A stretch of DNA of 33,188 nt from a virus. The notes beneath the pieces are model-generated. The model did not search any database. It was not told the origin of the DNA and saw only the letters and a list, made by a program, of their open reading frames with translations. The stretch's first letter is position 1, and every line of letters starts with the position of its first letter. The stretch is from positions 1-33,188 of the IMG/VR virus record IMGVR_UViG_3300029826_000015; one strand, written 5' to 3'. Made by a program: the position numbers and the translations under genes. Below, one piece after another: positions 1 to 33,188 of this stretch.

Positions 1-192
1 TTAAAAGCACTTCGAGGCAAAAAGATATTACAAAATAATAATCAACCATATCAAAAATTTGTTGACTCTGGGTATTTTAAATTAGTAGAAGTAAAATTAG
101 GTGATATGATATATACAAAAACAGTCGTGAGCCAAAAGGGCATAGATTATATACTAAAATTATTTAGAAAAGGAGTAATATATGAAATATAA
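1..192 (+). CDS. Phage antirepressor, KilAC domain, C-terminal part (continues from window end)
   Basis: Open from base 1 in frame 1 to a TAA at 190-192, giving 63 residues without a start. The text reads like the last third of a KilAC (ANT, PF03374) domain: LRGKKIL, then PYQKFVDSGYFKLVEVK, then the end motif TKTVVSQKGIDYI. KilAC domains sit at the C-terminus of phage antirepressors that inactivate a repressor protein. The missing front matches the open gene at 32761-33188, which breaks off just before this point of the domain, so the two pieces are most likely one gene split by linearising a circle. Joining needs one extra base (a T) to keep frame. Confidence 0.85.
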   Translation, partial: LKALRGKKILQNNNQPYQKFVDSGYFKLVEVKLGDMIYTKTVVSQKGIDYILKLFRKGVIYEI

Positions 193-643
193 ACATTGGG
201 AAGTGTTTGAAACTATGCCAGAAGGTTGGAAGATTGATAAAACTTGTGGTTCACCACTAACAGGTGCAGTTTTTATAACAAATGGTAAAAGCATCTTAAA
301 TGGTGGGAAAAGAGCTTTGTTAAAAATAGATAAAAAAAAGACGTTCTCTAAACAATCAAAATTAGAAAGTAAGGATGTTGAATTTAATAAAACAAAAAAA
401 AGCAGTAAATCATATATTATCGATGGAGATGATTGTATAAGAGCTGTAAATGAGTTAGCTAGAAAAAAATTTGAAGAAAATTTGTTAAAAGATATTCTTG
501 TTGACTTAATGATTTGTGACATTGAAGGATGGGGAAAACGAGAGTACATATTAGAATTAAAAAACTTAATTGTAGGTTTACTTGATAAGAAATATATTAC
601 GCCAGATTATGAAGTTAAAACTTACGACAAACATTGTATGTAA
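182..643 (+). CDS. Hypothetical phage early protein, 153 aa
   Basis: Starts at ATG 182 behind an AGGAG at 171-175, overlapping the end of the antirepressor by 11 bp, so it is probably co-transcribed with it. I do not recognise a family. The N-terminus (HWEVFETMPEGWKI, then GSPLTG) looks like a folded, conserved segment. Residues about 45-75 are lysine/serine-rich and likely a linker. The C-terminal half is helical and charged. There is no signal peptide or membrane segment, so it should be cytoplasmic. The position suggests an early accessory or host-takeover role, which is inference only. Confidence 0.8.
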   Translation: MKYKHWEVFETMPEGWKIDKTCGSPLTGAVFITNGKSILNGGKRALLKIDKKKTFSKQSKLESKDVEFNKTKKSSKSYIIDGDDCIRAVNELARKKFEENLLKDILVDLMICDIEGWGKREYILELKNLIVGLLDKKYITPDYEVKTYDKHCM

Positions 644-688
644 AGCCTCTAAAACGTTTGCGAAGTAAAATATAATAAGGAGAATAAG

Positions 689-1222
689 ATGAAATATAAA
701 TTAGATAAAGAAATATTAAAAAAAATTATCGAATCAGGTAATGAAACTATTGAATTAGAAATTATTGATAATAATATTGAACTAGTTGAAGATAAGAAGG
801 AATGGGAAATTGGAGATCATTATTTTTATATTGCTTGGCATAACAATAAACGGAGTTATGAAATTAATGAAGAAATTATAAATAATGAAAACGACAAAGC
901 TTATGTATGTTTTTACAAATGTATTATGTTTTTTCATACAATGGCAGAAGCTCAAGAGTACCGTGAATGGCTAGAAATAAGAAATATAGTCGAAGAAACA
1001 ATCAACGAGCTAGGACGACCAACAAGCGAAGATGTTGAAGATGCACGAACTCCATTATTATTTATCTATTATGTAAAAGGTGATTTATATGAAGATAGTT
1101 GTATTGATGAAGGCTATGAACAGCCTTTTTTATGTAAAAAAATATTTAAAAATGAATTAATAAAAAAATTAGGAAAAGAAAAAACAATATTTTTCTATAA
1201 GAATTTATGGAGATTTTTATAA
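689..1222 (+). CDS. Hypothetical acidic protein, 177 aa
   Basis: ATG 689 follows AAGGAG at 678-683. Function unknown. The layout recalls small phage proteins in which a beta-rich segment (WEIGDHYFYIAWHNN, residues about 38-52) precedes a line ending in FHTMAEAQEYREWLEIR. That pattern of 'f.t.eeA..y..wl' occurs in many uncharacterised phage early proteins. It is strongly acidic with no membrane segment. The 22 bases to the next gene and the same strand suggest an operon with the replication initiator. No catalytic motif can be named. Confidence 0.78.
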   Translation: MKYKLDKEILKKIIESGNETIELEIIDNNIELVEDKKEWEIGDHYFYIAWHNNKRSYEINEEIINNENDKAYVCFYKCIMFFHTMAEAQEYREWLEIRNIVEETINELGRPTSEDVEDARTPLLFIYYVKGDLYEDSCIDEGYEQPFLCKKIFKNELIKKLGKEKTIFFYKNLWRFL

Positions 1223-1244
1223 AAGAAAAAAAAAGGAGCATACT

Positions 1245-1997
1245 ATGCAGTTTTTCAAACACATGTCAAACATGAGTAACAATCTAAGCATAAAAAGATT
1301 AATACGAAAATATGGGCTTGAAGGCTATGGACTATATTGTTATATAATTGAACGAATAGTTTATAATTTAACAACAGATAGCCCGTTTCCTAATCTTGAT
1401 TATTCATGCGAAGATATTGCAGATGAAACCAATGTAGATGTACGAAGAGTAAGTGATATAGCCAATTTTATGATTAATGAAGGGTTGTTGACAATTGATG
1501 AAGTTACAACGCAAATACAATGCAAAAAAGTATATAAATATCTTGACACAAACCAAACACGAAGTAAGGAAATAAGAGACATGATAAACAATTTTAAATC
1601 TGGTTCAACTTGTCTGAGACAGTCTAAGACTTTCGTGAAAGAATTAGAATTAGAATTAGAATTAGATAAAGAATTAGATATAGATATTGTTAAGCGTTTT
1701 AAAAAACCAAGCATTGAAGAAATTGATAGCTACATAAAAGAAAGACAACAACAACAAAATAAAATATATTCTTTTAATGCCGAAATGTTCTATGATTATT
1801 ATGAAAGCAAGGGCTGGTACATAGGCAAAAACAAAATGAAAACCAAAATGAAAGACTGGAAAGCAGCTATAAGAACGTGGGAAAGAAATGAAAAACAAAC
1901 AAACAATACAAAACAAGATGATATAACAAAAGAAAACGATAACTATTTTGAAAACCTTATGAGAATGAGCGAGGAAGCAAAAAAAAACAAGTTATGA
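1245..1997 (+). CDS. Replication initiation protein, DUF4373 (Lin1244/Lin1753-like) type
   Basis: Residues about 1-100 match the DUF4373 winged-helix-like domain seen in phage replisome organisers (FFKHMSNMSNN, then LIRKYGLEGYGLYCYIIERI, then DIADETNVDVRRVSDIANFMI). The C-terminus (about 147-212) carries the usual partner region: FKKPSIEEIDSYI, FNAEMFYDYYESKGWYIGKNKM and KDWKAAIRTW, as in DnaD-like initiators. Such proteins bind the phage origin and recruit the helicase loader, which fits the DnaC-like gene at 4633. Between the domains an EL/ELDKELDID stretch is encoded by four perfect GAATTA hexamers (1641-1664), a candidate origin element. SD AAAAGGAG precedes the ATG. Confidence 0.88.
   Translation: MQFFKHMSNMSNNLSIKRLIRKYGLEGYGLYCYIIERIVYNLTTDSPFPNLDYSCEDIADETNVDVRRVSDIANFMINEGLLTIDEVTTQIQCKKVYKYLDTNQTRSKEIRDMINNFKSGSTCLRQSKTFVKELELELELDKELDIDIVKRFKKPSIEEIDSYIKERQQQQNKIYSFNAEMFYDYYESKGWYIGKNKMKTKMKDWKAAIRTWERNEKQTNNTKQDDITKENDNYFENLMRMSEEAKKNKL
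1641..1690 (+). repeat. GAATTA hexamer repeats inside the initiator gene, candidate origin
   Basis: Four perfect tandem GAATTA copies (1641-1664) are followed by related GATAAA, GAATTA, GATATA and GATATT steps to about 1690. The tract is in frame and encodes alternating Glu-Leu then Asp-Ile. Many phages keep their origin repeats within the initiator gene, as lambda does in gene O. The AT-rich, direct-repeat nature would suit melting or initiator binding. That role is inference; the repeat itself is plain to see. Confidence 0.5.
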
Positions 1998-2065
1998 TGA
2001 ATTATACTAAAAAACAAAAACAAACTCACTATAGCGAAATATGAGTACAATAAAAGGGGAATAAA

Positions 2066-2401
2066 ATGATAGTATTAGAATATAATGGTAAATTAATAAG
2101 CGAAAACAAAAGATTGTCTAGAATGAAAAACGGACATTATTATACAACAAAAGAATATAAAGAGATCAAACAATTATATATTAATTCATTTGAAAAAATT
2201 AAACTTGAAAAACCTTATAAATTTGCAATATATGTATATACTTACAAAGACATAGACAACGTCTTAAAGCCAATTTTTGATGCTATGCAAGAAAAAGGGA
2301 TAATTGAAGATGATAAGTATATAATACATCTTGATGTAAGAAAAATAATACAGAAAAGAAATGAAAAAGAAAAAATAATAGTAACTACATTAATCAACTA
2401 A
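2066..2401 (+). CDS. rusA: RusA-family Holliday junction resolvase
   Basis: A 111-residue protein with the RusA signature DIDNVLKPIFDAMQEKGIIEDD (residues about 62-83). This holds the acidic residues and the lysine that bind metal and cut four-way DNA junctions in this family. The length matches typical phage RusA (about 110-140). The N-terminus (SENKRLSRMKNGHYYTTKEYKE) fits the family's nucleic-acid-binding start. It probably resolves recombination or replication intermediates before packaging. SD AAAAGGGG at 2054-2061 fits ATG 2066. The neighbours are replication genes. Confidence 0.93.
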   Translation: MIVLEYNGKLISENKRLSRMKNGHYYTTKEYKEIKQLYINSFEKIKLEKPYKFAIYVYTYKDIDNVLKPIFDAMQEKGIIEDDKYIIHLDVRKIIQKRNEKEKIIVTTLIN

Positions 2402-2412
2402 AAGGGGCGAAT

Positions 2413-2586
2413 ATGAAATATAAATATAAAAATAGTTATATTGTAATCCAAAAAGTAAGAGAAAAAGGGCAGGAATTTTACAGGGGTTATTATGATTCTC
2501 ATAAATTTCTTAGACTAGAAGGTGATAATCAGACAAAATTAAGTATAGAACTTCAAAAAATGATCGATGATTTTTTAAGAAAATAG
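2413..2586 (+). CDS. Small hypothetical protein, 57 aa
   Basis: ATG 2413 with SD AAAGGGGCG (2401-2409), ending at TAG 2584-2586. It lies 11 bases after rusA, so it is probably the last gene of that operon. The sequence begins MKYKYKNSYIVIQKVREKG and is basic and aromatic, with a short helical end (LQKMIDDFLRK). No family is recognised. The good SD, the position in an otherwise gene-free gap and continuous codon use like the neighbours support it as a real small gene. Confidence 0.65.
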   Translation: MKYKYKNSYIVIQKVREKGQEFYRGYYDSHKFLRLEGDNQTKLSIELQKMIDDFLRK

Positions 2587-2619
2587 TTGACAAAAAATAA
2601 AAGAGTATTAAAGTATATA
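2587..2619 (+). promoter_or_regulatory. Promoter-like site ahead of folded RNA element
   Basis: A perfect TTGACA (2587-2592) directly follows the stop of the 57-aa gene. AT-rich -10-like sequences follow: AAGTAT with an 18 bp spacer, or the TATATATATA run at 2614-2623, which is rather far away. The -35 box is strong but the -10 is not well placed, so this is a tentative promoter. It would drive the structured RNA at 2630-2753 and genes further down. Confidence 0.35.
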
Positions 2620-2629
2620 TATATACAGA

Positions 2630-2753
2630 TTAGCCACTGTAAAACAAAATTTAAAACAACATACAAGACTATCTATTTAAGAGAGGTCGTTGGATGTTTT
2701 ATGTTGTTGACATTCAATGACGGGCTAACTCTCTTAAGTAGGTAGTTTTTTTT
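2630..2753 (+). ncRNA. Structured RNA with terminator and possible pseudoknots
   Basis: A long two-part hairpin pairs 2668-2685 with 2729-2746 (18 bp, two G-U) and 2686-2696 with 2711-2721 (11 bp, two G-U). It is followed by a T8 run (2746-2753), so it would act as a Rho-independent terminator. Its apical loop holds ATGTTGTT (2701-2708), the exact complement of AACAACAT upstream at 2655-2662. The 3' bulge holds GGCTAA (2723-2728), the complement of TTAGCC at 2630-2635. These two outside-to-inside pairings could form pseudoknots or an alternative, antiterminator-like fold. It may be a leader, an attenuator or a free small RNA; no known RNA family was recognised. Confidence 0.6.
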
Positions 2754-2759
2754 ATACAC

Positions 2760-2973
2760 AAAAGGAGCTTAGCATGATAGTAAAAGAAATCGCACAAGCA
2801 GTTAACAAGACAGAAAGAAGTGTTAGAAATTAGATTAACAAGATAGCGGAAAAGAATTCCGTAATAGCGGAAAAATGTCGTCAATAAACGACAAAATGTC
2901 GGCGAGTGCATCAACATAATGATAGTAGAAAAGATGTACAGAAAATTAAAAATAAAAGGAGCTTAGCATGATA
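2760..2973 (+). repeat. 20-bp direct repeat of an RBS/start region flanking the pseudogene
   Basis: The same 20 bases, holding AAAAGGAG, a short spacer and the start ATGATA, occur at 2760-2779 and 2954-2973, 194 bp apart. Each copy serves as a translation start, the first for the broken HTH gene and the second for the 69-aa gene. This is the layout expected after recombination or duplication at a gene start, and deletion between the copies would remove the dead gene cleanly. Confidence 0.8.
2774..2950 (+). pseudogene. Decayed helix-turn-helix regulator fragment
   Basis: A good SD (AAAGGAG, 2761-2767) and ATG 2774 open a gene that reads MIVKEIAQAVNKTERSVRN and then hits TAG (2831-2833). This is where the related phage HTH proteins have Trp (one base from TGG). 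Reading on gives INKIAEKNSVIAEK. After a +1 shift at the AAAAATG (about 2872) it gives MSSINDKMSASAST up to a TAA. This is the pattern of HTH N-termini of phage antirepressors or regulators, here broken by a nonsense codon and a frameshift. The first 19 codons could still be translated as a short leader peptide. Confidence 0.6.
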
Positions 2974-3177
2974 AATAAAATTAAACGGTACGAGCCAAAC
3001 GATAATGCCCCTGAGCGACAATTCGTTGGAATGGAAGAGGCAGAATATGGAGACTGGATTAAAGAAGATGATTTGGAAATAATTAAAATACAATTAGGTG
3101 AAATTATATCAGGTTTGAAAATACGAAGTACTGAAGACAATATTATATTATTAAGAAAAATATATGATAGTATTTAA
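2968..3177 (+). CDS. Small hypothetical acidic protein, 69 aa
   Basis: ATG 2968 follows AAAAGGAG (2954-2961). The sequence runs MINKIKRYEPNDNAPERQFVGMEEAEYGDWIKEDDLEIIKIQ and ends in a helical segment. Tiny phage proteins with a 'GeYvkyeDv' style motif before a helix are common in replication regions, and GDWIKEDDLE resembles that, but no function is known. It is the first intact gene after the folded RNA and pseudogene, so its expression may depend on read-through of the terminator at 2753. Confidence 0.7.
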   Translation: MINKIKRYEPNDNAPERQFVGMEEAEYGDWIKEDDLEIIKIQLGEIISGLKIRSTEDNIILLRKIYDSI

Positions 3178-3219
3178 TTACGTCTAATACGAATATATAC
3201 AAAACAAAAGGAGAATAAA

Positions 3220-3663
3220 ATGAACAATACAGAGTTTGCAAAAAGATTTATCAAGATTTTAGAATTATATGAAAACGTCTTTGCTTATGATATAGATGAG
3301 TTTATAGAAATTTTAGAAGGTTGCGAATTAGAAAATGTTAAAGAAATATATAAAAATATAAGATTAGAAAAAAATGAAGACGATCAATTAATAATGACAG
3401 ATGAACTCCATGATTTATGGCTTACATTAACAAACTGGTTTACAATTGAAATTCCATTAAGTTGGATTGAAAAAGAATATAAAAACATAGAATTCCTAGA
3501 ATTATTAGGAGAAATAAGATATTATTACTATGGGAATGGTGGATGTATAAGACTTGAAAAAAAAATATACAACGATACAAACAGTTACGAATTTGAATAT
3601 CAACAAAGTATAGCATACCAAAATAGAAATAATGAAAGAATGTCAATAGAAGGTAGAAAATGA
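3220..3663 (+). CDS. Hypothetical acidic protein, 147 aa
   Basis: ATG 3220 with AAAAGGAG upstream, preceded by a leader (AATATATAC, AAAC, AAAAGGAGAATAAA) that recurs before 4633 and 5798. The protein is helical at the N-terminus (FAKRFIKILELYENVFAYDIDEFIEIL) with an aromatic middle (LWLTLTNWFTIEIPLSWIEKEYKN). It has no membrane span and no recognised motif. It overlaps the next gene by 4 bp (ATGA), indicating translational coupling. Function unknown. Confidence 0.78.
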   Translation: MNNTEFAKRFIKILELYENVFAYDIDEFIEILEGCELENVKEIYKNIRLEKNEDDQLIMTDELHDLWLTLTNWFTIEIPLSWIEKEYKNIEFLELLGEIRYYYYGNGGCIRLEKKIYNDTNSYEFEYQQSIAYQNRNNERMSIEGRK

Positions 3664-3974
3664 AATATTATCAAGGAAAAGACGGGAAAGACAATTTTTA
3701 TATTGTTGATAATTGGAATCTAAATTATTATACTGGAACTGCAAATAAGTATCTTATACGTGCAGGTAAAAAAGAAGGTGAAAGCGAGATAAAAGATATT
3801 CAAAAAGCTATTGAAATGTTGATAGCATACAAAAAATTATTAGAAGAAAATAATGAAAACAAATTTTTACGTTGTTATGGTTGCAAACATTACAACGTAC
3901 AATATATTTCAATGCATTGTTTTCTGTGCTATGAAAATGGTTATTTGTCAAAATGGGAATCAAAAAATGAATGA
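3660..3974 (+). CDS. DUF3310-like protein with C-terminal zinc-ribbon-like cysteines
   Basis: The N-terminal part shows the DUF3310 pattern of phage proteins: YYQGKDGKDN, NLNYYTGTANKYLIRAGKK and EIKDIQKAIEMLIAYKKLL, a usual 'aKYl.RaGkK...Di.Kai.yl'. After it, residues about 82-99 hold two CxxC pairs (CYGCKHY, CFLCYENG), suggesting a zinc site added to the domain. DUF3310 proteins are common in phage nucleotide and replication clusters, but their biochemistry is unclear to me. ATGA overlap with the gene before and an 8-bp overlap with the gene after place it firmly in the operon. Confidence 0.75.
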   Translation: MKYYQGKDGKDNFYIVDNWNLNYYTGTANKYLIRAGKKEGESEIKDIQKAIEMLIAYKKLLEENNENKFLRCYGCKHYNVQYISMHCFLCYENGYLSKWESKNE

Positions 3975-4287
3975 AAAAATAACAGAAATAAAAATAGAGT
4001 TTTTCAATAAGCATAATTGGAGATGCGAAAGATGTGGACAACCAGCACAAGATTTAGCACATAGAATCGCAAAAACAGAGGCTAACAAGAGAATGATATA
4101 TAATTATTGCCTTACAAGACACAGTGTCAAGCTCAAAAAATGCGAAATTGAAAAAGTTATACATCATAAGTTTAATCTTGCTTGTAGTTGCAAACAATGT
4201 AATGATTACTTCAATATTGGCAATAGACCAATGAGAGTCAAAGAGTTATTGACAATAATTTTAAAAGATTTAAGATATGTAATGTAA
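3967..4287 (+). CDS. HNH-like endonuclease-family protein, 106 aa
   Basis: I choose ATG 3967, inside the end of the DUF3310 gene, since the longer upstream reading only shadows that gene. The protein has CERCGQPAQDLAHRIAKTEAN near the N-terminus and VIHHKFNLACSCKQCNDYFNIGNRP near residues 65-92. This is the arrangement of small phage HNH proteins, with CxxC zinc ligands, an A-H-R step at the first catalytic position and H..N..C..CN later. Such proteins can nick DNA, for example during packaging or homing. Here it sits among replication genes, not near terminase. The exact catalytic set is not proven by eye. Confidence 0.65.
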   Translation: MNEKITEIKIEFFNKHNWRCERCGQPAQDLAHRIAKTEANKRMIYNYCLTRHSVKLKKCEIEKVIHHKFNLACSCKQCNDYFNIGNRPMRVKELLTIILKDLRYVM

Positions 4288-4334
4288 TGCGGAGCGGATT
4301 TAAAAAATAAAGCTTAACCGAAATTGGAGGAAAC

Positions 4335-4490
4335 ATGTATATTTTATATAAATTCCCGGCTTTATACGGACAGCCGAAGAATTTCAAGTTTTATAGTTTA
4401 ATGAAAATATATGCATTAATTTTTTGTCGAAAATATATATGCGAATATAAAGATGTAAAGAAAAATAAGTACTATGCGTATTGGATGTGA
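4335..4490 (+). CDS. Small hypothetical protein, 51 aa
   Basis: ATG 4335 with GGAGG at 4326-4330, ending TGA 4488-4490. The sequence is basic and aromatic (MYILYKFPALYGQPKNFKFYSLMK, then YALIFCRKYICEYKDVKKNKYY). The middle is mildly hydrophobic but too charged to call a membrane span. No family is recognised. Its support is the strong SD and its place in a gap between two operon genes. Confidence 0.55.
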   Translation: MYILYKFPALYGQPKNFKFYSLMKIYALIFCRKYICEYKDVKKNKYYAYWM

Positions 4491-4507
4491 GTAGCATTGA
4501 ATAATTT

Positions 4508-4551
4508 AAGCGTAAGCGACATTAAAACAATCACTTACGCTTTGTTATACT
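4508..4551 (+). terminator. Hairpin, weak terminator or promoter region
   Basis: AAGCGTAAG (4508-4516) pairs perfectly with CTTACGCTT (4534-4542) around a 17-base loop. Only a short, interrupted T stretch follows (TTTGTTAT), so termination would be weak. TATACT (4546-4551), with TTAAAA 18 bp upstream, could alternatively be a weak promoter for the helicase-loader gene. Between this hairpin and 4633 lies a further small GGTGA/TCACC hairpin (4583-4597). Confidence 0.4.
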
Positions 4552-4582
4552 AAGGATAGCAAAAACAAGCAGAGGAAAAGAT

Positions 4583-4632
4583 GGTGAAAATATCACCTAA
4601 CAACAATATATACGAAACAAAAGGAATGTAAA
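4583..4632 (+). promoter_or_regulatory. Hairpin plus shared leader before the helicase loader
   Basis: A GGTGA/TCACC hairpin (4583-4597) is followed by TAACAAC, AATATATACGAAAC and the SD AAAAGGAA. Nearly the same order (a hairpin ending in CTAAC, then AAG, AATATATACGAAAC, TTAAGGAG) lies before 5798, and a hairpin-less version lies before 3220. The recurrence suggests a common translation or processing signal for these genes rather than chance. Confidence 0.45.
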
Positions 4633-5292
4633 ATGAAAATAACAGACAAGATTAATGAAACAAAAGAACAGATTAATGAACTAGACACAAAATACATGAT
4701 TTGTAGAAAATTACTAAAGCCTTGCAGTTATGCAGAATTAAATAGATGTGATAACTGCAACCACAACCATGAAAAGCGAGTTGTGTTAAGTTATGAATTG
4801 CAAAGACTTAATAGAATCGAAGTGCCAACAGAATATATCGATGCAGAATTAAGCGAAGAAATTAAACAATTATTTTTTGAAAATCGAAATATCTGGTTAT
4901 TTGGAGAAAGCGGACTAGGCAAAACAAGGGCGGGTTATGCGTTGTACATAGAGTCACGAATTAATAAGATTGATTGCAGTCTTATTGTAGAAAGCGAAAT
5001 TATTAAAGACTGGGAAAGATATAAAGATATAGATATTTTGATTATTGACGACATAGGCACAGAGCTTAACAAGTTCAGGCTTGAAACTGCTTACAGTAAT
5101 TATTTTTATCTGATAGATTACAGATGTAAGAATAACAAGAAAACAGTCTACACTAGCAAATACAATATAAGTGCATGGTTGAGTCAAATAGCAGTAGTCA
5201 ACAACGAATTATCAACTTCAATCAAATCTAGACTTTCAAGTTTTTTTGCAATGAAAAAGTTTGAAGGTGAAGATAAAAGAATTAAATTTTAA
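4633..5292 (+). CDS. DnaC/IstB-like AAA+ ATPase, helicase loader
   Basis: A 219-residue ATPase. The N-terminus has a cysteine cluster (CSYAELNRCDNCNHNH, residues about 31-46), perhaps zinc-binding. The Walker A box GESGLGKT is at residues 91-98, Walker B ILIIDDIG at about 135-142, and a C-terminal SIKSRLSSF resembles the sensor/arginine region of DnaC-like loaders. In this family the protein loads the replicative helicase onto DNA opened by the initiator, which matches the DUF4373 gene upstream. No replicative helicase is seen in the window, so host DnaB is the likely partner. Length is slightly short for host DnaC (about 245) but normal for phage loaders. Confidence 0.9.
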   Translation: MKITDKINETKEQINELDTKYMICRKLLKPCSYAELNRCDNCNHNHEKRVVLSYELQRLNRIEVPTEYIDAELSEEIKQLFFENRNIWLFGESGLGKTRAGYALYIESRINKIDCSLIVESEIIKDWERYKDIDILIIDDIGTELNKFRLETAYSNYFYLIDYRCKNNKKTVYTSKYNISAWLSQIAVVNNELSTSIKSRLSSFFAMKKFEGEDKRIKF

Positions 5293-5305
5293 AATTGGAG
5301 TATTT

Positions 5306-5521
5306 ATGAAAATAAGAAGATTTGTAAAGCAATTATATAGTGATTTAGCAATATGTAAATTTAATATATCTACGGTTATGAACATGCGAAAAGACAGGAA
5401 AGAAAAGCATAATGCAATTATGATATTAAGAAAAACTATTGGAAAAGACGTAACAAAACTAAGTAATATAGGATACGTTTTGTTAGCTGATGTTCTCAGC
5501 CATTACATAGGAGTATTTTAA
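5306..5521 (+). CDS. Small basic hypothetical protein, 71 aa
   Basis: The reading frame opens earlier, but ATG 5306 has TTGGAG (5295-5300) at the right distance and is chosen. The protein is basic and helical (MKIRRFVKQLYSDLAICKFN, then RKDRKEKHNAIMILRKTIGKD) with a moderately hydrophobic end (YVLLADVLSHYIGVF). No family is recognised. It follows the helicase loader by 13 bases and touches the next gene directly, so the three are likely one transcript. Confidence 0.65.
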   Translation: MKIRRFVKQLYSDLAICKFNISTVMNMRKDRKEKHNAIMILRKTIGKDVTKLSNIGYVLLADVLSHYIGVF

Positions 5522-5752
5522 ATGGATAGAGATATGGAAATAATGAAAAATTATAGAGAATTAAATGACGCATTAAAAATCTCGGTTAAAATAGATCACA
5601 ACGAAGTTTTAAATGTTGTGGTACAAGATTTGATCAAAAAAAGAAACTCACCATCAAATAAAGTTCGTGATTCATTCGATGATGTGTTGCGATATTATTT
5701 AGGGGAGGAAGATTTTGTTAAATATGTTTTGCATGGAGAAAAAGTTGGCTGA
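5522..5752 (+). CDS. Small hypothetical protein, 76 aa
   Basis: ATG 5522 lies immediately after the previous stop, with GGAG at 5510-5513 as its SD inside that gene. The protein is mostly helical and charged (LNDALKISVKIDHNEVLNVVVQDLIKKRN) and ends in YYLGEEDFVKYVLHGEKVG. There is no membrane span and no recognised domain. Two tight neighbours and similar codon use make it credible. Confidence 0.68.
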   Translation: MDRDMEIMKNYRELNDALKISVKIDHNEVLNVVVQDLIKKRNSPSNKVRDSFDDVLRYYLGEEDFVKYVLHGEKVG

Positions 5753-5797
5753 GAATTTCAGCTAACAAGAATATATACGAAACTTAAGGAGAATAAA
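5745..5797 (+). promoter_or_regulatory. Hairpin plus shared leader before the MazG-like gene
   Basis: GTTGGCTGA (5745-5753) pairs with TCAGCTAAC (5759-5767, one G-U), followed by AAG, AATATATACGAAAC and AAGGAG before ATG 5798. The hairpin starts inside the end of the previous gene. The segment after it matches the leader before 4633 closely and the one before 3220 in part. Confidence 0.45.
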
Positions 5798-6160
5798 ATG
5801 TATATCTTGAATGAACTGTTAAAAAAACAAAAAGAACTACAAGAAAGACTAATAAGAGAAAGAAAATTACCGAAGCTAACAGATACAAATTACTGGCTAA
5901 AGCAAAATGTACTAGCAATTTTTTCAGAAACAAACGAGTTATTAGACGAAATAAATTGGAAACATTGGAAAGCTGAAAAAGAATTGAATATAGAGAATAT
6001 TAAATATGAAACAATTGACTTACTTCACTTCCTATTGACAATATTTGTTGTTTTAGACATGGATGAAGTCGACATAAGAAATTATTATCTTAATAAGAAC
6101 AAAGAAAATCACGCAAGACAAGATGGAGTTGTAGAAGGGCGAGAGGATTACAAAGCATGA
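5798..6160 (+). CDS. MazG/dimeric-dUTPase-like NTP pyrophosphohydrolase
   Basis: A 120-residue all-alpha protein. It has a helical start LNELLKKQKELQERL, then ETNELLDEINWKHWK (residues about 47-61), which fits the ExxE metal motif. YETIDLLHFLLTIFVV (about 71-86) fits the E..D metal motif with the 'D.lHFlL' typical of phage dUTPase/MazG superfamily members. NKENHARQDG closes it. The enzyme would hydrolyse a nucleoside triphosphate, most simply dUTP, to the monophosphate and clean the DNA precursor pool. Choosing between dUTPase and MazG from sequence alone is uncertain. An ATGA overlap couples it to the next gene. Confidence 0.8.
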   Translation: MYILNELLKKQKELQERLIRERKLPKLTDTNYWLKQNVLAIFSETNELLDEINWKHWKAEKELNIENIKYETIDLLHFLLTIFVVLDMDEVDIRNYYLNKNKENHARQDGVVEGREDYKA

Positions 6161-6546
6161 AGTTATTAGCAGATATAAAAGATAACAAGCTGATAATTAA
6201 TGACGACATAAGCAAGTATAATGACAAAAGAGTAATAGTCGAAATAAAAGAAAAAAAAGACGATAGAAGTATTGAACAAAATAAATATTACTGGGGGGTG
6301 CTAATTCCCTGCATGTGTCAAGCATATGGCGATAATGACACTATGTATATCCATGAATTGTTAAAGCAAAAGTTTATTGTAAAAATATCAGAAACTGGGA
6401 AAGTGTATTCAGGGAGCACAACGAATCTAAATGTAAATGAGTTCTGGAAATATTGTAATAATGTAGAAATGTTGATATACGAATTAAAAGGAGAAATACC
6501 GCAAGTTGAATATGAAAACATAAGGAGCTACATAAAAGGAGCATAA
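6157..6546 (+). CDS. NinB-like recombination protein
   Basis: After a short N-terminal beta segment, residues about 35-65 read DDRSIEQNKYYWGVLIPCMCQAYGDN. This is the 'RS.eQNkyyWGv.ip' signature of NinB-like phage proteins. HELLKQKFI, then SGSTTNLNVNEFWKYCNNVEML, completes the family pattern. NinB (lambda Orf) binds single-stranded DNA and helps recombination mediators. Its company with RusA and the helicase loader supports such a role. The start ATG 6157 overlaps the MazG-like gene by 4 bp. Confidence 0.72.
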   Translation: MKLLADIKDNKLIINDDISKYNDKRVIVEIKEKKDDRSIEQNKYYWGVLIPCMCQAYGDNDTMYIHELLKQKFIVKISETGKVYSGSTTNLNVNEFWKYCNNVEMLIYELKGEIPQVEYENIRSYIKGA

Positions 6547-6547
6547 A

Positions 6548-6769
6548 ATGACAGCATACGACTACTTATCAACAAAAAAAGAAGAAATAGGATACGAATT
6601 TGTTATTGAAAGGGAAGAAAATCAAGTATTGGTTATGTTTGTAAGATACAAAAATGGGAAGAGAGAAGCAAGAGGATATCATATAGATAATGTTGAAGAT
6701 TGTGAAGAAAATTTTGAACATATTCTCTTATATCCGCTTATTTATAGAGCGAGAGAATATGTAAAATAA
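6548..6769 (+). CDS. Small hypothetical protein, 73 aa
   Basis: ATG 6548 follows AAAAGGAG (6534-6541) and the previous stop by one base. The acidic protein (MTAYDYLSTKKEEIGYEFVIERE, then NQVLVMFVRYKNGKREARGYHI) looks like a small alpha/beta fold. No family or motif is known to me. Placement between the NinB-like gene and the last gene of the block argues for an accessory role in DNA metabolism, which is inference. Confidence 0.7.
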   Translation: MTAYDYLSTKKEEIGYEFVIEREENQVLVMFVRYKNGKREARGYHIDNVEDCEENFEHILLYPLIYRAREYVK

Positions 6770-6782
6770 AAAGGAGTACAAG

Positions 6783-7448
6783 ATGAACAAACAGGAGTAT
6801 TACGCAAGAGAAGAAGATTTTAAAGAAATGAGAATGATAAAGTATGACATTATAAGAAGATTTTATAAAAAATATGATGATCTTACAGAATACAATCTTG
6901 AATTATACGCAACGCATTATCAAAACAAAATATTAAGATCATCTGCAAGATATAACTTAAGACTATTAATGGAAATGTGGTATGCAAATAAAGAAATATA
7001 TAAAATAGCAACAAAGAGAAATAAAGCATCACTATATGGATTATACTGTTACAATCTTAGAGAATCAAAGATCACTATTGAAGGCATAGAAAAGATATGC
7101 GAAAACTGGGATTATATAAGTAAAAGTCACAGACTACAACAAAAATATTTTAGAGATCATATGACAAATTTTTACAATTTGTTAATAAAAACTGAAATGA
7201 TAAACGGAGAATTAACAGAAAAAGCATTTAGTAAATTGACATATAACAAGCAAAAGGAAGCGAAAGCATACGGAAAAATGAAAGCAATTGAATGGAAAAA
7301 CTTCTTAAATTATGATGAAAGCAAGCAGTCAGGGGATATTGTGCTTAATGACGGAACATGTTTTAACGTGGCTGGCTTTATTCAGTTAATGCAAAAAATC
7401 AATGAAGTTAAATATTATAGCTTGACAAAAAACAAATATACTTCATAA
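6783..7448 (+). CDS. Hypothetical helical basic protein, 221 aa
   Basis: ATG 6783 with AAAAGGAG (6769-6776). It is the last gene of the replication block, before four hairpins and a terminator. The protein is rich in Lys, Tyr, Asn and Glu and predicted helical throughout (for example IIRRFYKKYDDLTEYNLELYATHYQNKILR). It has no membrane span and no clear active-site motif. In many phages a late-gene activator sits at this position before the terminase genes, but I see no helix-turn-helix strong enough to claim that here. Confidence 0.75.
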   Translation: MNKQEYYAREEDFKEMRMIKYDIIRRFYKKYDDLTEYNLELYATHYQNKILRSSARYNLRLLMEMWYANKEIYKIATKRNKASLYGLYCYNLRESKITIEGIEKICENWDYISKSHRLQQKYFRDHMTNFYNLLIKTEMINGELTEKAFSKLTYNKQKEAKAYGKMKAIEWKNFLNYDESKQSGDIVLNDGTCFNVAGFIQLMQKINEVKYYSLTKNKYTS

Positions 7449-7460
7449 TACGAATGTGAT

Positions 7461-7566
7461 CAAAATAAAAGAAATATTCTTTTCATTTTGTACTTCCTTT
7501 TTGTTGCCAGCTTAACTAGGTTTAGGCTGGTTATATAAAGTAAGTAGATTTTCCTGAAACAAATCT
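7461..7566 (+). ncRNA. Tandem hairpins in the gap before the late genes
   Basis: Three hairpins precede a terminator. The first is 7461-7490 (13 bp, one bulged C, loop ATA). The second is 7507-7530 (CCAGCTTAA/TTAGGCTGG, 9 bp with one G-U). The third is 7546-7566 (AGATTT/AAATCT). The gap between genes (7449-7659) holds no credible reading frame. The stems could be the 3' end of the early transcript, a small RNA, or protein-binding sites. No known RNA family was recognised. Confidence 0.5.
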
Positions 7567-7573
7567 TCTATGA

Positions 7574-7601
7574 GCAGGGCAGCAAACGCCTTGCTTTTTT
7601 T
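7574..7601 (+). terminator. Rho-independent terminator ending the replication block
   Basis: GCAGGGC (7574-7580) pairs with GCCTTGC (7588-7594, one G-U) around loop AGCAAAC, followed at once by T7 (7595-7601). This is a strong textbook terminator between the replication genes and the late operon. Confidence 0.85.
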
Positions 7602-7602
7602 A

Positions 7603-7631
7603 TTGCAAAAATGCTAAAAATATGATATATA
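7603..7631 (+). promoter_or_regulatory. Promoter for the packaging/head operon
   Basis: TTGCAA (7603-7608), a 17 bp spacer and TATATA (7626-7631) lie straight after the terminator and 29 bases before the first late gene. The spacing is ideal and each box matches consensus at 4-5 of 6 positions, so this probably starts late transcription with host sigma-70. Confidence 0.6.
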
Positions 7632-7659
7632 TAGATATGAAAGAAAAAAGGATTAGGAA

Positions 7660-7878
7660 ATGACAATTGAAACAATAAGGTTGAAAAATAAAAATGGGAA
7701 TACTATTGATGTGAATATGGAAGAGCTAAGAGAATTATATTTTGAATTAAAAAAAATTTTTAATGATAATAGTCTTTATGTTTCATCTACTGCTGGAATT
7801 AACATAAAGAGTCTTAAAAATCTATGCTCCATACCCGAGGATGAAGAAAAACAAGAAAGAAAAGGGATAATAGAATGA
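7660..7878 (+). CDS. Small hypothetical protein before small terminase, 72 aa
   Basis: ATG 7660 after AAAAGGATTAGG. First gene behind the late promoter; overlaps the small terminase gene by 4 bp (ATGA). The sequence (TIRLKNKNGNTIDVNMEELRELYFELKKIF) suggests a short beta hairpin then a helix, ending in an acidic and lysine-rich tail. Genes of this size often sit just before terminase in such phages, but I cannot name a function. Confidence 0.7.
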   Translation: MTIETIRLKNKNGNTIDVNMEELRELYFELKKIFNDNSLYVSSTAGINIKSLKNLCSIPEDEEKQERKGIIE

Positions 7879-8249
7879 AGAAAGAGACAAAAAGAATAGG
7901 AAGACCAGCACACTATGCAACAACTGAAGAACTAGAAGATAAAATAAATGAATATTTCGATACATGTGAAGAAAACAAAAAATTAATTACATATACAGGA
8001 TTACTAAATCATTTAGGGATAGAGAAATCAACATTCCATGATTATTCTCAAAAGGAAAAGTTTTCGCACTCAATAAAAATGGCAAAGCAAAGAATAGAGG
8101 AAATACTTGAAGAACAGCTAACATATCGACCTACACAAGTAACAGGAGTAATATTTAATCTAAAAAACAATTATGGATGGCAAGACAAGCACGAAATAGA
8201 TTTGAGTATAAAAGAATATGAAGTTGATATGATAGAAGATGAAGATTAA
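7875..8249 (+). CDS. terS: Terminase small subunit
   Basis: A 124-residue protein beginning with KRIGRPAHYATTEELEDKINEYF, the usual start of gp1/DUF-type small terminases. An HTH-like segment (TYTGLLNHLGIEKSTFHDYSQK, residues about 38-59) that would bind the packaging site follows. A helical region (AKQRIEEILEEQL) and the family tail TGVIFNLKNNYGWQDKHEID complete it. It recognises phage DNA and hands it to the large terminase, whose gene overlaps by 11 bp. Length is normal for this type. Confidence 0.92.
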   Translation: MKKETKRIGRPAHYATTEELEDKINEYFDTCEENKKLITYTGLLNHLGIEKSTFHDYSQKEKFSHSIKMAKQRIEEILEEQLTYRPTQVTGVIFNLKNNYGWQDKHEIDLSIKEYEVDMIEDED

Positions 8250-9459
8250 GATTAAGATACATAAAAGAATATTTAACACCCGGTATTATGAACTATTAAC
8301 AAAGCAATTAAAAGATATAACAATACTCTATGGCGGAGCAGCAAGCGGCAAATCTTACGCAATAGCACAATATTATCTTATACAACTGTTAAAAGGCAAT
8401 CGAAATCTGCTTGTTATCAGAAAAGTTGGAAATACATTAAGAGATTCTGTTTATGCTTTGTTTATTTCGATTATAAATAATATGGGGCTTAATCAAGAGT
8501 TTGAAGTGAACAAAACAGAAATGAGAATCACATGCAAAAACGGTTATCAAATTATCATGAAGGGATTGGACGACCCTGAAAAAATTAAATCAATAACTGT
8601 AAATAAAGGAAATTTAACAGATTGTTGGATAGAAGAGGCAACAGAGTTAACAGAAACAGACTTTAACCAACTTCAATTAAGATTAAGAGGTGGAAAAGTA
8701 TCAAAGAAATATATGTTAACATTCAATCCAATTTCAAATTTGCATTGGATAAAAAGAAGATTTTTCGATAAGAAAAACGAGAATGTTGAAATAATAAAAA
8801 CAACATACAAAGACAATAGCTTTTTAACAGTCGACGATATCAAAAGAATTGAAGACTTGAAGACAGTCGATTATCAATACTACAGAATATATGCTTTAGG
8901 AGAATGGGGCGTAATTGGCAATCTCGTATATACTAACTGGGAAGTTAAGGAAATAGAAAGATCTTTCGACAATTACTATTTTGGAGTTGACTTTGGATGG
9001 AATGACCCAGCTGTTTGTCTTAAATGTGCAATTAGAGAAAAGACTATATACATCTTAGATGAAATATATGTTACAGAAACACCTAATAAAGACTTTGCAG
9101 AAATGATAAAAAAAATAGCGAATAGAGAACCTCTTTTTTGTGATAGTGCAGAACCAAAAAGCATAAACGAGTTACGAAGTTGCGGCATTAATGCAATATC
9201 AGTTAAAAAAGGAGCTGATTCAATAGAATATGGAATCAGATGGTTGAAAGGTTATAAGATTGTTGTAGATAGTAAATGCACTAATACAATATCAGAGTTG
9301 CAGAGTTATAAGTACAGAGAAGATAAAACAGGGCAAGTTATAAGCGAAAACCCGTTGGACAAAAATAATCACGCCATGGATGCTTTGAGATATGCGTTTA
9401 ACGACATAATGAATTTGAAAACAGAAATAAGGATAAACAAAAGATTGCCAGGAATTTAA
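8239..9459 (+). CDS. terL: Terminase large subunit, PBSX type
   Basis: A 406-residue packaging motor. The N-terminal ATPase has Walker A GGAASGKS at residues 32-39 and the Walker B-like DCWIEEA at 128-134 (E132/E133 catalytic). The adenine-binding/coupling region precedes a C-terminal RNase H-like nuclease with acidic residues in VDFGWNDPA (D251), CDSAEP (D302) and NNHAMDALRYA (D381). It pumps DNA into the prohead through the portal and cuts it. Length and domain order fit the Terminase_3 family. The start overlaps the small subunit, as is usual. Confidence 0.96.
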   Translation: MKIKIKIHKRIFNTRYYELLTKQLKDITILYGGAASGKSYAIAQYYLIQLLKGNRNLLVIRKVGNTLRDSVYALFISIINNMGLNQEFEVNKTEMRITCKNGYQIIMKGLDDPEKIKSITVNKGNLTDCWIEEATELTETDFNQLQLRLRGGKVSKKYMLTFNPISNLHWIKRRFFDKKNENVEIIKTTYKDNSFLTVDDIKRIEDLKTVDYQYYRIYALGEWGVIGNLVYTNWEVKEIERSFDNYYFGVDFGWNDPAVCLKCAIREKTIYILDEIYVTETPNKDFAEMIKKIANREPLFCDSAEPKSINELRSCGINAISVKKGADSIEYGIRWLKGYKIVVDSKCTNTISELQSYKYREDKTGQVISENPLDKNNHAMDALRYAFNDIMNLKTEIRINKRLPGI

Positions 9460-9471
9460 AAGGAGATTGAC

Positions 9472-10881
9472 ATGTTAATCAATAATAGTTTACAAAGAGA
9501 AATAATTGATATTTTACAGCAAAATGAAATAGTGAACATGACAGCAATATTCAAGGATTTGATAGAGGAACACAAGACACGAGCGGCGGAAGTTTACGGA
9601 TTAAGACAGCGAGGCAAACTCAAAGCGGCTTCATCTTATTACGACTTTGAGAATGGAACAAATGACAATAGCATAAAAGATGGTATTCCAATTAAGGCAA
9701 GACAAAAGCTAAATGAGAACAAGATTAATCATAGACTTCATAATGATTATTACAATGCAATTATTCAAAATAAGGTTGGTTATATTCCAGAGCTACATGT
9801 TACAGGTAACGAAGTATTAGAGCAAAAGCTAAAAGAGCTTAAGATTAATACAAAATATATTAGACAAATATCGGACATGACTGGCTGGGGCGTGTCTTAC
9901 TTAATGTTGTATAACGATATAAACGCAAACTTGAAAAGCACAGTTATAAATGCAGACGAAACTATATTGATTAGAAACCAGTCGACAGATGAAACAGAAT
10001 ATGCAATGAGATATTGGAAGATCACGATAAAAGAAAGCAACGGTACATCTGAAAGATTTAGGGTAGAATGGTACGATAGAAGCATGGTTTATATTTACAT
10101 GCAAGACAGCAACGGACTATATCAAATGATTGACAGCTATTCTCATACATTCGACATAGTACCAATATTCGAATTTTTGAATAATACTGATGGAATTGGG
10201 GATTGCGAATATACAATAGACTTGCAAGATGCTTATGATATAGCTATTTCAGATTTATCAAGCGAGATTACTCAAATGAGACTAGCATATCTTGTATTGA
10301 AAAACTTAGGCAATAACGTGGATGATGATTTTGTAAGAGCGCTAATTAATACAGGAATTATAAGTGTAAGCGAAAATGGAGATGCGAAATTCTTAGAAAA
10401 GAACTTGAATGATGAAGCTATACAGAATTTGTTAAAAGTACTAGATACAAATATCTGGTTGTTTTCTAATAGCTATAACCCAGCGGCTCTCGGAGGTGAA
10501 CAAACTGCTTATGAGATAAGACAGAAACTGAAAAGATTAACAGACAGCTGCAATGAAACAATTATGTTATACAAAGATACATTTTCAGATGTATTAATAG
10601 CAATGCAAAGCTGGTATAAGAAATGGAAAAACGAAACAATAGACTTAACAGACATTAATATCACAATACCTTATAGAGAACCAAAAAATGTTGAAGTTGC
10701 ATTATTAGCAGCAAAAACAGCAGGGGCGAAATTAGCAACATCGACAATTATAGATGTACTAGGATTGCCAATTGATGCAGTAATTAATGAGCAGAAATGG
10801 AACGAAGAATATATGCAAACAGGATTAACAAATGCAAGCGAGCAACGAATTAATACAACAGATAATCAAACTACAGAATAG
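9472..10881 (+). CDS. Portal protein, SPP1 gp6-like
   Basis: A 469-residue protein behind AAAAGGAG. Family marks include KNKVGYIPE-like text near residue 100, SDMTGWGVSYLMLYND (residues about 129-144), then DIVPIFEFLNNTDGIGDCE, then DLQDAYDIAISDLSSE, the usual clip-and-stem helix region. NPAALGGEQTAYEIRQKLKRL near 340-360 also matches. As a dodecamer it forms the DNA entry channel at one capsid vertex, contacting the terminase and the minor head protein. Length agrees with SPP1-type portals (about 450-500). The end overlaps the next gene by 50 bp. Confidence 0.93.
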   Translation: MLINNSLQREIIDILQQNEIVNMTAIFKDLIEEHKTRAAEVYGLRQRGKLKAASSYYDFENGTNDNSIKDGIPIKARQKLNENKINHRLHNDYYNAIIQNKVGYIPELHVTGNEVLEQKLKELKINTKYIRQISDMTGWGVSYLMLYNDINANLKSTVINADETILIRNQSTDETEYAMRYWKITIKESNGTSERFRVEWYDRSMVYIYMQDSNGLYQMIDSYSHTFDIVPIFEFLNNTDGIGDCEYTIDLQDAYDIAISDLSSEITQMRLAYLVLKNLGNNVDDDFVRALINTGIISVSENGDAKFLEKNLNDEAIQNLLKVLDTNIWLFSNSYNPAALGGEQTAYEIRQKLKRLTDSCNETIMLYKDTFSDVLIAMQSWYKKWKNETIDLTDINITIPYREPKNVEVALLAAKTAGAKLATSTIIDVLGLPIDAVINEQKWNEEYMQTGLTNASEQRINTTDNQTTE

Positions 10882-11827
10882 CTTATTGACCGAAGCTGAA
10901 AAAAAAATATTGCAAGATCTTATAATAGCATACGAAAGTATAGAAAATGAACTCCGCGTTTTTGTAAGCAAGTATGGAATCAAGGGAGTTATGCCAGAGG
11001 CTGCAAAAGTTGCACAGTATAATAGACTCAACAACCTTTTGACTTCTCTTGAAGAAAACATTAACAATATTTTGAAAAGAATCGATTATCAATTACAAAA
11101 AAGTACAGTGCTAGGTTATCAGCAATTATACTATCAGTACATGTATACAAACAGCATGACAGCAGGGCTGAACTTGTATTTCGGAATTGTCAATGAAACC
11201 ACTATTTTAGCAGCAATAAACTACCCTTTGTCGAAACTTGCAAATAGCAAGCTGTTAGCAAATGCAAGAGCTGAAACAATAGAAAAAATAAAACAAGCAA
11301 TAAAACAAGGTATAATTAGGGGCGAATCAGTAGATAATGTATCTGCAAATATAGCCAGATTGTTGGGGCTATTTCAAACGCAAGTAGGGCAACTAGTCGG
11401 GATAGATGCAGGGAAATTATATCAGCTTCAAAGAGTTGCAAGGACTGAAATGATGAGGATATTCAACCAAGCGGCAGTTGACGAAATGCTAAAAAGCAAC
11501 GAAATGGGGCTTAAAACAAGATTGCAATTATTATCGACAATAGACGATAGAACTAGACCTCAATCTGCACAAATGGACGGACAGATTAGTAATGAAAAAG
11601 GTGAGTTCAAATATCCTGATGGAAGTTACTATAAGATAGGTCAAACAGGGAACCCAGCATGGGATATAAACGATAGAGAGACAACAGTCCCATATTTGGG
11701 AGAAATTATGGGAGAGACAAGAAAAAAATTTGGTAAGATCGATGATTATGAGACATTTTCCGAATATGCAAAACGAAACAATATAAATTTTAATAAATAT
11801 GGTCAAGAATTGTATACAAAATCATAA
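10832..11827 (+). CDS. Minor head (head morphogenesis) protein, SPP1 gp7/Mu F-like
   Basis: A 331-residue protein. The C-terminal domain carries the family hallmark VARTEMMRIFNQAAVDEML, then LLSTIDDRTRPQSAQMDGQ, with GNPAWDINDRETTVPYLGE closing. The N-terminal half is helical, including a glycine-rich membrane-like patch (residues about 100-150). In SPP1 the homologue binds portal and helps DNA exit. I keep the start ATG 10832 although it gives a 50 bp overlap with portal; an AGGA lies at 10821-10824. Gene order terminase-portal-gp7-scaffold-coat is standard. Confidence 0.9.
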   Translation: MQASNELIQQIIKLQNSLLTEAEKKILQDLIIAYESIENELRVFVSKYGIKGVMPEAAKVAQYNRLNNLLTSLEENINNILKRIDYQLQKSTVLGYQQLYYQYMYTNSMTAGLNLYFGIVNETTILAAINYPLSKLANSKLLANARAETIEKIKQAIKQGIIRGESVDNVSANIARLLGLFQTQVGQLVGIDAGKLYQLQRVARTEMMRIFNQAAVDEMLKSNEMGLKTRLQLLSTIDDRTRPQSAQMDGQISNEKGEFKYPDGSYYKIGQTGNPAWDINDRETTVPYLGEIMGETRKKFGKIDDYETFSEYAKRNNINFNKYGQELYTKS

Positions 11828-11829
11828 GT

Positions 11830-11898
11830 GTATGAAAAAATATAACTTGACTATTAAAAAAATATAATATATAATACACTTGTTATAAAAAATCATAC
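11830..11898 (+). promoter_or_regulatory. Strong promoter inside a 69-bp inverted repeat
   Basis: TTGACT (11847-11852), 17 bp, TATAAT (11870-11875): a near-consensus promoter in the middle of the head operon, just before the scaffold and coat genes, whose proteins are needed in large amounts. It is bracketed by GTATGA-A5-TATAAC (11830-11846) and GTTATA-A5-TCATAC (11882-11898). The hexamers are inverted repeats of each other, while the A5 spacers are not complementary. The dyad could be an operator. Confidence 0.75.
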
Positions 11899-11930
11899 TT
11901 TTTAGGCGAAAGCATAGAAAGGACGGAGAA

Positions 11931-12530
11931 ATGATGGAAATACTAGAACAATTAAAATCTTTCATAAAGGAAGATGTAAATATCGACGAGGTTAAAAACA
12001 TCGTTGAGAAATCAAAAGAAGGACTAATCAGCCGGGAAGCATTAAAGAAAGATTATCAAGATGTACTCAAAGAGTTCCCAGAGTTACAAAGCAGTTTTGA
12101 CAAATATAATCAAAAGGGCTTAGATTCATGGAAAACAAACAATCTTGACAAAATCGTACAGGAAAAACTTAACGAACTCAACCCTCCTAAAACTGAGGCA
12201 GAAAAAAAACTTGCAGAATTAGAGCAAAGAATATTGAAAACAGAGCAAGAAAAAGCAATAGAGAAAAGCAGAAACGAGATCTACAAAAAAGCAAAAGAGC
12301 TTAAAATAAATGATGAACTTCTTACAGATATTGATGAATTTATCGGAGTTGATACAGAAAAAAATTTAAAGCTCTTATCTATTATTGCAAAAGCTGGGAT
12401 GTTAAAAGAGGGTGCAGTAAAAGAAGAATTTTTGAAAGCAAACGGCGTTAAGATAGAGGCTGGCACAGGGAATACAGCCGAGACAGACGAAGACTACATG
12501 AGAAAGAAATTCCAAGAATATAAAAGATAG
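11931..12530 (+). CDS. Capsid scaffolding protein, DUF4355-like
   Basis: A 199-residue, highly charged, mostly helical protein between minor head and coat genes, the standard scaffold position. The middle (TEAEKKLAELEQRILKTEQEKAIEKSRNEIYKKAKEL) is coiled-coil-like, and the C-terminus ends basic (MRKKFQEYKR), as in scaffolds that bind coat through a basic tail. It would guide prohead assembly and leave before or during packaging. SD GGACGGAG precedes the ATG. The DUF4355 assignment rests on size, composition and context rather than a motif. Confidence 0.82.
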   Translation: MMEILEQLKSFIKEDVNIDEVKNIVEKSKEGLISREALKKDYQDVLKEFPELQSSFDKYNQKGLDSWKTNNLDKIVQEKLNELNPPKTEAEKKLAELEQRILKTEQEKAIEKSRNEIYKKAKELKINDELLTDIDEFIGVDTEKNLKLLSIIAKAGMLKEGAVKEEFLKANGVKIEAGTGNTAETDEDYMRKKFQEYKR

Positions 12531-12539
12531 GAGACATAT

Positions 12540-13658
12540 ATGAGTAATACATTTATTACAGCGGACATGATTGCAAGAGAGGCTTTGCCAATTCTAAGAA
12601 ATAATCTTGTAATGGCAAACTTAGTTCATACAGATTTTTCAGCAGACTTTGCAGAAATGGGAGATACTGTTCAAGTGTTAAAACCTGCAAATTTTACAGC
12701 AATCGAATTTGACGGAGACTTAACAGGGCAATATCAAGACGTCGTTGAATCAAAAGTTGATGTTAGCTTAGATACTATAGCAACAGTTGACATGAAAATA
12801 ACAGCGAAACAAAGAACTCTTAATATAAGAGATTTTACAGCACAAATAATTAATCCGGCAATGGAAGCGATCGCACAAAAAATTGATTCAGACATAATGG
12901 GTCTTTATGCCGATATCCCTTACTTTTATGGAACATCAGGAACAACACCAGATGCTCTTGATGATATAACAGGTGCAAGAAAAATACTAAACATTAACAA
13001 AGCACCTATGGCTCAAAGAAGGCTCGTAATTGATTCCGAAGCAGATGCAAAACTAAATTCTCTTGATGCTCTTGTAGGAGTTGACAAATCAGGTTCAGCT
13101 CTTGCACTAAGAGAAGCGATATTAGGTAGAGTGTCAGGGCTTGACATGTATCTTGATCAGAATATTCCAGAACATGCAGCCGGAACCTTTGTTGCAGTAG
13201 CTTCTCCAACAGCGACAGGAACAGCAGGAGAAAGTACAGTCGCATTAACAGGCGGTGCAGGGGCAGAAACATTATTAGCAGGAGATATACTAACAATATC
13301 AGGTTACCAATATGTAGTTACTACAAGCACAGCAGCGTCAGGTGGAGATATCGCAGCGGCTGCAATCTACCCAGCTTTGAAAACTTCCCCATCTTCTACC
13401 GCTGTAACATTCCCAGATAAAACAGCTGGCGGACATACTGCAAATCTAGGTTTCCATCGTTCAGCGTTTGCACTTGTAACAAGACCTCTAATGGCACCTA
13501 TGGGTGGAGCAGAATCAACCGTAATGAATTTTGATGGATTATCAGTAAGAGTTACCTTTGATTATTCAATGGACTTAAAAAGTGACATAGTTTCATTCGA
13601 CATATTGTACGGAGTAAAAACACTATACAAAGAATTAGCAGTAAGATTGCTTGGTTAA
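12540..13658 (+). CDS. Major capsid protein, P22 coat-like HK97 fold
   Basis: A 372-residue protein. The N-terminus (TADMIAREALPILRNNLVMANLVHTDFSADFAEMGDTVQV) and the following DGDLTGQYQDVVESKVDVSLD text fit the P22_CoatProtein family. The middle contains the inserted beta domain (LAGDILTISGYQYVV). NLGFHRSAFALVTRPLMAPMGG near residue 300 is the usual late family motif. It forms the icosahedral shell. Base composition is a little richer in G+C, as expected for a highly expressed gene. SD AGGAG at 12530-12534. A hairpin follows the stop. Confidence 0.9.
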   Translation: MSNTFITADMIAREALPILRNNLVMANLVHTDFSADFAEMGDTVQVLKPANFTAIEFDGDLTGQYQDVVESKVDVSLDTIATVDMKITAKQRTLNIRDFTAQIINPAMEAIAQKIDSDIMGLYADIPYFYGTSGTTPDALDDITGARKILNINKAPMAQRRLVIDSEADAKLNSLDALVGVDKSGSALALREAILGRVSGLDMYLDQNIPEHAAGTFVAVASPTATGTAGESTVALTGGAGAETLLAGDILTISGYQYVVTTSTAASGGDIAAAAIYPALKTSPSSTAVTFPDKTAGGHTANLGFHRSAFALVTRPLMAPMGGAESTVMNFDGLSVRVTFDYSMDLKSDIVSFDILYGVKTLYKELAVRLLG

Positions 13659-13666
13659 TATTCCAA

Positions 13667-13687
13667 AAGGGGGCTTAATGCTCCCTT
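13667..13687 (+). other. Hairpin after the coat gene
   Basis: AAGGGGGC (13667-13674) pairs with GCTCCCTT (13680-13687, one G-U) around loop TTAAT. No T run follows, so it is unlikely to stop transcription. It may protect the 3' end of coat mRNA or reduce read-through. Confidence 0.5.
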
Positions 13688-13710
13688 GAACTTTAAATGG
13701 AGGTGAAACA

Positions 13711-13956
13711 ATGAAAGAAAATTATGTAAAATGTTCAAAATGTGGCTTAGAAATGCACCCAAGACTCTTATCAGTTCACGAAGCAACATGTAAAGTTGTC
13801 AATATAGAGAAAGAAGATTATGAAATAGAAAAAAATATTGATGAAATGAATTATAACGAATTAAAAAAATATATTAAAGCAAATATGGAAACAACACCGG
13901 ATGGTTATACTAGAATGTCAAAAGATGAATTACTAGAAATAGCAAAAGGACTATAA
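13711..13956 (+). CDS. Small zinc-finger protein with SAP/HeH-like tail
   Basis: An 81-residue protein. Residues 8-27 contain CSKCGLEMHPRLLSVHEATC, i.e. CxxC...H...C, a likely zinc site. The C-terminal 35 residues (MNYNELKKYIKA, then TRMSKDELLEIAKGL) resemble the helix-extension-helix/SAP fold that is often found in small proteins next to coat genes. Such proteins may bind DNA or act in head completion; here that is inference. SD GGAGGTG at 13699-13705. Confidence 0.7.
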   Translation: MKENYVKCSKCGLEMHPRLLSVHEATCKVVNIEKEDYEIEKNIDEMNYNELKKYIKANMETTPDGYTRMSKDELLEIAKGL

Positions 13957-13957
13957 C

Positions 13958-15046
13958 ATGAGTGTAAATATAAGAAACCAAAATGGATATTCAGGGGCTA
14001 TTGTAACAGCAGATAGAGAAAAAAAGATGATTGACGAATCAAACTTGTACGCCTTCCCTTTTGTTACATCTTCAATTGCAGCAGCTGGGACATACAAAAT
14101 TGGATTTACAACACCTGCAGAATCTTCAAATTATATTTATAAAATGTTACCAAAAATATTTTCAAACAATGCGAATACAACAGTAGTTCAAATTTTGGAA
14201 GATTGCAATTATACAGCAGCGGCAGCAGAACAATACGCTATCAATGCAAATAGACATACTAATGTATATTCTCCTTTGAAATTTTATCTTGATTCAACAG
14301 TTTCAACACGAAACAAAGATTTTGCAACAGCAGAAGCAGGTGGAGACTTTGCAAATCAACCAGCTGGCGACACATTAACAATAGTTTCAGACGATGCAGG
14401 AGATGTAACACAAAACATAACAATCTACGGAACTATAACAGGAGCAACAACAACTATTACAAGCGAAACAATATTGCTAACTGGAACAGATGCAATAGAT
14501 ACAGACATAACAACATGGCAAACAATTTTAGGTGTTGAAATCGATGCAAGTTGTGCTGGGACAATAACTATAGCTGAAAAATCCGGAGGCTTGGCAATTA
14601 CTACAATTACAACAGGGAATTTATCAGCTGGGATAGTTACACCTTCAGACATATGGGCAAGAGATCAAATGATTTACCATGATGCAAGCGATGCATCTAC
14701 AGCAGCGGTTGGAATAATCGGAACAGCTCCAGACGGAACAGCAATATCAAGCGTAGATGATTTAAATGGCACTACAAATGAGATTCATGGGACATTGTCT
14801 TTTAGAACAGTTACAAAAATATTAATTGGGGCAGTTGCAAGTACAGTTGACGTGACAATATACGCTCAAGGTTTTTATCTTTTGAATGTAGCATTCGGAG
14901 CAGGTTCGTTCATACAGATCGAAGATAACTATATTTTGAAACCTAACACAAAATATGTAATATATATCACAAACGCAGGGGCAACTACTGCAACATATGT
15001 ATACGGTACGATAAATTTTGAGAAAATAAATATAGATGAGATCTAA
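13958..15046 (+). CDS. Beta-rich virion protein, possible decoration or head fibre
   Basis: A 362-residue protein rich in Thr, Ala, Gly and Ile with many short beta-type stretches (QNITIYGTITGATTTITSETILLTG, cut here for length) and few charges, like surface virion proteins. It begins one base after the zinc-finger gene. Its place between coat and connectors favours a head-associated role such as decoration, although neck fibre is possible. I know no certain homologue. A hairpin pair follows its stop. Confidence 0.7.
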   Translation: MSVNIRNQNGYSGAIVTADREKKMIDESNLYAFPFVTSSIAAAGTYKIGFTTPAESSNYIYKMLPKIFSNNANTTVVQILEDCNYTAAAAEQYAINANRHTNVYSPLKFYLDSTVSTRNKDFATAEAGGDFANQPAGDTLTIVSDDAGDVTQNITIYGTITGATTTITSETILLTGTDAIDTDITTWQTILGVEIDASCAGTITIAEKSGGLAITTITTGNLSAGIVTPSDIWARDQMIYHDASDASTAAVGIIGTAPDGTAISSVDDLNGTTNEIHGTLSFRTVTKILIGAVASTVDVTIYAQGFYLLNVAFGAGSFIQIEDNYILKPNTKYVIYITNAGATTATYVYGTINFEKINIDEI

Positions 15047-15049
15047 ATA

Positions 15050-15101
15050 GTTAACATTGTTAACGCCTTCATTTTGCCCTTGTTTCGGCAGGGGCTTATA
15101 A
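15050..15101 (+). other. Two hairpins between virion protein and connector genes
   Basis: GTTAAC-ATT-GTTAAC (15050-15064) is a small perfect hairpin. GCCCTTG (15077-15083) pairs with CAGGGGC (15090-15096, one G-U) around TTTCGG, followed by TTATAATTT. The second resembles a weak terminator, useful for lowering expression of connectors relative to coat. Confidence 0.5.
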
Positions 15102-15117
15102 TTTAAAAGGACTAAAC

Positions 15118-15720
15118 ATGGCAATATTAACACTTGCTGAAATAGTAAGTTATCTAAATTTGCAAATAGAATATAAGACAGCAGCAGAATATCTTGAACT
15201 TTCAACAGATACAAATTTATCTTTTGAAAATGCAAGCGAACAAGAATGTGTGAATATTGTAGTGAAAGACATGACACAAACTACAACATACGATTTAACA
15301 GATGATTATACTGTGTCACTATCAGATACAACAACAGTATTGACAAGAGTCGAAGATGGTGCAATAGCAGATAAAGAAATATGTTATGTAACATATAATT
15401 ATGCAAATTACAAAGACTATAAAATAATAGAAAATAATATAGATACAACCGAAGCATGGCTAAAAGAATATTGTAATGATGATTTTCTTGATGACGATGA
15501 TGCAGATATATTTCCAGACAGTCACAAGCCTCAACTTGCAAGATTAATATACTATTTTGCAGTTAATAATCAGTACAACAAAACAAATAGTGCAGATATA
15601 AAAAGTCAGTCAATAAGCAAGCTATCAGTAACATTCAAGGGAGATAATGAGGCAGGTAAACAAGCCTTAAAAGATCTTCTAAAAGAGTTTGAAGATATTA
15701 GGAGACCTCGCTATGTATGA
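15118..15720 (+). CDS. Head-tail connector, SPP1 gp15/HK97 gp6-like
   Basis: A 200-residue protein. It starts with LTLAEIVSYLNL and has acidic helices (TTEAWLKEYCNDDFLDDDDADIFP) and later PQLARLIYYFAVNNQYN, the arrangement of gp6-like connector adaptors that dock on the portal. An insertion at residues about 45-95 is beta-rich, making it longer than the usual about 100-residue connector. It is followed by the expected order of stopper, tail completion and terminator genes. It overlaps the next gene by 8 bp. Confidence 0.72.
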   Translation: MAILTLAEIVSYLNLQIEYKTAAEYLELSTDTNLSFENASEQECVNIVVKDMTQTTTYDLTDDYTVSLSDTTTVLTRVEDGAIADKEICYVTYNYANYKDYKIIENNIDTTEAWLKEYCNDDFLDDDDADIFPDSHKPQLARLIYYFAVNNQYNKTNSADIKSQSISKLSVTFKGDNEAGKQALKDLLKEFEDIRRPRYV

Positions 15721-16054
15721 TAATATGATTGAACATTTTGAGGGCTTTTTGACAAACGAGCTTAAATTCATTAATTCTACATATACAAGTGACGGAGCTG
15801 GCGGATATACAAAAGTAGATACAGAGTTTTATATTGATTGTTATATCGATCAAGCAAGCTCAACAGAAATTGAAAAACAATATAAGTTGGGAAACAGGGC
15901 AGTAAATCTAATAATTTGTAAGTACGATAGTAGAATCACAGAAAATACAAAAGTAGAAGTCGACGGAGAGCTTTATAATTGCGATATCCCAAGCAATACA
16001 AACAGATACAACGATTTTATGGAGATTATAAGTGTCAATAAGTTTCAATCTTAA
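15713..16054 (+). CDS. Head closure/stopper protein, SPP1 gp16-like
   Basis: ATG 15713 is chosen (AGGAG at 15700-15704); the frame is open a few codons further, but without an ATG. The 113-residue beta-rich protein (ELKFINSTYTSDGAGGYTKVDTEF, then VDGELYNCDIPSNTNRYNDFMEIISV) fits the small head-tail adaptor family that plugs the portal after packaging. It overlaps its neighbours on both sides, typical for neck genes. Confidence 0.72.
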   Translation: MYDNMIEHFEGFLTNELKFINSTYTSDGAGGYTKVDTEFYIDCYIDQASSTEIEKQYKLGNRAVNLIICKYDSRITENTKVEVDGELYNCDIPSNTNRYNDFMEIISVNKFQS

Positions 16055-16364
16055 AACATCGACAATAGATTTTACTCCAATTATTAAAAAATCATATGAA
16101 TTAAGAGAACAAGCAGCATTAAATATAGCTGCCGATTTAGTTTTACGAACAGCTAAATTAAACACACCAGTTGACACAGGGCTACTTAGAAATAGCGAAC
16201 AAAAGCAAATAAAAGGGAATATTGCACTTGTAGGAACTAATACAGAATATGCACCAAACGTAGAATTTGGTACTAGCAAACAGAAAGCACAGCCATACTT
16301 GACTCCTGCACTTGTAGATAACACTAATAATATAAAGAACATATTTAAGGATTTGTTTGTATGA
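16032..16364 (+). CDS. Tail completion protein, HK97 gp10-like
   Basis: A GTG start at 16032 is supported by GGAG at 16021-16024. The 110 residues contain LVLRTAKLNTPVDTGLLRNSEQ (about 37-58), then NTEYAPNVEFGTSKQKAQPYLTPAL (about 75-99), the clear HK97_gp10 pattern 'a....PvdTG.Lr.s' and 'Y...vEfGt..~.aqPfl.pA'. It joins the tail to the neck. It overlaps the stopper gene by 23 bp and the terminator gene by 4 bp. Confidence 0.9.
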   Translation: MSISFNLKTSTIDFTPIIKKSYELREQAALNIAADLVLRTAKLNTPVDTGLLRNSEQKQIKGNIALVGTNTEYAPNVEFGTSKQKAQPYLTPALVDNTNNIKNIFKDLFV

Positions 16365-16732
16365 TACATAAAGCATTTGCAAAGATGATAACAAATTTAT
16401 CGATTACAGGGGTTAACGCAGTCGTGAATGGTAGACCTCCTGAAAATGTTGATTATCCTTTTCTTGTTATCTATCAAGCTGGTGAAATATCTGGAACTCA
16501 ATCGGCTTATGCAAAAAAGTTAATGAGAGTTGGAATATATGCAGAAAGTTACGATGAATGCTATACGATAGCAAAAGAATTATACGCAATAGTTAATAAT
16601 AACATCGATGTATTGTACGACGGTGTATATTATAGATTTAACAATATTACAAAAGAAAACGAAATTATGAACATCGAAGATGATTGTTTCGGATTGTCAA
16701 TCGATTTTATGATTTCAATAGAAAATCAATAA
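16361..16732 (+). CDS. Tail terminator protein, DUF3168-like
   Basis: A 123-residue protein directly after gp10-like, as in HK97-type operons. VNGRPPENVDYPFLVIYQAG (residues about 22-41) matches the 'Vy...p....~PYvv~' start of DUF3168 tail terminators, and a helix (YDECYTIAKELYAIVNNN) with an end strand follows. It would cap the tail tube at its final length. Confidence 0.75.
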   Translation: MIHKAFAKMITNLSITGVNAVVNGRPPENVDYPFLVIYQAGEISGTQSAYAKKLMRVGIYAESYDECYTIAKELYAIVNNNIDVLYDGVYYRFNNITKENEIMNIEDDCFGLSIDFMISIENQ

Positions 16733-16742
16733 GGGGGCGTTT

Positions 16743-17561
16743 ATGCCAGTATATCAAACATCACAACAGCGAGATAATTCACTATTGATCGGTGGAGCTA
16801 AGGTTGAAGTTTCATCAGACGGTTCAACATGGTACGATGTAGGACTTGTAAGAGATTTGTCACTAACTGAAACAATTACACAGTCAGACATCCAAGCACA
16901 AAATGGAATAGTAACAGAGAAATTTGTTACAGAGCAGTATCTTGACGGTACTATGAACATGCTTGAAGTAAATCTAACAAACTACAACAGAATTAGAGGC
17001 GGAGTTGATACATTAACAACAGTTGCAGGAACTCCAGTGTCTGGTGCAACATATGCGTTAACAGCAGGAAACTGGGGATACAATGATCCTATAATTGTTG
17101 AAAATCAGAATTACGACTTATCAGCTTTGACAATAAACAGTGTTACAGGTTCAGAGGATGGGGCACTTGTAGAAGATACAGATTTTTTTGTTGGAACAGA
17201 TGCAAAAGGGAACACTATCATAACAATAATCGACAGTGCAACAGTAACAACAGAAACTCAAACAATGACAATTGATTATGACTATACCCCAGCTGCATCA
17301 GAAAAATTAAGCACAGGCGGAAAGTCTTCAATATCAGCAGTTTATTACAGATTTACAAACTTGAAATATGTTAATTCAGTTGCGAAATATAGAATTATAA
17401 CAATTTATTCAGCATCAGTTAGCGGTGGCTTATCTTTAGCGTTTGCAAACGATGCAGATGCAGATCCTGCAACAGTTATTCCAGTTAGCTTTAGAGCTGA
17501 AATGGATACTAGCAGAACAGCAGGTGATCAGTTATATTTATTTGAAAATCAAATAGTTTAA
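16743..17561 (+). CDS. Major tail tube protein
   Basis: A 272-residue beta-rich, Thr/Ala-rich protein. It sits between tail terminator and the G/G-T chaperones, the defining position of the tail tube gene. SLLIGGAKVEVSSDGSTWYDVGLVRDLSLTE near the N-terminus has the look of tube proteins that start with a sandwich strand carrying 'ig..kv..~~g..~~d~G'. A middle segment (about 90-200) may be an Ig-like insertion. SD AAGGGGG at 16731-16737 suits heavy expression. Confidence 0.82.
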   Translation: MPVYQTSQQRDNSLLIGGAKVEVSSDGSTWYDVGLVRDLSLTETITQSDIQAQNGIVTEKFVTEQYLDGTMNMLEVNLTNYNRIRGGVDTLTTVAGTPVSGATYALTAGNWGYNDPIIVENQNYDLSALTINSVTGSEDGALVEDTDFFVGTDAKGNTIITIIDSATVTTETQTMTIDYDYTPAASEKLSTGGKSSISAVYYRFTNLKYVNSVAKYRIITIYSASVSGGLSLAFANDADADPATVIPVSFRAEMDTSRTAGDQLYLFENQIV

Positions 17562-17582
17562 AAATTTATGGAGGCGTTAACA

Positions 17583-17930
17583 ATGTTTAAACTAACAATA
17601 TTAGGTAAAGAATACAATGTGAATGAATTAAGTATAGGTAAGGCGTACGAGATAAGAAAAATGTATTTTAAAATTTACGAAGATCAAGTAAAAGCGGAAA
17701 ACAATATAAAGCTGATTGCAAAAACAAATAAAGACTTTGCAAGCGTTGCGTTAAAAATATTGAGAATAAATGCTAAAAATATAAAAGAAAAAGCAAAATA
17801 TCTTATGCTAACAAAAAATAAATTATACTACAACATGACAGAAAGCGAATACACATTAATGATAATGCAAGTTGCAAAAATAATAGGAATCGGAACAAAA
17901 GAAGAAATAGATAAAAAAAAAGTACAATAA
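17583..17930 (+). CDS. Tail assembly chaperone G
   Basis: ATG 17583 is chosen because GGAGG at 17570-17574 stands at ideal distance; an upstream in-frame ATG lies inside the SD. 115 residues, helical and basic, no membrane span. It stops at TAA 17928-17930 right after an A9 run (17913-17921), where a -1 slip makes the longer G-T product. The chaperones coat the tape measure protein and recruit tube subunits. Confidence 0.85.
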   Translation: MFKLTILGKEYNVNELSIGKAYEIRKMYFKIYEDQVKAENNIKLIAKTNKDFASVALKILRINAKNIKEKAKYLMLTKNKLYYNMTESEYTLMIMQVAKIIGIGTKEEIDKKKVQ

Positions 17931-18169
17931 CATTAGAACAAATAATCTACGAAGTATGTGCAATTTATGGATTCAAGTATGAAGATTGTCTTGAAATGAC
18001 AGAAAGCAGATTGGTAAACTACTGGAAATATGGTTATCAATATAATATAGAAATAAGACACGGAAGAATAGAAAAAGATATTAGTAAGAAAAAAGCAACA
18101 GAAATGACTCCAGAGGAGCTACAAAAAGTAAGGGAAGAAATGCGAAAGACATATAATTACAAAGGATAA
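17583..18169 (+). CDS. Tail assembly chaperone G-T, made by -1 frameshift
   Basis: Reading shifts to the -1 frame on A9 (17913-17921) and continues from about 17921 to TAA 18167-18169. This adds 82 residues that begin STITLEQIIYEVCAIYGFKYED and end MRKTYNYKG. The -1 frame is closed by TAA at 17912-17914 just before the run and has no early ATG, so it can be reached only by slippage. Position before the tape measure gene and the size match the G-T system of lambda and many siphoviruses. The join is about 195 residues long. Confidence 0.88.
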
Positions 18170-18175
18170 AAATAG

Positions 18176-20848
18176 ATGGCGGATATATTAAGCAAATTAG
18201 TTGTACAAATTACAGCAGATGACAGCAGTTTTCAAAAAACACTTAATAATATACAGACAACAACCGCCAAAGTCGGAAAATCATTAACAAAAAATTTAAC
18301 CTTACCACTTGTTGCGATTGGAACAGCATCCATAAAAATTGCAGCAGATTTTGAAAGTTCTATGAATAGAGTAAAGGCCTTGACAGGAGCTACAGCCGAA
18401 GAATTTACAAATCTTCAAAATAGAGCAAGGGAACTAGGAGCTACAACTGAGTTTAGCGCAAGTCAAGCAGCAGAAGCAATGGCGTTTTTCGCACAAGCTG
18501 GGTTTGATGCCAATAAAATTTATGATGTTTTACCAGACACTCTAAATTTGGCATCAGCTGCACAACTAGAATTAGGTACATCGGCGGATATTGTATCAAA
18601 CATTATGACAGGCTTTGGGATAGAAGCAAGTCAACTAGGAAATGTTGTTGATATACTAACCAAGCAATTCACATCATCGAACACAGATTTGTCTCAATTA
18701 GGGGAAGCATTTAAGTATGTTGCACCAATTGCAGCAGGCTTGGGAGTGTCCATTGAAGAGACTTCAGCTGCATTAGGTCTTTTGTCGGATGCAGGTATTC
18801 AAGCAGGTAGCGCAGGAACAGGGTTAAGACGAGTGTTAACAGTTCTTGTATCAGAATCAGAAAAATTAGGTATATCAGTTACCGATGCGGCAGGGAATAT
18901 GTTGCCACTATACGACATAATTGGACAACTAGAGAAAAGAGGATTAACAACAGCAGAAGCCCTAGAAATTTTTGGTGATAGAGGTGGACCCGCAATTTCT
19001 CAATTATTATCGGTCGGTTCTGCCGCCTTGGAGCAATACACAAAAAGACTATCAGATGTAGACGGTTTGGCAAAAAATATAGCACAGACACAACTCGAAG
19101 GCTTGAACGGAGAATTTAAAAATTTCAAATCAGCTCTTGAAGAAGCTGCAATTGTATTAGGCAATGAGATGTTGCCGAAGGCTACAGAATTAATCGCCGA
19201 GATAACTGATTTAGTTCGAAAATTTTCACAGCTTGATGAAGATACAAAGAAAAATATAATTAGTTTCGGACTCGCAGCAGCTGCAATTGGACCCGTAACA
19301 AACGCGATCAGCGTAGTGGTAGGTGCAGTTGCCAAGCTCTCTGTCGTGCTAGCAACAAATCCAATTCTTCTTATAGCAACAGCAGCAGCACTTGCAGGTG
19401 TAGCGTTATACAAAGCATATGACAACGCTACAACTCTGAAAGATGAAACAAAAAAATTAAAAAATATTACGGATGAACTGAAAAAATCATCTGAGGAATA
19501 TCAAGAGGTAGTAAAAAAACTTACAACAGATACTAATCAGCTTACAGATGCAGAAAGAAACAACCTTGAAATAAAAAAACAACAATTAAAAATAAAGATA
19601 ATAGATGCAATAGATAAACTAGAAAGTTCATATAGAAAAAATTTACAGGCTTTGAATAAGCAATACATAGTATATTTGACTTTTAATGAAGAACTAAAAA
19701 AAACTCAAAAAAGATTAAAAGAAATAAAAGAAGAGCAAAGCAAGCTAGATGAAAATACGACAGAGTATCTAAGACTAGAAAATGAAAGAATAAGATTACT
19801 ATATCTTGAACGACAGCAAATACAAGATGTTGCAAAAGAACTAGAACAATATACAAAATTACAAACTGAGCAACAAGCTGCAATAGAGCAAGTCGCAAGA
19901 GCAATTGTGAATGGAATAATCACTCTAGATGAATTGGCATTGAAAGATGAATTATTAAGAAGAGAAATAGAATTGCAAGTTGCTGCATTGCAAAAACAAG
20001 CAGAAGCACAACAAAACAATACAAGTGCAACCGAAGAGTCAACGATTGCAAAACAAAAACAAAGTGAAGAAATAGAAAAAAATACAGAAAAAATTGTACA
20101 AAATACAGCTGAAATTATTGGCAATACTGAAAATATGCTAAAAATGCGAGATGCTGCAATCGAGGCAGGCATTGCTATTGCCGGGCTATCTTATGAAGTT
20201 AATAATCTTAACGAAAGACAAACAGATCTTGCAAATGCAATGCCAATTACAACAGCAACAATCTTGGCACAAATACAAGACCTTACAACTCAATATTCAA
20301 GCATAATTAACGAAGTATATGGGAGTTTGACAGATGTAATAGACATGTACTATCAGAACATTATTGATAACGAAAATCTATCAGATGAAGAAATCAAAAA
20401 AGCAAAAAAAGATCAATGGAAAGCAAATAAAGCGTTTGCAATAGGTCAGAGTATTATTGATACATTGGTTGCAGCAACAAAAGTGCTTCCCAACATCCCT
20501 CTATCATTATTAATCGGAGGTATTGGAGCTGCAAAAACAGCCTTGATCGCTTCTCAGCCGATGCCTAAATTCCAGAACGGGGGAATTGTTGAGAATAGCG
20601 GAACTGGACAGCAATTTATCGCAGGAGATGGAGTAAGAGAATATATTGTGCCGGACGACAGAGGATACTTAAGCGAACTAGGACAAAACATAGTTGACAG
20701 TTTCAAAGGACAGCAAATTAATAATCAAATAGATAATGAAGTAACACAAATCAATCAGATTGTATTAGACAGTAGAATAGTACAAGAGATAGTAACAAAA
20801 GGCACACAAACAAGGCAAATAAGAATCTATCCAGAGGCAGTAAGATGA
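18176..20848 (+). CDS. Tape measure protein, TP901-1 family
   Basis: An 890-residue protein, the largest here. Residues about 1-260 form the PhageMin_Tail/TP901 core (ADFESSMNRVKALTGATAEEF, FSASQAAEAMAFFAQAGF, GTGLRRVL). A hydrophobic stretch (about 360-415, LATNPILLIATAAALAGVAL) is followed by a long coiled-coil (about 420-720) rich in E/K/Q. The end has the typical PKFQNGGIVENSGTGQQFI and a VREYIVP motif near 810-830. It sets tail length: at the usual 1.5 A per residue it implies about 130 nm. SD AAAGGA precedes the ATG. It overlaps the next gene by 4 bp. Confidence 0.95.
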   Translation: MADILSKLVVQITADDSSFQKTLNNIQTTTAKVGKSLTKNLTLPLVAIGTASIKIAADFESSMNRVKALTGATAEEFTNLQNRARELGATTEFSASQAAEAMAFFAQAGFDANKIYDVLPDTLNLASAAQLELGTSADIVSNIMTGFGIEASQLGNVVDILTKQFTSSNTDLSQLGEAFKYVAPIAAGLGVSIEETSAALGLLSDAGIQAGSAGTGLRRVLTVLVSESEKLGISVTDAAGNMLPLYDIIGQLEKRGLTTAEALEIFGDRGGPAISQLLSVGSAALEQYTKRLSDVDGLAKNIAQTQLEGLNGEFKNFKSALEEAAIVLGNEMLPKATELIAEITDLVRKFSQLDEDTKKNIISFGLAAAAIGPVTNAISVVVGAVAKLSVVLATNPILLIATAAALAGVALYKAYDNATTLKDETKKLKNITDELKKSSEEYQEVVKKLTTDTNQLTDAERNNLEIKKQQLKIKIIDAIDKLESSYRKNLQALNKQYIVYLTFNEELKKTQKRLKEIKEEQSKLDENTTEYLRLENERIRLLYLERQQIQDVAKELEQYTKLQTEQQAAIEQVARAIVNGIITLDELALKDELLRREIELQVAALQKQAEAQQNNTSATEESTIAKQKQSEEIEKNTEKIVQNTAEIIGNTENMLKMRDAAIEAGIAIAGLSYEVNNLNERQTDLANAMPITTATILAQIQDLTTQYSSIINEVYGSLTDVIDMYYQNIIDNENLSDEEIKKAKKDQWKANKAFAIGQSIIDTLVAATKVLPNIPLSLLIGGIGAAKTALIASQPMPKFQNGGIVENSGTGQQFIAGDGVREYIVPDDRGYLSELGQNIVDSFKGQQINNQIDNEVTQINQIVLDSRIVQEIVTKGTQTRQIRIYPEAVR

Positions 20849-21570
20849 TTTTTTTGAAAGACGAAGAAATTAAAATTTGCACAGATTTGGCAATGACAAA
20901 CGAAGATACAAATTTCCCTGTTGAAAATATACAAAATAATATTATTGCTAATTATGCAAGGGCAAGTGCAAATACAACAACTATTTCAGGCACTGTGTCT
21001 AATAATAGCACAGCAATAGCGATTGTAGGCCATAATCTTACAAGTGCAACAGGCACAGCAAGTTTAAAACTGTATGATGGCGTGACATTACAAGATACAA
21101 TAAACTTGACTATTGCGGATATAATAGTTTATGTTAATATCAATGAGATATATGATAATTTTGAATTAATACTATCAGATAGCTCATTGTCAGAAATTTT
21201 GATAGGCAAAGTTATATTAGGGGATTATATAGAACCAACAGTTAATTCTCTTGTAGATTTTTCAGTAAACTACATAAGAACTGACAAAGTATTTGAAAAT
21301 GAAACAGGGCAAAAGTATACAAGCGAAGGAATAGAAAAAAGAGCTTTTAGCTATTCTTTTCCAAAACAAAGTTTGTCTGATAGTCAAGCTTTACGAACTT
21401 TCTATAGAGCAGTAGGCAGACATGAAGGCTTTATTTTCATGAACTTCAATACTGATTTAGGGGTTGATATTTTACTGCCCTGCTTTGTAATGTTTACAAG
21501 CGATATAGAATATCAGTTTTCAAAATTTGCGAAAAATAGTTATAAAATAAATATGGAAGAGGCGAAATAA
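20845..21570 (+). CDS. Distal tail/tail tip protein candidate, 241 aa
   Basis: First gene after the tape measure, where distal tail proteins normally lie. Residues about 1-140 are a beta-rich domain (NTTTISGTVSNNSTAIAIVGHNL). The rest (FSYSFPKQSLSDSQALRTFYRAVGRHEGFIF) ends in an alpha/beta part. This design, an added sandwich then a 'ls.~~~~L..~~r~~G...~~~~' region, recalls tail tip proteins of non-SPP1 type phages. Function is from position. A one-base overlap joins it to the fibre gene. Confidence 0.6.
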   Translation: MIFLKDEEIKICTDLAMTNEDTNFPVENIQNNIIANYARASANTTTISGTVSNNSTAIAIVGHNLTSATGTASLKLYDGVTLQDTINLTIADIIVYVNINEIYDNFELILSDSSLSEILIGKVILGDYIEPTVNSLVDFSVNYIRTDKVFENETGQKYTSEGIEKRAFSYSFPKQSLSDSQALRTFYRAVGRHEGFIFMNFNTDLGVDILLPCFVMFTSDIEYQFSKFAKNSYKINMEEAK

Positions 21571-22604
21571 TGGCAAGTATAATTTCAGCAAATCCGGCCG
21601 CAACAGCATTAGAAAAACAAAGAAGAGGGTTGTTGCAAATAAGCATATCAAACTATAATAATAATACAGAATCTGAAATACAAGCAGGAAGTATAATAGA
21701 AGTAGGCGGAGCTTTGTTTGAAGCAACAAGTGATGAATCTATTAGTAATGCACTATCAGGGTTTTCGGATGGAGTCGTATATATTACAACTAGCGTTGTA
21801 GATGCAAGCAATATCGAGTTTGAGTATACAGATACTGCCCCAACTTGGAATGATGATCTTCAAGGCTGGTATGATGCTACAGGGACAGATCGGTATATAA
21901 TTGCAGGAGTGAAATCAAGCACAAACTATAGTAACAAGGGGATTTTTGTTAATAGAGAAGCTATCGAAAATCTAAATGCAAAAAACTTGCTTGTCAATGG
22001 CACACAAATAGTAGATAGTAGTAGGAATTTTTCTAATGTAAATTCAATCAGTTTGACAGGCAGCAGTATTAAAAAAGCCGTAACAAATGGAAGTTTATTT
22101 CTTTTTGGGGGAACTGGTGCCGCAACCGGTTCAATAATCGCAATGTATGGAACTGATCACGCTACTACACCAAACAGAATTGCATTTGCCGGAGCCGGAG
22201 ATGTTAATAGCACAATATATTATGGTGCTACAGGAAACTGGTACATGACAGGAAGTGTCGGAGCCGCCGGTGGAATAGATGCAGGATCAAGCGGCACCGC
22301 AATAAAAAGAAAAGTTGTAAATATTGGAGCATGGAATATGGATACAACAACTAGTGTTTCTGTTTCTCTCGGTATATCAAGTATACAAAGTTTTGGAATA
22401 CGTGTAATCATATGGCAAGATTGGAATGCTGGGTCACCAAATCAATATGATTTATTAACAGATGGATATTATAATTATAATGGATCTACGGGTTCAATTA
22501 CATTATATAGAACTGCATCTGGGTTTTTTGATAACGCTAATTTTGATGATGGAGGAACTATAGGAAGCATACTTGGACGAGGTAAAATAGAAATTATATA
22601 TTAA
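21570..22604 (+). CDS. Tail fibre / receptor-binding protein candidate, 344 aa
   Basis: The N-terminal 120 residues look like a virion attachment part (MASIISANPAATALEKQRRGLL). A Gly/Ser/Ala-rich repetitive middle follows (TGSVGAAGGIDAGSSGTA). The C-terminal domain begins VVNIGAWNMDTTTSVSV and ends GRGKIEIIY, a pattern seen at the ends of many phage side fibres. It probably binds the host surface. The codon pattern resembles neighbouring tail genes, with no sign of recent transfer. Confidence 0.72.
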   Translation: MASIISANPAATALEKQRRGLLQISISNYNNNTESEIQAGSIIEVGGALFEATSDESISNALSGFSDGVVYITTSVVDASNIEFEYTDTAPTWNDDLQGWYDATGTDRYIIAGVKSSTNYSNKGIFVNREAIENLNAKNLLVNGTQIVDSSRNFSNVNSISLTGSSIKKAVTNGSLFLFGGTGAATGSIIAMYGTDHATTPNRIAFAGAGDVNSTIYYGATGNWYMTGSVGAAGGIDAGSSGTAIKRKVVNIGAWNMDTTTSVSVSLGISSIQSFGIRVIIWQDWNAGSPNQYDLLTDGYYNYNGSTGSITLYRTASGFFDNANFDDGGTIGSILGRGKIEIIY

Positions 22605-22617
22605 AGGAGAGTAAATT

Positions 22618-23004
22618 ATGGCATTAATTAAAGAAAAAATATTGGATAACGGATTGACAGCGAACTATTGGACAATCAAAGAAATAAAAACAGATTGGAA
22701 TTTTTCAAAAACGTTAGGCAAAGAAACTGATAAAGTAGATGAGGAAGGAAATAAAATCTTAGACTATAAAATTATTATTGGAAGAATTGAAGTAAAATTA
22801 GCATTATATAAAGATAAAGACTTTTATAATACATTAGAAGATAAAAATTTAGGGCAGATTGAAGAACAATTGATTATTATTGAAGGTAAGTATATGACAG
22901 CGAATAAATCAACGGCTTATTCAAATAAAGAAATATACGAAATGATTATTGACCTTTGTCAAAATGAAAATGGATATTTTGCTGATGCTAAAAATGATAT
23001 ATAA
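22618..23004 (+). CDS. Fibre-associated hypothetical protein, 128 aa
   Basis: ATG 22618 with AAAGGAG at 22603-22609. Sequence begins MALIKEKILDNGLTANYWTIKEIKTDW, close in style to small phage proteins encoded next to fibre or tip genes ('~~~~g~~~~Yw~i~~i~~~~'). The rest is acidic and helical (FYNTLEDKNLGQIEEQLIIIEG). It may be a fibre chaperone or a tail component, unproven. Confidence 0.62.
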   Translation: MALIKEKILDNGLTANYWTIKEIKTDWNFSKTLGKETDKVDEEGNKILDYKIIIGRIEVKLALYKDKDFYNTLEDKNLGQIEEQLIIIEGKYMTANKSTAYSNKEIYEMIIDLCQNENGYFADAKNDI

Positions 23005-23013
23005 GGGAATAGC

Positions 23014-24702
23014 ATGACATTGTTTGAAATTGACTTTTCAAATTTGCAATACGAATGGTTCAATTATGCAATTGGAACTTGGGCTTTTTCATTTACTGCT
23101 ACATATAGCTGGATAGATTCATTATTTCTAATTGATGCCGAAACAAAAACAGCAACATTAATAGAATCGGTTCAAATAGATAATGAAATATATACAAAAG
23201 CATTGTCGTTATCAGATTGTGTAAGTGCTCAAAAAACTTTTTTTTATGACGGTTCGGATAAAACATATATTCATTTTGAAGGAAATAAAAGTTATTCGTT
23301 ATTTTCTACAATCTCTATTGGAGTTGTACAAGGATTCTCAGAATCAGAAATGAAAATCGGTGACACACAATATCGAGGGGTGATCAAAACTATAGGCAGC
23401 GTAAACAAGTCTCTAGATAATATATTTACAAGCAAAATATCTTTTCAAGACTTTTCAATTAATTTTTCTAATCTAGACGCATATTTTGATACTCTTATAG
23501 AAGATAATACGTTGTACGGTGCAAAATGCAGAATAAAATATTGTGAAGATTGCGGAATATCTTCGGAAAATTATAAAACCTTATGGTCTGGATACATAGG
23601 GAACTTTGAAATTGGTACAGATGAAGCGGTGATCAACGCAAAAGATGACAGGAATAAATTATCAAAAGAATTAATTCTTAATTACTATAATACTACAACC
23701 TATCCTTATCTAAACTCTACAAACATCGGGAAGCCAATACCGATAGTGTATGGAACGTTGCGAGGGGTACCAACTGTTTGTACGAATGAAACAGAGTCTA
23801 TCGCTGCAAATTATAATTTTAAAGTCTGTGATACTACATTCCATAATATCGCTAGCCAAACTGTCAATGTTTTGAAAGATAATAACTTGATAACATCAAC
23901 AACCTTAAATATTTATGGAGAATTTACATTGACAACAGGGCAATACAACCCTGGGGATAACATCACGATAGAAAGCATGACCGGCTACATAGATGATGAT
24001 AGCAATTTGATTACAAATAGTGTTGAAATTATAAAAGATATTTTGTTAAATTATCTTGATATAACAAATATAGCGTCATATTATAACGATTTTAAAATTG
24101 ACAATGGGCATGATCAATATGTTTATATTAATTCAGAAACTAAAATATACGAGGTTATAGAACAATTGGCATATTCTGATCAAGCAGTATTTTATATCGA
24201 GTTTGATGGCAGATATAGTTACGTTGTGTATGATACAACAATCATTGCAGATATAAAGCAATATGCTCAATTATCAAAATCAAATATATATCATGATACT
24301 GAAAAAATCATTACAACTGCAATTGTAAAATATTCAGAAAATATTAGTTCCGCATCACACAAGAGAATAATAGATGACTCAGAGGAATCTACGTTATATG
24401 ATCTATATAGTGTTAGCAACGTAGAAACATTTACAACGACATTAGTAAATGAATCAGACGCCGAGGAGTTCGCAACTAATATATTAGATAATTTTGGCAC
24501 AGATTACAAAACAACGACAATCAATATACATAACAGTGTGCTAATGAATTTTGTTGACGATTTAAAAATGAGAAAATCAATAAATTTCGATTATAATAGA
24601 ATAAATGATGAAATGTACGGCAGCCTAGAGGCCGAAATAATCGGTTTTTCTTTTAATTTGTTGGACAATACTACAAGCATACAACTAAGAATCGTAGATT
24701 AA
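23014..24702 (+). CDS. Tail hub/tip protein candidate, 562 aa
   Basis: A long beta-rich virion protein. YIGNFEIGTDEAVINAKDDR (about 195-214) and GKPIPIVYGTLRGVP (about 240-254) are typical of large central tail proteins in some siphoviruses. The C-terminal 200 residues (DQYVYINSETKIYEVIEQLAYSDQA, then a long beta run) resemble a hub that closes the tube. It lies after the fibre, a less common order. SD AAGGGA before ATG 23014. Function assigned by size, content and place. Confidence 0.65.
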   Translation: MTLFEIDFSNLQYEWFNYAIGTWAFSFTATYSWIDSLFLIDAETKTATLIESVQIDNEIYTKALSLSDCVSAQKTFFYDGSDKTYIHFEGNKSYSLFSTISIGVVQGFSESEMKIGDTQYRGVIKTIGSVNKSLDNIFTSKISFQDFSINFSNLDAYFDTLIEDNTLYGAKCRIKYCEDCGISSENYKTLWSGYIGNFEIGTDEAVINAKDDRNKLSKELILNYYNTTTYPYLNSTNIGKPIPIVYGTLRGVPTVCTNETESIAANYNFKVCDTTFHNIASQTVNVLKDNNLITSTTLNIYGEFTLTTGQYNPGDNITIESMTGYIDDDSNLITNSVEIIKDILLNYLDITNIASYYNDFKIDNGHDQYVYINSETKIYEVIEQLAYSDQAVFYIEFDGRYSYVVYDTTIIADIKQYAQLSKSNIYHDTEKIITTAIVKYSENISSASHKRIIDDSEESTLYDLYSVSNVETFTTTLVNESDAEEFATNILDNFGTDYKTTTINIHNSVLMNFVDDLKMRKSINFDYNRINDEMYGSLEAEIIGFSFNLLDNTTSIQLRIVD

Positions 24703-24711
24703 GGAGAAATT

Positions 24712-25011
24712 ATGGAAATTAAAGAAATTGGAAAAATTGAAAACAACTATGAACTAAAACAAAGATATAAGCTAAGATCACAGAAGTTTACAATATTTCT
24801 GCTTTGCTACATTTTGGGTGCTTTCATTATTATTGCGAGTCTTATAATTTCTTATTTGAATAAGTCAATTGATGTAACACAAGTCTTGTTAGCTGTTACA
24901 TATAGCATTTTTGGGCTGGCAGGGATAACAATTTCAGGGAAAACATTGCAGAATATACAAGATGCAAAAAACATATATGGAGTGAAGAAAGATGAAAAAA
25001 TGGATAAATAA
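24712..25011 (+). CDS. Two-span membrane protein, holin candidate, 99 aa
   Basis: The N-terminus is charged. Membrane segments lie at about 26-49 (FTIFLLCYILGAFIIIASLII) and about 55-76 (VTQVLLAVTYSIFGLAGITIS), and a charged tail ends the protein. Size, two spans and place at the start of the lysis region fit a holin that makes holes in the inner membrane. No holin family signature can be named. It overlaps the next small gene by 20 bp. Confidence 0.62.
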   Translation: MEIKEIGKIENNYELKQRYKLRSQKFTIFLLCYILGAFIIIASLIISYLNKSIDVTQVLLAVTYSIFGLAGITISGKTLQNIQDAKNIYGVKKDEKMDK

Positions 25012-25126
25012 CTTATTAAAAAAAATATTTGCAAAGAGTAAAATAAAAAAATTATCTTTGCTAATGCTAATAATAGCAATCGTTATGATCGTATGTTCTT
25101 ACTTTCTAAAGGGTTGCGGTTTGTAA
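24992..25126 (+). CDS. Small one-span membrane protein, 44 aa
   Basis: ATG 24992 lies inside the end of the holin candidate, with GGAGTG at 24979-24984 upstream. The basic N-terminus (MKKWINNLLKKIFAKSKIKK) is followed by one hydrophobic span (LSLLMLIIAIVMIVCSYFL) and the end KGCGL. It may be a lysis regulator, a spanin part or a toxin-like membrane peptide. No family is recognised. Confidence 0.6.
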   Translation: MKKWINNLLKKIFAKSKIKKLSLLMLIIAIVMIVCSYFLKGCGL

Positions 25127-25131
25127 AAAAG

Positions 25132-25159
25132 TTGACAATGTTATAAAATAGTATAACAT
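25132..25159 (+). promoter_or_regulatory. Promoter with a perfect dyad between its boxes
   Basis: TTGACA (25132-25137) followed by TAACAT (25154-25159, 16 bp spacer) or TATAAC (25152-25157, 14 bp). The space is filled by ATGTTATA (25138-25145), six bases and TATAACAT (25152-25159), a perfect 8+8 inverted repeat. A repressor bound there would block RNA polymerase. It stands before the 134-aa lysis gene. Confidence 0.6.
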
Positions 25160-25176
25160 TTCAAAAAAGGTAAAAT

Positions 25177-25581
25177 ATGACTATTACACAAATTATTGAA
25201 TGGATATTGATTCCAGTAATTTTTGCCGTATCTGGTTGGTTGATTAATAGTGTATTGAAACAAAGTAAGCAAACAACCGAAAATGAACTAAGAATAGAAC
25301 AAATAAAAACAGAAATGAACGTAAGGATAATGCAAATAGAAACTGAAATGAAAAATAAGGATAAGTGCAATAACACTTCTTATTCGGATCTTGTAAATAA
25401 AATTGGTACTGCAGTTTCACGCACCGATTATCTTACAGAAAAATTAAATGAATCAGATAAGCAAATTGTAAAATTAGATACAAAAATAGAAGCTATAACA
25501 AAGTCTGTTGAAGAAATAAAGCAAGACAATAAAGATATAATAACAATGCTTAATACAATAATAATTGAGGTAAAAAAATGA
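25177..25581 (+). CDS. Membrane-anchored coiled-coil protein (spanin- or XhlA-like), 134 aa
   Basis: A single N-terminal membrane span (IIEWILIPVIFAVSGWLIN, residues about 5-23) and then about 110 residues of coiled-coil rich in E, K and Q (KQTTENELRIEQIKTEMNVR). That layout fits an inner-membrane spanin or a holin-associated coiled-coil protein. If it is a spanin the host has an outer membrane; this is only a hint. Start has AAAAGG upstream. It overlaps the next gene by 4 bp. Confidence 0.62.
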   Translation: MTITQIIEWILIPVIFAVSGWLINSVLKQSKQTTENELRIEQIKTEMNVRIMQIETEMKNKDKCNNTSYSDLVNKIGTAVSRTDYLTEKLNESDKQIVKLDTKIEAITKSVEEIKQDNKDIITMLNTIIIEVKK

Positions 25582-25946
25582 CAATTAAAGAATTTATAAT
25601 TAAAGCTCCTTTCAAGCTTAATTTGCAGGATGCCGATAGAATTTCAAAAGTAGCGGAATTGATGTACGATGAAGAGTTGCATAATAAAGAATCTGTTTTT
25701 GCAAGACGAGAATCAGACAATTTAAACTATTCACGACGATATGAAACTTTTTTTAAACTTATTAATGATGCAGAAGATTTAGCAGAATTAAATTTTATAA
25801 AAAACGTAATAATTTATGCCGGCTTACGACATAAAGGCGTTGAAGATATTGAAGTGAAAAACAAAATAATAACTTATAATCCTGAAATGTATATAAGTAT
25901 TTTTGGAGTAGACAATGAACCAAAAGGGTCAATTTGGAACAGCTGA
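25578..25946 (+). CDS. Hypothetical soluble protein in the lysis region, 122 aa
   Basis: Starts ATGA-coupled at 25578. No membrane span. The text (LQDADRISKVAELMYDEELHNKESVFARRESDN) is helical and charged, with the end KIITYNPEMYISIFGVDNEPKG. No family seen. It overlaps the next membrane gene by 32 bp. A role near lysis is suggested only by place. Confidence 0.65.
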   Translation: MTIKEFIIKAPFKLNLQDADRISKVAELMYDEELHNKESVFARRESDNLNYSRRYETFFKLINDAEDLAELNFIKNVIIYAGLRHKGVEDIEVKNKIITYNPEMYISIFGVDNEPKGSIWNS

Positions 25947-26424
25947 AAACAAAATAGCGTTACAGTTTGTAATTTTTCTTATAATCAATATAATGATAAA
26001 TTCGCTTAAGATTATTTTTGAAAATAAAGCAATGAATGCAGATATATTAATTATGTCTTTCGCATTATTGCTTTTTGTTTTATACATTGTATTCGTTAAT
26101 GTATACAAGAAAGAATTATTATTTTTGCTATTGTATATTTCTTCAAATCTATTGATAATATTTAAAATATCTGGTGATTTTTCAGGTCTTTTAATGTTGC
26201 TATTAACTTTGTTTTATGCAACAGAAAACAAATTAATTAATTTTTTCTTATTCATTTTTTACGCTTGCATAACTATATTTTGTATTATGCTTAATTGTTA
26301 TATACAAAAATATGATATTTCTCAATTAACAAATAATATCATATTCCTAGTATTAGGGTATTTTATAATCAAAAATTTATATAATTTTAGGGGATTGCAA
26401 AATGAAAAAAATAACAATATATAG
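25915..26424 (+). CDS. Polytopic membrane protein, 169 aa
   Basis: ATG 25915 follows GGAG (25904-25907). About five membrane segments can be seen, for example FVIFLIINIMINSLKII, ILIMSFALLLFVLYIVFV and LLFLLLYISSNLLIIF, then two more. Short polar loops and a charged end (RGLQNEKNNNI) complete it. It could be a multi-span holin or a membrane defence/exclusion factor. No family known. It overlaps the lysin candidate by 23 bp, implying co-translation. Confidence 0.65.
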   Translation: MNQKGQFGTAENKIALQFVIFLIINIMINSLKIIFENKAMNADILIMSFALLLFVLYIVFVNVYKKELLFLLLYISSNLLIIFKISGDFSGLLMLLLTLFYATENKLINFFLFIFYACITIFCIMLNCYIQKYDISQLTNNIIFLVLGYFIIKNLYNFRGLQNEKNNNI

Positions 26425-26905
26425 TCATACAAATCTGCAAAATATAAAATATAAGACTGAACAATATAATGATGAATACGATAGCAAAATAGTAATAGAA
26501 GATGAAAATGAACACATAATATATAATTGTGACATAGTAAACGTTGACAGCTCAAACAAATATGTAGATCGAAAAGTCGAACTGAAAAACGGGCATTATT
26601 TTGGCATAGTTGGGAGCATGAAACGACAGAAAAAAGCAATTATGATCTTCAATGTTTCAGTTCCTATTGAGAAAATTGCAAGTACAAATGATATAATTAA
26701 TAATTATTATTCAGCCTTGACACTTCCTACAGTTCACGAAAATCCTTTACATAATCACAAAAATATAGCAGTTGGGCTTTGGCTACATGATGGAGGCTTT
26801 AATTATGATTGGTCAGCTGGTTGTATTACAATAAGAAAAGATTATTATCAAGAATTTATAGATCATTTTGAAATGGATGAAATTATAGAAATAATTAAGA
26901 AATAA
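26402..26905 (+). CDS. YkuD-like (L,D-transpeptidase fold) lysin candidate, 167 aa
   Basis: The N-terminal 90 residues are beta-rich (DSKIVIEDENEHIIYNCD, then GHYFGIVGSMKR). The C-terminal part has LWLHDGG (H129) and WSAGCITI (C141), the His and S-x-G-C spacing of YkuD/L,D-transpeptidase-like cysteine enzymes and of the DUF5675 phage relatives. Such enzymes act on peptidoglycan stem peptides. Since no other muralytic gene is seen and membrane genes precede it, it is the best endolysin candidate. SD AGGGGA fits ATG 26402. A terminator follows the stop. The match is by motif only. Confidence 0.65.
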   Translation: MKKITIYSHTNLQNIKYKTEQYNDEYDSKIVIEDENEHIIYNCDIVNVDSSNKYVDRKVELKNGHYFGIVGSMKRQKKAIMIFNVSVPIEKIASTNDIINNYYSALTLPTVHENPLHNHKNIAVGLWLHDGGFNYDWSAGCITIRKDYYQEFIDHFEMDEIIEIIKK

Positions 26906-26929
26906 GAGGCTTTTTAGTCTCTTTTTTTT
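26905..26929 (+). terminator. Rho-independent terminator after the lysis genes
   Basis: AGAGGC (26905-26910) pairs with GTCTCT (26917-26922, one G-U) around TTTTTA, followed by T run 26922-26929. Ends the late operon. The rest of the gap to 27007 is AT-rich and holds nothing I can support. Confidence 0.8.
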
Positions 26930-27007
26930 ATAAAAAAAATAAATTAATCGCCTATAACCATTGCAAATAAAAGAATAAAAAAAATTTAAAAAAACTAAAA
27001 AAAACAC

Positions 27008-27034
27008 TTGACAAATAATGCAAAATGATATAAT
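27008..27034 (+). promoter_or_regulatory. Promoter for the early recombination operon
   Basis: TTGACA (27008-27013) and TATAAT (27029-27034) are both perfect, with a 15 bp spacer; the overlapping TAATAT gives 17 bp. The start of transcription would lie near 27040, 25 bases before the first gene, and this likely fires early. Confidence 0.72.
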
Positions 27035-27043
27035 ATATATATA

Positions 27044-27511
27044 GAAAGACAAAAGGAGAACAAAATGACAACAACATTAAGAGTAATTAAGGATTTAAGA
27101 GGAAATGAAGAAAAGTATTTTATAGTAAGAGAAGAAAATATCGAATGCGGTAATTATTCCGACACTTATGACAATTATGGAAACCAAGTAAGTTTAGAAA
27201 ATGAAGACGACGACTATGCTGCTAATTTTATATCTTGGTGGACTGGGAATAATTGGGAAAGTTATATATTAGAAAGTGACATTGATTACAGGGATGGAGA
27301 GTTACTAGATCAAGAAGACAAAGTGAGCATAAGCATCCTAGCGGCTTATGAACAATATGACCATTATATTGAAAGTGGAGATGGAAAAACAGAAGAAATA
27401 GACGGTTGGGAAATAAGTAGTTGCTTGTATCCAACAATGGAATTAGCAGTTGTGAACAAGGTGTAATATATAGAGAAAGACAAAAGGAGAACAAAATGAC
27501 AACAACATTAA
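27044..27511 (+). repeat. 37-bp direct repeat of leader and gene start
   Basis: Thirty-seven identical bases at 27044-27080 and 27475-27511 cover AAAGACAAAAGGAG, the ATG and the first six codons (MTTTL and the next base pairs) of the two adjacent genes. The repeat ends in the coding part where the proteins diverge at residue 6. This is a second case of a copied RBS/start cassette in this genome. Confidence 0.85.
27065..27466 (+). CDS. Hypothetical acidic early protein, 133 aa
   Basis: First gene behind a strong promoter. Strongly acidic, with a tryptophan-rich stretch (ISWWTGNNWESYILESDIDY, residues about 56-75) and DGWEISSCLYPTMELAV at the end. No membrane span or known domain. Acidic early proteins often mimic DNA or inhibit host enzymes, but that cannot be claimed here. 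The leader is copied before the next gene. Confidence 0.75.
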   Translation: MTTTLRVIKDLRGNEEKYFIVREENIECGNYSDTYDNYGNQVSLENEDDDYAANFISWWTGNNWESYILESDIDYRDGELLDQEDKVSISILAAYEQYDHYIESGDGKTEEIDGWEISSCLYPTMELAVVNKV

Positions 27512-28122
27512 CAGGTAAAACAAAATCAGGATTCAAAGTTACAACAGAAATTTATAACGACGAGGGGGGTATAACACTATTGGATAAAGACATCGAAATA
27601 GGATATTCAAATGGTAGTTACGGTTTAAGAATGAGTGTAGCAAAGTTTAGAGCTTACAATGACGCAGATTCATTGAAAAAAATAAAAGAAGCAGGATTAA
27701 AAGAAACTGACTACATAATGCTTAAATTAGTTGAAAATATACAAGACATTAGAGATGAATTTGTAGAAAGCTATTTATCAGAAAGAAGACAAACTAAAAT
27801 CGACGAACTAAATAAAAACAATGAATTTCAGAATATTAGATTTTCAAAAGTATATAGAGATGGAAAAGGAGATGAATTAGAAATTGGACAGCATATATAT
27901 ATCGATGAATTTCATTTTGTAGTAAGAAATATTTTTGACTTCGGTACTATTATTAACAAACATAACAAGTCAGGGTTTTATACAACAAAATATGATGATG
28001 AAGGAATAAATAGAATTCATTTTAATGATGGCGAAAAAGACATTGAAATCTCTGATAGAGAAATAAGAGCTTTTTTAATAGCGAATAATTTAAACGATGT
28101 TACAGATAACATAAGAATGTAA
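27496..28122 (+). CDS. Hypothetical early protein, 208 aa
   Basis: ATG 27496 is chosen over an upstream non-ATG opening since it carries the duplicated AAAAGGAG leader and shares MTTTL with the previous gene. The protein has a beta-rich N-terminal part (GFKVTTEIYNDEGGITLLDKD) and a second, similar region after residue 120 (EIGQHIYIDEFHFVVRNIF). No family is recognised. It lies in the operon before the Cas4-like nuclease. Confidence 0.72.
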   Translation: MTTTLTGKTKSGFKVTTEIYNDEGGITLLDKDIEIGYSNGSYGLRMSVAKFRAYNDADSLKKIKEAGLKETDYIMLKLVENIQDIRDEFVESYLSERRQTKIDELNKNNEFQNIRFSKVYRDGKGDELEIGQHIYIDEFHFVVRNIFDFGTIINKHNKSGFYTTKYDDEGINRIHFNDGEKDIEISDREIRAFLIANNLNDVTDNIRM

Positions 28123-28142
28123 CAAACAAAAAGGACTACAAT

Positions 28143-28952
28143 ATGTTAAAAGAATTAATATATAATTATTTTGAAGCACAGCAAAGAGAATCTAATTATA
28201 CAGAGCGAGAAAAATTATATTTCTCGCCTTCATCTCTTACAGCTTGTAAAAGACAACTATTCTACAAATATACTGATACACAAGCAAGCAATCCAATTTC
28301 GACACACGCATATATCAAAATGCAGATGGGAACTACAATCCATGCAGAAATCGAAAAAATATTAAAAGAAATCGGAATTTATGAATTAGGCGAAGAGCTA
28401 AAAACAGGCAGTATAAACGATGTCGATATGAGATATAGAGTAGATGGACTGCTGAGAATTGACGATAAGGCTTATGTTTTTGAACTTAAGACAGTTTATG
28501 CATCTGGTTATAATACAATTGAAAGAGAGCCAAAGAAAGATCACATAATTCAACTTTTATCTTATATGATAATAGAAAAAATAGATACAGGGATACTATT
28601 ATATATCGGTCGAGATAACGGATTTATGGTTGAATACAAAGTAGAGATTAAAAATAACGAGCTTTTGATAAATAGCGTATACAAAACAGAGATCTTAAAA
28701 GAATTTTATAATTTGATAGCAGAATTAGAGAAAATAAAAGACAACATAAATAACAATATATTACCCGAAAGAGATTACAAAAGAGTATTCAAAAATTATA
28801 AGGGAGAATTAAGCGAGGATTTTACAAAAGACAAAGTAAAATATAAGTCCGATTGGCAATGTAGTTATTGCAAATGGAAAGACTTATGTTATCAAGATAT
28901 ATTAGAAAATATGAAGGATAGCAATTTTTATATAGGAGGGGAATATGAATGA
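28143..28952 (+). CDS. Cas4/RecB-like PD-(D/E)XK exonuclease with iron-sulphur cysteines
   Basis: A 269-residue nuclease. Motifs in order: C35 in SLTACKRQLFY, H67 in GTTIHAEIEK, D101 in YRVDGLL, the E114-x-K116 pair in FELKTV, and Q137/Y141 in IIQLLSY. Three late cysteines follow, C240, C243 and C249 in WQCSYCKWKDLC. C35 with these three is the 4Fe-4S set of Cas4/AddB-type nucleases, and the rest forms the RecB-type active site. It probably resects DNA ends to give single strands for the annealing protein and SSB nearby. No CRISPR array or other cas gene is present. Confidence 0.88.
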   Translation: MLKELIYNYFEAQQRESNYTEREKLYFSPSSLTACKRQLFYKYTDTQASNPISTHAYIKMQMGTTIHAEIEKILKEIGIYELGEELKTGSINDVDMRYRVDGLLRIDDKAYVFELKTVYASGYNTIEREPKKDHIIQLLSYMIIEKIDTGILLYIGRDNGFMVEYKVEIKNNELLINSVYKTEILKEFYNLIAELEKIKDNINNNILPERDYKRVFKNYKGELSEDFTKDKVKYKSDWQCSYCKWKDLCYQDILENMKDSNFYIGGEYE

Positions 28953-29130
28953 AAAAACAATCTATGTTGACAAGTACGGTGATGAATACAAAAGACAGAC
29001 TATTTATATTGCAAAAGAGAAATATGAAAAGCTAGTAGAATACCAGAAAAAAAACGGATACAAAACATTAAGCGTGCTATTAGAAAGACTGATAAAAGAG
29101 CTATTAGAAAATGAAGGAGAAAATAGTTGA
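28945..29130 (+). CDS. Ribbon-helix-helix-like DNA-binding protein, 61 aa
   Basis: ATG 28945 with GGAGGGG (28936-28942), overlapping the nuclease gene by 8 bp. RQTIYIAKEKYEKLVEYQKKNGYK followed by TLSVLLERLIKELLEN is the beta-strand, helix, turn, helix layout of RHH (CopG/Arc-like) proteins. These bind DNA as dimers and are often small phage repressors. The start region before the strand is acidic. Its targets may be the dyads near the phage promoters. Confidence 0.68.
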   Translation: MNEKTIYVDKYGDEYKRQTIYIAKEKYEKLVEYQKKNGYKTLSVLLERLIKELLENEGENS

Positions 29131-29158
29131 TTTTTTATAATATTGAATTATAATATTG
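29127..29158 (+). promoter_or_regulatory. Promoter-like site with direct repeats before the Rha gene
   Basis: TTGATT (29127-29132), 16 bp, TATAAT (29149-29154). The 11-base word TTATAATATTG occurs at 29135-29145 and 29148-29158, 13 bp apart, overlapping the -10 box, so it could bind a regulator. It would allow separate expression of the Rha-type gene. Confidence 0.5.
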
Positions 29159-29182
29159 TAAAAGAAGTTAAAGAGGTAAATT

Positions 29183-29896
29183 ATGAATAATTTAGTAGAA
29201 TTTAAAAAAGGTCAAGCGATGACTACAAGTTTAAAATTTGCCGAAGAGTTCAAAATTCAGCATATTCATGTTTTAGAGAAAATTAGAAAACTCACTATCG
29301 AATATTCGATAGTGAAAAATGAATTTAAAAAAGATATATTTGTAAACGAAAGGAATAGGGAATATCCATTTTATTGGATTACAAAAGATGGATATTTGAC
29401 ACTTGTTATGAATATGCAGGCAAAAGGAGAAAGTGCAAAAATATTATTTGAAAAAAAACAGCTTTTTATCAAGGCTTTTAATCTTATGGAAGAAGAGTTG
29501 TTAAGAATTAAGACAAACCATGCAAATGAATTATGGCTAGATTATAGAAAATTAGGTAAAGAACAAAGAAAAGAATTGACTGATACAATACAAGAGTTTG
29601 TTGAATATGCAACAAAACAAGGGAGCCAAAGTGCGAAAATGTATTATATGAATATTACAAAAATGGAATACAAAGCCTTGCAGTTTACTTGCAATTTATC
29701 AGATTCTTTACGAGACCAACTTGACCTTATGGAACAAGCACAATTAGGGTTAGCTGAACGACTAGTAAAAGATAGACTCAAAAAATATATGGACGATGGA
29801 TTGCATTATAAAGTTATATATCAGTACATTAAGCAGGATGTTATGAGATATGCAAATAGTTTGTTTATAACCGATAAGGAAAGGAGTATAAAATGA
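29183..29896 (+). CDS. Rha-family phage regulatory protein
   Basis: A 237-residue protein. The N-terminal Rha pattern is MTTSLKFAEEFKIQHIHVLEKIRKL, then FVNERNREYPFYWITKDGYLTLVMN and AKILFEKKQLFIKAFNLME (residues about 12-110). The C-terminal part, WLDYRKLGKEQRKELTDTIQEF, recalls domains attached to Rha/antirepressor proteins. Rha proteins regulate lytic versus lysogenic growth. A perfect 24-bp palindrome lies inside the gene (29292-29315). It overlaps the annealing-protein gene by 4 bp. Confidence 0.88.
   Translation: MNNLVEFKKGQAMTTSLKFAEEFKIQHIHVLEKIRKLTIEYSIVKNEFKKDIFVNERNREYPFYWITKDGYLTLVMNMQAKGESAKILFEKKQLFIKAFNLMEEELLRIKTNHANELWLDYRKLGKEQRKELTDTIQEFVEYATKQGSQSAKMYYMNITKMEYKALQFTCNLSDSLRDQLDLMEQAQLGLAERLVKDRLKKYMDDGLHYKVIYQYIKQDVMRYANSLFITDKERSIK
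29292..29315. repeat. Perfect 24-bp palindrome inside the Rha gene
   Basis: TCACTATCGAAT is followed at once by its exact reverse complement ATTCGATAGTGA. It encodes part of the DNA-binding-like region (TIEYSIVKN). A perfect, spacer-free 24-bp palindrome is unlikely by chance and is a good dimer binding site. Confidence 0.7.
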
Positions 29897-30390
29897 AAAT
29901 ACATGGCAAAGAGTACATTGAAGTAAAGGACAGAGTTGCAATATTAAGAAAAGACTATAAGAACTTCAAAATTGAAACTGAAATAGTATTAGCCAATGCA
30001 GATGAGTGTCTGATCAAAGCACTAATCAAAGATGAAAAAAACATCGTAGTTGCAACAGGTCATGCTTACGAAAGAGCAGACAATAAGCAAAGCATGGTAA
30101 ACAAAACATCTCATGTAGAGAATTGCGAAACTTCTGCGGTTGGTAGAGCTTTGGGGATGTTAGGAATTGGTATTGAAACAAGTATTGCGAGTGCGGACGA
30201 AGTGCAAGGGGCTACAAAACAACAATCAAGTACCTTCGATACTGCAATGAAGGTAGAACCAAAAAATCCTCAAGAATTGCAAAATTTGAGAAAATTCTGT
30301 AACGACAATTATCCGACATGGAACGAGATCGAGAAAGAAAAAATAAAGAAGAAAATTGACGAACTAAAAATAAAATTTGGAGAGGTTTAA
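29893..30390 (+). CDS. Single-strand annealing protein candidate (Rad52/ERF-like)
   Basis: A 165-residue protein. A beta-rich N-terminal half (DYKNFKIETEIVLANADECL) leads to HVENCETSAVGRALGMLG and SIASADEVQGA (residues about 75-110). This 'E.cETsAvGRAL..lGigi..siASadEv' motif marks a large group of phage proteins thought to anneal single strands. It lies between the nuclease/Rha genes and SSB, the usual order of a phage recombination module. The C-terminal tail is charged and helical. The family name (Sak-type, ERF or Rad52-like) is not certain. Confidence 0.72.
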   Translation: MKIHGKEYIEVKDRVAILRKDYKNFKIETEIVLANADECLIKALIKDEKNIVVATGHAYERADNKQSMVNKTSHVENCETSAVGRALGMLGIGIETSIASADEVQGATKQQSSTFDTAMKVEPKNPQELQNLRKFCNDNYPTWNEIEKEKIKKKIDELKIKFGEV

Positions 30391-30391
30391 A

Positions 30392-30778
30392 ATGATAGGA
30401 TTAAAAGTTTATGGGATTGGAAGAGTTTGCAAAAGTCCAGAAATAAAGGATTTAGGTAATAATAAAAAAGTTGCAACCGTTGTAGTAGTTTATAACGAAA
30501 AATACAACGAAAAGGAAACAAGTCACTTTTTTGAGTGCGTAGGATTCGGCAAACTAGCAGACATTATACAAAAATACGTAATGAAGGGTGACAAAATAGG
30601 AATTATAGGTGACCTAAAAGAGGATAAATGGGAAACAAAAGACGGTAAAACAGGCAGAAAAGCACGAATATACCTTAATAGTGTAGAACTTTTAGGACAG
30701 AAAAAAAACAACGACGAAATACAAAGTTCAGATTTTTATAGTGATGGAGATAATGAGATTGAAAAAAGTTATTTTTAG
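30392..30778 (+). CDS. ssb: Single-stranded DNA-binding protein
   Basis: ATG 30392 is chosen (GGAGAGG at 30379-30385); the frame is open slightly upstream without an ATG. 128 residues with the OB-fold SSB pattern: GIGRVCKSPEIK, NKKVATVVVVYNEKYN, THFF-like SHFFECVGFGKLADII, and MKGDKIGIIGDLKEDKWETKDGK, then ARIYLNSVELL. The acidic end (FYSDGDNEIEKSYF) stands in for the usual DDDIPF tail that recruits partners. It protects single strands during replication and recombination. Confidence 0.93.
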   Translation: MIGLKVYGIGRVCKSPEIKDLGNNKKVATVVVVYNEKYNEKETSHFFECVGFGKLADIIQKYVMKGDKIGIIGDLKEDKWETKDGKTGRKARIYLNSVELLGQKKNNDEIQSSDFYSDGDNEIEKSYF

Positions 30779-30786
30779 TTTATAAT
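30759..30786 (+). promoter_or_regulatory. Promoter for the structured leader RNA
   Basis: TTGAAA (30759-30764), 16 bp, TATAAT (30781-30786), overlapping the end of ssb. Transcription would start near 30792, exactly where the folded leader begins. Confidence 0.65.
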
Positions 30787-30789
30787 TAA

Positions 30790-30915
30790 AGAAGGATAAA
30801 GCTATGTTATAACAAGGCAAGGCAAAGCGCAAGGGTGAAACTGTTGAGAGCAGTTTGAAAGTGGTAGTAACTTTCCTTTGCCGAATCCTTTTGCAAAAAC
30901 ATAAAAGGATACAAT
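30790..30915 (+). ncRNA. Riboswitch-like leader: three-way junction with SD-sequestering switch
   Basis: A closing stem P1, GGCAAAG (30821-30827) with CTTTGCC (30876-30882), encloses P2 AAACTG/CAGTTT (30838-30856, loop TTGAGAG) and P3 GAAAGT/ACTTTC (30857-30875, loop GGTAGTA). There are no bases between P2, P3 and P1, and a 10-base joining segment CGCAAGGGTG before P2. Outside, ATCCTTTT (30885-30892) can pair either with AAGGAT near the RNA start (30792-30797, extendable) or with AAAAGGAT (30903-30910), the ribosome binding site of the next gene. Only one can form at a time, so the element could switch translation. A tiny ATG-TTA-TAA frame (30804-30812) follows the first AAGGAT. No known family recognised. 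Confidence 0.6.
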
Positions 30916-31083
30916 ATGGGAAATTTACGACAACTAAAACAAACCAAAAATGAAGAAATCAACAAATTGTTAATGAATTATGAATTTAAAATCAGGCAAC
31001 CTGAAAAATTTGAACAAAAATTAGATCAAAAATTGCAAGAGCTAGCAGTTATAGAAGAAAAAATTGAAAGGGATAAAAAATGA
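30916..31083 (+). CDS. Small coiled-coil-like protein, 55 aa, under the structured leader
   Basis: ATG 30916, 5 bases after the AAGGAT SD that the leader can mask. It is charged and helical throughout (NEEINKLLMNYEFKIRQPEKF, then DQKLQELAVIEEKIERDKK). It overlaps the next membrane gene by 4 bp. No family known. Whatever the leader senses should control this and coupled genes. Confidence 0.65.
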   Translation: MGNLRQLKQTKNEEINKLLMNYEFKIRQPEKFEQKLDQKLQELAVIEEKIERDKK

Positions 31084-31262
31084 TCTATTTTATAGAGATT
31101 ATAATAATATTGTTTTTTTGGTTGCTTTTCTTGTTTGACATTTATAGAGAAGGCAAAACAATAACTTTTGTGTATGCAGTATTATTATTAAGCATAATAC
31201 TTGTAGTATTGTTTATTACAAATATTTACTATTATGAAATTTTGAGGTTGCTAACATGCTAA
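31080..31262 (+). CDS. Two-span small membrane protein, 60 aa
   Basis: ATGA-coupled to the gene before. Spans at about 3-21 (YFIEIIIILFFWLLFLFDI) and about 30-50 (FVYAVLLLSIILVVLFITN) with a short basic loop. Could be a superinfection-exclusion or holin-like factor expressed early, not with lysis genes. No family is recognised. Overlaps the next gene by 7 bp. Confidence 0.65.
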   Translation: MIYFIEIIIILFFWLLFLFDIYREGKTITFVYAVLLLSIILVVLFITNIYYYEILRLLTC

Positions 31263-31516
31263 AAAATATAACAAAGCTAGCATTAAGCAAAAGCAACATA
31301 GCATCGACTTATGACACTGAACGACTTTTATCTTATGTTGGTGTAGAAAATTATAGATTAGAGATCGTACAGCGTATTCATAATATGTTCGAAGAAAATG
31401 AGATAAGACATACAACTGCATATATATATACCATGCTTGATGAAAGAGAAAGAAGAGTATTGAACAAATTATTTAATAATAAGACAATAGAGGGATTGAC
31501 AATAATATTTTTATAA
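31256..31516 (+). CDS. Hypothetical protein, 86 aa
   Basis: Starts inside the end of the membrane gene. Helical text (LALSKSNIASTYDTERLLSYVGV, then LDERERRVLNKLFNNKTIEGL). The 'L.ErErrvL.~lf' piece faintly recalls sigma region 4 or ArpU-like activators, but the HTH is not convincing. Function unknown. Confidence 0.6.
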   Translation: MLKNITKLALSKSNIASTYDTERLLSYVGVENYRLEIVQRIHNMFEENEIRHTTAYIYTMLDERERRVLNKLFNNKTIEGLTIIFL

Positions 31517-31526
31517 GGAATATATT

Positions 31527-32240
31527 ATGACAATAAACAAAAATACAGTAATAGTAAAAGATTTTTATGTACCTTATTATTCAAGTTTTAAAAAGCTTGA
31601 AAAATTTGCTAATGATATTAAAACTATTTTAGAAAATTTAGGTATTTCTTACAAAATAGAGCTTAGAAAAGATGGGGAAATAATTACAAATTTTGAAGAA
31701 ATTAATTTTAAATCAAAATCAAATTGGGATATAATAAATTGTTTTAAATTAGATAATAACATGGAAATCGAATTAACTGAATGTTCCATTTACATAAAAG
31801 TTAATGGATTTGCAGATTACAGTAGCAAGGGTATTAGGATATTAACTAGTCAGGATATTACAGTAAGAAAGCTTGAAAACTACGAAAATAAATTGAATGA
31901 TTTAATTATACAAAGAGATGAATCACAAAAAATAAAAAAAGAAAAGTCGTGTAAAGGTGAACTTCTTGTAAAAGAATTAAAAAATAATACTATGCTTGAA
32001 GGTTATGAAATTTCAAGTGTAATAAGTTTAGAACCACAAGTGTTAATAAAGATTGAAAAAGATAGTAGGTGGGTTATGTTAAATATAACTGATAGTGAAG
32101 TAAGAATACATAATCGATATAAAAATAATGGATATTTTTCTACTCTTGAAAAACTTGTTGAAGATCTACGGAAAGATGTTGAATTTTATGATTACGTAAA
32201 TACAAATATTATTCCTTTTATAGAAAATCTTAATAAATAA
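31527..32240 (+). CDS. Hypothetical protein, 237 aa
   Basis: ATG 31527 after TAAGGA (31515-31520). Two similar halves can be seen by eye: IINCFKLDNNMEIELTECSIYIKVNGFADYSSKGI and, later, VLIKIEKDSRWVMLNITDSEVRIHNRYKN, both beta-rich with a strand order 'i.ie.....i.i.~~~v.i'. A short charged helix links them. This may be a duplicated small domain. No family known, no membrane span. Confidence 0.72.
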   Translation: MTINKNTVIVKDFYVPYYSSFKKLEKFANDIKTILENLGISYKIELRKDGEIITNFEEINFKSKSNWDIINCFKLDNNMEIELTECSIYIKVNGFADYSSKGIRILTSQDITVRKLENYENKLNDLIIQRDESQKIKKEKSCKGELLVKELKNNTMLEGYEISSVISLEPQVLIKIEKDSRWVMLNITDSEVRIHNRYKNNGYFSTLEKLVEDLRKDVEFYDYVNTNIIPFIENLNK

Positions 32241-32250
32241 GGAGGATGTC

Positions 32251-32337
32251 ATGACAACTTTAAGGGGTATTTTAAGAAAATTCAGAATTATTTATTTGCA
32301 AAAAAAACTTGAAAAAGAATTAAGGAAGGCAGCGTGA
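32251..32337 (+). CDS. Very small basic protein, 28 aa
   Basis: ATG 32251 behind GGAGG (32241-32245), stop TGA 32335-32337. Basic amphipathic text (MTTLRGILRKFRIIYLQKKL, then EKELRKAA). It overlaps the next small gene by 4 bp (GTGA). A strong SD and coupling support translation despite its size. Confidence 0.5.
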   Translation: MTTLRGILRKFRIIYLQKKLEKELRKAA

Positions 32338-32423
32338 TATACAAAACAATATTAAGTATTATATTACTTATATTATTGTTTGTACATATTTTAAATACGA
32401 TTTATAGCAAGATAAACAGTTAA
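32334..32423 (+). CDS. Very small one-span membrane protein, 29 aa
   Basis: GTG start 32334, coupled by GTGA to the gene before, with AAGGAAGG (32323-32330) as SD. One hydrophobic span (TILSIILLILLLFVHIL-like, residues about 5-20) and a polar tail. Ends at a terminator. Function unknown; size resembles membrane toxins and lysis modulators. Confidence 0.5.
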   Translation: MIYKTILSIILLILLFVHILNTIYSKINS

Positions 32424-32450
32424 GAGCGGATAAATTCCGTTCTTTTTTTT
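32424..32450 (+). terminator. Rho-independent terminator
   Basis: GAGCGGA (32424-32430) pairs with TCCGTTC (32436-32442, one G-U) around TAAAT, then T8 (32443-32450). Ends the operon that starts at 30792. Confidence 0.82.
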
Positions 32451-32461
32451 ATAAAAAATAG

Positions 32462-32489
32462 TTGACAAACTGATATTATGATATACAAT
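32462..32489 (+). promoter_or_regulatory. Promoter for the RHH/antirepressor operon
   Basis: TTGACA (32462-32467), 16 bp, TACAAT (32484-32489): near consensus, directly after the terminator and just before the RHH gene. Confidence 0.72.
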
Positions 32490-32507
32490 ATTGATAAGGA
32501 GGCAAAT

Positions 32508-32663
32508 ATGAGAATTAACCAACATGGAAACAAAGAACATTTACAAACATTTTGGATTGAGGAGGAAATTCTTAGAAGATTAGAACGAAAACTATTTGAA
32601 GAAAGAAAGACAAAAAAGGAATTGTTTTTAGAAGCAATCAAAAAATATTTAGGGGAGGATTAA
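32508..32663 (+). CDS. Ribbon-helix-helix repressor candidate, 51 aa
   Basis: ATG 32508 is chosen for its AAGGAGG SD (32496-32502). HLQTFWIEEEILRRLERKLFEER (residues about 11-33) and then TKKELFLEAIKKYL fit an RHH fold: strand 'tFWi', helix, turn and second helix. It sits where phages such as P22 place Arc near Ant. It may repress its own promoter and the antirepressor through the inverted repeats at 32673-32739. Confidence 0.7.
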   Translation: MRINQHGNKEHLQTFWIEEEILRRLERKLFEERKTKKELFLEAIKKYLGED

Positions 32664-32672
32664 AAAGTTTAC

Positions 32673-32739
32673 TACAATCGTCATAGATTATTAACCGAGT
32701 ACGATTGTACGAAGTTAATATCTATGCACTAATACATAG
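32673..32739 (+). promoter_or_regulatory. Interleaved inverted repeats in the antirepressor leader
   Basis: A: TACAATCGT (32673-32681) with ACGATTGTA (32701-32709), 9 bp. B: CATAGAT-TATTAAC (32682-32695) with GTTAATA-TCTATG (32714-32726), 13 bp with one bulged T. The order A-B-A'-B' makes the two stems overlap, and no base separates A from B, so both cannot form together as a normal pseudoknot. CTATG (32722-32726) can also pair with CATAG (32735-32739). This looks like an RNA switch or overlapping operators; the antirepressor SD follows at 32750-32755. Confidence 0.65.
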
Positions 32740-32760
32740 CTTAAAAATAAGGAGATGAAT

Positions 32761-33188
32761 ATGAATGAATTATTTAATCAAAACGAGCAGTTAATGACAG
32801 TTAAAGAAGTAGCAGATGTTTTGAAAATTAGTAAAAGGACAATACAAGAAACAGTTAAAAAGTTTTTTCCTGAAATAGTACAAAATGGGAAAACAACTTA
32901 TATGAATCAAGAACAAGTAACAAGAATTAAGCAGGCTATCGAATTATCAGGAAGGAATGACCTAGCGAATGTTCGCGAGGTTCAAAACATAAAAACTGAC
33001 TTAGAAAAAGCAGAAACCATTAAACTTGCTTTTCAATATATTCAAGAAAACTATCTTGAAGCAAAAAGACAACTAGAACAACAAAGGCATAAAGTCGATT
33101 TTTACGATTCTGTAACACAAACAAACGACTATAAAGACATGTCGGAAGTAGCAAAGATTTTAAACAATGGATTTGGACGAAATAATCT
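32761..33188 (+). CDS. Phage antirepressor (Ant), N-terminal part (runs off window end)
   Basis: ATG 32761 after AAGGAG (32749-32754). Residues about 10-50 form a helix-turn-helix-like region (MTVKEVADVLKISKRTIQET, then PEIVQNGKTTYM). A linker typical of antirepressors follows (NVREVQNIKTDLEKAETIKLAFQ). HKVDFYDSVTQTNDYKDMSEVAKIL and GFGRNN then start the KilAC domain. The gene is open at the end. Base 1-192 carries the exact continuation of the domain, with one base missing. It would relieve repression, probably by binding a repressor. Confidence 0.88.
   Translation, partial: MNELFNQNEQLMTVKEVADVLKISKRTIQETVKKFFPEIVQNGKTTYMNQEQVTRIKQAIELSGRNDLANVREVQNIKTDLEKAETIKLAFQYIQENYLEAKRQLEQQRHKVDFYDSVTQTNDYKDMSEVAKILNNGFGRNN

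Follow-up and report, generated by a model that had tools for sequence, protein, structure and literature searches.

To our knowledge, few phage-encoded switches are known. Purine riboswitches are built on a three-way junction with two 7-nt loops, and their joints J2/3 and J3/1 carry much of the binding core. Among phage RNAs, alternative structures of the lambda cIII mRNA set its translation initiation rate (Altuvia et al. 1989, as cited in PMC11182007), RNA thermometers are known in phages (PMC11182007), and the lambda bar minigene has the two-codon layout ATG-ATA-TAA (PMC8012679). In this work, we describe the 5' leader of a small phage gene, which, on folding predictions, we tentatively read as a translational leader that sequesters the SD sequence and is fed by an internal promoter, probably a leader of an already known kind.

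The window (i.e., the whole analyzed stretch of DNA, 33,188 bases of an IMG/VR virus record) has a G+C content of 30.7%, and all of its plausible genes are located on the + strand. The leader lies in the 137-nt gap between ssb (30391..30778, + strand), encoding a single-strand DNA-binding protein (Pfam SSB PF00436, 2.6e-21), and a 54-aa gene (30916..31080, + strand), an ORF with the SD AAAAGGAT placed below the hairpin described further on; the median intergenic gap, calculated from our own gene list, is 9.5 nt. The product of the 30916 gene gave no Pfam or PHROG match and has no relative in IMG/VR. No terminator was found between ssb and the 30916 gene, so ssb transcripts probably read through into the latter. 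Judged by all of the collections searched, the phage is an orphan: its best phage terminase match is 51% identical, and among species genomes the best terminase matches are 36-51% identical, with the highest of these values reached over partial matches.

A sigma-70-type promoter TTGAAA-N16-TATAAT had been proposed by the first-pass annotation, and it was indeed found at 30759..30786 (+ strand), where it overlaps the 3' end of ssb and shares 11 of 12 bases with the consensus (TTGAAA at 30759-30764, 16 nt, and TATAAT at 30781-30786). Four near-consensus promoters are present on the + strand of the window (7422, 11847, 30759, and 32462), and shuffled sequence gives 2.25 equally good ones per + strand (sd 1.8), thus such a match is not rare. 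In all four cases, the -10 element falls inside a gene gap or borders on one, and gaps longer than 60 nt constitute only about 6% of the window; as the gene gaps are A+T-rich, which favours promoter-like matches, this localization gives moderate support only. Judging from its sequence, the 30759-30786 element probably works as a promoter.

The best-supported functional element of the leader, as modelled, is the SD hairpin (30885..30910, + strand; -7.7 kcal/mol alone), in which ATCCTTTT (30885-30892) pairs with AAAAGGAT (30903-30910), the SD of the 30916 gene. Reading of the sequence bore out the full complementarity previously reported for these two strands (a perfect 8 bp). The pair probability of the hairpin is 0.86-0.99, with about 0.95 in each context tested (RNA start at 30792, RNA start at 30785, or read-through from ssb), and the SD is about 94-99% paired in all tested RNAs, as predicted effector-free. 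A perfect SD complement of at least 8 nt within 35 nt upstream was found in 0.4% of the 2,390 SD-bearing ORFs gathered from about 170 other loci, and in this phage in 1 of 43 SD-bearing genes; at the 0.4% rate, the chance of one 8-bp anti-SD hairpin among 43 genes is about 1 in 6. The SD is thus placed in a stable local hairpin, as in SD-sequestering translational leaders, which indicates what the leader would work like and is distinct from membership; no riboswitch family fits.

Upstream of the SD hairpin there is a folded core (30821..30882, + strand; MFE -21.3 kcal/mol). It comprises P1 (30821-30827 with 30876-30882, 7 bp), an optional 3-bp hairpin (30828-30837), P2 (30838-30843 with 30851-30856, 6 bp and a 7-nt loop; element 30838-30856), and P3 (30857-30862 with 30870-30875, 6 bp and a 7-nt loop; element 30857-30875), with zero bases in the P2/P3 and P3/P1 joints. 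The helix lengths, both loops, and the two empty joints agree with the three-way junction drawn earlier, but its three-way form does not hold in the MFE, where the 10-nt third joint is closed as a 3-bp hairpin (30828-30830 with 30835-30837), which results in a four-way cloverleaf. The MFE of the core alone (z -2.9) is matched by 0.7% of 1,000 shuffles, and that of the leader 30792-30915 by 0.45% of 2,000 dinucleotide shuffles (p 0.0045); the RNA 30792-30935 has an MFE of -32.7 kcal/mol. Three similar units (GGCAAGG, GGCAAAG, and CGCAAGG) include the 5' strand of P1, and the first of them can also pair with the P1 3' strand (about 5% probability). In context, the pair probabilities are about 0.6 for P1, 0.99 for P2, and 0.64 for P3; P1 and P3 are formed to only about 60%, since the start of the coding sequence offers another partner for the 3' part of P3/P1. 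A tRNA or tRNA-like cloverleaf was considered for the core and rejected, as neither ARAGORN nor Rfam tRNA models (E up to 10) gave a match, and the loop GGTAGTA lacks TTC.

The pairing with the coding sequence forms an alternative start-codon clamp (30860..30935, + strand), in which 30860-30877 pairs with 30918-30935, i.e., with codons 1-7 of the 30916 gene (duplex -12.6 kcal/mol). The clamp encloses the SD hairpin and excludes P1 and P3. Its total energy is -32.3 kcal/mol versus -32.7 kcal/mol for the junction form (0.4 apart), and the SD is hidden in both. This rival fold, missed by the first-pass annotation and found by us post hoc, by looking, is better balanced than the helix at the 5' end of the RNA that is discussed below. 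The duplex energy was equalled in 18 of 2,000 shuffles and in none of the 56 other gene starts.

In the reading that we tentatively favour, i.e., an SD-sequestering leader, a second promoter inside the gap behind ssb would fire and start a structured 5' leader, whose stable hairpin would bury the SD and keep translation of the 30916 gene low, until something acting during infection, e.g., an RNA-binding protein or a ribosome, would open it. Within the leader, the upstream core would most likely serve for stabilisation or protein binding, and it could also restrict formation of the nearly isoenergetic clamp. Against this reading, the searches gave no homologue and hence no sign of selection on any of the pairs, a single such SD hairpin could have arisen by chance, P1 and P3 are only partly formed in context, and comparable folds are present elsewhere in the phage.

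The main rival reading, which we consider somewhat less likely, is that of an ordinary spacer, that is, a promoter and a gap that happens to fold, with a junction and a hairpin that regulate nothing. In itself, the junction is not uncommon: shuffles gave multiloops of similar size in 1.6% of cases, and among real 124-nt + strand windows the share was 2.5%. Nor is strong structure peculiar to the leader, since several other + strand stretches of the phage (2636, 7472, and others), some of them inside genes, fold equally or more strongly. An SD hairpin like this one is expected once per about 240 genes, and the feature was picked post hoc by the first-pass annotation. Against the spacer stands the coincidence, in a single gap, of the promoter, a fold with p 0.0045, and the 8-bp anti-SD hairpin.

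A ligand- or protein-sensing switch, whose cloverleaf would bind an effector and pick the junction or the clamp (or the 5' helix), seems unlikely to us. The compactness of its junction (one 10-nt joint, two 7-nt loops) and the mutual exclusion of junction and clamp at 0.4 kcal/mol apart would suit such a mechanism, but the SD is hidden in the junction and clamp forms alike, and the clamp, recognised only post hoc, involves coding sequence. Any switch of this kind would rest on the competition between junction and clamp, not on the pair of helices proposed earlier. The stronger version, according to which the leader is the first known member of a phage translational-switch class, with an effector-bound cloverleaf choosing between junction and clamp around a hidden SD, is less probable still, and a new riboswitch class in general is possible but unsupported.

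The searches for relatives also argue against a sensing switch, as they gave no Rfam match, no second copy in the window, and no relative in the collections searched. The leader matches no Rfam family at the gathering or at a relaxed threshold, in agreement with the earlier statement that no known riboswitch class is recognised; at the gathering score there was no match anywhere in the window, and at E up to 10 the only match was to sucC, well short of the threshold and not located in the leader. BLAST of the DNA against phages and plasmids gave chance matches only, and DNA patterns (joint and loops) were found neither in viral contigs nor in 85,000 species genomes. When used as protein baits, the products of the 30916 gene, ssb, and the 31527 gene gave no relative, the terminase gave distant relatives only, and the 29893 product recovered seven contigs (36-57% identity), all without the leader. 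A single-sequence covariance model found only itself in the window. Among 67 phage loci nothing exceeded 16 bits, and no match came from additional samples with Clostridium, Allofustis (Bacilli), Selenomonas, Cloacimonadota, and others at their centre; altogether, the covariance search covered about 1,270 genomes (two samples overlapped), and this absence of matches is weak evidence, because a one-sequence model finds close relatives only. A partial 22-bit match in a Clostridia bin, without P3 and with broken P1 pairs, was taken as chance.

The mechanism put forward in the first-pass annotation, in which ATCCTTTT shuttles between the 5' end of the RNA and the SD in two mutually exclusive 8-bp helices, triggered by a ribosome on the frame ATG-TTA-TAA, is very improbable in the light of the folding predictions. 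The elements themselves can be read directly: AAGGAT (30792-30797), an SD sequence, is followed by ATG-TTA-TAA (30804-30812), as had been claimed (30792..30812, + strand). The 5' strand does pair with ATCCTTTT, but only over 6 bp in an RNA starting at 30792; 8 bp (including one G-U) are obtained only if the RNA contains 30790-30791. When both states were folded, the SD-hairpin form was favoured and the 5'-helix form was minor (-32.7 versus -28.3 kcal/mol for the RNA 30792-30935, and -32.7 versus -31.2 kcal/mol for the start at 30785). Forcing of the 5' helix costs 4.4 kcal/mol (start 30792), 3.3 kcal/mol (read-through RNA), or 1.5 kcal/mol (start 30785), and its equilibrium probability is 0.001-0.05. 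In the growing chain, the 5' helix reaches 0.59 at the end 30892, stays at about 58% to 30900 and near 0.5 until 30904, and falls to 0.00 at 30910, displaced once the SD is transcribed. Thus, as modelled, the 5' AAGGAT helix would be at most a brief folding intermediate. Moreover, an equally good partner is common by chance, as 35% of random 96-nt + strand windows offer an anti-SD partner of at least 6 bp and 5% one of at least 8 bp (including G-U), and the helix is near-trivial because one anti-SD strand meets two SD sequences. A ribosome on the mini-frame, simulated by holding bases 30785-30820 single-stranded, leaves the SD hairpin about 0.99 formed, nearly the same as without it, so it would barely alter SD access. 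No two comparably stable states that differ in SD access were found in these effector-free predictions, and the translational switch between two 8-bp helices is not supported, its 5' helix being minor, lost after SD transcription, and near chance.

The frame after ATG-TTA-TAA stays open for 46 codons. We rejected a coding reading of the gap, since this frame has no relative among phages, and 15% of the shuffled versions of this gap contain open runs of at least 35 codons.

An RNA thermometer is more improbable yet. A hairpin-held SD with a U-rich arm would suit one, and phage thermometers are known (PMC11182007), but the reading fails because the predicted melting is too slight (the unpaired SD share is 0.06, 0.08, and 0.18 at 37, 42, and 60 C, respectively), and the anti-SD pairs are Watson-Crick, unlike the fourU pattern. 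Least credible of all is a toxic minigene of the lambda bar or CreT type, made up of an SD, ATG, a single codon, and a stop, which would sequester a tRNA: the SD-ATG-TTA-TAA layout resembles the ATG-ATA-TAA of lambda bar (PMC8012679), but the codon after the start is not a rare, hungry one, as TTA is the commonest Leu codon in the usage of the phage itself (39% of Leu codons), on which the reading fails, and SD-ATG-x-stop frames occur on the + strand at chance frequency (2 distinct versus 2.4 expected).

Several other structured or repeated elements were noted outside the leader. The strongest + strand fold (MFE -40.7 kcal/mol) is a long, very stable hairpin at 2655-2750 with a T-run behind it. 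Slightly upstream, AACAACATA (2655-2663) is complementary to its apical loop TTTTATGTTGTTGA; an apical-loop pseudoknot with an intrinsic terminator is possible there. This hairpin precedes a 19-codon frame, the RBS and start of which (AAAAGGAGCTTAGCATGATA) recur at 2946-2973. A near-perfect inverted repeat AAGCGTAAGCGAC...TCACTTACGCTT (4508-4542) is located inside a 345-nt gap, and the gap before the terminase genes (7449-7659) has a near-consensus promoter at its edge and contains strong hairpins and a terminator-like stem with a T-run (about 7572-7600). At 27035-27083 and 27466-27514, a 49-nt repeat (96%) spans the RBS and start of two neighbouring genes, which is a sign of duplication or exchange. 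A helix-turn-helix-like gene (32761) is preceded by a gap with the interleaved inverted repeats TACAATCG/CGATTGTA and CATAGATTATTAA/TTAATATCTATG (32673-32726), which could be either a double operator or an H-type pseudoknot. The 29893 gene is shared (57% identity) with a distant phage contig, in which the gap before the next gene likewise contains a long inverted repeat, ATTCCCGCACAAGCATTTGAGG...CCTCAAATGCTTATGTGGGAAT (L166:820-995); it has no sequence relation to the 30916 leader.

If the SD hairpin works as we propose, it would be one more phage case in which a hidden ribosome-binding site determines how strongly a small early gene is expressed, here within an operon that carries a promoter of its own as well. 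A switch that truly senses an effector would be of far greater importance, but the present evidence falls short of it.

With the purine riboswitch, the leader shares a P1 of about 7 bp and two 6-bp hairpins with 7-nt loops, but it has no Rfam match, and its joints J2/3 and J3/1 are empty. In lambda cIII, near-equal rival folds are reportedly present, one of them extending into the coding sequence. The leader described here likewise has near-equal rival folds, one of which enters the coding sequence, but both of them keep its SD paired, and no sequence relation is expected. Lambda bar minigenes and CreT (PMC8012679, PMC8501985) have a similar order of an SD and a two-codon frame, which here uses the common codon TTA, occurs at chance frequency, and lies inside the leader of another gene. 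It is the SD-sequestering translational leaders that the 30916 leader resembles in having its SD fully paired in a hairpin just upstream of the start codon, and it differs from them in the additional folded core that is present upstream.
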